Origin: Clusia tigrina
Taxonomy: Eukaryota > Arthropoda > Insecta > Diptera > Clusiidae
Assembly (NCBI GenBank): GCA_920105625.2
Contig: OV050030.1
Span: 174,085,315-174,149,314 of the forward strand
Length of the DNA: 64,000 bases
Direction of reading: 5' to 3'
Part shown: piece after piece, positions 1-64,000 of the stretch
Layout: every line of letters begins with the position of its first letter
Numbering within the stretch: position 1 is the first letter of the stretch
The notes under the pieces: model-generated
Database searches by the model: none
Told to the model about the DNA's origin: nothing
The model's input: the letters and a program-made list of their open reading frames with translations, nothing else
Position numbers and translations under genes: made by a program

Positions 1-45
<45 letters not shown>

Positions 46-57
46 TCCTATTAGTCC

Positions 58-130
<73 letters not shown>
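1..130. repeat. (TA)n microsatellite with one interruption
   Basis: Alternating T and A from the window edge, broken only at 41-60 by a non-repetitive 20-mer. Nearly the same 20-mer recurs at 1283-1302 on the far side of the mariner element. No gene is visible. The tract supplies the TA target used by the mariner that starts at 132. Confidence 0.97.
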
Positions 131-1280
<1,150 letters not shown>

Positions 1281-1372
1281 TATTTAATCCTATTAGTCCA
1301 TTAAGGAGCAAAGGGCCGAATGCTGCGGCATCTAGAGCTTCTCAAAGTAGCGAACAGCGCGAAAAAAATACT

Positions 1373-2336
1373 TTGGCTGCTCGATATACCATGGCATGTG
1401 TTAGGGTTGCGCGAAATTTAGCTCCACGTCCGTATGTGCGACATACTTTGGAGCGTGCAACATTCAATTATGATGCAAACTTTGATTACGTTTCTCATGC
1501 GAAGGTTTCAATTGGATCAATGACTACTGTTTGCAGTCAATGCATGGCATTTAAGTTTAAACATGAGGTGCCTGGATTGTGTTATGCAAACGGACAAGTT
1601 AAATTACCTGAATTGAATCTACCACCGGAGCCCTTGCGTTCTTTGGTAACTGGTGCCACATCGGTTTCGAGACATTTTTTGGCAAACATACAAGCATATA
1701 ACTCCGGTTTTCAAATGGCTTCATTCGGTGCGACAAATATTATACGCGAAAATTTTATGCCAACGTTCAAAGTAATTGTGTTTAGTTGGATAATAGTGAA
1801 ACACACGATTGTGAAAATTTTGCTATTCAACAAAGTCAAGGCCAAGTTTACCAACGACTTGGATATTCGTTACCCCTTCCTGATCAAAGTTATCAATTTT
1901 TGCAAATATACTTTGTGGGTAACTCAAATGTTGAAACCGATCGTCGTTGTATTGTTTCTTCAAATTTACAGAGAGAGATTGTCGAGCGTTTGCAGAAAAT
2001 GTTGCTTACTGAAAATGAGTTAGCGCGGCTTTTTCAAATGCCTCTCTCGATCAAACGCCATCCAATGAATATGCAATTGTGATTCGAGCTGATAAAACGC
2101 CACCTGGCCAACATATCAGACGATTTAATGCTCCAACAATGGATGATATCGCTATTGTAATCGTGGGCGATGAATTTAATTCCCGTGATATTGTGCTGCA
2201 TCGTAGAAATATGCAACTGCAGCGAGTGTCTGAAACTCATCGCTGCTATGATGGATTACAGTACCCATTGTTGTTTTGCCGAGGAAAAGACGGTTATCAT
2301 TTTAACATTAAAATGATCAATCCTTCTACCGGTTAG
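1373..2336 (+). pseudogene. Helitron-1 RepHel, N-terminal region (broken)
   Basis: The frame from 1373 begins without ATG (TTG) and carries a cysteine pair (CSQCMAFKF) followed by GLCYANGQVKLPEL. Helitron-2 has the equivalent CLHCRALKF and GMCCSNDKVVLPPM. The similarity continues through SFGATNII and MPTFKV. The frame then shifts twice: the segment YQRLGYSLPLPDQSYQFLQI is read in the frame of 1786, and IRADKTPPGQHIRRFNAPTM in the frame of 2079. It ends at CRGKDGYHFNIKMINPSTG, where a GT splice-donor-like site begins. The functions of this N-terminal region are poorly known. It precedes the Rep nuclease in the same polyprotein. Confidence 0.75.
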
Positions 2337-2401
2337 TGCATTTCATTTCTATTTCATTTTGAAAAGTTTTATTTCATTTTTCGCATAATTTTGCAATCTA
2401 G
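2332..2401 (+). other. 70-bp GT-AG intron inside the Helitron-1 Rep gene
   Basis: The upstream frame would stop at TAG straight after ...NPSTG. If GT (2332-2333) to AG (2400-2401) is removed, the frame joins as ACC-G/GA-GTG-GAA and continues as VETNKKVSAMNYYSYRLM. That matches the uninterrupted Helitron-2 protein (NGESTKKVSCMDFYAYRLM). The stretch ends in a T-rich tract (ttttatttcatttttcgc) and ATCTAG, as expected for a small fly intron. The two facts together make an intron more likely than random decay. Confidence 0.7.
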
Positions 2402-4165
2402 GAGTGGAAACTAACAAAAAAAGTCAGCGCAATGAATTATTATTCATATCGTCTTATGGTGCGTCAAAATGATTTTAACCATATTTTGCTTTGTCGTCGA
2501 CTTTTCCATCAATTTGTACGCCAAAATAGAATCTGAACGACTAAATTTCATACTGTTTAATCAGAAGAAATTACGTTCGGAGGAGTACATCCATTTGCGT
2601 GATGCTATAAATAATGACGGTAATGTTAATTATCTCGGAAAAATGATCATTTTGCATTCAACGTACACAGGCAGTACATATCATATGCATGAGAATGCGC
2701 AGGATGCAATGACTTATGTGCGTCCATACGACCGACCAGATTTATTTATAACGTTTACGTGTAATCCACAATGGAGTGACATTAAGGATAATTTATTCGA
2801 TGGCCAAAGCTCAACCGACCGCCATGATATCACTGCCCGTGTTTTTAAGCAGAGGTTAAAAACCCTTATGGATTTCATCGTAAAATCAAAAGTATTTGGT
2901 GAAGTCAAGTGCTGGATGTATTCTGTGGAATGGCAAAAGCGTGGTTTGCCACATGCTCATATATTAAATTGGGTGGGCACAAAAATCATACCGGATGAAG
3001 TTGATAATGTGATATATGCAGAAATTCCAGACCAAACAAGTGATCCTGAATTATATGATACTGTTGTGCAAAATATGATACACGGTCCATGTGGAGAATT
3101 CAAAATTAACTCCCCATGTTTGGTTGATGGCAAATGTAGTAGGAAATGATGGTTACCCATTATATCGTCGTCGATCAACTGAAGATAATGGTAGATCTGT
3201 TACTATAAGAGTACAGAATCAAGAAGTTGAGGTCGATAATCGTTGGGTTGTACCGTATTCACCGTAATTGTCGAAAGTATTCAAAGCTCATATTAATGTC
3301 GAATACTGCAATTCTGTCAAGTCCATTAAATACATTTGCAAGTATGAAAATAAACGTAGCGATATGGCCGTATTTGAAGCTACTGATCCGAACAGAAACG
3401 ATGAAATACATCAGTATCAAATGGGGCGTTACATTAGTAGTAATGAAGCGATTTGAAGTATTTTTTCGTTTCAAATACACGACAGATATCCAGCTGTTGT
3501 TCATTTAGCTGTGCATCTTGAAAATGGCCAACGTGTGTATTTCACTACCAAAAATGCTGAACTGTATCACCACCTCATACAACTCTAACTGCATTTTTTA
3601 AATTGTGTGAAGTTGATGCTTTTGCCAGAACGCTATTGAATGCAGAAGTGCCAATGTATTTTACGTGTAATACATCAAAAAAAGGGTTCCAACGGCGTAA
3701 GCAACGACATCGTGTTGATGGATATCAAAATTTGTATTCAACTGATTTTGGGCCATATTTATACTGTTCACCCAAATAATGCTGAGTGTTTTTATTTACG
3801 TTTACTGTTAATAAATGTTCGTGGCCCAACATCATTTCGACAATTAAGAACAGTCAATGGAATACTGTGTACGACATATCGACAAGCGTGTCAACAGCTT
3901 AATTTCTGGAAAATGATGCTCATTGGAACAAACACTTAAAATACAGCAGTTGTGGCTCATCCTTATCAAATCCCAACTTTGTTTGCGATAATATTGTCTA
4001 CCTGTTTTCCATCGAATGCGTCTGAGTTGTGGACAAAATTACAGGACTATCTATCGAAAGATATTCTGTTCCAAGTGCGTCAAGTAGATTGTAATCCTGC
4101 AAATGGATTTCACACCGGAAATTTACAATGAAGCACTGATTTGCATAGAAGATTTGAAGATTTGA
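2402..4165 (+). pseudogene. Helitron-1 Rep (HUH) nuclease and linker, frameshifted
   Basis: The Rep domain is clear. It contains RPDLFITFTCNPQWSDI, then CWMYSVEW, then the HUH metal-binding motif in GLPHAHIL (histidines encoded at 2952-2954 and 2958-2960). The downstream SIKYICKY block holds the tyrosine region used for nicking. After the Rep core the frame breaks several times: around 2470, again at 3149 where part of the CTKxYP block is missing, and again after 3450. RVIHQKK, GHIYTVHPNNAECFYLRLLLINV and EIYNEALICIEDL remain readable to 4160. No helicase follows. Confidence 0.85.
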
Positions 4166-4536
4166 AGATGCGAAAGCTATAGTTTCGCCGTAATAAGTTT
4201 AAACAGCTTTTTAAAGTTAGGATATCGCAGAATGGCGGCATGAGTATAAATATCCTTGAATTTTTCTAATGCTAATATGTAGTTCGGGTAATGAATGTTC
4301 ACCTTTTGCCCCTTTGTAAAAATCTAGGTCATTGGGTGAGTAAATTATGCATAATCTTTCACGAATTTTTTGTAGAACCCTGTCTTTCCCAGAATCAACT
4401 TAATTAAGCATTTCCTGTATCTGTTTTTCTATTTCCTTTTCGTGAATATCTGGGTACCTATATGTTTTTGAATATAAGGGCCTATCGAGAGTAGTCACTA
4501 TTTCCTGCTGGATTTCATTAGTTGGCGATAGTATAT
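4166..4536 (-). pseudogene. Gypsy-2 pol fragment (RT start joined to RT thumb)
   Basis: On the minus strand, from 4536 down to 4379, the frame reads LSPTNEIQQEIVTTLDRPLY then SKTYRYPDIHEKEIEKQI and ends at EMLN. This is the beginning of a gypsy reverse transcriptase. Directly after it comes GFYKKFVKDYA and then LEKFKDIYTHAAILRYPNFK, the thumb and start of RNase H. The palm, which carries the catalytic aspartates and takes up about 650 bp in Gypsy-3, is missing. Several frameshifts are present. The errantivirus Gypsy-1 interrupts the upstream side at 4536/4537. Confidence 0.8.
4379..4536 (-). repeat. Tandem 181-bp duplication, copy 1 (split by Gypsy-1)
   Basis: The 158 bp here plus 23 bp on the other side of Gypsy-1 (11489-11511) equal an uninterrupted copy at 11512-11692. 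Differences are only a couple of bases (for example AAGGGCC against AAGTGCC). The unit encodes the start of Gypsy-2 RT. The duplication therefore happened inside Gypsy-2 before the errantivirus arrived. Confidence 0.85.
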
Positions 4537-4825
4537 AATTATGCTAATGTAAATGAAACAAACCGTTCAGCTTGTGAGGAATTCTAAAACTGATCTTTAT
4601 TTTTCAAAAAGTCTTACAGCTAGCTTAAACATAAATACATTAGAGCACTTAATAATAATAATAACATACATACATAATTGTTAGTAAATGTGCAGCTGCA
4701 TTGTTCTCACGAAAAGTATTAACTATGCATTTTATGCTTTCGTGGGAAGAGTGCGCTAACGGAAACGGACAGCTAGACTATTTGGTGCACGTACGTTTGG
4801 TTATTTGAGTGGACCATATGTGACT
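4537..4825 (-). repeat. 3' LTR of Gypsy-1
   Basis: 289 bp, reading AGTCACATATGG...TAGCATAATT on the minus strand. It matches 11183-11484 over its whole length. It lacks 6 bp of an AAT repeat and a 7-bp duplication (ATAGTCA) that the 5' copy has. The env stop codon (4801-4803) lies inside it. Confidence 0.92.
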
Positions 4826-6290
4826 CCACCAACCCCAGATTCAACAGTCCCTGTTGAACTAGGAATTATATTTAGATCTATATTTACTTCACTTTTCTGT
4901 TTCTTACATTTGTTTATATAAAAATATAATATTACAATAATAGCTAACACAATTAATAACAATGTTATATTTAGCCCATAAGATACATTTTTATGATATT
5001 TTAATTCGTTTATAAATTTAATATATTCAACTTGATTAGTTTTAATGTCTTCAAAAGTTATCCATTTTTCAAATGTTACATTAAGATCATTATTAGGGTT
5101 AAAAAATATTTTTCGTGTTCAATGCTTTTCCAGTTTTGAAATGTTTTATTATTTATTTCAATGCTACAGTTTGAAAAATTTATTAGACAATGTTTATTCA
5201 ATACCATACTTCTGTCGTAACAATTTTGGTGTATTTTTATATTTATTGCATTCTTTACTAACAATGTTTCATTATCCAACTCTTCAATAATTGTTTTGTT
5301 ATTCCATCTTAATTTACCTTTATGTTGAAGGATACAATTTGAACTTTCCTGGAGTTCCTTCATTATGGTATTATCTTTGTAAGTGTACATTTTATTATTT
5401 ACTGTGACAATATATTCGTTTATTTCATCTATTTCTAAAAAACTTCTATTTGGTAATGGAGTAATAAGTTTTAAGTCAGTTGAGATGTAGTTTCGTGGAA
5501 TTTTTAGTGCTAGTATAAGTGAATTGTCTTTGTAAGTCATCATTCCTATTCTGATGAGTTTTAATTTGTAAAAATCTATTTTATAATTTTCAATTTCTTG
5601 TGGTGTGAGGATTCCCGGATTTACTAGACCGTGTTTGGCAGATGCAATATTATCCTGAATGTGGTTAATTTTGTCTTCAATGAATTTTAATTTCAACATT
5701 TGGTCAGTGTATAAGAGTCTCCTAGCAATTTCGTTGTGTCGTTGTTTTACCTCACTTAAAACGTCTTTTACTTTAATCCTGTCTTGTTCCACTGCTTTTT
5801 TAAAAATAGTAATCGTTTCATTAAAGTGTTTATTGATAAAAATTTGTTTATTCAGTGTTGTTATGGAATTGTGGCTATTCTCTTCAGTTATCTTTAAGTG
5901 TTCTAAGATTTCCTGTCTGTCATCGTCATCCATGACACCAAAAAGCCATTTGTAAAGGGTACCTGCAACGTTAATGAGTCCCCTATTTTTCCTCAGATTT
6001 ACGTCAGGAGTTATTGACATAACTTTAGCTTTAATTATTCTGATTTCTATTTCCAAGAGGTCTTTATTGTCAACATCAAGATGAGCTAGATTTTTCTGAA
6101 TTTGGTCAACAATGTCATAAATTTCATTTGGATTAATTATATGTAATACTATATTGGTATCGTTTACTATTTCTAATTTTTTTATCTGGATTTCTGCGTA
6201 ACCTGCTTCATTTTGAATAGTATCTACTTGGAGGAATGCGGTAGCGGCCATTACTTGTAATAGTAACAGGATTTCCATTGTAATCACCAT
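4801..6290 (-). pseudogene. env: Gypsy-1 env (fusion glycoprotein of an insect errantivirus), one frameshift
   Basis: The frame runs from the ATG at 6288-6290 for 404 codons. It shows a hydrophobic signal peptide (about residues 4-20), a basic cleavage-like site followed by a hydrophobic glycine-rich segment and WLFG (about 95-118), a heptad-like helix (about 125-210), many N-glycosylation sites, and cysteines near the C-terminal end of the ectodomain. A stop occurs at about 5076. One frame over, the sequence continues with the membrane-proximal part, a transmembrane segment (about 4905-4965) and a short tail that ends at 4801-4803. The break lies in a homopolymer at about 5096-5103. In the family, Env is a baculovirus F-like membrane-fusion protein made from a spliced RNA. 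Confidence 0.85.
4826..4840 (-). other. Probable polypurine tract of Gypsy-1
   Basis: On the minus strand the purine-rich GGGGTTGGTGG lies directly before the AGTCAC start of the 3' LTR, the position where plus-strand DNA synthesis is primed in LTR elements. It is interrupted by two Ts, so it is a weak tract. Confidence 0.45.
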
Positions 6291-6479
6291 ATTCCCTGAA
6301 AGTGAAATCTCTGTTTAAAAATTAATTTGAAAATAACTTTCATCATTAGTTGAACTAAAAATAGACAGTTTGGTCAATACTACTTTATATGAAGTTTGAT
6401 TTTGTATTACTTGTTCTGGAACCTTTCCCATTAATTTATGTTTTGAAATTTTTGTTTTCTTTTAACCTGTGTTTTGTAT

Positions 6480-7400
6480 ATTTTTTTGAATTTATTCTGA
6501 TTAGATTTTATGTAATTGTCCTCCGTTCTGTACGAGTATTTGAAATTTGTTTGTACTTTGGGTTCAACTTGCCGACTCTATTATTTTTAACAAATCTGTT
6601 TATAAAATTTATATCGGTACTTTTATCTGTATTCCTATTGATATTATTTATTTTCCTTGTTTTATTTTCGTGAATTGTTTTTGAAATTCGTTTAAGTTCG
6701 TTTTCTGAAATAACGTTATTTTAAAAGTCTACAGGTTTCATTCTTGTAGTTGAATGAAATGAATTATTATAAAAAGTTACTGCTTTGAATACTTGTATTG
6801 TTTGAATCAGTATTATTTGAATCTGCGTTGAAAAGTCGGACGTGTTCGTTAAGTGTTCCGTGCAGTCTTTCAACGTCTGCATTACCAGTTTTTAGGTATG
6901 GTGTAGTGATGTGAATGTTTATATTGGTATCTTTAAGAAATTGTTTTATTCAATTTGTATCCAGTTCGTTATCTGTTATAAGAAGTTTTGGTTTCCCTAA
7001 GTATTCTATTCTAGCTTTTATTTCCTCTATTATTGAAATCCACGTTCTATCTTTTAAAGGATGTGCAGTTGCGTATTTAGTTAGTTTATCTATACTCGCA
7101 AGATACATAGCATTTCTTTTAGGAAACCAAATATCGAAATGAACTATGTCGTTATGCTTTTCAGGAGTTTCTGCAACATTAAGATTATACTTAATCGGGC
7201 TTCTGTCGAATTTCGCCAAATTGCACGTTTCACAATTATTAATATATTTTTGAATTTCTTTCTGCATACTCGGGAAATAGTAGTATATTTTAATTTCAGA
7301 GATAATTTCATTTATCCCTCTATGATTGTTTTTTAAGTGTTCCTTTTTTATAATATTAAGTAATTTTTCCCTTTCAGAACTCTGAGATTTTTGTTACATG
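6480..7400 (-). pseudogene. pol: Gypsy-1 integrase
   Basis: The zinc-binding HHCC domain is visible as EHLKNNH (about 7320-7345) and NCETCNLAKF (about 7225). The catalytic core follows with HFDIWFP for the first aspartate and KLLITDNELD for the second. A TGA then interrupts at 6950-6952. After it the frame continues with ITTPYLKTGNADVERLHGTL, supplying the glutamate of the D,D-35-E triad. The C-terminal part, with a recognisable KLNPKYKQI stretch near 6560, is frameshifted. From 6300 to 6480 nothing coding is clear beyond the overlap zone with env. One nonsense codon and one or two frameshifts make it inactive. Confidence 0.85.
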
Positions 7401-7559
7401 AAAAATATTTAATATAAAAATCTTGAAATTTACGGTAAAGTTTATTGCTAGAGCAAAATACTACTATCATTCCTTTTGCTGGTATATTTTCTCGCATTAA
7501 TTTTAACATGTCACTTTGTGGTTTTAGCTTTAGTGTGCCTTATTTTTTGTTTTTAAACA

Positions 7560-8915
7560 GTATCTTTGAGCGACATGACTCAATGTGCGAATCCTCAAGA
7601 AACAATTGATTTTTGAAGAGGTTAATTGGCTTTTCCGTAACTGGAATGAAATAAGTACTGTCAGTTTCTGCACTGTGCACAGTCTCCATATCCTCTTCGA
7701 ATAATTCATTTAGATTTATTAATACGTTTTGGGTTTCTGATTCTTCGTAAACGATTCTACTCAGTCCGTCTGCTATTACATTTTCTTTACCTTTTCTGTA
7801 TTCTATATTAAAGTCACATTCGTTAAGCTTAATTTTCCATCGCTGTAACTTAGAGTTGGGTTCTTTTAAATTATTTAACTATACAAGTGGGCGCTGGTCT
7901 GTTTTTATTGTGAATTTACGGTCGAAAAGATATGGGCGAAAATATTTCGTTGCCCAAACTATAGCCAAGAGTTCCTTCTTTATGGTACTATAGTTCTTTT
8001 CATGACCATTAAGTGAGCGGCTTGCATAGCATATTGCTTTATTACCCTGCATGAGAAAAGCTCCTAATGCAAAATTACTTGCATCAGTGATAAGTGTGAA
8101 TATTTTTGTAAAATCGGGGTGAATAAGTATAGGGTCTGCTTTAATCAATTTCTTTAATTTTTCAAAGGAGTCAATGTAATCTTGATCCTTTATATTTATT
8201 TTAGCTTTTTTCTTTAAAAATTTAACTAGGTGATAGGCAATTTTAGAGTAATCTTTTATAAACCGTCTGTAGTAACCCGTTATTCCAAGAAAGGATTTTA
8301 TTTCTTTTTGAGTTTTTGGTAGACGTATTTTGTTAATTGCCTCTACTTTTTTTGGATTAGTTTTGATTCCGTCTGTCGTAATGACGTGACGTAAAAATTC
8401 TGTTTCTTTGGCCAGAAAGGTACATTTTTCTAATTGTATTTTGAGATTGGCGTTGTTTAAATAGTTTAATACTTTATTTAAGGATTCTAAATGTTCTTCT
8501 AAACTAGTAGAAAAAACCAGAATGTCATCTAAATAAACTATACCAATTTTCTTCAAATGCTCTTTTAAGACATTATTCATAAGCCTCTGAAATGTGGCCG
8601 GCGCATTTCGTAATCCGAATGGCATACGAAGGAATTCGTAGTGCCCATTAGCAGTTGAGAAAGCTGTCTTATGAATGTCATCGGGATGCATTTCAATTTG
8701 GTGGTAGCCTTTTACTAAATCCAAAGTAGTAAAATATTGGCATCTACCCAATTTGTCAAATATATCATCTATATTTGGCATTGGAAACCGATCTTCAATT
8801 GTTATACTGTTTACTTTTCTGTAATCTATAACAATACGCCCTTTTTGTTTATTTGAAGTGTCTAATTTTTTTGGAACTATCCAAATAGGGCTATTATATG
8901 GACTATTTGATTCTC
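7560..8915 (-). pseudogene. pol: Gypsy-1 reverse transcriptase and RNase H
   Basis: The RT begins at [16 protein letters not shown] (about 8900) and runs through [25 protein letters not shown] and [14 protein letters not shown]. The polymerase active site is [10 protein letters not shown] (about 8540), followed by [19 protein letters not shown]. RNase H starts at [14 protein letters not shown] and passes through [19 protein letters not shown] to TDQRPLV. A TAG at 7876-7878 then interrupts. The frame continues as LNNLKEPNSKLQRWKIKL and GKENVIADGLSRI towards 7560. Upstream, a small deletion and frame shift near 8915 separates it from the protease-linker ORF. All RT catalytic residues are present. 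Confidence 0.9.
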
Positions 8916-9556
8916 TTATATTTGTTTATTAACTTCTTCTTTATGGATTTCTGGGTACCTATATAATTTAGAGTAGATTGGAAAATCGTTTTTTGTAACG
9001 ATTTTGTGCTTTGGTTCATTTGTAAATGTTAAATTGTCTGAATCATTATAAAATATTCTTCTGTGTCTTTTTATAAAACCTTTTAAAATTTTTTTCTCAT
9101 GCTCGCTAAGGTGGTCTGGTCGAATGAAGTCATCTTGAACATTATGATTTCTTACTTCCTTATTGATAATTTCTATAGTGTTTTCTTTATAGGCCATTTC
9201 ATCATATATTTCTTCTTCTTCCGAAAAATATAATGTTAGGGAGGCGTTAGTGGTTATTAGTTGTCTATTAGGGTAGTCTATTATACAATTAAGGTCTTTA
9301 AGGATATTGTTTCCTATCAGGCCATCATAGACTTTACTAAAGTGCCACTCTACAAATTCACTGTTGTAATTTTCTAAATTAAATTCTTTAAAAATTGGAA
9401 ATTTACAAAGATTCTCTATTGGGTGCGTATTCTCTAATGCAGCCATTGAAGCCGTTATTTTGTGCTTCCATTTTGGGTGACAGTCCTTATTAATGATACT
9501 AAACTCTGCTCTAGTATCAATTAAAAAGTATAGTGTTCGAATATGATTTTCAATTT
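8916..9556 (-). pseudogene. pol: Gypsy-1 protease and linker to RT
   Basis: The pol frame overlaps the end of gag in the -1 frame and reads LPYIKIENHIRTLYFLIDTR and AEFSIINKD. This is the retropepsin active-site region, but the expected Asp-Thr-Gly reads Asp-Thr-Arg. The Gly-to-Arg change would be expected to harm the protease, unless this lineage normally uses it. The rest (to NKQI at 8916) is a linker with GLIGNNILKDLN and an acidic EEEEIYDE patch that leads into HKIVTKNDFPIYSKLYRYPE at the RT entry. Confidence 0.75.
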
Positions 9557-10531
9557 TTATATAGGGTAGTTTTCTTTCCTGTTTGAATGAAAATTTGCAT
9601 TTGTTACATCCATTGGTGCGACATCAAAATTTCGATTTGATTGTCTAGTTTGGTTCGAAAATCGTGTAGGGTCCGATGTGTTTCTTTGGTTTGAAAGTCT
9701 CGTACGGTCCGATATGTCTCTTTGGTTTAACCCTCGATTAGGTGTGCTATTATATCCTAAATTGCTATTATAGTGTCCATTGTTTGGGGTAGTGTTGGGT
9801 AAATTAGGCGTACTTGCATTATAATTACGATTGAAATTTCCGTTCGACCTAGTATTCTTATTTGTATTATTTCTAAAATGTCCGCTAAAATGATTTTCTC
9901 TGTAGTTATTGAAAGTATTGTTATTATAACCTTCAGTTTTGAAGGTATGGTTGTCGTTGTTGTAGTGATTATTCTGATTAATACTCCTATATGTATTGTT
10001 CCTAAAATTGCCACTAAAATTATTTCTCTTATAACTCTTCGAAGTAATATAACTGTTTAACACTGGGCCGTATAAAGTATACGATTGATGGCGTGCTTCC
10101 AAAATAATTTTGTACGCATCTGCCAATGAATCTGGGTTTCTAGCAAAAATCATAGTCTTTGTTGGTTCTGGTAATTGATCCCTAAAAATGTTTAAGGGGA
10201 TCCTATTTATTTCTGTTATAGAGTATAGTCCGTCTAGGTGAGTCGATTGTCGGTTTTTTAACCTGTTTGTAATTCCGTTTATTTTGAAATAATAATTTTC
10301 TATGGTTCCCTCGAGTCTTGTTGTTTTAAGTCTGTCCATTAATTCGTTGCTACTAGCTTTTTCGCCAAAGTGTTTTACTAAAATATCTTTAAGTTGTGGC
10401 CAATCCTCTACAGATCCATGCCTGTGTATAGCCTGTCTTGTCCGTACGACACATTTATTTTTCATGTAAGAAAAAAGAATTTTTTTATTGTTCGCATCGA
10501 AATTTGCGATTGTAGGTAGGAGCGCATCCAT
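9557..10531 (-). CDS. gag: Gypsy-1 Gag-like protein (324 aa)
   Basis: An intact reading frame from the ATG at 10529-10531 to the stop at 9557-9559. The first half (about residues 1-150) looks like a gypsy capsid region, with DWPQLKDILVKHFGEKASS and RDQLPEPTKTMIFARNPDSL. The second half (about 165-320) is extremely rich in asparagine, with NNNTFNNYRENHFSG-like repeats and QRDISDRTRLSNQRNTSDPTR duplicated in tandem. No CCHC zinc knuckle is seen, as in other errantivirus Gags. At 324 residues it is shorter than the roughly 420-450 usual for the group, so the N-terminus may be truncated. Its end overlaps pol in the -1 frame, implying -1 frameshifting. Confidence 0.8.
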   Translation of the reverse strand: MDALLPTIANFDANNKKILFSYMKNKCVVRTRQAIHRHGSVEDWPQLKDILVKHFGEKASSNELMDRLKTTRLEGTIENYYFKINGITNRLKNRQSTHLDGLYSITEINRIPLNIFRDQLPEPTKTMIFARNPDSLADAYKIILEARHQSYTLYGPVLNSYITSKSYKRNNFSGNFRNNTYRSINQNNHYNNDNHTFKTEGYNNNTFNNYRENHFSGHFRNNTNKNTRSNGNFNRNYNASTPNLPNTTPNNGHYNSNLGYNSTPNRGLNQRDISDRTRLSNQRNTSDPTRFSNQTRQSNRNFDVAPMDVTNANFHSNRKENYPI

Positions 10532-11182
10532 TTTTGTTTGTTTTTTTTTTTTTCTTTATAATTTAGAAATTATTTTTTCTTATTTCAGATACAGATATAT
10601 TTTCAATAAAAGACGCTCTTATACTTTTAAATTAACTAATAACATTAACATTTAATTATTTTTTACTCCAGAGCTCACTGCACTTATCTTCAGGAGTAGA
10701 GTTGGGTTGATCAATTTTCAAGCTGATCCTGTTGCAACTATCTTCTTTCACTGCTTTGTTGTATTTTGCTGCTACGAGTATGTTGGTTGGTCGTTAGTGT
10801 TTTTGTTTTAAGTCACAAAAAAAAAAATTTTTTCCGTGAACACAATTGATTTATCACTCCACTTTATGCTGGATTATTTTTATATAATGTTAACTTTTAA
10901 AAATTTTCTTTAATAGTCTTTATTTGATTAATTTGATTACTTTTAATTTTATAGATTTGTTGTTCTGAGTTCTAAACAAATTCCTTAAAGTCTCGAACTA
11001 TTTTAATTTTTCTTATAAAGTTTGTAATCTTTCCACCAGTTTGTAATTTGACTTTTCCTTCTCAAACTTTTCCAAAGTCACTCTTGTAATATTTTCACTA
11101 GTTAGAATTTGACGTTTTTATTCTTAAGCTTTGCCAAAGTGACTCTTGTACTCTAGGGTTGCTTTTTGTTTTCCTCGTTGCC
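10532..11182 (-). other. Gypsy-1 untranslated leader with probable primer-binding site
   Basis: The 650 bp between the 5' LTR and gag contain no open frame. Directly after the LTR the minus strand reads TGGCAACGAGGAAAAC (about 11168-11183). The TGG start is the usual complement of a tRNA CCA end, so this is the probable primer-binding site. I cannot name the tRNA. Duplicated T-rich blocks with AGTCACTCTTGTA occur at about 11080-11160. In errantiviruses the leader also carries the splice donor for env and insulator or packaging signals; none is certain here. Confidence 0.6.
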
Positions 11183-11484
11183 AATTATGCTAATGTAAAT
11201 GAAACAAACCGTTCAGTTTGTGAGGTATTCTAACACTGATCTTTATTTTTCAAAAAGTCTTACAGCTAGCTTAAACATAAATACATTAGAGCACTTAATA
11301 ATAATAATAATAGTAACATACATACATAAGTGTTAGTAAATGTGCAGCTGCATTGTTCTCACGAAAAGTGTTAACTATGCATTTTATGCTTTCGTGGGTA
11401 CAGTGCGCTAACGGAAACGGACGGCTAGACTATTTGGTGCAATAGTCACGTACGTTTGGTTATTTGAGTGGACCATATGTGACT
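11183..11484 (-). repeat. 5' LTR of Gypsy-1
   Basis: 302 bp, the partner of 4537-4825. It drives transcription toward lower coordinates. It carries an extra ATAGTCA beside the shared CACGTACG and a longer AAT run. It ends at GTGACT, followed by the ATAT target duplication at 11485-11488. Confidence 0.92.
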
Positions 11485-12300
11485 ATATCCCCCTCATTAA
11501 AAAATAATTCTCCTGTCTTTCCCAGAATCAACTTAATTAAGCATTTCCTGTATCTGTTTTTCTATTTCCTTTTCGTGAATATCTGGGTACCTATATGTTT
11601 TTGAATATAAGTGCCTATCGAGAGAAGTCACTATTTCCTGCTGGATTTCATTAGTTGGCGATAGTATATCCCCCTCATTAAAAAATAATTCTCTAATTCG
11701 AATAATAATCAATTTATGTATTCTGTTTCCTATTTATTTAAATTATTCAAATTAATACATATTTTAATATAATTCTTAGTTTTTAGCTCTATTGGGCAAA
11801 TATTTTCGTATTTGAATGGGTATATATTATTTTCAGAAAATATTTTGTTTCAAAAAACTTAAATGTATTTGTGTTCAATACTAATTTTGGCCTTCAATGG
11901 AATTAGGAAATTTTTCCCTATTATCGCTTCGTAGTTTGGGTTCAAGAAATCTATGATTTTCCAGGACGTAGTACCTGTACATAAAAATGGGTTTTGTAAT
12001 TTTATGTTTTATTTTATTAATTCCGTTAAGAGTGCGGTAATACATAATTTTAGTTAGTTCCTGTACTGGATAAATTCCCTCAAATACCGATGATTTGATT
12101 ATACTTGTACCGGATCCTGTATCGATCAGGCATTTAACTATTGGTTGTCCTATTGTGAGCAATGTTATGGAGAGTCTAGTTTTTGAGGCACTGTCAGAAA
12201 ATTTATTTCATTCTCTTCTACAGTACTAATATCCCTTGTACTACTTTCGTTGGGTGTCGACGCTCATTCTGGACACTCCTGATTGATTCGGGTTAATTGT
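11485..12300 (-). pseudogene. Gypsy-2 gag end, protease and RT entry
   Basis: On the minus strand the piece begins beside the mariner with a gag tail (about SRMSVDTQR, then EENEINFLTVPQKLDSP near 12190). It continues with protease: LTIGQPIVKCLIDTGSGTSI in the frame 12162-11881. The DTG triad is intact, and the flap-region YYRTLNGINKIKHKI matches YYRTLNGINNIKFKI of Gypsy-3. The sequence to 11700 is degraded linker. At 11692-11512 it enters RT as ELFFNEGDILSPTNEIQQEI through RYPDIHEKEIEKQIQEMLN, the second copy of the 181-bp duplication. Frameshifts and stops abound. Confidence 0.8.
11512..11692 (-). repeat. Tandem 181-bp duplication, copy 2 (intact empty site)
   Basis: An uninterrupted copy of the unit that Gypsy-1 split. 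At 11664-11669 it shows GTATATCC, where the other copy reads GTATAT then Gypsy-1 then ATATCC. It therefore serves as an internal empty-site control for the ATAT duplication. Confidence 0.85.
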
Positions 12301-12301
12301 A

Positions 12302-13226
12302 CGAGGTGTGATCAAAAGATAACCGTTATTTTCATCTTTTCGTGAGTTACGTATGTTCGATGTTGGCATTTTTTTTCTGTTATGTTGCTACGTATGTCTG
12401 TTATATATGTTGGCAATACCAACCATTTTGGATTGTCAGTTTGTTTTTGACAGATAAAAAGGTTAGTCGTGTTTTGGTGTGCTCTTCGATTTTGTACTAT
12501 TCGAAAAAATATATCAAAGAAACTGTATTCAGTTTTGTGTAAAAAATGAAATTAAATGCGCAAGGACATTTGATATGTCGACTGTGGCTCAGTCTCACAA
12601 GTTCAATTGTGGTATAACCGGTTTAAGGAAGGCCGAGATAATGTTAATGACGCTGCTCGTCCTGGTCGCCCGAGCACGTCAACAACCGATGAAAACATTG
12701 ACGCAGTGAAGAAAATGATTTTGGATAATCGTCGAATCACTATCAGAGATGTTGCTGATGATGTTGGCATATCGTTCGGCTCATGCCAAGCAATTTTTAC
12801 GGATGTTTTAGGCATGAAACGTGCTGCAGCGAAGATTGTTCCAAAATTGCTAAATGTTGAGCAAAAACAACGTCGCATGGACATCGCCATGCGTTTTGGC
12901 CAAACACAAAACCGTTATCATACCTCAACCACCGTATTCACCGGACTTGGCCCCCGCTGACTTTTTCCTCTTTCCAAAACTGAAGAGACCGATGAAAGGA
13001 AAGCGTTTTGCTGCGATTGAGGAGATAAAAGAAAAATCGAAACAGGAGCTGTTGACGATACCAAAAAACGCGTTTCAGAAGTGTTTCGAGGATTGAAAAA
13101 AATGCTTTCATAAGTGTATTATATCTGAGGGGAATTACTTTAAAGGGGACAAGGTAGTTGTTGATGAATAAATAAATACTTAATTTTTTGATCACACAAT
13201 AACGGTTCTTTTTTGATCACACCTCA
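12302..13226 (+). mobile_element. mariner relic 2, with a chimeric 3' end
   Basis: The left end CGAGGTGTGATCAAAAGATAACC at 12302 and the right end TTTTTTGATCACACCTCA at about 13210-13226 are flanked by TA (12300-12301 and 13227-13228). The interior matches relic 1 in inverted orientation, and the catalytic core is missing again. At the right end the normal transposase-side repeat stops at GATCACAC (13198). It is followed by AATAACGGTTCTTTTTTGAT, which is the complement of the element's other end. The element therefore carries the same terminus on both extremes. It was inserted in the gag end of Gypsy-2. Confidence 0.9.
12509..13097 (+). pseudogene. mariner transposase 2, start lost, core deleted
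   Basis: Where relic 1 has the ATG of MDQRNC, this copy reads IYQRNC, so the native start is destroyed. The DNA-binding region is preserved in two frames: QRNCIQFCVKNEIKCARTFD to about 12600, then QLWYNRFKEGR through GRPSTSTTDENIDAVKKMIL and RRITIRDVADDVGISF. The break lies near 12590-12606. RRMDIA joins to the LAKHKTVIIPQPPYSPDLAP block without the two N-terminal catalytic aspartates. The last aspartate, in SPDLAPADFFLFP, remains. The stop is at 13094-13096, before the usual C-terminus. Confidence 0.9.
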
Positions 13227-13228
13227 TA

Positions 13229-13412
13229 TGTCAATTCTGCGGGATTGTTCTGTTATTATATTCCCCACAGTAACCCTGATTAATCGAAATTATTCCTGGC
13301 TCTCGTTAGAAAAGGATTTAGAGTGCATATTTTGCGGATTTTCGGTTGCTTTGAGTCTGTATATTTTGTGGATACCCTCTTTGTTTAAAATCCAGCTGAA
13401 TCTTATTACCAA
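13229..13412 (-). pseudogene. Gypsy-2 gag, C-terminal low-complexity piece
   Basis: Between mariner relic 2 and the 3' end of Helitron-2 the minus strand reads KIQLDFKQRGYPQNIQTQSN and then a stop-ridden asparagine/glutamine-rich stretch. This is the position and composition of the Asn-rich gag tail of the related Gypsy-3. The assignment rests mainly on its place between the other Gypsy-2 pieces. Confidence 0.5.
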
Positions 13413-13452
13413 CTAGCTGACCAGGTCCGCGTTGCTGGCCCTCAGCAAACAT
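13413..13452 (-). other. 3' terminus of Helitron-2: hairpin plus CTAG
   Basis: The minus strand reads CTGAGGGCCAGCAACGCGGA then CCTGGTCAGCTAG. The CCAG...CTGG pairing lies just upstream of the terminal CTAG. Helitron-3 ends in a very similar way at 57084. Such hairpins act as replication terminators for rolling-circle transposons. From the hairpin to 13640 there is only untranslated tail. Confidence 0.75.
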
Positions 13453-13645
13453 TAGTGTTGTATTACCACACGATTTAAATAGAGCTTTTAACGAAATTTA
13501 CGGCCTTTAAATAAAAATCCATGGAATACCTATCATAAAGTTTTTTCACAGAATAACTTACATATGGTATAGATATGGGCGCAATCAAAAAAGAAACACA
13601 TGTATTTAAGGAAAATTGGAAATTATATTTATTTATTACTTCATC

Positions 13646-14960
13646 TTAAGGCCAGCGGATAAACAATGATTTTGTTTTTTTTTTTTGTGTAAAAACATAT
13701 AAATTTTTTGGCGTATCAACTCGGGAGCAAGCCACATACAACTGGCCGAGTGAAAAACATGAATTTTCCAAAATTAATCCAGCAATAGTCAATGATTGGC
13801 AATATGCTTTGTTTATGGTAATAGCAAAGGCAAGACGCAAAGGGAGTTGCAGCCGCTTGAATTGGAATGGTAAATCGTTGGAAATCATCGGAATTCGTGG
13901 AATAAGTACGTCTTCGCCTTTGAATTTGCCACCGATGATTGTTGCCTCGATTAAATTTGGTGAACAGTTTTTGATGGTCAATCTGGTTCCGTTGCATTAC
14001 TTTGGTGCGTTTAAGTTGCGAATAAGAATTACCGGTGATCCAGCCTTTAATGTTAGTACATGCGGTAGCATTCCGGGTGGTTCTAATGAATTCAAAAATC
14101 AGTGGGATAATTGACGGCTTGTTCTTCATCCATTACTGTGTCGATCGATTTGTATTTGATTATTTTCCCGGGCAGTTTCAATTGAATTTGCTCATTGAGC
14201 TTGTTGACATCATAATTTTTTGGTGCCAAAATTGCACGTTCGCACAGCCAATCCGGATTTTTGTAGGAGGTCCCAAGTCTAACGGAAATACCTTGTCGAC
14301 AACGGCTTGAATATTCATTTGCATTTGACAGAAGTTAGGCGGGAACGAAATCTCGTTCGTGGCGCGATCAATTGGAATTTTTCCATTTCCGATGTCCAAA
14401 AGTTGTTTTGAAAATGTTTGGGCAGACGGGTCTTGCAACAAATGCACACGCATGTTCGCCGATAGCGTGATTTTCTCGACTCGGTTCCAAAGATATGAAG
14501 CTTTCAAGCATGCGTTCAGCTCACCTGCGGGCATTGATCTTGGAATAACGGGCAAAGTTTGGCGGAAATCACCAGCAAGAAGAATAAGAGCGCCTCCCAT
14601 CGATTGGTTGTTTCCTCGAAATCACGTAGAGTCCGGTCAAGCGCTTCGAGCAATTTCTTATGGTGCATTGTGCATTCATCCCAAATGATAATTTTGCACG
14701 TTTTAAGGATTGTGGCCATGCCGGAGTTTTTGCTGATGTTGCAAGTTGGTGTTTCTGCCTGGTTCAAATTCCTTGGAAGTTTCAGTGCTGAGTGTGCAGT
14801 GCGTCCGCCGTCCAATAGCGATGATGCAATTCCCGATGATGCCACTGCGAGTGCAATCCAATTCTGCATTCGAACCGAAACCAACCGTCTTGTTTCAGTT
14901 TCCACATATTGTTGTTGCTGGTTGACATCGAAGTGCTGTTCTCGCACCAGGTCTCTGTCT
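13646..14960 (-). pseudogene. Helitron-2 helicase (PIF1-like) without Walker A
   Basis: Helicase similarity runs from NWIALAVASSGIASSLLDGG (about 14870) through the Walker B box KIIIWDECTM (about 14690), LILLAGDFRQTLPVIP and VEKITLSANMR. It ends with QLPLRLAFAITINKAYCQSL and GQLYVACSRVDTPKNLYVF (about 13700). The protein passes from QQQQYVETE directly to TRRLVSVRMQNWIA. Helitron-3 has about 55 more residues at this point, including PGGTGKT. The ATP-binding Walker A loop is therefore deleted. Frameshifts lie near 14590, 14180 and 13980. In the family, this helicase unwinds DNA for rolling-circle transposition. Confidence 0.85.
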
Positions 14961-16720
14961 TGAACACTGTTTATGTCCCGTATCGGAGCCGGCATTCCAA
15001 GTTGAATAATGACTTTGTTGTTGATGGATATACACATGTCCTCAATCAGCAGTAGAGTTTGGTTGAAAATCTCGTCCGAATACTCCTGGTTAGGATAAGT
15101 TGCGCGTGATTGCCTGAGAATGTCTTTACCTAAGCTTTCGCGATGCGTTTCCCACAGTTCTCGTGGATTAGATGGAGAACATGTTGTTAAAATTATCGTA
15201 AACAAAGTGCGTATTTGTTTTGGGTGACACGTGAGTGACGCCTCTGTTAGCGTTGTGTTCCAATGCTGATCACTTTCAAGCAGGCCCAATCGGAAACACG
15301 CTTCTCTATAAGTCTGATATTCATTTCCATGGATAGTTTTCAAGGCGGCGAATGATGTTGGACCTTTGATCGTATGCAATAACAATCGCAAATAATAGTA
15401 TTCAGCATTATTGGGATGAACGGTGTAGACACGTCCCAAAGCATGAGAAGAATGCACACCAACATATTCTGCGACAATCGCACCATGCTTTCTCCTCATG
15501 AACTTCTTCGATGACGTGTGCCAACTGTAATCGTTGGGAATTTCAGGATATATTAAAGTCTTGGCGAAATTGTCGTTTGCACACAATTCAAAGAAAGCGG
15601 TGAGAGTGGTGTGTGGCGGCTATTCGGCTCTATTTTCAGAATTTCGTTCGGTGAAATAAACACGCTGGCCATTTTCCAAATGAACAGCTAGATGTTGAAC
15701 TGTTGGATATCGCTCGTGGATGTTGAATGAAAGTATACGCCAAACTGCTTTATTGCTGCTGATGTAACGCCCCATCTGGAATTGCGTGATTTCGTCAGTT
15801 TGATTGGCAAGCCCGAATACTGCCATGTCGCTGCCTTTGTTGACGTATTTGCAAATATATTTGATCGACTTCACCGAATGACAGTACTCAACATTGATGT
15901 GGGCATCAAACATTTTTGAAAGCAGCGGTGAGTAGGGCACGATCCATCTGTTATCGACGTCACATCTACATTGCGCATTTTAATTGTAGTTGTGTATCCA
16001 CCGTCATCCACCTTTCTTCGCCTATACAGAGGATATCCATCGCCTCCTGTTTGAGTTGCTTGGAGCAGCTCGCGTGGATAGCGCTTTGTACACTTGACTT
16101 CTTTCATGCATGCTGAATTTGTGTTCAGTTCACTGCAAGGCCCGTGGATCATGTGTTTTCGGACTGATTCAAATAGAACCGGATCTGCTGTGGGATTCGG
16201 GAGTTCTGCGGAAATCACGTCATCAATTTGTGTTGGCATGATTTTTTGTTTTAGCCAGACTAAAATATGGGCGTGTGGCGGGCCTCGCTTCTGCTATTCA
16301 ACCGAGTACATCCAGCACTGAGTTTCGCCAAATATATGATTTTTGGTGATGACATCCATCAGCTTTGTCAACTTTTGTTTGAATACTCGGGCGAGGATAT
16401 CGTGTCTATGTGTTGAACTTTGGCCGGTAAATAAAAGGTCGGTGATGTCTTTCCAAGCTGGGTTGCAAGTGAAAGTGATGAAGAGGTCTGGCCGTCCATA
16501 CTTGCGCACGTATGTCATAGCATCTTGAGCGTACTGATGCATGTGTCGCGGACTGCCTGTGTATGTCGCTGGCAAGATCACCATTTGGCCGATATTCGCA
16601 GCGTTTCCATCATTGGCGATCGCATCACGCAAGTGGAAACATTCTTCGACGCGTAGCTTTTGCTGTTTCAACCGAATGAAGAGCAGAGGTTCACTTTCAC
16701 TTTTCGCATACATGTCGACA
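14961..16720 (-). pseudogene. Helitron-2 Rep (HUH) nuclease and linker
   Basis: The Rep core reads RPDLFITFTCNPAWKDI (about 16480) and CWMYSVE (about 16315). A TAG there replaces the usual Trp codon. It continues with KRGPPHAHILVWLKQKIMPT, which contains the HUH pair (about 16272-16280). KSIKYICKYVNKGSDMAVFG at about 15850 holds the catalytic tyrosine region. The linker frame (15586 down) shows RVYTVHPNNAEYYYLRLLLH and LLLIEDMCISINNK. The family nicks single-stranded DNA and joins Helitron ends. This copy has at least three frameshifts and one stop but keeps the metal-binding histidines. Confidence 0.85.
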
Positions 16721-17945
16721 ATGAATTGATGCTTCCATCACTTCACGACATTTCAACAAATAATTCCATTCATTTGGCCTGATCATAAGGCGATAGGCAT
16801 AAAAGTCCATACAGGAAACTTTTTTTGTCGACTCTCCATTTAAGTCGGGGTTCATCTGCATTACGTTGAAATGATACCCATCCTCACCCCGTGGAAAAAG
16901 CACTGGATATTGTAGTGCATCATACTATCGAAGAGTTTCCGCAATTCGTTGAACACTTGCATTCCGGCGATGGATGATGATATCGCGTCGCTCGAAGTCT
17001 GTGCCGACCATAACAACTGCGACGTCACCTATCACCGGTGCATTGAAGCGCCGCTCATGCTCACCAGCCGGTGTCTTGTCAGCTCTTATCACAACCGTAT
17101 AATGATCTGCCGGCATCTGGTCTAGGGCTGTTTTGAATAGGCGGATGAGGCTGTTGTGTTCGTGTAACATAGCTTGAAGACTCGAAACGATTTCCCGTCT
17201 GACTTCAGTACTGATTGCGCAACGCTGTTAAACTTCTGTAGCTTCATTGCCAGTGAAATCAATTTGGAGGAACTTGGCATCATCATTGGGAAGTGGGAAT
17301 AACGATCCAATTCTGTGGTATATTTGGCCTTGCACTTTGAAGGTGGGCATGTGACCGGCGTTGTTGATGATATTAGTTGCTCCGAAGGACGTCATTTGAA
17401 AGCATGAGTTGTACTTTCGGATGTTCTGAAGGAAGTGCTCGGAAATCGGATTGGCTCTAGAAATGTAACTTTGTATCATTGGTGGCAAAACAACTTTATC
17501 GTTCGAACAACACATTCCCGGGGATTCCTTAGTGAACTTCAGAGCACGACAATGTAAGCAAACTTAGTCCATTGCGCCAATCACTACGTCCTTGTTATTG
17601 CGGTAGTCGTCGTCCCTATTGTAGTGAAATGCCGCCAACTTTAAATCGATTCTTTCTCTTGATCGAGCCATTCGGGAGCGATTGGCAGCAAGTTTTTCGA
17701 CATGCTGTTGGGCTGTCTCAGTAGCTCTAGATGAAGATGCACTGCCACGCATTTGCTGAAGCCGTGATTCGCGTTCTTTTTCCATTTCTGCGGCTCTAGA
17801 CGTAGATGCGCTTTCGCGATTTTCCTGAAGACGTGATTCGCGTTCCTCAGCTGATTCTGCGGCCTTTCTTTCCTTCTGCTTCCGTGTTGCGGAGGTTTTT
17901 TTTAGCAATGGCTCTTTTTTTTGGTGGCATTTTAGTAAACTGTAA
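16697..17945 (-). pseudogene. Helitron-2 RepHel N-terminal region
   Basis: The probable start is MPPKKRAIAKK near 17930, a basic leader. It is followed by an imperfect tandem repeat of charged residues (RESRLQENRESASTSRA and RESRLQQMRGSASSSRA) and then a cysteine block ending CLHCRALKF. A TAG at about 17565 interrupts just before that block. Next come GMCCSNDKVVLPPMIQ, SFGATNII, HMPTFKVQGQIYHRIG, VVIRADKTPAGEHERRFNAP and FPRGEDGYHFNVMQMNPDLN. At the position of the 70-bp intron of Helitron-1 this gene is continuous. Frames shift at about 17230, 17122 and 16920. Confidence 0.75.
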
Positions 17946-18208
17946 TCGTGCAAAAGGAACAATGATGTACTTTCGGATGTTTTGAAGGAAATGTAATATA
18001 TATATATATATGTATATGTCACTGGTAGTACAATATGAAAATTGGATTTTTGCACGCCCCTACGCCCACAGACCGAAAATCAAAAATCAGACTTCACAGT
18101 GTCACCCGCCTGAATATTCTGAAGATTCCCTGAAAATTTCATCAAAATCGGCCCAGCCGTTTTGGGGTCCATACGTTACATACATACACATCCTGTTTTA
18201 TTTATATA
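17946..18208 (-). other. Helitron-2 5' untranslated end
   Basis: About 260 bp without a gene. From the terminus inwards the minus strand reads TATAAATAAAACAGGATGTG, then TATG repeats, then CCCCAAAACGGCTGGGCCGA (about 18150-18170), a conserved-looking subterminal block. A short (TA)n lies at 17997-18010. Similarity to the right palindrome arm stops inside this region, at about 18178. Confidence 0.7.
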
Positions 18209-19091
18209 AAGGGTTTTTCAAAAGAAACGCTACAAAAGTAAATCGATAGTAACAGGAAACGACGCCATATTTTTTCCCGCTCTTTTGACATTTCTCTTCA
18301 GTAAGGTTTGCCATTTCATTACGCAAAGATTTACGAGCCAACAACTAGTCGAAATTATTAATATTTATTACCGAAATTCGGAGTCAGTCGCCTCAGCTTT
18401 ACGAGCGCTACGTCCAATTTATGATGAATCTCATTTCTGGCTGAATGGCTTCGTCAATGAGTCATCATTGCATCCCGAAGAAATTACGGTTTGGTGCGGT
18501 TTATGGGCCGGCGGCGTCATTGGGCCGTACTTCTTCCCTGATGATCAAGACCGGCACATAACTGTGAATGCGAATCGCTACCATTCAATGATAACCGAAT
18601 ATTTTTGTCCCCAATTGGATAATATGGACTTGGAGGACATGTGGTTCCAACAGGACGGCGCCACAAGCCACACAGCGAATGCCACAACCAATTTACTGCA
18701 AACCAAGTTTGGTGAACGTTTTATCTCACGAAATGGCCCAGTCGATTGGCCGCCTCGGTCGTGCGATTTGACGCCGTTAGATTATTTCCTGTGGGGCTAC
18801 GTCAAGTCTATGGTCTATGCCAACAAGCCAGCGACGATTGATGAACTTCATACGAATATCGAACGTGAAATTGCAGCAGTATCGGCCGATTTATGCTTGA
18901 AAACCGTTGAAAATTGGGTTCAGCGTCTGGACTTCTGCAAGCGTGCCCGTGGTGGCCATGCAAAACAAATCCAGTTCCATACATAATGGCATCGAACGTA
19001 CTTTCACAGGAATAAAGAACTTCATTGATATCTAAAACTGGTTTTGTTTTATTTAAAAAAACTTTTGTAGCGCTCTTATTCAAAAACCCCT
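18209..19091 (+). mobile_element. DD41D-type mariner (left copy)
   Basis: 883 bp with inverted ends AAGGGTTTTTCAAAAGAAAC / AAGGGGTTTTTGAATAAGAG that share CGCTACAAAAGT. TA occurs on both sides (18207-18208, 19092-19093). It sits two bases inside the 5' end of Helitron-2. The right-arm counterpart (49136-50018) has exactly the same length. It is a non-autonomous deletion derivative. Confidence 0.92.
18285..18986 (+). pseudogene. DD41D mariner transposase with internal deletion (left copy)
   Basis: An open frame of 233 codons without an ATG start (TTG at 18285). The N-terminal helix-turn-helix start is present (FTSQQLVEIINIYYRNSESV). It fuses at ALRPIYDESHFWLNGF to the catalytic domain, so about 100 residues of the DNA-binding region are lost. 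The first aspartate is in YDESHF and the second in WFQQDGATSHTA. SCDLTPLDYFLWG supplies the third. Counting from the second to the LTPLD aspartate gives 41 intervening residues, the spacing of the DD41D (rosa) group. The frame is otherwise intact to FHT, stop at 18984-18986. Confidence 0.85.
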
Positions 19092-19095
19092 TAGA

Positions 19096-20050
19096 TTAAG
19101 TGAAAAACTAGGTTTTGTTAAAATCTTGCTCTTTCTATGGTTGTAGGCTATATGTACATATAGTATCGTTTAGTTATCGTAAACTTTGGTATTTTCTATA
19201 AATATCGTCTAATGTTACGTCGTCGACGATGTACGCTCTAACAGTTCCATCTATATTTTCAATAACTATTTCTACTAGGTTTCTATCTATGTTTTCTGGT
19301 TGGTATATATTTCGATTTTTGTCGGCGAAATCATACATTCATTTAGCTTTTATTTAATGCTATTCGCTACTCTTAATAATTCACTTAGATTACTAACCTT
19401 TATTAGACGGCATTTGCTGAATAACTCTCCATAAGACTTGATTGGGCGAAAATGTTTTCCCAGTTAGCATTATCACCTAGCTCTCTGATGCTGCTTCACC
19501 ACGGCCTTTATAAATGATGGCAGGCTATAATTTTGATTGTCGTCGAATGGTTTAAGGTGCCTGAATTGATTTAGAATATGTGGAGGTTGAAGTAAAAAAT
19601 TCAGTTCTGGCTGTTGCTGGACTTGCTGCTGTTGCGGCCTTTGCTGTTGTTGTATCTGCTGGTGTCGTTGAATTTTTTTTTGTTGGTGCATGATTTCCCT
19701 TCGTAATGTTGCAACTCTTCTCCCAACCGCAGAACTCTTTGTTGTCATTCTTCTGTTTCGGCTGATTGCTCGGCTTGCTGCTGTTGTTGCATAATTTTAT
19801 TCTCCTTCTGCTGCAACACCACCTCAAATTCTTCAATTTTCTGCTGCAAGTTTTCCATTTCGCTCAAATTCGGTTTTCGATTTTGGTCAAACAATTTTTT
19901 TCGATTCATGCACATGTTTAGTTATGTTGAATATTTATTCAAATAATTCCTTTGGAAATTAAATATCGCTTCACTTGTGGATAACATGATATTACAATCT
20001 CTATTATTAAACCCATAACCACCATAAAAATCACATATTTACACGCTAGC
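19096..20050 (-). pseudogene. Gypsy-2 gag, N-terminal half (left copy)
   Basis: On the minus strand the ATG near 19989 opens MLSTSEAIFNFQRNYLNKYS. It is followed by a coiled-coil-like stretch (LQQKIEEFEVVLQQKENKIM) and glutamine-rich repeats (QQQQRPQQQQVQQQPELNF), the same plan as the Gypsy-3 gag start (LQERIRQLEDVIRRQEAQIL, then QQQ runs). Further down are LGDNANWENIFAQSSLMESY (Gypsy-3: LGENANWETIKQHL) and YNHRKSKILTK. A TAA interrupts LNKYST in this arm but not in the right arm. Frameshifts are frequent. It ends where Helitron-2 inserted. Confidence 0.8.
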
Positions 20051-22490
20051 GGTGTAACGCAGCACAAGTTTGAGCACAAACATTTAGAACTTATGCTAAT
20101 TTTGGAAACCCATCTCACTCAGAACAATAGCTTCAATATAGATGGATATACCATCTATGATACCAAACACACTAGTCGCAAAGCTCGTGGTGGCACAACT
20201 TAGTGGCAAAGCTCGTGTGGTACCTGAAAAATAGGTTGACAGGTGAACCGTCAAAAATAATTTCACATATAACTGTCTCCAGCAATAACTATGACATGGG
20301 TTGGAAAACAATCAATGCACTTTTAATTAAAAATAGAATAGAGCATATTCAAGCAACAAGCATTATACTTGAAGAATATGTAAGTGGACTAATAATATCA
20401 GCAATCTACTGCCCACCCATACACAACAGAGTAACACCAATATAAGCACTTCTTTGGTACTCTCGGTAATAAATGTATTGCTGCTGGAAATTTTAATGTC
20501 AAACATACACATTGGGGCTCTCGCCCAGTAACTCCAAAGGGGAGAAAGCTATTATCAACGATAACTAAACTAAGGGTGGTCGTTTTATCTTGTGGCAGCT
20601 CCACATATTGGTCTACAGATAAAGACCAGACCTGATAGACTTCGGAGTCGCTAAAGGTTTACACAACATTCACTCACGTACAATCATCACTAGATCTGTC
20701 CTCGGATCATACTGCTACAATAATAACACTCAAATCCCAAACATTGTCGAAAAGAGACAACAAAAAGGCCCTAGTTTTCAAGCAAACGGATTGGTTGAAA
20801 TATAAAATGTAGATCAGCTCGCATCTCAATCTGTCTCTATCCCTGAAAGCAGACCAAGAAATAAATGCAGCTGTGTATACATTCACAAAATTGTTATCCC
20901 AAGCAACGAAGGTAGCTACCCCGCCCTACAAACCTGTTACTCGGCAAAGATGTACTCTGAAAGATATATAGTTTTATTAGAAAAGCGATCAATCAGATGC
21001 GAATGGCAATAACAGAGATCCCCTACAACAGCAACTAGGTATTCTATCTGGCGAGCAGCTAAAAATTTGCGAAGACCAATCATTTCTGAGTCACCAATCC
21101 GTCTCCCAAATGGCGGCTGGGGAAAAAGCAATGCCGAAAATGGGGTCGTTTTCACTACTCATTTTAAACAAAACCTTGCTATTCATGATTCCAAATAACC
21201 ACACGCCAGCGATAACCCAAATATCACAGGAATAGCAATAAAAAGAAAGAATTGGTAGACGCTATTAACGAATTAGATGTAAAAAAGCTCCAGGGTGTGA
21301 CATAATAACAGGACAGATGATAAAGGAATCTCCAATAGTAGCCATGGAAAATCTCCTGCATATTTTCAATGGGAGGGTTCCCCCAAACATGGAAAATATC
21401 TCAAAACAGACCTATGAGCTTATTATAAGTTTTTTCAAAGCTTTTCAAAAAATTTATAGCAAAGAGGATTAAAACTGCCACAGATGAAAAAATGTAATAC
21501 CAGATCACCAGTTTGGCTTCCGCGAAAAGCATGGCACGGTTGAACAACTTCACAGTATTGTACGTACCATCCAAAAAAATTACACCCGTGAAGAATATTG
21601 TTCTGCTGTGTTCCTCGAATTAACCTAAGCATTTGACAAAGTTTGGCATACAGGACTTTTAATAAACCTAAAAAGCATACTGTCTTTAAATTTATATATG
21701 ATACTAGCAACTACCTCTCGTGTAGAAAATTTGTTATAAAGCACAAAAATTTCATCTCAGCGGAATACCCCATTCAAACAGGAATTCCCCAAGGCAGTGT
21801 GTTGGACCTCTGCTCTACACGCTATATACTGCTGATATACCAACTTATGAAAGAACTGTCACCTTAACATTTGCCGATGACACTGCAATTTTATGTTCCC
21901 ACTCGGACCCAAACATTGCATCCAAGCTGCTCCAAGAACACTTGAATATTCTGTAGCATTGGATGGATTGTTGGAGAATCAAATTGAATGAAAATAAGTG
22001 CGTGCATTTAACATTTAAATTATGTAAAAAAACTTGCGCCCCAGTACAAATAAACTTGAAGCCTACCTCTCAGTCCTCCGATATAAAATATTTAGGAATG
22101 CACCCTGATCGCCGACTAACACGGTCAAAACACATCAACACCAGAATCAAGCAGATAAAATTAAATATGATTGAGCTAAACTGGCTTCTAAATAGGCAAT
22201 CCAGAGTCAATCCGGATTACAAAGTCTTACTCTATAAAGCCATAATAAAGCCTATATATACTTACGGTATCCAGCCCTGTGGCACCAATTTTGAGAAACT
22301 AGAACGGGCTCAATCAAAAGTCTACCGCACAATTACCAAAGCCCCTTTGTACATGATAAACGCAAATATCCTCAAAGATTAAAATATCCGCTCGGTATCT
22401 AAAGAGATATCAAACTTAGCTAAAAGCTATAGTTATAAACTAGGCTACATCCGACCTAGAAGGAAGGATACTCTAAAATTGCATTTAATT
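20051..22490 (+). pseudogene. Jockey-like non-LTR retrotransposon A (5'-truncated, left copy)
   Basis: It begins inside the endonuclease domain with HLELMLILETHLTQN and RKARGGT. ISAIYCPPIHN, CIAAGNFNVKHTHWGSR and SSDHTATI continue the APE-type endonuclease. The reverse transcriptase follows with DHQFGFREKHGTVEQLHSIV, FDKVWHTGLL, GIPQGSVL and TFADDTAILC (the catalytic aspartates). The thumb is in the frame 21963-22382 (WMDCWRIKLNENKCVHLTF). The family copies its RNA at a nicked target. Many stops and frameshifts are present; most are shared with the right arm. Confidence 0.88.
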
Positions 22491-22583
22491 TGAGATAATT
22501 ATATTAATATTCCGTATTATTCTGAACAAGCTTGTAAAAAAACTTTGAAAACTAATTTCGGTCGAAGAAGTGGCAACGAGTAA

Positions 22584-24530
22584 TTAGAACTCAATGATTT
22601 TTATATTAGCTTTTCCCGCTGAACCCCATAGCTGTGTACCATATGTCCATATGGGTTTTAGGATTGTGTTATAAACGAGCAGTTTATTGTCTAGCGATAA
22701 CTGAGATTTATACCCCAAGAGCCAATATAAGGAAGTAAGCTTGATTCCAAGTTGTTTTCTCTTCCTAAGGATATGTTTCTGCCATGTCAGTAGTCGATCA
22801 AGATGTAGCCCTAAATATTTGACGTCTTCGGATTGGGGCAGTTGACAATCATTTAGTATCACTGACGGACAAGTCTTCTGTTTTAAGCTGATGGTTACTT
22901 GCACAGACTTAATTGCATTCACCTTAATCCTCCATTTATTTAGCCAGTTTTGGAGCTTATCCCAGCTTTCTTGGAGATAATTTGTAGCGATTATGTTGTT
23001 GCTGCTGTAGCCATTATCACAGTATCATCCGCGTAGGGTGCGATTTTTGTATTCTCTGTCAGTGGAAGGTCAGCCGTGTAGACAGTGTAGAGCACAGGAC
23101 CTAGAACACTGCCTTGTAGTACACCCGCCTTTATAGAGAACAGTTCAGTGACTTTTTCATTGGCCTTTATTCTCAAAAGCCGCTCTTCAAGATATGATCT
23201 TAAGATATCATAAAAAGTCTGAGGTAGTAACTTTTTCAGTTTAAAGAGTAAGCCAGGGTGCCATACTTTATCGAACGCCTGTGTTATATCTAGGAAATCA
23301 GTTGTACAATAGCGACTTTCCTCAAGAGCGTTTTTTATTATGCTGAACACTCGGTGCACTTGTTCTGTTATGGCATGGTGTTCCCTAAATCTAAATTGAT
23401 AATTGGGTATTATCTCCTTTTTGAGTAGAATTGGTTTAAGTTTGTTTAACAGGAGCTTTTCAAATATTTTGGAAACAATTGGCAAAAGGCTAATTGGTCT
23501 ATAAGAAGTGACTTCCTCCAAGGGCTTCCCGGGTTTAGGGATGACAAAAATTTCTGCCACTTTCCATTGACGCGGAAAATATCCACATCTAATTATTGCA
23601 TTGAAGGGATAGGTAAGGTATTTTACTCCTTTATTTGTTAGTTCCTTTAATATTTTACCTGTTATCAGGTCCTATCCCGGTGCTTTTTTTACATTCAGTG
23701 TCCTGTGCACAGCGTTATGTATTTCCTTTTTTGTAAAGGGCGTGATATGTAACTCTAATTGTCCTGGACTATTGAGAAGATTAAATACTTCCTTTTCCTC
23801 TTGCTGTAAAATTGGTGGAAACGGCTTAAATACCACAGTAAGGTGTTTGGCAAATGTAATTGCTTTCTCCTTATCAGTTTTTGCCTAGGAGCCATTTGCG
23901 CTTTTGATAAGAGGAGCACGGGTGGTCGATTGCTTCAGCTTTTTTGTCGCCTTCCAAAGTGAGTAATCTGTGGTCTCTTTTGCTGACAAAGTGGACAAGT
24001 TGTGCTGTATTTCTTCATTCTGCTTCTGCGCCAAGTACCGCTTAAGGTTTTTTGTAGCTCTATTAAAATTATTTTAGTCTTTCGGATGCCTGGTACTTTG
24101 CCACACCCTTCTTTGTTTGCGTTTTTTATCAACCAACTCCCTAATAACGGGATGGGAAGGATGCTTGTTCAGTTGATCTTTTGGCTCCGGAGTAGAGTTC
24201 CATGCAGCGTATTGGACAGTTTTGTTAAAATTTTCAACGGCAACCTCAATATCTTCAAGACATTTCAGACAAATATTGATCGGCAGAATGTCATCTACAA
24301 TTTCCTTGAAATGCGAGAAGTTTGTTTGTTTCGTATGTAGTGTGGGTGGTTTTATTGTGCATTCTACCTTCGAATTCAGTGTTGCAATAATAGGAGAATG
24401 GTTTCATGACAGATCCAGCGACGGGGATATCTCAACACAGCTTCTGAGAACACCTTTCATCACGCAGAAGTCAATGACATCTGGAATTTTGTTTCTATCA
24501 GATGAGTGAATCTTAAGACCAAAACTTTAC
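22584..24530 (-). pseudogene. Jockey-like non-LTR retrotransposon B (left copy, complete relic)
   Basis: On the minus strand the endonuclease end reads KIPDVIDFCVMKGVLRSCVE (about 24500), followed by the spacer PINICLKCLEDIEVAVENFN and RRVWQSTRHPKD. RT then runs in frame 23560-22991: EIFVIPKPGKPLEEVTSYRP, FDKVWHPGLLFKL, GVLQGSVLGPVLYTVYTADL and APYADDTVIMATA. The thumb is at 22922-22584 with KYLGLHLDRLLTWQKH. It is opposed tail-to-tail to element A. The right arm keeps only the first quarter of it, so this is the only view of its RT. Stops near 23670 and 23885 and other frameshifts break it. Confidence 0.88.
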
Positions 24531-24845
24531 TGTTAACTTATTCTACATTTTCATTATATTGCCTTGAACCATAAATGTCGTTCATATTTTTGATTACTTA
24601 GCAATACAATAAAAGTGAATTTAAAAATTAAACTGCAATCGAATTTAAAAATGGAACCAGAAATGTCATTGACCTTTTTAGTCAACTCGGCATGAGAAGG
24701 AAAATTAAAAATTCAACTAAATAAAAATAAAATCGAATTTAAAAATATCTGCTTTTGAAATTTATTTTGTTTATGATGCAAAATGAATTCGTCATAAATT
24801 TTGCGATGTATATTTTTTAAAATTGGGATTGAATGGGTTGTGGGT
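24531..24845. other. AT-rich spacer, no gene seen
   Basis: Low-complexity A/T-rich sequence with a repeated GAATTTAAAAAT-type phrase (about 24610-24760). It is mirrored in the right arm at about 45212-45526. No coding similarity or RNA gene is recognised. Confidence 0.7.
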
Positions 24846-25330
24846 AAGCGCGTAGATCAGGCTAATATTGAAGAACTTTGCCATGTTGCGGGTCGTAGCC
24901 AACCTTTCGCTCACCGGTGGGAACAGTGAAACAAGGTGTCGTAGTCTTCAGCTTACAACGAATTCACATCCAAGTTTTCATTTCTCCGCATGCCATATGT
25001 AGTAGATATGGCAATCTGCTCGTTTTGAGCAGTCTTTCTCCTTTCCATCGCAGCTCCTGGATGGTTGTGATGTCAGCCTTAATTTTCACAAGAGCTTTCG
25101 CCATTTGGATAGATGCACATTCTCTATAGAGGGTCCGAATATTCCAGGTGCAAATCCATAAATCGTTGTCCGTTTTTCATCTGCGATGGTCGTCAACGTA
25201 GTGGGGATTATTATCCGAAGTCTCTTTTGTCTTCATTAGGAAAAATAGCGTGGCACATTCTGCGCACATTCCAAGTTTCAAGTCTAGGAGAGATCACAGA
25301 AATTTAACGTCTAGAGGAGACCAAGGGGGA
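24846..25330 (-). pseudogene. RTE-type non-LTR endonuclease fragment (left copy)
   Basis: On the minus strand ICTWNIRTLYRECASIQMAK and then ALVKIKADITTIQELRWKGE match the start of an RTE-clade APE endonuclease (the WNVRTLY and IQE motifs). Further on, after a frameshift, come ERKVGYDP and in another frame RLATTRNMAKFFNISLIYA. No reverse transcriptase follows, so it is a short 5' scrap. The equivalent in the right arm is at about 44726-45210. Confidence 0.7.
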
Positions 25331-25997
25331 CAAGGTGCTTTTAAGGCAGCACCGCAAGTCACCTTGACAGTGCAGTTGTAGGTTTTCTGGGTTTTTCATT
25401 CAGGACACAGTGCTGTCCAGCACTACGTGTTTGCACTCCCTAGCTAGTCATCCGCTGCCTGTTTGGGGCTGCTTATTAGTAGGAAACATATTCGCAACTA
25501 ACCTACATATCTGGGGCCGTTCACTATTCACAACCTTTGACTGCCTTCAAAAATGCCAGGAGGCGGCATACTCGTCCTTACCCTCGATTTCTGTAAACAG
25601 TGGAAGTACCATCCCTTTTAAACCATTTGGTTTTCCAGATGAAAGTGAGAAGATCCGATAAATCCACCTTCGTTATCACTGTCAAGCTTGTGAAGAAGCG
25701 CGACCCCAAACATTGAAATCGTTTCAATTGTAGTCTTGGGCAATAACATAAGAAGTGATGAATCTACTCTATCTATTCTTCATCATGGCAACTCCTCCAT
25801 AGCCCGCTCGATGGAATACGCCAATGTTGGAGCATTGTTTGCGATAGCATAATGCCCACTAATGACCCCCGTAAGCGCCCTTACTGCAGGTTTGTTGAGC
25901 CCTCAGAAAACCTTCGTTCTCTTTATTTTTAACCTACAAACTTCACAGTCGTCACGATTAGTTCATAAGTTATTTGTCAGCGCAATAATGAATTCAT
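25331..25997. other. Unassigned spacer between RTE scrap and LOA-1
   Basis: About 670 bp with only short frames. None shows a recognisable motif. It is mirrored at about 44060-44725. The part next to 25998 may be the 3' tail of LOA-1, which lies on the minus strand. Confidence 0.5.
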
Positions 25998-27905
25998 CTA
26001 TATTCCTAAACAGTTCACATATCGGGATTTGTATTGAAGTAGTTGCTTCGTTAATGTCCATTTCAAAGCCCCTTCTGTATATCTATGACTGGAAACCCAG
26101 CAAAGTGAGACCTTGTGGGGTCCAATGTTCAGTCGTGAGATACGACATTTCATTACCAACTGTGATTTAACTGTATTGGATTCTATTGGCTTAAGCGCCG
26201 CCTGACTATCCACAAAGATAGTGATATTCGAGGGTCGAATTGTACTACTTAGTATAAGTCTAACCGCTTTCTCAATTGCATAGACTTCGGCCTGAAAGAC
26301 ACTGCATGCATCAGGCAGCCGATATGACTGTCTTGCCTGCAAGCCTTCCGAAAACACACCCGCTCCGTTCCACCCTCCATATTTGAGCCGTCAGTGTAGA
26401 TGGTAATTTCGGAATTTCCCGTCATAGAGCTTGACTCCCAGTCTTTTCTGGTTGGATAGAGAGTTGGAATTCTAGCTTTAAAGTCTATAGTAGAAGTCAT
26501 GTAGTCTATAGCCGTTTTTAGGTCAGCCGTAACTATCCTTTGACCCTTTTATTTCGCTCAAAATTATACAGTGTTCACAGTTGGCAGATTTCCACGTGTT
26601 GCACTCCCTTAGTCTGAGCGCACACTTGGCGGCACAACCCTGAATGAACGCTCCTAGTGGTAAGAGGTGAAATAATATATTTAAGCCTTCTTGCTGCTTA
26701 CAACCCCTGAGATTCCCAGGTTTACAGCGCCTGAGATTCCCAGGCTAACAAGTCTTTGTAGTTTTTCAATACGATTTTGATTACATTTCATTTCCAACGG
26801 CTTCCACCAGACGAAAGGATAATTAGTCTAATGATTGTGGTGTACATCCCATACATAATGTACGGTGACAATCCCAATTTTCCCAAAGCTCCAATTACAG
26901 CTATAGTATTCAGCCCAACCCTTATTTCTTCTCTCCTCAATATCCTTTCTCCAATTTAGCTTCGAGTCCACAATGGTACCTAACTACGTCGCTTCTGAAG
27001 AGAAATTCAACGTTACCATACCTAACTTTGGCAAAGGGAACTCAGGGATTTTTGTTTTCCTGGTGAACAAAACTAGCTCCGTCTTAGTAGGTTTAACTCC
27101 TATGCCGTTGCGCTCAACCCATCCGGAAATCGCACCCAGTACTGATTCCATGAGTTTGCTAATCGTTGACAAAAACTTGCCTGAGATTAGTATGGTAACG
27201 TTATCAGCGTAGGCTTTGTTCTCTTTGCTTTGAAGGGTCCTAAAATCTTATTTACTAGAAGCCATAGCAGAGGTGATAGTATCGTGTTGCGCGATATCCA
27301 TTGTGCGAGTATGGGTAAACCTTCTAATATGCAAATCGATAAGTATCTCAAGGGTTTTTTTAGAATAAACGATGAGGAACTTATTGGTCTGCAATCCCTG
27401 TCAGTAGAATAATTTATTTTTCCCGCTTTTGGAATGAAAACCACCTTGACTTCTCTCCACCTTTTTTGCACATACCAATCCTTGAGACACTTTGGGAAGA
27501 TGTCAACTAGATGGGGAATCACGCCCCCGGCAGAATGTTGTAGCATAGACGGTGTAATCCCATCAGAACCCGCTGGCATATACGAGCCGAAGGAGCGTAT
27601 TGCCCACGGAATTTTATCCTTCTTCACGATATCCGACACGTGGGTCCTTGAAACACGGGCAAGATTTATCGGCTGCGTATCGACGTTGTACGAGTCCGTG
27701 CAACCTGGACAGTTTCCATCAAAACTTCCAGGGACTCCTGGCACGACCCGTCCATGAGCCATATTGCCACTTCACTCTGCCGAGAACCGTCCTGGTTCTG
27801 AACAGTATTTTCCTAAGCCTTGATGTCCCATTGACCGATTCCAGAGTTCCACAGAACTGCTGGAATCGGTCACTCAGTCAGACTCCCTCTTCGCAGCCTT
27901 AAATT
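25998..27905 (-). pseudogene. LOA-like non-LTR retrotransposon LOA-1 (left copy, extra 285-bp deletion)
   Basis: On the minus strand RT begins after a 5' truncation at about 27905. The frame 27762-27187 has SFGSYMPAGSDGITPSMLQ, KRWREVKVVFIPKAGK and DCRPIS. It jumps at about 27281 from DIAQ straight to SPLLWLLVNKIL because 285 bp are missing. In the right arm these contain VGFVDIEGAFSNV, the first catalytic block. YADNVTILI near 27205 is the degenerate YADD box. ISGWVERNGIGVKPTKTELV follows. A C-terminal RNase H reads ITIYTDGSNMEGGT, FQAEVYAIEKAVRL and NITIFVDSQAALKPIE. A 24-bp tandem duplication (TGAGATTCCCAGG repeated) lies near 26705. Several frameshifts are present. Confidence 0.85.
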
Positions 27906-28085
27906 TAGTTTTGCATACATTAAAACTGACTATAATTTTCCCAATCCTCTTCTTAATTCAAATTTCGCCTGGTTTTTCTTGTATCGGTATGTGTATATCG
28001 ATAGTATGATGACAGGATTGACGATGAGCTACATTACTATATAGTGATGTATATGATGAACGTTGTTATATGTGGTGTGCTGTTT
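27906..28085. other. Short spacer, no gene seen
   Basis: AT-rich sequence between LOA-1 and the env-like fragment, with TATCGATAGTATGATGA-type and ATATGATG repeats. It is mirrored at about 41690-41868. Part may be the untranslated end of the env-bearing element. Confidence 0.5.
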
Positions 28086-29800
28086 CATTCACATTAGTGG
28101 CTCCTTGCCACCTTCCGTGTCGAATTGTGGCAATAATGCTGGTGAAATATCGTGGGAATGCATATATGAGTGATACAAAATCATTTCTGTTAAATTACTG
28201 ATAATAGTGTAGTTTGAAGCGGTTTCGAAAGTGTTGAGTGCATGGGTCGTCATTGTTTTGTGATTAATTATGCATCCTGGTGCTAGGCTGATGATGCCGC
28301 TGCCGGAGATTTCTCTTTTTTCAAGTCTGCATTTTTCAGACCACATTGATAATGGACAGTGCTGATACCGTAAATAATCATTGCCCGGGAGCTCTTAACT
28401 GAATCCAATATTGAGAAGGATTCGTCGCTATAACTCTGCATAGAGCTAATTCCGGTTTAATGTCATTGTCGCATTGTTAGACTGATGATTCCTTTGAACA
28501 TATGGGCCGCATTTCAGTACAAATAAATTTGCTATTTTTCGCCTCGTAGCACGAGTTGACATCCATTTCATATAGTGGAGAGTTAACGTTCCTGCGTAAT
28601 TTTGCAATTAGCCTATTGTTGGTTGAATGAATAAGAAGCTGACTGATACTCGAGTTGGCAAGAGATACAGATGCATAATACATAGTGTTTCTAAGCTTAG
28701 TAACGGAATTGTTACTTTTATTACAATCTTATCTCTTATTACTCTTCCCTTTGAAGTCATTATCTTGTAAATTGTTAACAAATCGTCTCCTTGAACTGGA
28801 AGTGTGGAGTGGAAAATATTTGTTCTCGTATGAGGAAAATTTGCTGTTGAAGTTGTTCCGGTGACAAAAATTGTGTGCTAGTCTTGCCTGTGTAAACTTC
28901 AGTTAATATTTTGAGAACTTCGGTTAGTAATTTCTCATAGGTGTCCATTAGTATGAGTGAGTATGCTGAAAGAGAAGTACATTTTCTTCTTGAAATGCTC
29001 CTGGTATATGTTTCTTTAGCGCTTTGAACGGACTTTGAATCTGATCGGTGGTCTTGCGACACAAATTACGAGTTGATTTGATCATATACTCATTTCTTTT
29101 TGCCAGTTAAAGTAAAAGATTTTCATTTTCAGCAGATTTTCTATTTCACATTCTATATAGTCAGCATATTCCGTATTGAGTATACCAAGTAAACTATGTT
29201 CTATACTGTCAATGATTTTTAGTGGTGCACGTTTAAGTGTAACATGGTAGTTTTACGTCAGTTCATTGATTCATTGTAAGTCTTAAATTTTGTGTTCAAT
29301 TTCAGTTACGTTAAGACAATTTTTAAAAAAGATCTTGAAATTTTTATTTGAATCCATAAAGGTCAGCAAAGTAAGAACTAAGATTCAACGACACAAGTAT
29401 ACTCCAATAACTTTGAATCAAATATATATTGTGACCGTGCCTCCAAAATAAATTCCAGGTTATGTTCAAATTGCGTGATTTTTGCGAAGTTGCTGCTAGA
29501 AGTAAGTGCTATAGCTGGGGTGATTAAATTAATGGTAAGTAATCCTAGAATACCTGATGAAATTTGCTGTCTGATATAATAATTTTTGTTGAATGATATT
29601 ACTCTCACTTCCATACTGGCTTCCTTTTCTGGATATATCGCATTTTTACCAATTGGTCCCTATTGCTGTATTGTAGCTTTGCTCTCAGGTTGTGGCCAGT
29701 TTTTATTTATTGGTTTGAATCTTGATCTTCGCCTATTAGAATGGCCTGTATTATGTAGGAAAATAACTTCCTGCCTGCATTGTGAGCCGCGAACTACAGA
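28086..29800 (-). pseudogene. Env-like fragment of an LTR retroelement (roo/BEL type), degenerate (left copy)
   Basis: The minus-strand frames form one ordered but broken protein. First is a hydrophobic segment with TINLITPAIALTSSSNFAKI (29614-29378). Next is a helical stretch of the 'L..A..G...LSP.QL' type with LMDTYEKLLTEVLKILTEV and QFLSPEQLQQQI (29062-28775). A cysteine-containing region follows with NSPLYEMDVNSCYEAKNSKF (28683-28477). The last is SGSGIISLAPGCIIN (28346-28089). This pattern is common to insect retroelement envelope proteins of the F-like type. I place it with BEL/roo by position and style only. No pol or LTR is attached. It is old and non-functional, with the breaks shared by both arms. 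Confidence 0.55.
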
Positions 29801-29839
29801 TTGAACAAACCTGAGCCTTTTATAAAGTATAGAAAGTTG

Positions 29840-30660
29840 TTAACTGGTATTATCTATACTTGTTAAGAAGTGGGATACTAACACACTTTCCCTATTTCTA
29901 GCAAAAGCTGGACATGTACAGAAGAGATGATGGAGCGTTTCCAGTTCCTCGTCGCTACAGCTGTGACAGAAATTATGCGTATAAGCTCCCATTCTTCTTG
30001 TATAATTTCCTATTAGACAATGTGCCATGAATGCTCCTATTAGAGTCGTAATTTGGAGTATATTGAGTCTAATGATGTTCTTGGATATACATAGACTTGG
30101 CCTCGGCCATGTTTGTTTGGCGATTTTGCAGGTAGTGACAGAGCCACCTTTGATTGGTAGAGTAAATTAGTGTCTCCGTTATGAGAAGCTTACAATTTGC
30201 GAGAGGTATACCCATATGCCTACTAACATTTGCCATATAAGTGCCGTCTCTCGCAAGTTGATCAGCCTTGCAGTTCTCTGGTGCATCCCAATCACCTGGT
30301 ACCCAGCATAATTGGATATGGAAATGTTTACCAATCTCATTAGAAGATCGGCGACAGTCTAGTACACTTCTTGATGTTATTTGGGATGTATCCAAAGCCC
30401 TTAGTGCAGCTTGGCTGGCTGATAAAATGCAGATATCCTTACCGGTTACCTCGCTTATCCTCAACCAGTTCAAGGCTTCGTAAATAGCGGTTATTTCCTC
30501 TTGACAATAACTGATAACCTTTTCTGTGCTCACTGTGGCGAGAACCATATGTCAAACTAAAACGTGCTGCCATGCATACAAAGCCCTTGCTGTCAAAGGT
30601 TTCCGGGTAACTGTTGCACAATTGAACAGTGCATCTATAGCCCTGTCAAACGTTTCCCAG
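29840..30660 (-). pseudogene. LOA-like element LOA-3, 3' end with RNase H (left copy)
   Basis: The minus-strand frame 30548-30069 reads CQEEITAIYEALNWLRISEV, ICILSASQAALRALDTSQIT, then LCWVPGDWDAPENCKADQLA. These are the middle and end of an RNase H of the R1/LOA group. After it come YTRRMGAYTHNFCHSC and LETLHHLFCTCPAF, the C-terminal zinc-knuckle-like motif of this group. The residue after CHSC differs between the arms: a 3-bp difference, with RNDEELE in the right arm. The upstream RT is absent. It is a different copy from LOA-2, because both contain their own version of the [FC]xEEI box. Confidence 0.8.
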
Positions 30661-30722
30661 TTCTAAGACAAAGATAAGTCCCGGTAACTGTTGAACAACT
30701 AAACAATGCATCTACAACCCGC
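30601..30722 (+). repeat. Imperfect direct repeat, 42 bp twice
   Basis: CCGGGTAACTGTTGCACAAT... at about 30603-30642 recurs as CCCGGTAACTGTTGAACAAC... at about 30679-30720. The two are roughly 80% alike and 77 bp apart. They lie at the 5' edge of jockey C and could be its 5' untranslated repeats or a relic of its insertion. The same pair exists in the right arm at about 39048-39169. Confidence 0.6.
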
Positions 30723-32367
30723 ACGTACACACAAGCGTTGGCATCTAGCAAGGAAGATTTCGCTCCAAACTCACAAAATTCAAATCGATCTACTGAAAAA
30801 AATTCAACTCCAGACGTAACAGACTGTAAAACAGCTCCTCCAACTACTGCATCACTCTTCGAAACAAGCACAAAATTAAATAATAACGACCTTACTGACA
30901 TAAAGGAAATGATGAAACTGCTCCTCAGCCAAAAATCGGCCATGATGGGGGTATTAACGACGCTGATTACAAAACTTAATGATGGATGTCAATAATTTGA
31001 AAATTTGAGTCTGGAATGCAAATGGGCTCGGAAGACATATTCTGGAGCTCAAAGTATTCCTTTATCAAAACTTAGCCGATGTACTGCTCGTGTCCGAGAC
31101 ACATTTTATTGAAAAATCGTATTTTGGCATTCCCAACTACGTTGGCTTTTATAACAATCACCCTGATAATAAGGTTGATGATGGAACTGCAATACTTGAA
31201 AAACTGAGCATAAAATGTTATAAACTAGAGTACTATGCGAAAGAGCATGTGCAAGTCAAATTCATTACAAATCTGGCCATCTTGCATTAAGTGCTATATA
31301 CTGCCCTCTGAAGTACAGTAACACTAAAAATACCTAATGAAACATTTTGAAAACGGTCCCTACTCCATCGAAAAATTGCATATTTAACCACAAATCCGGC
31401 TGGGACTCATATCGTGAGCTGGTAGATAAATATTTGAACACTAAAATTGCTCTAAAAACTCATAGTAAAATTGACAGCGCGATAGCCTTTTTCAGTGACA
31501 CAACACTCCAAGCAGCGGTAGATGCGACTCCAGTAATGAAAACAGATTCTAAACATTACCCGATAGCAGCTCACATAAAAAAGAAGATAAAAGAAAAGAG
31601 GCAGCTCAGAACTAGATGGCAAGCAAATATATGTCCTCAATTAAAAGAAAATCGCAATTGAGCAACCAGAGAACTTAAAGAACTTCTAAGAGCAGACAAA
31701 GAACAAAAGGTCCAATTGCACGTATGAAATATGAATCACCGCAAGGCTACCCACTATAACCTTTGGAAAGCCACAAAAGAAACCAATTATTCAGTTTTGC
31801 ATCAACCTGCCATAAAAGACACGAGAAATAAATGGGCAAAGACATTGAGAAAGCTAATGTACTGGCTCAGCACTTCGCAAAAAACTTCCACAAACTCAGA
31901 AACAACTAACAATCATGCTCTACTTGAAAATCATCGGCAAAATAACGTTGCCATCAGCAAAGTGACTCTCAGTGAAATAAGAGTCTGTATCCAAACTCAA
32001 ATTAACACCAAAAAGTCACCTAGAGACGACGGCATGACGGGAATGTTATGAACAGAGATACCAGAGCAAAGCAATTCTATATATGAGAAATCTATTCAAC
32101 TCGATCATAGATATTAAATATTTTCCAATGGTATGGATGATAGCCGAAATAATCGCCATACAGAAGAGACTTCGGCATCTTCTTCCATCTGAGCTAATCA
32201 AAAGATAGTTTAATCTTAATTTAAATTTAAAAGATAATAAACAATATTTTTTCAATATCTAATTTTAAGTAATGATTTAAAATTACGATTTTTCTCCACT
32301 GTACTTTAAAGACTATTTAGTGTCTTTATTGTAGACAGGTGTAATAAACTTTAGAAAAAAAAAAAAT
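30723..32367 (+). pseudogene. Jockey-like non-LTR retrotransposon C, internally deleted, with poly(A) tail (left copy)
   Basis: An ORF1-end-like frame (30738-30995, no ATG) precedes the endonuclease. The endonuclease contains LADVLLVSETHFIEKSYFGI then NYVGFYNNHPDNK. A spacer follows with NHKSGWDSYRELVDKYLN and RQLRTRWQANICPQLK. The RT entry is SPRDDGMTGML and then YFPMVWMIAEIIAIQK. The RT core is missing: after about 32190 comes an AT-rich 3' tail ending in A13 (about 32355-32367). This tail is the mark of target-primed insertion. Frameshifts lie near 31010, 31300, 31660 and 32048. Confidence 0.85.
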
Positions 32368-34640
32368 TAAATAAATTTCCTCATGAAAACACTGCAGTGA
32401 TTCATTAGTTGGATGGATTAATGACTTTATTGACGGCATTTCGCAATAAATCCCTGATCCTACACTGGTATTCAACTTTGATCCGTCTGTGTATATCTTG
32501 ATGGGAATATCTCCTGGCGGATACCCTCGAGCCATTCCTGTCTGGAAGGAATATTTACCCAGAAATTTCTTTCAAAACAAAGAGAAGAAGGAAGATAATC
32601 AGTATCACTGGTTATGCCCTTATAGGATTATAATATGGTCGCATGTCCATACGGAGCAGCTTTCCATTGTGAGTTCGCCTTGAGCTGAATGGCGGAACAT
32701 GCCGCTAAATATTTGGAGAAGAGATCCAATGCCAAGATTGGCGTGGTTTTCATAGTGGCGCTTATTGCTAATTCTGCTGATCTCTGTGCCTTACTAAGCA
32801 TTTCGCAGTAACTCCTTTTCTGCATTGCAGTCCACCAGACAACATTACTATATAGGAGAATGGGCCTGACAACTGCAATACATAATGAGTCAGCTACCCT
32901 AGGCTTAATTCCATTGGTTTTACCTATAGTTCTTTTGCAGGCATAAAAAGGAACGTCAGCTTTTGTACCTCTTCCTAGGGTGTTTGACTTCCTATCAATT
33001 ATAAACCCAAATATTTCGTTTCTTCTAAAAACCCTAGAGCTTTTCCCTTAAGCATAATTGTATCTAAATTAGGGATTTCACGTTTCCTAATAACTTAAGC
33101 CTTATCCGGATTTACTGTAGTACCGCAGTCCTCCGCCCACCTTGAGAGAATGTCTAGAGCATTTTCCAACAAATCTCTCAGAGTAGATGTGAATTTTCCA
33201 GATACAGCAATGACAACATCAGCACCATAAGCCACCACCTTGCAACCCACCGCTTTTAATCTTAACAGAAGTTTGTTCTGTGTTCCATAGAAATGGTGAG
33301 AGAACACCTTTCTGAGGTGTACCCCTGCTCACCAACTTACGTAGGACCGATTCTCCTAGATTCGCCTCAACGATTCTGCTATTCAGCATTTTACCAATGA
33401 GGCCTACCAGGTTCAATAAGTGCTGTATTGATGACCTCCTATTTGACTTCATTAAAGTCCCCCTAAATATTAAGAAAACCAGCTGACACTGTTGCAATGG
33501 AAATAATAGTTTGCCTCTACCGATTTCCCCTTTGTATAGGCATGTTGTGACGATGAGGTTAGATCATTGTTTAAAGTTTAGCTTCAATGGATTTCCATCA
33601 CTATTTCTAAAGTTTTTAAAAGAAGATATGAGAGAGATATCGGTGTTAAGTCTTTTGGAGGAGTATGTGAGCTTTTCCGACTTTTGCAATGAAGACTACC
33701 CTAGGCTTAAAACTTTCAATACCCCATAAGTGTCGTATCTAAAATAGAGCGACTATCCAAATTTCCTACTATTTGATGTATCTTCCCTCTCGTGCCAAGT
33801 GATATCTGAGCAAACTGGGAATTGCGTGCAGAATAGTAGCTCTAGAGACTCCTTACTACTTTCAGTGAATGTGCCATCCACCTTCTGTAGCAGCTCCCAG
33901 TTCTGAGAACTTCCTGCCAATATATTTTGAAGCCTAGAAGCCTCAGTCGGTCCCTCTACTTCTTCACTAAAGGATTTCCAGGATTGCCTTTCAGCAGTTC
34001 TAACCTCTTTCTTAAAGACCTTCAGACCCTCTCTGTACACTTGACAATAATTTTCATGACGTGTATATTTCGCCTCATTAAAAGCTATCCTTCTGTTTAG
34101 TCGAAGCTTGCTTAGCTCTTCCGTCCACCACCGAGGTTTCCGCTTTCCTCTCAGCTTCCTTAGCGGACAGGCTTCGGCAAAGGCCGCATTCAGGCTGTCA
34201 TTAACAGAGCCAACCATTTTTTCTAACCCTTCTATGCTTTCTGGTTCAATAAATGGACAGCCATTTAAGGTATTCCCAACTAAATCTACATATATATCAC
34301 AGTTTGTTTTCCTGATCTTTCTACCAAGCTTAGATTTCGGTATAGTTTTGAATCAAACGAGATGTGTCAGAAAAGAAGGGTTTATCTAACACCACACAAT
34401 CCCTTATTTTTAGAATAACAGATTCAGAAGCAAAGGTGGGGCCCATTTACGTCTGCACATAAAAATTGATCTTGGTAGCTCTTCATGATCGTGGGATGAT
34501 CGCTCATCGCCTGACCCGAGGCTGATAGTCGTTTGATCGGCATCACTGTATTTAGAGAGCAAAAAGCATTTATCCCTCGGCGTTTTAATACACACGCTAT
34601 AGGTTTACCTGTAATGCCTGGTTTACCTGCGTTGTTGCAA
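32340..34640 (-). pseudogene. LOA-like non-LTR retrotransposon LOA-2 (left copy)
   Basis: On the minus strand the end of the endonuclease (SISLGSGDE-like and HEELPRSIF, about 34560-34430) leads to VRKIRKTNCDIYVDLVGNTL. The intact linker frame 34217-33753 contains PLRKLRGKRKPRWWTEELSK. RT pieces follow: GLIGKMLNSRIVEANLGESV, RGTPQKGVLSPFLWN, and VVAYGADVVIAVSGKFTSTL, where the YADD box reads YGAD. LSRWAEDCGTTVNPDKA comes next. RNase H starts at IKIYTDGSKLNTSVGSGIY (32535-32326) and is cut at HEEIYLI by the tail of jockey C. Frameshifts separate the parts. Confidence 0.85.
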
Positions 34641-34731
34641 AAAAACTGTCTTCTCCGGGGGGTGCAGTTCAAAGAAAAATGTCGCTTCCAAATGAGATTT
34701 TATAATTTTTCAATTTTATTTATTTCAAAAT

Positions 34732-34809
<78 letters not shown>

Positions 34810-34873
34810 ATTTTGAAATAAATAAAATTGAAAAATTATAAAACCTCATTTGGAAGCGACATTTTTCTTTGAA
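34641..34873. repeat. Axis fold-back repeat, unit 1 (inverted halves around (TA)n)
   Basis: Left half: CTCCGGGGGGTGCAGTTCAA and AGAAAAATGTCGCTTCCAAA to TTTATTTATTTCAAAATAGA (34660-34731). Then (TA)n from 34733 to 34806. The right half is the inverted complement, ending TTTCTTTGAA at 34873. It can fold into a hairpin with a stem of roughly 75-95 bp plus TA. A half-copy exists at 56880-56948. It is probably an old fold-back transposon; the family is unknown to me. Confidence 0.85.
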
Positions 34874-34900
34874 AAAAACTGTCTTCTCCGGGGGGTGCAG
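34874..34900. other. Axis of the giant palindrome (27-bp asymmetric spacer)
   Basis: AAAAACTGTCTTCTCCGGGG followed by GGTGCAG is the only part between the arms without an inverted partner at the same distance. It is the outer edge of the fold-back unit. Everything on either side mirrors about position 34887. Confidence 0.85.
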
Positions 34901-34964
34901 TTCAAAGAAAAATGTCGCTTCCAAATGAGGTTTTACAATTTTTCAATTTTATTTATTTCAAAAT

Positions 34965-35038
<74 letters not shown>

Positions 35039-35135
35039 ATTTTGAAATAAATAAAATTGAAAAATTATAAAACCTCATTTGGAAGCGACATTTTTCTTTG
35101 AACTGCACCCCCCGGAGAATACACTTTTTTTGCAA
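34901..35135. repeat. Axis fold-back repeat, unit 2
   Basis: Same plan as unit 1. TTCAAAGAAAAATGTCGCTT to ATTTCAAAATAG is followed by (TA)n at 34968-35036, then the inverted half, which ends TTTCTTTGAACTGCACCCCC and CGGAG at about 35117. The (TA)n here is a few bases shorter than in unit 1, and one half reads GTTTTACAA where the others read GTTTTATAA. Confidence 0.85.
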
Positions 35136-37430
35136 CAACGCAGGTAAACCAGGCATTACAGGTAAACCTATAGCGTGTGTATTAAAACGCCGAGGGATAA
35201 ATGCGTTTTGCTCTCTAAATACAGTGATGCCGATCAAACGACTATCAGCCTCGGGTCAGGCGATGAGCGATCATCCCACGATCATGAAGAGCTACCAAGA
35301 TCAATTTTTATGTGCAGACGTAAATGGGCACCACCTTTGCTTCTGAATCTGTTATTCTAAAAATAAGGGATTGTGTGGTGTTAGATAAACCCTTCTTTTC
35401 AGACACATCTCGTTTGATTCAAAACTATACCGAAATCTAAGCTTGGTAGAAAGATCAGGAAAACAAACTGTGATATATATGTAGATTTAGTTGGGAATAC
35501 CTTAAATGGCTGTCCATTTATTGAACCAGAAAGCATAGAAGGGTTAGAAAAAATGGTTGGCTCTGTTAATGACAGCCTGAATGCGGCCTTTGCCGAAGCC
35601 TGTCCGCTAAGGAAGCTGAGGGGAAAGCGGAAACCTCGGTGGTGGACGGAAGAGCTAAGCAAGCTCCGACTAAACAGTAGGATAGCTTTTAATGAGGCGA
35701 AATATACACGTCATGAAAATTATTGTCAAGTGTACAGAGAGGGTCTGAAGGTCTTTAAGAAAGAGGTTAGAACTGCTGAAAGGCAATCCTGGAAATCCTT
35801 TAGTGAAGAAGTAGAGGGACCGACTGAGGCTTCTAGGCTTCAAAATATATTGGCAGGAAGTTCTCAGAACTGGGAGCTGCTACAGAAGGTGGATGGCACA
35901 TTCACTGAAAGTAGTAAGGAGTCTCTAGAGCTACTATTCTGCACGCAATTCCCAGTTTGCTCAGATATCACTTGGCACGAGAGGGAAGATACATCAAATA
36001 GTAGGAAATTTGGATAGTCGCTCTATTTTAGATACGACACTTATGGGGTATTGAAAGTTTTAAGCCTAGGGTAGTCTTCATTGCAAAAGTCGGAAAAGCT
36101 CACATACTCCTCCAAAAGACTTAACACCGATATCTCTCTCATATCTTCTTTTAAAAACTTTAGAAATAGTGATGGAAATCCATTGAAGCTAAACTTTAAA
36201 CAATGATCTAACCTCATCGTCACAACATGCCTATACAAAGGGGAAATCGGTAGAGGCAAACTATTATTTCCATTGCAACAGCGTCAGCTGGTTTTCTTAA
36301 TATTTAGGGGGACTTTAATGAAGTCAAATAGGAGGTCATCAATACAGCACTTATTGAACCTGGTAGGCCTCATTGGTAAAATGCTGAATAGCAGAATCGT
36401 TGAGGCGAATCTAGGAGAATCGGTCCTACGTAAGTTGGTGAGCAGGGGTACACCTCAGAAAGGTGTTCTCTCACCATTTCTATGGAACACAGAACAAACT
36501 TCTGTTAAGATTAAAAGCGGTGGGTTGCAAGGTGGTGGCTTATGGTGCTGATGTTGTCATTGCTGTATCTGGAAAATTCACATCTACTCTGAGAGATTTG
36601 TTGGAAAATGCTCTAGACATTCTCTCAAGGTGGGCGGAGGACTGCGGTACTACAGTAAATCCGGATAAGGCTTAAGTTATTAGGAAACGTGAAATCCCTA
36701 ATTTAGATACAATTATGCTTAAGGGAAAAGCTCTAGGGTTTTTAGAAGAAACGAAATATTTGGGTTTATAATTGATAGGAAGTCAAACACCCTAGGAAGA
36801 GGTACAAAAGCTGACGTTCCTTTTTATGCCTGCAAAAGAACTATAGGTAAAACCAATGGAATTAAGCCTAGGGTAGCTGACTCGTTATGTATTGCAGTTG
36901 TCAGGCCCATTCTCCTATATAGTAATGTTGTCTGGTGGACTGCAATGCAGAAAAGGAGTTACTGCGAAATGCTTAGTAAGGCACAGAGATCAGCAGAATT
37001 AGCAATAAGCGCCACTATGAAAACCACGCCAATCTTGGCATTGGATCTCTTCTCCAAATATTTAGCGGCATGTTCCGCCATTCAGCTCAAGGCGAACTCA
37101 CAATGGAAAGCTGCTCCGTATGGACATGCGACCATATTATAATCCTATAAGGGCATAACCAGTGATACTGATTATCTTCCTTCTTCTCTTTGTTTTGAAA
37201 GAAATTTCTGGGTAAATATTCCTTCCAGACAGGAATGGCTCGAGGGTATCCGCCAGGAGATATTCCCATCAAGATATACACAGACGGATCAAAGTTGAAT
37301 ACCAGTGTAGGATCAGGGATTTATTGCGAAATGCCGTCAATAAAGTCATTAATCCATCCAACTAATGAATCACTGCAGTGTTTTCATGAGGAAATTTATT
37401 TAATTTTTTTTTTTCTAAAGTTTATTACAC
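35136..37430 (+). pseudogene. LOA-2 (right copy)
   Basis: Mirror of 32340-34640, with the same frames in the same broken state. The linker ORF 35553-36017 differs from its twin by a single residue (LNSRIAF against LNRRIAF). The RT box is again VVAYGADVVIAV (36540s), and RNase H IKIYTDGSKLNT (37235 on) is cut at the same HEEIYLI point by the A-tail of jockey C. Confidence 0.85.
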
Positions 37431-39050
37431 CTGTCTACAATAAAGACACTAAATAGTCTTTAAAGTACAGTGGAGAAAAATCGTAATTTTAAATCATTAC
37501 TTAAAATTAGATATTGAAAAAATATTGTTTATTATCTTTTAAATTTAAATTAAGATTAAACTATCTTTTGATTAGCTCAGATGGAAGAAGATGCCGAAGT
37601 CTCTTCTTTATGGCGATTATTTCGGCTATCATCCATACCATTGGAAAATATTTAATATCTATGATCGAGTTGAATAGATTTCTCATATATAGAATTGCTT
37701 TGCTCTGGTATCTCTGTTCATAACATTCCCGTCATGCCGTCGTCTCTAGGTGACTTTTTGGTGTTAATTTGAGTTTGGATACAGACTCTTATTTCACTGA
37801 GAGTCACTTTGCTGATGGCAACGTTATTTTGCCGATGATTTTCAAGTAGAGCATGATTGTTAGTTGTTTTTAGTTTGTGGAAGTTTTTTGCGAAGTGCTG
37901 AGCCAGTACATTAGCTTTCTCAATGTCTTTGCCCATTTATTTCTCGTGTCTTTTATGGCAGGTTGATGCAAAACTGAATAATTGGTTTCTTTTGTGGCTT
38001 TCCAAAGGTTATAGTGGGTAGCCTTGCGGTGATTCATATTTCATACGTGCAATTGGACCTTTTGTTCTTTGTCTGCTCTTAGAAGTTCTTTAAGTTCTCT
38101 GGTTGCTCATTTGCGCTTTGCTTTTAATTGAGGACATATATTTGCTTGCCATCTAGTTCTGAGCTGCCTCTTTTCTTTTATCTTCTTTTTTATGTGAGCT
38201 GCTATCGGGTAATGTTTAGAATCTGTTTTCATTACTGGAGTCGCATCTACCGCTGCTTGGAGTGTTGTGTCACTGAAAAAGGCTATCGCGCTGTCAATTT
38301 TACTATGAGTTTTTAGAGCAATTTTAGTGTTCAAATATTTATCTACCAGCTCGCGATATGAGTCCCAGCCGGATTTGTGGTTAAATATGCAATTTTTCGA
38401 TGGAGTAGGGACCGTTTTCAAAATGTTTCATTAGGTATTTTTAGTGTTACTGTACTTCAGAGGGCAGTATATAGCACATAATGCAAGGTGGCCAGATTTG
38501 TAATGGATTTGACTTGCACATGCTCTTTCGCATAGTACTCTAGTTTATAACATTTTATGCTCAGTTTTTCAAGTATTGCAGTTCCAACATCAACCTTATT
38601 ATCAGGGTGATTGTTATAAAAGCCAACGTAGTTGGGAATGCCAAAATACGATTTTTCAATAAAATGTGTCTCGGACACGAGCAGTACATCGGCTAAGTTT
38701 TGATAAAGGAATACTTTGAGCTCCAGAATATGTTTTCCAAGCCCATTTGCATTCCAGACTCAAATTTTCAAATTATTGACATCCATCATTAAGTTTTGTA
38801 ATCAGCGTCGTTAATACCCCCATCATGGCCGATTTTTGGCTGAGGAGCAGTTTCATCATTTCCTTTATGTCAGTAAGGTCGTTATTATTTAATTTTGTGC
38901 TTGTTTCGAATAGTGATGCAGTAGTTGGAGGAGCTGTTTTACAGTCTGTTACGTCTGGAGTTGAATTTTTTCAGTAGATCGATTTGAATTTTGTGAGTTT
39001 GGAGCGAAATCTTCCTTGCTAGATGCCAACGCTTGTGTGTACGTGCGGGT
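37403..39050 (-). pseudogene. Jockey C (right copy)
   Basis: Mirror of 30723-32367: a T-run at about 37404-37416 is the poly(A) tail read on the minus strand. It is followed by the RT entry (SPRDDGMTGML), the spacer frame 38421-38107 and the endonuclease frame 38678-38457 with LLVSETHFIEKSYFGI. Small differences from the left copy include VDVGTAI against VDDGTAI and an altered end of the spacer frame (KAKRK against KENRN). Confidence 0.85.
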
Positions 39051-39109
39051 TGTAGATGCATTGTTTAGTTGTTCAACAGTTACCGGGACTTATCTTTGTC
39101 TTAGAACTG

Positions 39110-39930
39110 GGAAACGTTTGACAGGGCTATAGATGCACTGTTCAATTGTGCAACAGTTACCCGGAAACCTTTGACAGCAAGGGCTTTGTATACATGGCAG
39201 CACGTTTTAGTTTGACATATGGTTCTCGCCACAGTGAGCACAGAAAAGGTTATCAGTTATTGTCAAGAGGAAATAACCGCTATTTACGAAGCCTTGAACT
39301 GGTTGAGGATAAGCGAGGTAACCGGTAAGGATATCTGCATTTTATCAGCCAGCCAAGCTGCACTAAGGGCTTTGGATACATCCCAAATAACATCAAGAAG
39401 TGTACTAGACTGTCGCCGATCTTCTAATTAGATTGGTAAACATTTCCATATCCTATTATGCTGGGTACCAGGTGATTGGGATGCACCAGAGAACTGCAAG
39501 GCTGATCAACTTGCGAGAGACGGCACTTATATGGCAAATGTTAGTAGGCATATGGGTATACCTCTCGCAAATTGTAAGCTTCTCATAACGGAGACACTAA
39601 TTTACTCTACCAATCAAAGGTGGCTCTGTCACTACCTGCAAAATCGCCAAAAAAACATGGCCGAGGCCAAGTCTATGTATATCCAAGAACATCATTAGAC
39701 TCAATATACTCCAAATTACGACTCTAATAGGAGCATTCATGGCACATTGTCTAATAGGAAATTATACAAGAAGAATGGGAGCTTATACGCATAATTTTTG
39801 TCACAGCTGCAGGAACGACGAGGAACTGGAAACGCTCCATCATTTCTTCTGTACATGTCCAGCTTTTGCTAGAAATAGGGAAAGTGTGTTAGTATCCCAC
39901 TTCTTAACAAGTATAGATAATACCAGTTAA
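39110..39930 (+). pseudogene. LOA-3 RNase H end (right copy)
   Basis: Mirror of 29840-30660. A stop present here after CRRSSN (39429-39431, TAG) is absent in the left arm (GAG-like codon, SNEIGKHF). The left frame is therefore longer, which is one of the arm-specific changes. The C-terminal FCHSCRNDEELETLHHFFCT keeps the zinc-knuckle cysteines. Confidence 0.8.
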
Positions 39931-39969
39931 CAACTTTCTATACTTTATAAAAGGCTCAGGTTTGTTCAA

Positions 39970-41690
39970 TCTGTAGTTCGCGGCTCACAATGCAGGCAGG
40001 AAGTTATTTTCCTACATAATACAGGCCATTCTAATAGGCGAAGATCAAGATTCAAACCAATAAATAAAAACTGGCCACAACCTGAGAGCAAAGCTACAAT
40101 ACAGCAATAGGGACCAATTGGTAAAAATGCGATATATCCAGAAAAGGAAACCAGTATGGAAGTGAGAGTAATATCATTCAACAAAAATTATTATATCAGA
40201 TAGCAAATTTCATCAGGTATTCTAGGATTATTTACCATTAATTTAATCACCCCAGCTATAGCACTTACTTCTAGCAGCAACTTCGCAAAAATCACGCAAT
40301 TTGAACATAACCTGGAGTTTATTTTGGAGGCACGGTCACAATATATATTTGATTCAAAGTTATTGGAGTATACTTGTGTCGTTGAATCTTAGTTCTTACT
40401 TTGCTGACCTTTATGGATTCAAATAAAAATTTCAAGATCTTTTTTAAAAATTATCTTAACGTAACTGAAATTGAACACAAAATTTAAGACTTACAATGAA
40501 TCAATGAACTGACGTAAAACTACCATGTTACACTTAAACGTGCACCACTAAAAATCATTGACAGTATAGAACATAGTTTACTTGGTATACTCAATACGGA
40601 ATATGCTGACTATATAGAATGTGAAATAGAAAATCTGCTGAAAATGAAAATCTTTTACTTTAACTGGCAAAAAGAAATGAGTATATGATCAAATCAACTC
40701 GTAATTTGTGTCGCAAGACCACCGATCAGATTCAAAGTCCGTTCAAAGCGCTAAAGAAACATATACCAGGAGCATTTCAAGAAGAAAATTTACTTCTCTT
40801 TCAGCATACTCACTCATACTAATGGACACCTATGAGAAATTACTAACCGAAGTTCTCAACATACTAACTGAAGTTTACACAGGCAAGACTAGCACACAAT
40901 TTTTGTCACCGGAACAACTTCAACAGCAAATTTTCCTCATACGAGAACAAATACTTTCCACTCCACACTTCCAGTTCAAGGAGACGATTTGTTAACAATT
41001 TACAAGATAATGACTTCAAAGGGAAGTGTAATAAGAGATAAGATTGTAATAAAAGTAACAATTCCGTTACTAAGCTTAGAAACACTACGTATTATGCATC
41101 TGTATCTCTTGCCAACTCGAGTATCAGTCAGCTTCTTATTCATTCAACCAACAATAGGCTAATTGCAAATCAAATTACGCAGGAACGTTAACTCTCCACT
41201 ATATGAAATGGATGTCAACTCGTGCTACGAGGCGAAAAATAGCAAATTTATTTGTACTCAAATGCGGCCCATATATTCAAAGGAATCATCAGTCTAACAA
41301 TGCGACAATGACATTAAACCGGAATTAGCTCTATGCAGAGCTATAACGACGAATCCTTCTCAATATTGGATTCAGTTAAGAGCTCCCGGGCAATGATTAT
41401 TTACGGTATCAGCACTGTCCATTATCAATGTGGTCTGAAAAATGCAGACTTGAAAAAAGAGAAATCTCCGGCAGCGGCATCATCAGCCTAGCACCAGGAT
41501 GCATAATTAATCACAAAACAATGACGACCCATGCACTCAACACTTTCGAAACCGCTTCAAACTATACTATTATCAGTAATTTAACAGAAATGATTTTGTA
41601 TCACTAATATATGCATTCCCACGATATTTCACCAGCATTATTGCCAGAATTCGACACGGAAGGTGGCAAGGAGCCACTAATGTCAATGAA
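39970..41690 (+). pseudogene. Env-like fragment (right copy)
   Basis: Mirror of 28086-29800, equally degenerate. The frame corresponding to 29378-29614 is interrupted here (ISDSKFHQVF region, TAG at about 40200). The frame with LMDTYEKLLTEVLNILTEV at 40708-40995 is retained. The same caution about family assignment applies. Confidence 0.55.
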
Positions 41691-41868
41691 ACAGCACACC
41701 ACATATAACAACGTTCATCATATACATCACTATATAGTAATGTAGCTCATCGTCAATCCTGTCATCATACTATCGATATACACATACCGATACAAGAAAA
41801 ACCAGGCGAAATTTGAATTAAGAAGAGGATTGGGAAAATTATAGTCAGTTTTAATGTATACAAAACTA

Positions 41869-44060
41869 AATTTAAGGCTGCGAAGAGGGAGTCTGACTGA
41901 GTGACCGATTCCAGCAGTTCTGTGGAACTCTGGAATCGGTCAATGGGGCATCAAGGCCTAGGAAAATACTGTTCAGAACCAGGACGGTTCTCGGCAGTGT
42001 GAAGTGGCAATATGGCTCATGGACGGGTCGTGTCAGGAGTCCCTGGAAGTTTTGATGGAAACTGTCCAGGTTGCACGGACTCGTACAACGTCGATACGCA
42101 GCCGATAAATCTTGCCCGTGTTTCAAGGACCGACGTGTCGGATATCGTGAAGAAGGATAAAATTCCGTGGGCAATACGCTCCTTCGGCTCGTATATGCCA
42201 GCGGGTTCTGATGGGATTACACCGTCTATGCTACAACCTTCTGCCGGGGGCGTGATACCCCATCTAGTTCACATCTTCACAAAGTGTCTCAAGGATTGGT
42301 ATGTGCAAAAAAGGTGGAGAGAAGTCAAGGTGGTTTTCATTCCAAAAGCGGGAAAAATAAATTATTCTACTGACAGGGATTGCAGACCAATAAGTCCCTC
42401 ATCGTTTATTCTAAAAAAAACCCTTGAGATACTTATCGATTTGCATATTAGAAGGTTTACCAATATTCGCATAATGGATATCGCGCAACACGCATACAGT
42501 AAGAGTAGATCAGTGGATAGCGCACTTCATGAAGTGGTTGGTATCGTTGTGAGGTCAATGAACTATTAGGAATACGCGTTGGTCGGTTTTGTGGACATTG
42601 AGGGGGCCTTTAGCAATGTAAACACAGAGGCGATCTGCAAGGCGCTGAGAGATCACGGAGTGAAGAAATTCATAGTGACATGGATTAACACAGATGCTAG
42701 TAAGCAGGGTCATCAACGCCACTATGGGGACTTCCTCGGTGAGTAGGAGGAGTACAAGGGGTACGCCGCAGGGGGAGTGCTATCACCTCTGCTATGGCTT
42801 CTAGTAAATAAGATTTTAGGACCCTTCAAAGCAAAGAGAACAAAGCCTACGCTGATAACGTTACCATACTAATCCCAGGCAAGTTTTTGTCAACGATTAG
42901 CAAACTCATGGAATCAGTACTGGGTGCGATTTCCGGATGGGTTGAGCGCAACGGCATAGGAGTTAAACCTACTAAGACGGAGCTAGTTTTGTTCACCAGG
43001 AAAACAAAAATCCCTGAGTTCCCTTTGCCAAAGTTAGGTATGGTAACGTTGAATTTCTCTTCAGAAGCGACGTAGTTAGGTACCATTGTGGACTCGAAGC
43101 TAAATTGGAGAAAGAATATTGAGGAGAGAAGAAATAAGGGTTGGGCTGAATACTATAGCTGTAATTGGAGCTTTGGGAAAATTGGGATTGTCACCGTACA
43201 TTATGTATGGGATGTACACCACAATCATTAGACTAATTATCCTTTCGTCTGGTGGAAGCCGTTGGAAATGAAATGTAATCAAGATCGTTTTGAAAAACTA
43301 CAAAGACTTGTTAGCCTGGGAATCTCAGGCGCTGTAAACCTGGGAATCTCAGGGGTTGTAAGCAGCAAGAAGGCTTAAATATATTATTTCACCTCTTACT
43401 AGGAGCGTTCATTCAGGGTTGTGCCGCCAAGTGTGCGCTCAGACTAAGGGAGTGCAACACGTGGAAATCTGCCAACTGTGAACACTGTATAATTTTGAGC
43501 GAAATAAAAGGGTCAAAGGATAGTTACGGCTGACCTAAAAACGGCTATAGACTACATGACTTCTACTATAGACTTTAAAGCTAGAATTCCAACTCTCTAT
43601 CCAACCAGAAAAGACTGGGAGTCAAGCTCTATGACGGGAAATTCCGAAATTACCATCTACATTGACGGCTCAAATATGGAGGGTGGAACAGGGCGGGTGT
43701 GTTTTCGGAAGGCTTGCAGGCAAGACAGTCATATCGGCTGCCTGATGCATGCAGCATCTTTCAGGCCGAAGTCTATGCAATTGAGAAAGCGGTTAGACTG
43801 ATACTAAGTAGTACAATACGACCCTCGAATATCACTATCTTTGTGGATAGTCAGGCGGCGCTTAAGCCAATAGAATCCAATACAGTTAAATCACAGTTGG
43901 TAATGAAATGTCGTATCTCACGACTGAACATTGGACCCAACAAGGTCTCACTTTGCTGGGTTTCCAGTCATAGATATCCAGAAGGGGCTTTGAAATGGAC
44001 ATTAACGAAGCAACTACTTCAATACAAATCCCGATATGTGAACTGTTTAGGAATATAGAT
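41869..44060 (+). pseudogene. LOA-1 (right copy, RT more complete)
   Basis: The frame 42012-42569 carries SDGITPSMLQPSAGGVIPHL and KRWREVKVVFIPKAGK. It then contains the segment deleted on the left: AYSKSRSVDSALHEVVGIVV, and after a TAG at 42567-42569, YALVGFVDIEGAFSNV with the first catalytic aspartate. SPLLWLLVNKILGPFKAK and the AYADN box follow (about 42850). The RNase H frames 43556-43801 and 43699-44058 match the left copy with a few substitutions (ITIYIDGS here, so one RNase H aspartate context is altered). Confidence 0.85.
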
Positions 44061-44725
44061 GAATTCATTATTGCGCTGACAAATAACTTATGAACTAATC
44101 GTGACGACTGTGAAGTTTCTAGGTTAAACATGAAGAGAACGAAGGTTCTCTGAGGGCTCAACAAACCTGCAGTAAGGGCGCTTACGGGGGTCATTAGTGG
44201 GCATTATGCTATCGCAAACAATGCTCCAACATTGGCGTATTCCGTCGAGCGGGCTATGGAACAGTTGCCATGATGAAGAATAGATAGAGTAGATTCATGA
44301 CTTTTTATGTTAAAGTCCAAGACTACAATTGAAACGACTTCAATGTTTGGGGTCGCGCTTCTTCACAAGCTTGACAGTGATAACGAAGGTGGATTTATCG
44401 GATCTTCTCACTTTCATCTGGAAAACCAAATGGTTTAAAAGGGATGGTACTTCCACTGTTTACAGAAATCGAGGGTAAGGACGAGTATGCCGCCTCCTGG
44501 CATTTTTGAAGGCAGTCAAAGGTTGTGAATAGTGAACGGCCCCAGATATGTAGGTTAGTTGCGAATATGTTTCCTACTAATAAGCAGCCCCAAACAGGCA
44601 GCGGATGACTAGCTAGGGAGTGCAAACACGTAGTGCTGGACAGCACTGTGTCCTGAATGAAAAACCCAGAAAACCTACAACTGCACTGTCAAGGTGACTT
44701 GCGGTGCCGCCTTAAAAGCACCTTG
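44061..44725. other. Unassigned spacer (mirror of 25331-25997)
   Basis: No gene is recognised, as in the left arm. The longest minus-strand frame (44646-44395) is the same meaningless frame that appears at 25410-25661 on the other strand. Confidence 0.5.
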
Positions 44726-45210
44726 TCCCCCTTGGTCTCCTCTAGACGTTAAATTTCTGTGATCTCTCCTAGACTTGAAACTTGGAATGTGCGCAGAATT
44801 TGCCACGTTATTTTTCCTAATGAAGACAAAAGAGACTTCGGCTAATAATCCCCACTACGTTGACGACCATCGCAGATGAAAAACGGACAACGATTTATGG
44901 ATATGCACCTGGAATATTTGGACCCTCTATAGAGAATGTGCATCTATCCAAATGGCGAAAGCTCTTGTGAAAATTAAGGCTGACATCACAACCATCCAGG
45001 AGCTGCGATGGAAAGGAGAAAGACTGCTCAAAACGAGCAGATTGCCATATCTACTACATATGGCATGCGGAGAAGTGGAAACTTGGATGTGAATTCGTTG
45101 TAAGCTGAAGACTACGACACCTTGTTTCACTGTTCCCACCGGTGAGCGAAAGGTTGGCTACGACCCGCAACATGGCAAAGTTCTTCAATATTAGCCTGAT
45201 CTACGCGCTT
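44726..45210 (+). pseudogene. RTE endonuclease fragment (right copy)
   Basis: Mirror of 24846-25330. CTWNIWTLYRECASIQMAKA (Arg to Trp relative to the left copy), then ADITTIQELRWKGERLLKTS and later RLATTRNMAKFFNISLIYA in a shifted frame. It is a short relic without reverse transcriptase. Confidence 0.65.
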
Positions 45211-45525
45211 ACCCACAACCCATTCAATCCCAATTTTAAAAAATATACATCGCAAAATTTATGACGAATTCATTTTGCATCATAAACAAAATAAATTTCA
45301 AAAGCAGATATTTTTAAATTCGATTTTATTTTTATTTAGTTGAATTTTTAATTTTCTTTCTCATGCCGAGTTGACTAAAAAGGTCAATGACATTTCTGGT
45401 TCCATTTTTAAATTCGATTGCAGTTTAATTTTTAAATTCACTTTTATTGTATTGCTAAGTAATCAAAAATATGAACGACATTTATGGTTCAAGGCAATAT
45501 AATGAAAATGTAGAATAAGTTAACA

Positions 45526-46064
45526 GTAAAGTTTTGGTCTTAAGATTCACTCATCTGATAAAAACAAAATTCCAGATGTCATTGACTTCTGCGTGATGAA
45601 AGGTGTTCTCAGAAGCTGTGTTGAGATATCCCCGTCGCTGGATCTGTCATGAAACCATTCTCCTATTATTGCAACACTGAATTCGAAGGTAGAATGCACA
45701 ATGAAACCACCCACACTACATACGAAACAAACAAACTTCTAGCATTTCAAGGAAATTGTAGATGACATTCTGCCGATCAATATTTGTCTGAAATGTCTTG
45801 AAGATATTGAGGTTACCGTTGAAAATTTTAACAAAACTGTCCAATACGCTGCATGGAACTCTACTCCGGAGCCAGAAGATCAACTGAACAAGCATCCTTC
45901 CCATCCCGTTATTAGGGAGATGGTTGATAAAAAACGCAAACTAAGAAGGGTGTGGCAAAGTACCAGGCATCCGAAAGACAAAAATAATTTTAATAGAGCT
46001 ACAAAAAACCTTAAGCGGTACTTGGCGCAGAAGCAGAATGAAGAAATACAGCACAACTTGTCCA
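45526..46064 (+). pseudogene. Jockey B remnant (right copy, truncated)
   Basis: Only the endonuclease end and the spacer remain (IPDVIDFCVMKGVLRSCVEI, then VAVENFNKTVQYAAWNSTPE). At 46064/46065 the sequence passes directly into the complement of jockey A. The RT that is complete in the left arm is therefore gone from this arm. Confidence 0.85.
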
Positions 46065-48170
46065 TTTTATCTGCATGATTCTGGTGTTGATGTGTTTTGA
46101 CTATGTTAGTCGGCGATCAGGGTGCATTCCTAAATATTTTATATCGGAGGACTGAGAGATAGGCTTCAAGTTTATTTGTACTGGGGCGCAAGTTTTTTTA
46201 CATAATTTAAATGTTAAATGCACGCACTTATTTTCATTCAATTTGATTCTCCAACAATCCATCCAATGCTACAGAATATTCAAGTGTTCTTGGAGCAGCT
46301 TGGATGCAATGTTTGGGTCCGAGTGGGAACATAAAATTGCAGTGTCATCGGCAAATGTTAAGGTGACAGTTCTTTCATAAGTTGGTATATCAGCAGTATA
46401 TAGCGTGTAGAGCAGAGGTCCAACACACTGCCTTGGGGAATTCCTGTTTGAATGGGGTATTCCGCTGAGATGAGATTTTTGTGCTTTATAACAAATTTTC
46501 TACACGAGAGGTAGTTGCTAGTATCATATATAAATTTAAAGACAGTATGCTTTTTAGGTTTATTCAAAGTCCTGTATGCCAAACTTTGTCAAATGCTTAG
46601 GTTAAGTCGAGGAACACAGCAGAACAATATTCTTCACGGGTGTAAGTTTTTTGGATGGTACGTACAATACTGTGAAGTTGTTCAACCGTGCCATGCTTTT
46701 CGCGGAAGCCAAACTGGTGATCTGGTATTACATTTTTTCATCTGTGGCAGTTTTAATCCTCTTTGCTATAAATTTTTTGAAAAGCTTTGAAAAAACTTAT
46801 AATAAGCTCATAGGTCTGTTTTGAGATATTTTCCATGTTTGAGGGAACCCTCCCATTGAAAATATGCAGGAGATTTTCCATGGCTACTATTGGAGATTCG
46901 TTTATCATCTGTCCTGTTATTATGTCACACCCTGGAGCTTTTTTACATCTAATTCGTTAATAGCGTCTACCAATTCTTTCTTTTTATTGCTATTCCTGTG
47001 ATATTTGGGTTATCGCTGGCGTGTGGTTATTTGGAATCATGAATAGCAAGGTTTTGTTTAAAATGAGTAGTGAAAACGACCCCATTTTCGGCATTGCTTT
47101 TTCCCCAGCCGCCATTTGGGAGACGGATTGGTGACTCAGAAATGATTGGTCTTCGCAAATTTTTAGCTGCTCGCCAGATAGAATACCTAGTTGCTGTTGT
47201 AGGGGATCTCTGTTATTGCCATTCGCATCTGATTGATCGCTTTTCTAATAAAACTATATATAAAAGATGTACTCCGAAATCTTTGCCGAGTAACAGGTTT
47301 GTAGGGCGGGGTAGCTACCTTCGTTGCTTGGGATAACAATTTTGTGAATGTATACACAGCTGCATTTATTTCTTGGTCTGCTTTCAGGGATAGAGACAGA
47401 TTGAGATGCGAGCTGATCTACATTTTATATTTCAACCAATCCGTTTGCTTGAAAACTAGGGCCTTTTTGTTGTCTCTTTTCGACAATGTTTGGGATTTGA
47501 GTGTTATTATTGTAGGAGTATGATCCGAGGACAGATCTAGTGATGATTGTACGTGAGTGAATGTTGTGTAAACCTTTAGCGACTCCGAAGTCTATCAGGT
47601 TTGATCTTTATCTGTAGACCAATATGTGGAGCTGCCACAAGATAAAACGACCACCCTTAGTTTAGTTATCGTTGATAATAGCTTTCTCCCCTTTGGAGTT
47701 ACTGGGCGAGAGCCCCAATGCGTATGTTTGACATTAAAATTTCCAGCAGCAATACATTTATTACCGAGAGTACCAAAGAAGTGCTTATATTGGTGTTACT
47801 CTGTTGTGTATGGGTGGGCAGTAGATTGCTGATATTATTAGTCCACTTACATATTCTTCAAGTATAATGCTTGTTGCTTGAATATGCTCTATTCTATTTT
47901 TAATTAAAAGTGCATTGATTGTTTTCCAACCCATGTCATAGTTATTGCTGGAGACAGATATATGTGAAATTATTTTTGACGGTTCACCTGTCAACCTATT
48001 TTTCAGGTACCACACGAGCTTTGCCACTAAGTTGTGCCACCACGAGCTTTGCGACTAGAGTGTTTGGTATCATAGATGGTATATCCATCTATATTGAAGC
48101 TATTGTTCTGAGTGAGATGGGTTTCCAAAATTAGCATAAGTTCTAAATGTTTGTGCTCAAACTTGTGCTG
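46065..48170 (-). pseudogene. Jockey A (right copy, 3'-truncated by the 1,831-bp deletion)
   Basis: Mirror of 20051-22160. The minus strand retains the endonuclease (GLIISAIYCPPIHN) and RT with FREKHGTVEQLHSIV, FRKFVIKHKNLISAEYPIQT-type text, GIPQGSVL and the FADDTAIL box. It is cut after NTRI at the deletion. Frames are broken at the same places as in the left copy. Confidence 0.85.
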
Positions 48171-49131
48171 CGTTACACCGCTAGCGTGTAAATATGTGAT
48201 TTTTATGGTGGTTATGGGTTTAATAATAGAGATTGTAATATCATGTTATCTACAAGTGAAGCGATATTTAATTTCCAAAGGAATTATTTGAATAAATATT
48301 CAACACAACTAAACATGTGCATGAATCGAAAAAAATTGTTTGACCAAAATCGAAAACCGAATTTGAGCGAAATGGAAAACTTGCAGCAGAAAATTGAAGA
48401 ATTTGAGGTGGTGTTGCAGCAGAAAGAGAATAAAATTATGCAACAACAGCAGCAAGCCGAGCAATCAGCCGAAACAGAAGAATGACAACAAAGAGTTCTG
48501 CGGTTGGGAGAAGAGTTGCAACATTACGAAGGGAAATCATGCACCAACAAAAAAAAATTCAACGACACCAGCAGATACAACAACAGCAAAGGCCGCAACA
48601 GCAGCAAGTCCAGCAACAGCCAGAACTGAATTTTTTACTTCAACCTCAACATATTCTAAATCAATTCAGGCACCTTAAACCATTCGACGACAATCAAAAT
48701 TATAGCCTGCCATCATTTATAAAGGCCGTGGTGAAGCAGCATCAGAGAGCTAGGTGATAATGCTAACTGGGAAAACATTTTCGCCCAATCAAGTCTTATG
48801 GAGAGTTATTCAGCAAATGCCGACTAATAAAGGTTAGTAATCTAAGTGAATTATTAAGAGTAGCGGATAGCATTAAATAAAAGCTAAATGAATGTATGAT
48901 TTCGACGACAAAAATCGAAATATATACCAACCAGAAAACATAGATAGAAACCTAGTAGAAATAGTTACTGAAAATATAGATGGAACTGTTAGAGCGTACA
49001 TCGTCGACAACGTGACATTAGACGATATTTATAGAAAATACCAAAGTTTACGATAACTAAACGATACTATATGTATAGCCTACAACCATAGAAAGAGCAA
49101 GATTTTTACAAAACCTAGTTTTTTCACTCAA
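48171..49131 (+). pseudogene. Gypsy-2 gag, N-terminal half (right copy)
   Basis: The frame 48243-48485 (MLSTSEAIFNFQRNYLNKYS to AEQSAETEE) is uninterrupted here, whereas the left copy has a TAA at LNKYST. It shows the coiled-coil LQQKIEEFEVVLQQKENKIM and a Q run. After a frameshift come QQQQRPQQQQVQQQPELNFL and then LGDNANWENIFAQ. It ends at AATC (49133), where the Helitron end plus mariner starts. It is a gag fragment only; no RT is in this arm. Confidence 0.8.
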
Positions 49132-49135
49132 TCTA

Positions 49136-50018
49136 AGGGGTTTTTGAATAAGAGCGCTACAAAAGTTTTTTTAAATAAAACAAAACCGGTTTTAGATATC
49201 AATGAAGTTCTTTATTCCTGTGAAAGTACGTTCGATGCCATTATGTATGGAACTCGATTTGTTTTGCATGGCCACCACGGGCACGCTTGCAGAAGTCCAG
49301 ACGCTGAACCCAATTTTCAACGGTTTTCAAGCATAAATCGGCCGATACTGCTGCAATTTCACGTTCGATATTCGTACGAAGTTCATCAATCGTCGCTGGC
49401 TTGTTGGCATAGACCATAGACTTGACGTAGCCCCACAGGAAATAATCTAACGGCGTCAAATCGCACGACCGAGGCGGCCAATCGACTGGGCCATTTCGTG
49501 AGATAAAACGTTCACCAAACTTGGTTTGCAGTAAATTGGTTGTGGCATTCGCTGTGTGGCTTGTGGCGCCGTCCTGTTGGAACCACATGTCCTCCAAGTC
49601 CATATTATCCAATTGGGGACAAAAATATTCGGTTATCATTGAATGGTAGCGATTCGCATTCACAGTTATGTGCCGGTCTTGATCATCAGGGAAGAAGTAC
49701 GGCCCAATGACGCCGCCGGCCCATAAACCGCACCAAACCGTAATTTCTTCGGGATGCAATGATGACTCATTGACGAAGCCATTCAGCCAGAAATGAGATT
49801 CATCATAAATTGGACGTAGCGCTCGTAAAGTTGAGGCGACTGACTCCGAATTTTGGTAATAAATATTAATAATTTCGACTAGTTGTTGGCTCGTAAATCT
49901 TTGTGTAATGAAATGGCAAACCTTACTGAAGAGAAATGTCAAAAGAGCGGGAAAAAATATGGCGTCGTTTCCTGTTACTATCGATTTACTTTTGTAGCGT
50001 TTCTTTTGAAAAACCCTT
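49136..50018 (-). mobile_element. DD41D-type mariner (right copy)
   Basis: 883 bp, inverted twin of 18209-19091 with TA on both sides (49134-49135 and 50019-50020). The twins share the insertion site, the internal deletion and the lack of an ATG start, so they arose by duplication of DNA and not by two transpositions. Confidence 0.92.
49241..49942 (-). pseudogene. DD41D mariner transposase with internal deletion (right copy)
   Basis: 233 codons without ATG, as in the left copy, and with the same fused ALRPIYDESHFWLNGF junction. Four residues differ: YYQNSES and STLRALRP against YYRNSES and SALRALRP, ELRTNIE against ELHTNIE, and KQIEFHT against KQIQFHT. The catalytic boxes YDESHF, FQQDGATSH and CDLTPLDYFLWG are all present. 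Confidence 0.85.
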
Positions 50019-50050
50019 TATATAAATAAAACAGGATGTGTGTATGTATG

Positions 50051-52090
50051 GATCCATCCCAATACTATCATAGAGTCTGTCCAAAAGAAGGTGTTAGCAT
50101 AGTCAATTTCATAATATAGATTTTGCTTTAACCATTTGAAAAACCTTGCTGCTAAAAGTGCGGCACACAGCTCTGCTCGAGGAATAGTCAGCTTCGGTTG
50201 CAATGGGGCTACCTGACATTTCGCTGTCAGTAGATTGGTATGATAATTGCCTTGGCTATCTTGCAATCGGAAGTAAGCTGTCGCAGCGAATGCATGCATG
50301 GACGCGTCGCAAAACAGATGGAGACTGGCCGGAGCACTCTCATGAATGGTTCCCAACCAGCGTAGTATTTGAATATCCATAATAACTGAATAGCATTCAG
50401 TTCGAGGAAATATTTATTCCATGTGGACTGAATTGTTGGTGACACGAGTTTATCCCAAGTTATATTGAGCGACCACAATTGTTGCATAATTAACGTCGTT
50501 TTGACGACGATAGCACTTAACCAACCCATCGGATCGAACAGACGTGTGATCGTAGATAAAATTATACGTTTCGTAGCAGGGCCAAGGGGAGTTGGAAATT
50601 AATGCTGAATGTGAATTCATCAGTCGATGGATTCTAATGCATTCCTAACGTCTTTAATGTTTCGTTTGAATTTAATTGCAACCATCCTTTCGTTTCACGA
50701 TGTTCAGGTCGAATGTTTCCCAGCAATTGAAAGTTGTTGCTTGCCCATTTACGTAGCGTAAAAGTATCAGTTCTTAGCATTCCAATTAACTGAGTTTGAC
50801 TTTCAACTGCTTGATCTGTCGAATATCCTCCATATAAAACGTCATCAACGTACTCGTAGGTTTGTTGTTTAACTGCAGATACAGCCAGAGAAAAATTATG
50901 GGCCTCGTCGTCAGCCAGTTGATGCTTCGTGCGGATGGCGGCATACGGAGCTGAACGCGTACCGAACATGACGGTTGAGCAATAATACTCACGGATATTT
51001 CCCGATGGATCATTACGCCATAGAATTCTTTGGTATTGAGCGTCTTCGTCATTCAAATTAATGCAAAAAACATTTTTTCAACATCTGCCATGAAAGCGTA
51101 TTTGAAAAAACGCCAGTTTGTTAGTACAGCTGAAAGAAGATCAGTTTGAAGTGCAGGACCGATAGCCAAGATGTCATTCAGCGACTTTCAGTTTGTTGTT
51201 TTTGTTGATGCATCGAATACGACACGAACCTTCGTGGTCGTACTCGACTCCTTTGTGATAGCATGATGAGGTAGATATCAGCAATTGTAGAAGGTGCGAG
51301 TAGGTTCCGATATTTTGTGCTTTCATTCAGGAGAGGTCACAAGTTTCATCTGGCCAAGTTGAAGATACTCGTCGATAGTGTCCTGGTAGATTTTCTGCAA
51401 AACCCGATCCTGAGTCAGCCGGCGCTCAAGATGAAGAAACCGTTTTAAAGTCAAATGTTGCGATGTGCCGATGACACTGGATAGGTTCAGACTTGATAAA
51501 ATTGGTAGACGTACCACGTATTTGCCATTTTGCAGCCGCTGATAAGTTTTCTTGTAAAAGTTATCGCACCATGTGTTTTGATTGGTTTCGACGTTATCGG
51601 TGGGCAACTTTTCCAGCTCCCAAAACCTGCGTAGCAGATTGTCAGTCTCAACATGAGTGTGCGCAGCCGTTACCGTTGAAAATGGCAGAAATTTTCCAGA
51701 TACTATATAACCCAACGTCGTCCGTTGCGCAATGGGTTGTCCAAGAGCTGTGCGCTGAATGTCATCACGAATAAGTTCGTCGTAAACATCGTTGCCGAGC
51801 AGGAGATCGATGGATTGCGGCTCAAAATAGTTCGGATCAGCGAGATCAATCCCTGTGAGGTAGGGTGCTGTTCTGCGGGCAGATGTCGATGCGGCATAAT
51901 TTGACCAACCTTTGGCAAAACACACGTTAGCACCTCATGAGAAATTTTTTCATCGTAGCGGGATCCGATGATGACATTAACATATGAGCGGCTGCTGGCA
52001 ACCTTCATATCTGCTAATCCGACTATGTTGATGGCAGTCCTCCCTCGAGGTAATCGTTGTTATTGGTCCTTGTGAACCTTGGTCCAAAAA
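50051..52090 (-). pseudogene. BEL/Pao pol (protease, RT, RNase H start)
   Basis: On the minus strand the protease motif EFLDQGSQ (about 52060) is followed by INIVGLADMKVAS and VNVIIGSRYDEKISHEVLTC. The frame 51925-51323 has IDLLLGNDVYDELI and RTTLGYIVSGKF, then GKYVVRLPILSSLN, the BEL protease-RT linker. RT shows STVMFGTRSAPYAAIRTKHQ and the active site YEYVDDVLYGG (51056-50634). RNase H begins at PASLHLFCDASMHAFAATAY and reaches FFWTDSMIVLGWI, where the element is cut. Frameshifts lie near 51930, 51300, 51060 and 50600. Confidence 0.88.
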
Positions 52091-52102
52091 TTCGCTTCGT
52101 TT

Positions 52103-53120
52103 TTATATATCAGTATTGGCGTTTGATACATGGCTTGATGTGCCTGTCGTTAAATGTGATGTTGTTGTAGCTCTTGCGGCATCCATATTAGAATTAATAA
52201 GTGTGTGGTGCTTCCCGCCAAAAGTTAAGCAACTTCTGCGGCTACTGCATTTAGACTCAATATGCGAATATCCTAGGCAATTGAAACATAAATTATGCTT
52301 TCCAACCGACTCTCTTCTTTCAGATACACTCATACGGAGAAATAGTTGACATTCACGTACTGGATGGTTAGCCTTTTCCCAGATTGGGCACATTATTTCT
52401 TGCTTCAGAATCTGATAAGATTGGCGAGTTGTAGGTTTAGGACGATTATTTTGATTACGGGACCCTTGGGCTTATGGCTGTTTCGAAGTCACTTGCGATA
52501 CATTTGAAGTAACTAGCATTTGATGATACTCGTCCAAAAATTCACACAATTTTTCAAAATTCGGAATATCCTTGCTTTTCCGCAATGTGCGATTCCGTTC
52601 AGTGTGCATGGTCAAACAAACTTGTTTCAATAAGTAATAGACGAGGATTTCATTTTGTTTGTCTACACTGATTCCGAGTTTTTCGATGGAACTGATACAC
52701 GACCTGCATGTTTGAGTGAACAGTTTTGTCGATGCAGGATCCTCGCGAGCTGAAAGTGATTGCTGGGAGAGCACATCCATGTAGTGCGTGAATAAAATTA
52801 TTTTGTTTTCGTAGGTATTGTTCAGCATTTCCCATGCGGTTTGATAATTTTCTTCCACAAGACTAAGATGTTGTATGTCTTGCTCAGCACTTTCAGTCAA
52901 AGATTTTTTTATATATTGGAACCGTTGAACATCAGACAAAGTGGTGCACTCAACACAGAAATACTTCCTTGAAGGCAGGCCATTCGATATAACTTCCATT
53001 GAAACTTGGAAGCTTCACTTCAGGTAATGGTAGCTCTTTACAAGAGATGGCAGCTGAGGTTTCGCTAAACGTTGACCCTGAGGAAGTTGCAGCAGATGTT
53101 ACTGGTTGAGGGGGCAAGCA
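52103..53120 (-). pseudogene. BEL/Pao gag
   Basis: The start reads LPLPEVKLPSFNGSYIEWPA (about 53030), a conserved BEL gag entry. A frameshift leads into CTTLSDVQRFQYIKKSLTES (52999-52472), typical of the DUF1759 region. The nucleocapsid has zinc-finger-like cysteines in CPIWEKANHPVREC and CFNCLGYSHIESKCSSRRSC (52393-52103); one Cys-to-Phe-like change is seen in LTFGGKHHTL. In the family this protein assembles particles around the RNA. Confidence 0.85.
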
Positions 53121-53163
53121 ATGACATATGCGTTGCGAATAGTTGACACGACATAGATATATT

Positions 53164-53206
53164 CGCTCTCACGCCGCTAAATTAATTAATTGAGCCCATC
53201 TTTACA
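53164..53206 (+). repeat. 5' LTR remnant (last 43 bp)
   Basis: GCTCTCACGCCGCTAAATTA then ATTAATTGAGCCCATCTTTA and CA match the end of the 3' LTR (56793-56836). The rest of the 5' LTR is missing, because the BEL element abuts at about 53130-53160. Confidence 0.8.
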
Positions 53207-53220
53207 TGGCGATCCTGCCA
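53207..53220 (+). promoter_or_regulatory. Primer-binding site
   Basis: TGGCGATCCTGCCA starts directly after the CA end of the LTR remnant. It is complementary to a tRNA 3' end ending in CCA. The sequence resembles an arginine tRNA acceptor/T-arm end, but the tRNA is not certain. An imperfect repeat of it (CAATCCTGCCAAACTGGCA) follows at 53238-53256. Confidence 0.65.
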
Positions 53221-53319
53221 AACTGGCAATTCTCTAGTCAATCCTGCCAAACTGGCACTTTATTAAAAACCCAAAAACTTTAAACAATCCTAAAATAATC
53301 CTAAAACTGCAGTAAGAAG

Positions 53320-53397
53320 ATGAGTACCGATTTCCACCGACTGTTCGAAAAATTTCAACAACTGGCAGAGCAACACATCCAGAAGGAAGACTCCTAG
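53320..53397 (+). CDS. Short gag-start stub (25 aa)
   Basis: ATG at 53320, then MSTDFHRLFEKFQQLAEQHI and QKEDS, stop TAG at 53395-53397. It stands where gag should start after the leader, and looks like a truncated helical gag N-terminus. The host-like sequence appears to begin right at or after the stop. It may act as an upstream ORF to the gene at 53470. Confidence 0.45.
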   Translation: MSTDFHRLFEKFQQLAEQHIQKEDS

Positions 53398-53469
53398 CTA
53401 CAATCTCACACCCACTTCAAAAAAAGGCAGTAATAAGACAACATAAAATCGACCAAAGTAGTTTTCAAA

Positions 53470-53844
53470 ATGCAGTGCAGTCCCAAAAAACTGAATATTT
53501 GTGAGCGCTTACCGAACCAACAAAATTTACGCGTCAATTTTAATGAGAGAAGTTCCGAAGGTAAGAAGCGACAGAAGAAGTTCCTAACCGCCAAATATGG
53601 TTTCCATCAGATGAGTGTAATACGAAAGAGACTGGCTTTGGAGATGTGGCTGTATGATGTAGTGCAGAAACTCTTTGATCCACCGGGCGAGGCCATCGAC
53701 GTAGACAACGATGAAATTTTAGATATGGACACAGATGACATAAGAATATCTCATGTCATTAAATTATTGTCAGTCTGTAAACGACCACAATCGGAAATAT
53801 CGAAATTTAGCAGTGACCTTTTGGAGCGTGCTAAAACGCTGTAA
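53470..53844 (+). CDS. PPP1R14/CPI-17-like protein phosphatase 1 inhibitor (124 aa, intact)
   Basis: Complete ORF from ATG (AAA before it, a favourable fly context) to TAA. The PHIN-domain features of the PP1 inhibitors CPI-17/PHI-1 are readable. They are a basic stretch KKRQKK (residues 32-37), FLTAKY with Thr40 at the place of the activating phospho-threonine, RKRLALEMWLYDVVQKLFD (52-70), and an acidic segment DVDNDEILDMDTDD (77-90) where the family has LLDM-S-D. The last part is VIKLLSVCKRPQSEISKFSS and DLLERAKTL. The family blocks PP1 catalytic subunits when phosphorylated, in the cytosol. The ORF has no intron, and it is the only cellular gene in the window. It lies between pieces of one LTR element on the same strand. 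Identity as a family member is fairly sure; whether it is the parent gene or a captured cDNA is not. Confidence 0.75.
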   Translation: MQCSPKKLNICERLPNQQNLRVNFNERSSEGKKRQKKFLTAKYGFHQMSVIRKRLALEMWLYDVVQKLFDPPGEAIDVDNDEILDMDTDDIRISHVIKLLSVCKRPQSEISKFSSDLLERAKTL

Positions 53845-53907
53845 ACATTTAAAACTATTTTTTGTATCTCATTTTCTTAAACTATTTTTGTATTTAATAT
53901 AAAAAAA

Positions 53908-53939
<32 letters not shown>

Positions 53940-54495
53940 CTTTGACTTTAATTGTAAATGTTTATAAATTAAAAAAAAATAATAACAAATGAAATGGTTA
54001 TAATTTTAGCTTTGCATAATTTTGTCTTTAGAAACAGAGTAAGCGAAACTTCTTAAGCAACTTAATACATTTAAATATTAGTTAAGAATCTTTAATATTT
54101 TTATATACCTATACATACGTGACTTTTAATTTAATTTAAAGACCATATATAATATAAATGTTATTATTATAAATATATTAATACGGAACAGAAACTAATT
54201 GATAATTCATATGTAATGGAGAAACATTAAACAAAAGCATTAGGAAACCAAGAAAAATTATAAAATTTATTGCAAAATGTTGCAAAAACAACAACAAAAT
54301 TTTGTTATGTAAAATCGCAGATTAAAATGAATTAATTTTAATAGAAAATTCACAAAAACAAAATTTTACATTTAAGTTTTGAAAAGAAAATATGTGTAGT
54401 TAAACCAGTAATTGAAAAGAAATTTTAGCAATTTTATATAGTCAAAAAGTTTACAGTTGCCACTAACCATTAGTATCACTTTTTACAATGACAAG
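53845..54495 (+). other. 3'-UTR-like AT-rich stretch after the PP1-inhibitor gene
   Basis: 650 bp of A/T-rich sequence without ORF, with (TA)n at 53915-53938 and A-runs. It does not look like pol. It would fit the 3' UTR of the captured transcript. No AATAAA near a poly(A) run marks its end. Pol text restarts at about 54495 (FDFDILQRGKSNTNADALS). Confidence 0.55.
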
Positions 54496-55031
54496 AATAT
54501 CATTTTGATTTTGACATACTACAAAGAGGAAAATCAAATACCAACGCAGACGCACTTTCCAGAATCAAAATTGATTCAGAAACTTTAAAACAAATGATTC
54601 CTAAAGAAACCGAAAAAAAAGCTAAAAGAACATTAATTATAACAAGGGGAATGGCTGCCAAAAAACATGCAGACCAACAAAAACAAGTAAAATACAAAAC
54701 CCAAGAGAAGTCTGATCAACTTCATATCTGGGACTGTACATCTATTACTGACGTCAGATACATTACAAAATTGAAGTTTGAAAAAGCGAACGATATAAAT
54801 ATGAAGAGTACTCAATTAATCTATGAAAAAGATAAGAATATATTGCGCGTAAGGTACAACGATAATCCACCGAAATCCGTTTCGATTCTGGAGAAGTTGT
54901 CACCTCTTAATACAAAAACTATGCATAGTAGATATAGTGATAACTATACGAAATACGTTTCGATTATGGAGAAGCTAGAAACTGAAATAAAAAAATTAAA
55001 AATCGACGATCGCTATCGAATAAAGATATAA
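54495..55031 (+). pseudogene. Pol fragment: RNase H end and spacer
   Basis: The frame starts within RNase H at FDFDILQRGKSNTNADALSR (54508 on; usual gypsy text is '...GKSNxNADALSR'). It then runs 145 codons through a lysine-rich spacer (ITRGMAAKKHADQQKQVKYK, SILEKL, SIMEKL) to the stop at 55029-55031. The RNase H catalytic aspartates and the whole RT and protease lie outside and are absent. One frame shift after 55031 separates it from integrase. Confidence 0.8.
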
Positions 55032-56180
55032 TTTTTGAAGGTATCCAAAAAGAAGAATTTAAAATTTATTTAACAAGTTGCAAGAACAAATTAAAGAAAA
55101 TCGTTTCGCATACAAGATTATTATATATGAACCCCCTAACAGAATTGAAAACGATATAATAAAATATAAACTAAGAAATGAATACCACAACTCAACACAT
55201 GGAGGACACCTTGGTATAAGAAAAACCACTCTAAAACTAAAACAAAGATATGTGTGGAAAAATATGAGTCGAATGGTGAAAGATTTTATAAAAAACTGTG
55301 ACAAATGCGCACAGAACAAAATAACTAAACATATACACGAAAAAGAAATAATAAAAGACACACCAAACACTAGTTTTGAAGTACTTGAAATAGACACAGT
55401 TGGACCACTAAGAATGTCAGACAGATTCAGATACATACTCACGATACAATGCGAACTGACAAAATTTGTAATAGCACACCCAATAGAAACCAAAGACGCT
55501 AAAACCGTAGCTAAAACAGTAGTAGAACAATGTATCCTAAAATATGGCAATTTTAAGACATTAAAATCAGATAGAGGCACTGAGTTCACAAATGAGCTCA
55601 TGCACAATATTTGCAAATTACTAGATATTAAACAACAATTCTCAACACCATACCATCACCAAACATTAGGATCAGTAGAAAGAAATCACCGCGTATTAAA
55701 TGAATTCATGTTATCTTTTACCAACGACTATGACTGGCACAATTGGATCCCGTTCTATACCTTTGCATATAATACAAACCCCCCCATGTAGACACACAAT
55801 ATACACCTTTTGAGCTTGTATATGGCAAATTACCACACCTCTCAAGTACTGACAGCCAAGAAAATCCAAAAATATACAATATGGATAACTACGCTAACGA
55901 ACTCAGAATTAGATTACATTATTCAATAAAAAATGCAATAGCATTAAGCGAAAAATCGAAACTACAAAAAAGTATTGTAACACAAAAACACATAAACACA
56001 CTAGATTTAAATATAGGAGAAATGGTATTAGTAAGAAATACGAATAGAAAGAAAAACCAAAAACCCTACAATGGTCCTTATAGAGTAATTGAAATTCGGA
56101 ATGTAAATTGTCTATTAGAAATAAAAGGAGAAATAAAAGAACTCCACAAAAACTTATTAAAAAAATATACCCCGTTTTAA
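55032..56180 (+). pseudogene. Gypsy-type integrase, one frameshift
   Basis: The frame 55078-55791 (no ATG) has the zinc motif in EYHNSTHGGHLGI and KNCDKCAQNK. The catalytic core carries EVLEIDTVGPLRM (first Asp), LKSDRGTEFTNEL (second Asp) and LGSVERNHRVLNEF (Glu). It stops at PPM after a run of seven Cs (about 55782-55788), where a one-base change shifts the frame. It continues in 55788-56180 with TPFELVYGKLPHLSSTD, and the GPY/F-type end KPYNGPYRVIEI, stop at 56178. Apart from this slip it looks complete, which suggests recent activity. Confidence 0.88.
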
Positions 56181-56280
56181 AGATAAACAAGTAAAATTTT
56201 AAGTAATTAATATAACATAAATACTTTTATAAAAAAAAAATTTTTTATTTAAACACCAACAAAAAATTTTTTTTCCCAGT

Positions 56281-56290
56281 AGGATAAGGG
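56281..56290 (+). other. Polypurine tract
   Basis: AGGATAAGGG immediately before the TGTAGTG start of the 3' LTR. It is the expected primer site for plus-strand DNA synthesis. Confidence 0.65.
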
Positions 56291-56836
56291 TGTAGTGTAT
56301 GAAAAGCATAATGTATATATATATACCCACAAACGCCAACACCATACGAGGCGTAGGCACATGCAATGTGAGCGGAGACCCAACGTAAGTACATCGAACT
56401 CTCCTATAAGAATGTTTACGTTATAATTCTAATGTTCGATGCCCTCGAACGAATTTACGCTGGCATTGACCGTGATACTTTCCGCTGACATTGCAAAAGC
56501 CCTCTTTATGTATTAAGAACCATATATAAGTATATAAGTCTTAGCACATAAGAAATTAAAAGTATAAATAGCAACAAGATTTGATCAATATATCAGATTC
56601 GATCTGGAAACCAAACCTTTCGTTTCTCATAAAATATTTGGCTGTACTCTAGTAGTCACCGATTGAAATTGTGCGCTAGCTCTCGCGCCGCTAAATAATA
56701 CTTTGAGCCCATCTGTACATAGCGATCATATATTTCGCTTCATACGCAAATATTTGGCTGTACTCTAGTAGTCGCCGATTGAAATTCTGCGCTAGCTCTG
56801 GCGCCGCTAAATTAATTAATTGAACCCATCTTTACA
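56291..56836 (+). repeat. 3' LTR with duplicated tail
   Basis: Starts TGTAGTGTATGAAAAGC and ends CATCTTTACA (TG...CA). The last part is duplicated in tandem: ATATTTGGCTGTACTCTAGT begins at 56633 and again at 56750. Each unit runs to a GAxCCCATCTxTACA end (56719 and 56836). After the first unit comes TAGCGATC, which looks like the first bases of the PBS. The LTR may therefore have been extended by copying past its end. Confidence 0.75.
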
Positions 56837-57084
<248 letters not shown>

Positions 57085-57196
57085 TAGCTGACCCCGCAGG
57101 CGTTGCCCTGCGTGTAATTATGTGTTTTGAAAAGAAAAGAAAGTTGAATTTATATTGTGTTGAAAATCATTTATTTGCGATTTTTCTACATTTTTT

Positions 57197-58780
57197 TCAA
57201 TGTAACGCAGCTTGATAAACAATTTTTTTTGTTTTCTGTTCCGGTGCATAAATGTACAGAGAAGATGGTTTTCCAACTCGTGAACACGCCACGTATAGCT
57301 GGCCGTGTGAAAAACATGGCATTTCCAGATTTATGCCACACACTTCCAACGACTGTCCTTGTGACCTGTTGATTGTCATCGCAAATGCAAGTTTCACTGG
57401 AAACAGAATACGTTTGAACTGAAATGGCAAATCGTTGGAACTCAAAGGAATTCGTGGAATCAAGCAGTCTGCCCCTTTGTAAGCCCCTTTCAAAATTCTT
57501 GCAACTATCACATTATTCGATAGCTGCATCACAATCAGTCGGGTTCCATTACACAGTTTCGGCGCATGAAGATTACGAAGCATAATAATTACAGATCCAA
57601 CTTTGAGACGCAAATGATGCGGCGGCATGCCAGGCAAATCCAGAGAATTTAGAAATTCCACTGGATAATTCACGGCTTCATCTTCATTTTCAACACGATC
57701 GATCGATTTGTATGAGCGCAAATCTCCCGGAATTTGACATTGAATCGTCCAGTTTAAGTCATTAACATCGGTATTTTTGGCAGCTAAAAGTGCGCGTGCA
57801 CTCACCCAATCGTAGTTACGATAATTTTGGCCAATGTTCATATAAACATTCGTGATGAGTTCAGCTTCCGTTGAAGTGAATTGACAAATGGCAGGTGGAA
57901 TTGATATCAAACCACTGGAAGTATCAACCGGAATTTGCCCATTTGCAATTCTTAGCAGTTCTTTAGAGAAAAATTCTGCGGTTCTATCCTGTTGCAGGAA
58001 CACTCGCATATTCATAGTCAATCGAATGGTTTTCACGTACCGCCACAAATACGATGACTTGAGACATGCGTTCAATTCATCCGCCGCTGTTGATTTCGGA
58101 ATAACAGGAAGTGTTTGTCGAAAATCGCCTGCTACCATTATCATTGCGCCACTAAAGCGACGATTATTATTCCGCAGATCTATCATTGTTCTGTCAAGTG
58201 CTTCTAGAGACCGTTTGTGAGCCATTGTGCACTCATCCCATATTATCAGTTTACAATTCTTCAACACTTTTGCCATAGCTGATTGCTTTGAAATGTTGCA
58301 AACAGGTGTTTCATTGATTTGCATGTTTAACGGATGCTTCAGTGCCGAATGTGCCTTTCTTCCACCTTCTAATAGAGTTGCAGCAATCCCAGTAGATGCG
58401 AGAGCCAACGCAATGCCATTTTGAGATCGTATTGTTGCCAAAATCAATGATATCAGGAACGTTTTCCCAGTTCCGCCGGGTGCATCAAGAAAAAATAGTC
58501 AACGGTTTCCATCATTGACAGCCTTCTCAATTCATCATACGCACTCTTTTGCTGCCCATTCAATAATGGAACATTTCTTTGTACTTGTTGTTCCAAAATT
58601 ATTCTATCGTATGCACGCTCACGTTCCAATTCACGATTCAGTACATCACTGATATGACGATTTGGCGTTTGCATATGAGTTTCAGTCAATTGTTTGCCAC
58701 TCATAAGCAAACACAAATCTTCAATCAACACAAATGCTTCATTGTAGATGTCATCATTCATTTGCAATGTCTTCGGCAAT
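57197..58780 (-). pseudogene. Helitron-3 PIF1-like helicase (one frameshift at Walker A)
   Basis: The Walker A loop APGGTGKTFL is encoded at 58452-58485, but a one-base slip in the preceding T run (TVDYFFL) puts it out of frame with 58779-58453. The main frame, 58447-57197, reads LATIRSQNGIALALASTGIA, the Walker B box KLIIWDECTM, IMVAGDFRQTLPVIP, IRLTMNMRV and RILFPVKLAFAMTINRSQGQ. It ends with FSHGQLYVACSRVGKPSSLY; 416 codons are open. In the family it unwinds DNA during rolling-circle transposition. Confidence 0.9.
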
Positions 58781-59890
58781 GCAATTTTTGTACGTATCCC
58801 ATAATTGATGGGGATTTGAACGCTGACATGTCGAAATGATCATCGCGAAAAGTGTGCGAACTTCAGTGGCATGCGAAGTAGCTATCGCATCGTCCATCGT
58901 TTGATTCCAGTGATTATCATGTTCCAGCAATTGTAATTGCTTCGCAATTAATTCGCAGTACGCAATGACTCAAATGAAGTTGAATCGCGTACATTAATCA
59001 ATAGTAACCGAAGGTAGAAGCACTCGTCGTTTTTCGGGTGGATTGTGTAAATTCGTCGTAATGCATTAGTTGAGAACACACCTGGATGTCCATCTACTGG
59101 TTGGCCTTGCTTTCTGCGTAACCATTTCTTCGACGATGCATTCCATGTATAATATCGAGGCATTTCCGAATAAAGCAATGTTCTCGCAAACGGATCACTG
59201 GCGGAAGTTGAGAAAAAACTCGTCAATGTTGTTGCTGGTGGTGTTTCCGCTCGCTGCACTGCATTCTCTGGGTTGAAATACACTCTTTGGCCATTCTCCA
59301 AATGAACTGCGAGATGCACAACAGTCGGAAAACGCTCATGAGTTACAAAAGAAAATATTCTCCAAAGCGCTTCATTGCAGTTCACGTATCGACCCATTTG
59401 ATACTTTCTGATCTCATCTCGTTCTAGGCCAATAACCGCCATGTCGCTTCCTTTGGTGACGTACTTGCAAACGTATTTGATCGATTTCACAGAACTGCAA
59501 TACTCAACATTGATATGAGTTTTGAATGTCTTAGACAATATTGGCGAATATGGTACGATCCATGTGTTGTCAACTTCGATATTCACTCCTCTAAATTGAA
59601 TGCTGAATGTTCTGCCATTGTTGTCTGATGAGCGACGCCGATAGAGTGGATATCCATCATTTCCAGTTTGCGTTTCCGAAAGAAAAGCACGTGGATAGTG
59701 TTTCGTGCATTTATTGTCAGACATAGAAACCGAAGTGGGATTGTAGTGTCCGCAAGGTCCATGAACCATATTGGTTTTCACCACTTCGTATAATTCTGGA
59801 TCTATCTCTGGATCAGGAAATTCCGCAGAAATGATGTCATCAATTTGATCTGGTGTAATCTTGTTCACCATCCAAAGAAGAATGTGCGTG
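58781..59890 (-). pseudogene. Helitron-3 Rep nuclease, C-terminal part, and linker
   Basis: The frame 59871-58948 starts at MVNKITPDQIDDIISAEF, preceded by a remnant of the HUH box (THILLW). It contains the CTKHYP and GYPLYRRR blocks, and the tyrosine segment KSIKYVCKYVTKGSDMAV. Then come QMGRYVNCNEALWRIFSF and RRIYTIHPKNDECFYLRLLL. It is the counterpart of Helitron-2 15871-14961. A gap in the frame (about 58780-58948) separates it from the NEAFVLIEDLCLLMSGK part. Confidence 0.85.
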
Positions 59891-60188
59891 AGTTACGTCC
59901 GCATACCATATATATATACATACTTTAATACATACATATATACAAATTTATATTCTTCTATGCAATAGCGTTATCGCTTAGTTTTTTTATTGCATAGCAG
60001 ATGGTGTCAAATTCAGTTAAGGCTCCAAATGCAGAATGTGCTTAGTAGCATAATTTGCACTTCAAGGCCAACTGAATTTGAGCAGTAAAGTAGAATAGAA
60101 AGATACTTTAAGTCAGTCTTAAGATTCATGGCAAACTAATAAAATCAATTTTGAGCATAAGCTTAATTTGTTTTATTCAGCTTATAAC
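59891..60188 (+). other. Likely 5' LTR region of Gypsy-3
   Basis: Between the end of Helitron-3 and the PBS there is AT-rich sequence with CTATGCAATA...TATTGCATAG (about 59957-59997), able to form a hairpin. The 5' LTR of Gypsy-3 should lie here and end at AAC (60188). Its start cannot be fixed because the second LTR lies outside the window. Confidence 0.5.
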
Positions 60189-60200
60189 TGGCGCAGTCGA
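60189..60200 (+). promoter_or_regulatory. Primer-binding site of Gypsy-3
   Basis: TGGCGCAGTCGA directly after the LTR-like region. It fits a serine tRNA-type primer as used by 17.6/297-like gypsy elements, a knowledge-based inference. Confidence 0.6.
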
Positions 60201-60383
60201 AGTGACAAATAACTGAAGTTATTTGAAAAGAACCAAAGTGACTTTTGTTTAAGAAAAAAAAATAATAATAAAAATAGTGATTAATAACTGAAGTTATTGA
60301 AAAAGAACAAAAAGTGAACCTTTTTTATCAAAAAGAAAGAACTTGGTAAACACAGTAATTATAACTGGTAAAAATTACAAAAG

Positions 60384-61686
60384 GTGAAATATCCAAAGTT
60401 TAATAATCATATGCGGAGATCAAATCGATTCGACTTAAATCGCCCGATAAGTAAATATTTGGAAGAAGAAGAAATGGACGAGCTACAAGAGAGGATTCGG
60501 CAACTTGAAGACGTAATAAGAAGGCAGGAAGCGCAAATCTTATTACAAGAACAGCAGCAATTCCAACAACACCAACAACAACAAGTTGAACAGCAACAAA
60601 TTCAGCAACAACAAGTACAATAAATGCAGCAACAACAATTGGTTTTGAGTCCAGTAAAGTCAATTTAGACATCTAAAGTCATTTGGCCGATATAGGGAGA
60701 ATAATTTGCTAGCATTTGTTCGATCAGTGGAAAGATGTATACAACTGTGTGGTAACAACTCTCAACTGTGCAACTTTGGAATCCACATTGTGTTGAACGA
60801 GAAACTAGAAGGTAATGCAGCTAGATGTGTTCGACAACTAGGTGAAAATGCCAACTGGGAGACGATAAAACAACACTTGAAGCAGCAGTTCCAGCCTCAA
60901 GGCAGCCATGCAGAAATCTTCAACAATTGTAGGAAAGTCAAGGTGAGTAATTTAAGGGAACTTTTTGTCGAATTTAAGTCGGCTAGTTATTTAATTAATG
61001 AATTATACGAGTTTGATGATACCAAACCCAACATATATAAACCTGAAAATGTAGAAAGAGATTTGAAGGAAATTTTGCTAGAAAAAATCGATGGCGGCAC
61101 TAGAGCTCATATAGACGAGAATGCTAGCCTTTCAGATTTATACAACAAGTATGCTAGACTTAGGCTCCTAGAAAATAAACGAACAATAGCTTATGATCAT
61201 AGAAAACCTTCAAGGCAGGGAAACAACAATAGTTATTCATACCAAAAGCAGTCAAATATTAATAGTTATTTTAAAAATAACAATGAAGACAATTTGAAGG
61301 GAAATCAGAAACAGAACCAATATAACGAACTTGGAAATAACGATAATAGGCCGAATTTCGAAAAAAATAGCGGAAGTTATAGTAAAAGTGATCATAGATA
61401 CGAAAGCTCTCAACATAGTAATTTCAACAGAAATAACAGCGAAGGAAATAACATTCATAATGCTGGTACTAGAACGTACAGAAATAGTACTAACTATAAC
61501 AATCGTAACAATAACGGTAACAGATACAATAATTCATCAGGTCAGACAAGGAATTCGTACATGAGTGTAGATCAAAACCAAAGTTTAGGTCATGTATCTA
61601 CCAGTAATAATTTAATGGTCATATGTAATGGGGAGGAAAGTGAGGTAAATTTTTTAACACCGCCTCAAGGCCTCAACTACCCATAA
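60384..61686 (+). pseudogene. Gypsy-3 gag (two frames)
   Basis: The first frame, 60384-60623, has MDELQERIRQLEDVIRRQEA (coiled coil) and a run of QQ/QQQ, and stops at TAA 60621-60623. The second frame begins without ATG near 60706 and reads LLAFVRSVERCIQLCGNNSQ, then LGENANWETIKQHLKQQF, which is capsid-like. It ends in a long asparagine- and serine-rich tail (61210-61560) and SEVNFLTPPQGLNYP at 61684. The tail overlaps pol in the -1 frame. No CCHC knuckle is visible. Between the frames at least one frameshift and one stop occur (60650-60700). Confidence 0.8.
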
Positions 61687-61689
61687 TAA

Positions 61690-62047
61690 CAATTACAATA
61701 GGGAAGCAAAGAATTAGGTGCCTGATAGATACAGGGTCAACGACTAGTATTATAAAACCATCTATATTAGTCGAAAATTACCCAAAAGAAAAACTCTTAA
61801 AGCCTCTTTATTATAGAACTCTAAACGGAATTAACAATATAAAATTTAAAATAGTAACGCCTTTTCCAAAAGAATTTAATTGTAGAGGAACATTAAACTG
61901 GAAAGTAATAGACTTTTCCAACGAGAAATTCGAGGCAATTATAGGGCTAAACTTTTTAGAACCCTTAAAAACAAGGATAGATAACGAGCACCAATATGTT
62001 GAGTGCTGGGAACCAAAATATTTTTTGAAAACTCTAATTTTCCCTAC
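61690..62047 (+). pseudogene. Gypsy-3 protease and linker, frameshifted at its end
   Basis: Read in the -1 frame relative to gag: TITIGKQRIRCLIDTGSTTS (DTG active site intact), YYRTLNGINNIKFKIVTPF and EAIIGLNFLEPLKTRID. At about 62017-62023 a T run (KYFLKTL) shifts the frame, and the correct reading continues in the frame of 62048. The DTG-containing domain should otherwise be active. Confidence 0.85.
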
Positions 62048-64000
62048 ATGGTCGAAAATATAGGTGTAATCGAATCTAACTCAGACGTAAATATTCCTAA
62101 TGTGTTTGATTTTAGTCATTTAAATCAGGAAGAAAAAGATAATGTTACAAATATCCTATTAGAATTTAAAGACCTTTTTTATAAGGAAGGAGACAATCTT
62201 TCTGCCACAAGTAAAATTCAGCACGAAATTATCACCACAATAGATAAACCACTATACTCGAAAATATACCGATATCCACATATCCATGAGAAGGAAATTC
62301 AGACACAAATAGGAGAAATGCTAAAGCAAAACATTATCCGAGAAAGTAATTCCCCTTATAACAGTCCATTATGGATTGTCCCTAAAAAATTAGACAAGTC
62401 AGGTAAAGAGAAATGGCGCCTTGTAGTCGATTACCGTAAATTTAATGAGTATACGGTGGACGACAAATTTCCCATCCCAAATCTAAATAGTCTTTTGGAT
62501 AAATTGGGAAGGTCACAATATTTCACCACAATAGACCTTGCCAAAGGATTTCACCAAATTCTTGTAAGGGAAGAAGACAGAAAAAAAACGGCATTCTCCA
62601 CACCTTTCGGGCACTACGAGTTCATTCAAATGCCTTTTGGACTAAAGAATGCACCATCGACCTTTCAAAGGCTGATGAATTCTGTTCTTCGCGAATTTAT
62701 AAATAAAACTTGCGTTGTGTACATGGACGACATTTTAGTCTTTAGTACCTCACTGACGGAGCACATTCAAAGTATCAGACAGATATTTGAAGCTCTCAGA
62801 ATTTCCAAATTAAAAATACAAATAGACAAATGTGACTTTCTTAAGAAAGAAACGCAGTTTTTGGGACATATTTTAACTGCAAATGGAATCAAACCAGATG
62901 CACACAAAGTTACAATAATACAGGAGCTGAAGCTTCCCAGTACCCAAAAACAAATCAAATCGTTTCTAGGCATGACCGGATTTTATAGGAAATTTATAAA
63001 AGACTATGCTAAAATTGCACATCCTATAACAAAATTTTTAAAAAAGGATCAAAAAGTCAATACTGATGATCCGAATTATATTGCCGCCTTTGAGAAATTA
63101 AAAGAGCTCGTAACAAATTCTCCTATCCTAAGATATCCAAATTTCTCTAAACGTTTTAAAATAGTAACCGATGCCAGCAACTTCGCTATTGGCGCTGTCT
63201 TGACTCAAGATGGTCACCCAGTAGCATTAGCATCGAGAACGTTAAACAAACACGAAACAAACTACGCAACAATTGAAAAAGAATTGTTGGCGATAGTTTG
63301 GGGTGTTAAATATTTTAGACCATATGTCTTTGGAAGGGAATTCGAATTAGAGAGTGATCACCAACCACTTAAGTGGCCTATGATCAAATATTCTGGAAGA
63401 GATATAAGTCCCAGACAACAAAGGTATTTGATCGATTTAGGTGAATATAATTTTAAAATAGAATACATAAAAGGGAAATGTAACTATATTGCAGATTTTT
63501 TGAGCAGAATTGACTCGGAGACAAAAGAAATCAATATTCTAAATACCACTGATTCAAGTATCAAACCACCAGCAGACTTTCGAGTTAATGTCATCATTAA
63601 CGAGTTCGGAGGCGACGATACAGATAGCGAAAATGAGTCTATGCAAGTGCAAACTATCCAGGATCTCAATGATCACATACCTCTACTAGATTCTATAGTC
63701 AACCGATTTAAAACACAAATTGTTTTAAAAGAATTAAAAGATGTTGAAACAGAAATAGTGTTCAATAATAAAAGAATTTTCATTGATAAAAACGACATTG
63801 CTAACGAAAATATTATAAATATTATAAGACGAAAAATATCAAAAGGCAAGATTAGAATATATTCTGAAATAAGTGACCACGAATATAATAAAGTACAAAA
63901 AATAATAATTAATGAATTTTCTACGAATGAAGTGAAATTTTTAAAGTGCACCTATTTTGCGAAAGATATAGAGAACAACGATGAACTTAAAAAACAGTTA
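62048..64000 (+). CDS. pol: Gypsy-3 reverse transcriptase-RNase H, open to the window end
   Basis: An uninterrupted frame of about 650 codons from the ATG at 62048 to the last base. RT order: [60 protein letters not shown], then QMPFGLKNAPSTFQ and the active site [13 protein letters not shown] (about 62720). Thumb: SFLGMTGFYRKFIKDYAKIA. RNase H: FKIVTDASNFAIGAVL (Asp), [16 protein letters not shown] (Glu), LESDHQPLKWP (Asp), then GKCNYIADFLSRI (63490). A spacer before integrase follows and runs out at 64000. All catalytic residues are present. The ATG is only where the open frame starts; the natural product begins in protease, a frameshift upstream. Confidence 0.9.
   Translation, partial: MVENIGVIESNSDVNIPNVFDFSHLNQEEKDNVTNILLEFKDLFYKEGDNLSATSKIQHEIITTIDKPLYSKIYRYPHIHEKEIQTQIGEMLKQNIIRESNSPYNSPLWIVPKKLDKSGKEKWRLVVDYRKFNEYTVDDKFPIPNLNSLLDKLGRSQYFTTIDLAKGFHQILVREEDRKKTAFSTPFGHYEFIQMPFGLKNAPSTFQRLMNSVLREFINKTCVVYMDDILVFSTSLTEHIQSIRQIFEALRISKLKIQIDKCDFLKKETQFLGHILTANGIKPDAHKVTIIQELKLPSTQKQIKSFLGMTGFYRKFIKDYAKIAHPITKFLKKDQKVNTDDPNYIAAFEKLKELVTNSPILRYPNFSKRFKIVTDASNFAIGAVLTQDGHPVALASRTLNKHETNYATIEKELLAIVWGVKYFRPYVFGREFELESDHQPLKWPMIKYSGRDISPRQQRYLIDLGEYNFKIEYIKGKCNYIADFLSRIDSETKEINILNTTDSSIKPPADFRVNVIINEFGGDDTDSENESMQVQTIQDLNDHIPLLDSIVNRFKTQIVLKELKDVETEIVFNNKRIFIDKNDIANENIINIIRRKISKGKIRIYSEISDHEYNKVQKIIINEFSTNEVKFLKCTYFAKDIENNDELKKQL

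What the first reader, a model, noticed from the sequence alone, without database searches (positions are those of the whole stretch)
53164..56836. Possible transduction of a host PP1-inhibitor gene by an LTR retroelement
Seen: LTR end, PBS and gag stub, then an intact intron-free ORF with PPP1R14/CPI-17 features (LTAKY with Thr40, RKRLALEMW, LDMDTDD), an A/T-rich 3'-UTR-like tail, then the same-strand RNase H end, integrase, PPT and 3' LTR. Gag, protease and RT are missing exactly where the gene sits. Knowledge: oncogenic retroviruses capture host cDNAs in just this way. It is rarely described for insect LTR elements. If real, a phosphatase regulator would be under LTR control and mobile with helper proteins.
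Basis: partly seen in the sequence, partly recalled or inferred. Interest (0 to 1): 0.9.

Follow-up and report, generated by a model that had tools for sequence, protein, structure and literature searches.

The report
Host phosphatase-inhibitor gene hijacked by retrotransposons
In what is probably a fly genome, an intron-free copy of the fly's own PP1-inhibitor gene, likely copied from its messenger RNA, sits inside LTR retrotransposons at many sites and in two different element families, which suggests that mobile elements can pick up a host gene, multiply it and hand it on to each other.

Summary
The ORF at 53470-53844 is a PPP1R14/CPI-17 family gene between an LTR-element leader and its RNase H/integrase. 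The parent, with four exons, lies at G000:C3:91262-92026; the window ORF lacks all three introns and carries parent 5' and 3' UTR, so it derives from mRNA. Two protein searches list 165 full or partial matches besides the parent exon. The cassette (53374-54410) is 87-94% identical between two element backbones whose leader and pol are 48-68% identical; L077 combines one family's leader with the other's LTR and RNase H/spacer. 39 of 84 A-family and 14 of 114 B-family integrase matches have the cassette upstream; some copies without it keep long pol frames. Best reading: one old mRNA capture, likely by template switching, amplification with proteins of relatives, and transfer of the cassette between families by recombination. 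Protein-level selection is not detectable (pN/pS about 0.7-0.9, as in neutral simulation), so a function is unproven; expression was not testable. Gene capture by LTR elements is a known kind; a complete, amplified, family-hopping cassette in an animal appears to be a new variant.

The parts
53165..53206 (+). remnant (42 nt) of the 5' LTR
   Evidence: 93% identical to the 3' end of the 3' LTR, 56795-56836
53207..53373 (+). A-family leader with PBS-like site (53207-53219) and start of the first element ORF (ATG 53320)
   Evidence: 81% match of 53206-53389 to a relative without a listed cassette (L082); 48-55% to the leader of the B and B-leader copies aligned
53374..53399 (+). element piece (..HIQKEDS stop), left crossover zone between A and B backbones (about 53374-53389)
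   Evidence: shared by A, B and B-leader copies; A-family match ends at 53389
53400..53469 (+). parent-gene 5' UTR
   Evidence: blastn to parent L081 starts at 53400
53470..53844 (+). captured coding sequence, 124 aa, PPP1R14/CPI-17 family, intron-free; former exon joins at 53685/53686, 53760/53761, 53802/53803
53845..54194 (+). parent-gene 3' UTR with a microsatellite
   Evidence: match to the parent ends at 54194
54195..54410 (+). A/T-rich stretch of unknown origin, part of the cassette (also in B; partly in L084/L085)
   Evidence: no convincing match in 5 kb at the parent; shared by A and B; L084/L085
54411..54522 (+). degenerate RNase H remnant; right crossover zone
   Evidence: reads like IEKE.LAI with losses; A-family identity resumes at 54523
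54523..55040 (+). A-family end of RNase H and spacer
   Evidence: 95% to L083, a piece of a relative without a listed cassette
55041..56183 (+). integrase region, frame broken after 55791
   Evidence: Pfam Integrase_H2C2 and rve; ORFs
56281..56290 (+). purine tract before the 3' LTR
   Evidence: read directly
56291..56836 (+). 3' LTR, TGTAG...TTTACA, with an internal repeat at 116-nt spacing

Best explanation
A complete coding sequence of the host's PPP1R14-type PP1-inhibitor gene, without its three introns and with parts of both UTRs, lies inside LTR retrotransposons of two families (A and B) in this genome, and was likely captured once from mRNA by template switching during reverse transcription. 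Shown: the parent with three introns; intron-free copies with parent UTRs; recurring junctions; insertions with the same LTR start and different flanks; near-identical cassettes in two backbones whose leader and pol differ strongly; one clear mosaic (L077); relatives without a listed cassette that keep long pol frames. Inferred: (1) capture happened in a B-like backbone, replacing most of gag, protease and RT; (2) the defective element was packaged and integrated with proteins of intact relatives; (3) co-packaging of A and B RNAs and two further template switches, one near the start of the first ORF and one in RNase H, moved the cassette from B to A; (4) family A amplified it recently. The protein, if made, would keep the inhibitory phospho-threonine site, but nothing shows that it is made or useful to the element; the gene may be a passenger.
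For: Parent gene: (118 of 124 residues equal to Zeugodacus P0001). Copy number: 150 matches scored of 350 candidates, 151 matches (list cut); the two printed lists together hold 166 places including the parent exon. Same order: of 20 fetched stretches 20 have the leader next to the ORF, 18 an LTR upstream, 17 pol sequence downstream (some stretches are neighbours in tandem arrays). LTR starts with at least 13 different flanks among 23 stretches (start motif matched with up to 4 errors). Two backbones, one cassette: (window against L073/L072: leader 52-55%, 5' UTR 87-90%, ORF 88-90%, 3' UTR 92-94%, RNase H end 68%, spacer 48-49%, IN 57-62%; L073 against L072 86-94% in every region). Mosaic: L077 has A-type LTR and RNase H/spacer but B-type leader. 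Families: 39 of 84 A rows and 14 of 114 B rows have a listed cassette ORF 0.6-3.5 kb upstream. Parent-rooted tree: A copies, B-leader copies and three B copies form one clade (UFboot 100), A nested inside (92, 99). One capture: V57L in 22 of 23 and R35Q in 21 of 23 copies.
Against: No microhomology at the original capture joins was tested. The 216 nt at 54195-54410 are unexplained. No target-site duplication was found. Part of the multiplication is by tandem arrays and segmental duplication. Only one mosaic is clean: L075 and L076 have A-type LTR and B-type leader, but their pol beyond the RNase H end is deleted or only 68-74% like A, L075 is 81% and 57% like the window in RNase H end and spacer, and L077 lacks the integrase core, where the forced alignment gives 53%. 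DNA-level gene conversion could also build mosaics. L086 joins the cassette to RT at another place, with parent 5' UTR starting later, and lacks R35Q, which could mean a second capture; V57L, D10N and G28S argue against it. The window itself lacks D77E, which most other copies share.
Confidence: 0.86

Rival explanations
1. An ordinary retrocopy of the gene, made by LINE machinery, fell into an LTR element; later deletion removed gag, protease and RT, and the element then carried it along.
For: L069 is an intron-free copy with no recognised element parts beyond a PBS-like stretch, so free-standing retrocopies of this gene may exist.
Against: In the B copies seen on both sides (L072, L073) the gene lies between the start of the first ORF and RNase H; no poly(A) run stands where parent sequence ends at 54194. 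Insertion plus deletion at one place needs two events where template switching needs one. L069 shares R35Q and D77E with element copies, so it may itself be an early element copy.
Confidence: 0.13
2. The captured protein is kept by selection because it helps the element or the host, for example by inhibiting PP1 in the germ line.
For: Open ORF in 37 of 66 sampled copies (sample biased to good protein matches); T40 and Y43 kept in 63 of 63 sampled copies (L045/L069, which has M at 40, and copies with many gaps were left out); the cassette sits in a second family.
Against: pN/pS A-A 0.74, B-B 0.93, A-B 0.73 (bootstrap over codons 0.43-1.39) against neutral medians of 0.82-0.91; 0.46-1.11 against the parent in 15 copies; the 3' UTR is at least as conserved as the ORF; core 37-44 intact in only 45 of 63.
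Confidence: 0.15
3. The apparent move between families is DNA-level gene conversion or ectopic recombination between insertions, not template switching.
For: Copies lie in clusters and tandem arrays, where ectopic exchange is likely.
Against: The same two crossover zones are found in the A copies viewed, at many sites, as expected if the switch was made once in a transposing lineage.
Confidence: 0.2
4. The window copy is a chance neighbourhood of unrelated pieces.
For: The left flank belongs to a BEL/Pao-like element on the other strand.
Against: The arrangement recurs genome-wide.
Confidence: 0.01

Closest known systems
LTR-mediated retroposition in metazoans (Tan et al. 2016; paper not held; known through passages of PMC9674220 and PMC8232201)
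   Same: host mRNA joined into an LTR element by template switching; intron-free product flanked by element parts
   Different: in the passages seen it is described as gene duplication giving retrocopies; here the chimera itself is found at many sites and in two families
Acute transforming retroviruses such as Rous sarcoma virus (recalled, no call)
   Same: a signalling gene captured as cDNA replaces viral genes; replication needs helper proteins
   Different: here an LTR retrotransposon of a fly-like genome, with no sign that the protein is selected
Maize Bs1 (passages of PMC13317346 and PMC7264820)
   Same: LTR element with transduced host gene segments
   Different: Bs1 holds segments of three genes, none full-length; here one complete coding sequence with UTRs in many copies
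BARE-2 / Wis-2 chimera in barley (passages of PMC13317346)
   Same: abnormal template switching swaps parts between LTR families
   Different: there a part of the LTR was swapped; here the swapped part is a captured host gene
Drosophila TART-A carrying nxf2 sequence (abstract and passages of PMC7785250)
   Same: insect retrotransposon with a piece of a host gene, in many copies
   Different: non-LTR element, gene fragment in the UTR, proposed piRNA effect on the host gene
Plutella PxyMasc retrocopies (passages of PMC9674220)
   Same: insect gene cDNA next to LTR-element parts, tandem multicopy clusters, inferred template switch
   Different: partial cDNA acting through silencing RNAs on the W
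CPI-17 / PPP1R14 family
   Same: Pfam PP1_inhibitor; Thr40 in the place of CPI-17 Thr38 (numbering of CPI-17 recalled; alignment); best fold match CPI-17
   Different: about 25% of residues changed from the very similar fly orthologues

Membership tests
PPP1R14 (CPI-17-type PP1 inhibitors) | PF05361 domain above the curated cut-off | tested here: met
   28.2 bits against 22.4
PPP1R14 (CPI-17-type PP1 inhibitors) | inhibitory loop with phosphorylatable Thr (CPI-17 Thr38, recalled) and following Lys-Tyr | tested here: met
   T40, K42, Y43 invariant in the alignments; T40 in 63 of 63 sampled copies
PPP1R14 (CPI-17-type PP1 inhibitors) | CPI-17 fold | tested here: inconclusive
   model pLDDT 77.9; best Foldseek hit 1j2n CPI-17 but E 0.32, probability 0.96, TM 0.54 to the target
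PPP1R14 (CPI-17-type PP1 inhibitors) | inhibits PP1 when phosphorylated | not testable with these tools
   needs an enzyme assay
Ty3/gypsy-type LTR retrotransposon | LTRs TG...CA, PBS, purine tract | tested here: met
   5' LTR nearly absent in the window copy but an LTR lies upstream in 18 of 20 fetched stretches
Ty3/gypsy-type LTR retrotransposon | pol order RT-RNase H-integrase | tested here: met
   RNase H before integrase in window and L073; RT-RNase H frame in L083, read by eye. The clade name is recalled, not tested by a tree
Ty3/gypsy-type LTR retrotransposon | own gag, protease and RT (autonomy) | tested here: not met
   between leader and RNase H the window has only the cassette; therefore filed as non-autonomous
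LTR-mediated retroposition / retroviral transduction | intron-free copy of a gene with an intron-bearing parent elsewhere | tested here: met
LTR-mediated retroposition / retroviral transduction | element sequence on both sides, same strand, with element genes missing in between | tested here: met
LTR-mediated retroposition / retroviral transduction | short shared sequence at the switch points | not tested
   uncaptured B element not aligned across the original joins
LTR-mediated retroposition / retroviral transduction | chimera transposes as a unit | tested here: met
   same LTR start with at least 13 different flanks; eight LTR pairs 93.5-99.7% identical, some from arrays; but no target-site duplication found

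The most novel reading that the evidence does not exclude
A host signalling gene has become a shared accessory gene of retrotransposons: a PP1 inhibitor captured once, still encoding an open frame in many copies, that spread from one LTR family to another because carrying it pays the element, either by the protein acting on PP1 in the germ line or by its RNA interfering with silencing or with the parent gene.
Probability: 0.15. Interest if true: 0.95.

Novelty: new variant of a known kind. Interest (0 to 1): 0.82.

Why it matters
Capture of host cDNA is the textbook route to transforming retroviruses, but in the insect and plant reports seen here it appears as retrocopies or gene fragments. 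Here the parent, the captured cassette, two carrier families, an intermediate mosaic and likely helper relatives are all present in one genome, so the order of capture, hand-over and amplification can be read from sequence. It offers a natural series for asking how often reverse transcriptases of different families recombine in one particle, and whether a captured regulator is a passenger or is kept.

Tried and rejected
Single chance arrangement: rejected by recurrence. LINE retrocopy nested in an LTR element: kept as a rival, less economical. One capture followed by plain divergence of one element lineage: rejected, because the non-coding 3' UTR is 92-94% identical between A and B while leader, spacer and integrase are 48-62%. 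Function shown by purifying selection: not supported. Further carrier families: L084 has RT right after the cassette, but its close relative L085 has a short A-like spacer match instead, so L084 is not counted; L086 has RT 63% identical to A-family L083 and may be a further family or family B joined further upstream, left open. Search for cassette-free A copies by the leader: 40 main rows scored of 166 candidates; 37 have a listed ORF downstream, 3 do not and were not followed; the query end lies in sequence that cassette-free relatives also have, so this search could not tell the two apart. They were found through integrase. L082 shows that the relative fetched also lacks its 5' LTR, so it is not an intact copy. 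Target-site duplications: not found. Integrase homologues in the large protein set gave no family name. Literature searches listed no insect LTR element with a PPP1R14 gene; Tan et al. 2016 is not held. On rereading, the B count was mended from the first 100 rows to all 114 rows at 75% or more, and the mosaics from several to one clear case; the confidence went from 0.88 to 0.86 for that.
Full report
WHAT WAS CHECKED. The finding says that an LTR retroelement holds a host PP1-inhibitor gene where gag, protease and RT should be. Read directly, the window has a 42-nt LTR remnant (53165-53206), a PBS-like TGGCGATCCTGCC at 53207, a short ORF stub (53320-53397; gag by position), an intact 124-aa ORF (53470-53844), an A/T-rich stretch, an RNase H end, an integrase region, a purine tract and a 546-nt 3' LTR (56291-56836). 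The ORF matches Pfam PP1_inhibitor above its cut-off and the integrase matches H2C2 and rve. A predicted model (pLDDT 77.9) has CPI-17 as best fold match, with a weak E-value of 0.32; by sequence the nearest solved structures are CPI-17 too, at E 0.018 and weaker. The labels Ty3/gypsy and BEL/Pao are recalled from the domain order and DUF1759, not tested by trees.

THE PARENT. Fly orthologues of the protein are very alike, while the window ORF is about 75% identical to them. In the window's own genome a match to residues 1-75 at 93% identity lies at G000:C3:91262. The stretch L081 shows four exons (L081 663-878, 951-1025, 1265-1306, 1386-1427) with introns of 72, 239 and 79 nt; the product equals Zeugodacus P0001 in 118 of 124 residues. 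The window ORF lacks all three introns and matches parent 5' UTR from 53400 and parent 3' UTR up to 54194. So the cassette comes from mRNA. Another old copy, L087, matches the joined parent sequence on through about 650 nt of 3' UTR, so the first capture probably held more of it. Nucleotides 54195-54410 have no convincing match in the 5 kb at the parent and stay unexplained.

COPIES. The ORF has 150 scored matches out of 350 first-look candidates; with the search by the fly orthologue (list cut) the two printed lists hold 166 places including the parent exon. These are full and partial matches, not all checked for LTRs. In 20 fetched stretches the leader adjoins the ORF in 20, an LTR lies upstream in 18 and pol sequence downstream in 17; L010-L011 and L015-L017 belong to tandem arrays. 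LTR starts have at least 13 different flanks among 23 stretches examined, as expected for separate insertions; no target-site duplication was found. Eight LTR pairs are 93.5-99.7% identical, some of them from arrays. The window copy has a near-identical partner about 110 kb away that shares the left junction with the BEL/Pao-like element, so one of the two arose by duplication of the locus.

TWO BACKBONES. Older copies (L070-L080) differ from the window outside the cassette. By substitutions only, the window against L073 and L072 is 52-55% in the leader, 87-90% in the 5' UTR, 88-90% in the ORF, 92-94% in the 3' UTR, 68% in the RNase H end, 48-49% in the spacer and 57-62% in integrase; L073 against L072 is 86-94% in every region. 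A non-coding stretch that is much better conserved than integrase is hard to get from one element lineage diverging as a whole. L077 has a B-type leader (88% to L073, 48% to the window), an A-type LTR, and an A-type RNase H end and spacer (97% and 86% to the window); its integrase core is missing and the part after it is A-like. L075 and L076 have A-type LTRs and B-type leaders, but their pol beyond the RNase H end is deleted or only 68-74% like A; L074 and L080 show a B-type leader and an A-type RNase H remnant. B is a family of its own: the integrase piece of L073 finds 114 matches at 75% or more among 150 scored of 10138 candidates, the rest lying at 53-65%. Of these, 14 of 114 have a listed cassette ORF 0.6-3.5 kb upstream, and 39 of the 84 A rows (78% or more to the window integrase) do; the ORF lists are incomplete, so these are lower bounds. 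No listed ORF has both an A and a B integrase downstream (with the first 100 B rows). Some A rows without a listed cassette lie in frames of 683-719 aa without a stop in the match, and one B row in 750 aa. Two pieces of one A relative show the first ORF running on where the window has its cassette, and an RT-RNase H frame where the window has lost it; this copy has no LTR before its leader, so it is not intact itself.

ORDER OF EVENTS. A parent-rooted tree of 5' UTR plus coding sequence, 23 copies, puts L069 first (support there not printed), then L070, L071, L087, L084/L085 and L086, then a clade (UFboot 100) of three B copies, the B-leader copies, L088, L089 and A; A copies are nested (92 and 99). 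V57L is in 22 of 23 copies and R35Q in 21 of 23; D77E is in most, but not in the window. This fits one capture, a long life in a B-like setting, then transfer to A by two crossovers (53374-53389 and 54411-54523) and recent amplification. That the switches happened during reverse transcription in mixed particles is inferred from the known behaviour of LTR elements, not shown.

SELECTION. Counted pairwise, without ancestral sequences, pN/pS is 0.74 among 47 A copies, 0.93 among 8 B, 0.73 between them (bootstrap 0.43-1.39), and 0.75-0.90 in three other comparisons; groups were set partly by the ORF tree. Neutral simulation with the 3' UTR spectrum gives medians of 0.82-0.91. Against the parent the ratio runs from 0.46 to 1.11 in 15 copies. 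37 of 66 sampled copies have no stop, indel or truncation, but the sample was picked by protein match. Simulated neutral copies with 37 changes keep a stop-free frame in 10-23% of runs. Thr40 and Tyr43 are kept in 63 of 63, the core 37-44 in 45 of 63. There is no detectable protein-level selection; a function is neither shown nor excluded.

NOVELTY. Host gene capture by LTR elements is known: Bs1 and others in plants (PMC13317346, passages), LTR-mediated retroposition in animals (cited in PMC9674220 and PMC8232201, passages; the 2016 paper is not held), transforming retroviruses (recalled). In insects, TART-A carries nxf2 sequence (PMC7785250, passages) and Plutella has PxyMasc retrocopies next to LTR parts (PMC9674220, passages). 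The searches listed no insect LTR element carrying a PPP1R14 gene; only open-licence papers are searched. New here, as far as these searches go, are a complete captured coding sequence, its multiplication within LTR elements and its presence in two families.

LIMITS. The organism is inferred to be a fly from the parent protein only.

Noticed in passing
window 50018-53117 (-): BEL/Pao-like element (DUF1759 domain; the label is recalled) next to the 5' LTR remnant of the finding.
   Followed up: partly
G000:C1:174027394-174030765 (L001) and window 53000-55341: Near-identical duplicate of the window locus about 110 kb away, sharing the left junction.
   Followed up: partly
window 57197-59871 (-): ORFs that look like a Helitron-type (Pif1-like) helicase and neighbouring protein; recalled resemblance, not searched.
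   Followed up: no
window 54195-54410: Cassette part of unknown origin, shared by A and B and partly by L084/L085; not found in 5 kb at the parent.
   Followed up: partly
L069 (G000:C3:147416512-147416883 -): Intron-free copy closest to the parent, with a PBS-like TTGGCGATCATGCC and short tandem repeats upstream but no recognised LTR; perhaps an early capture product.
   Followed up: partly
L084, L085, L086: Cassettes with internal deletions of the ORF (88-aa in-frame form in L084/L085), and RT directly downstream in L084 and L086.
   Followed up: partly
G000:C1:365559571-365578160, C2:73674460-73685588, C242:309797-317320, C2:59908328-59915830: Tandem arrays of cassette elements spaced about 3.7 kb.
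   Followed up: partly
G000:C2:59920760, C139:2264270, C1:151452322: A-type leaders without a listed cassette ORF downstream; possible cassette-free copies or lost ORFs.
   Followed up: no
window 56632-56812 and the LTRs of other copies: Internal repeat in the LTR at 116-nt spacing, including its terminal motif.
   Followed up: no
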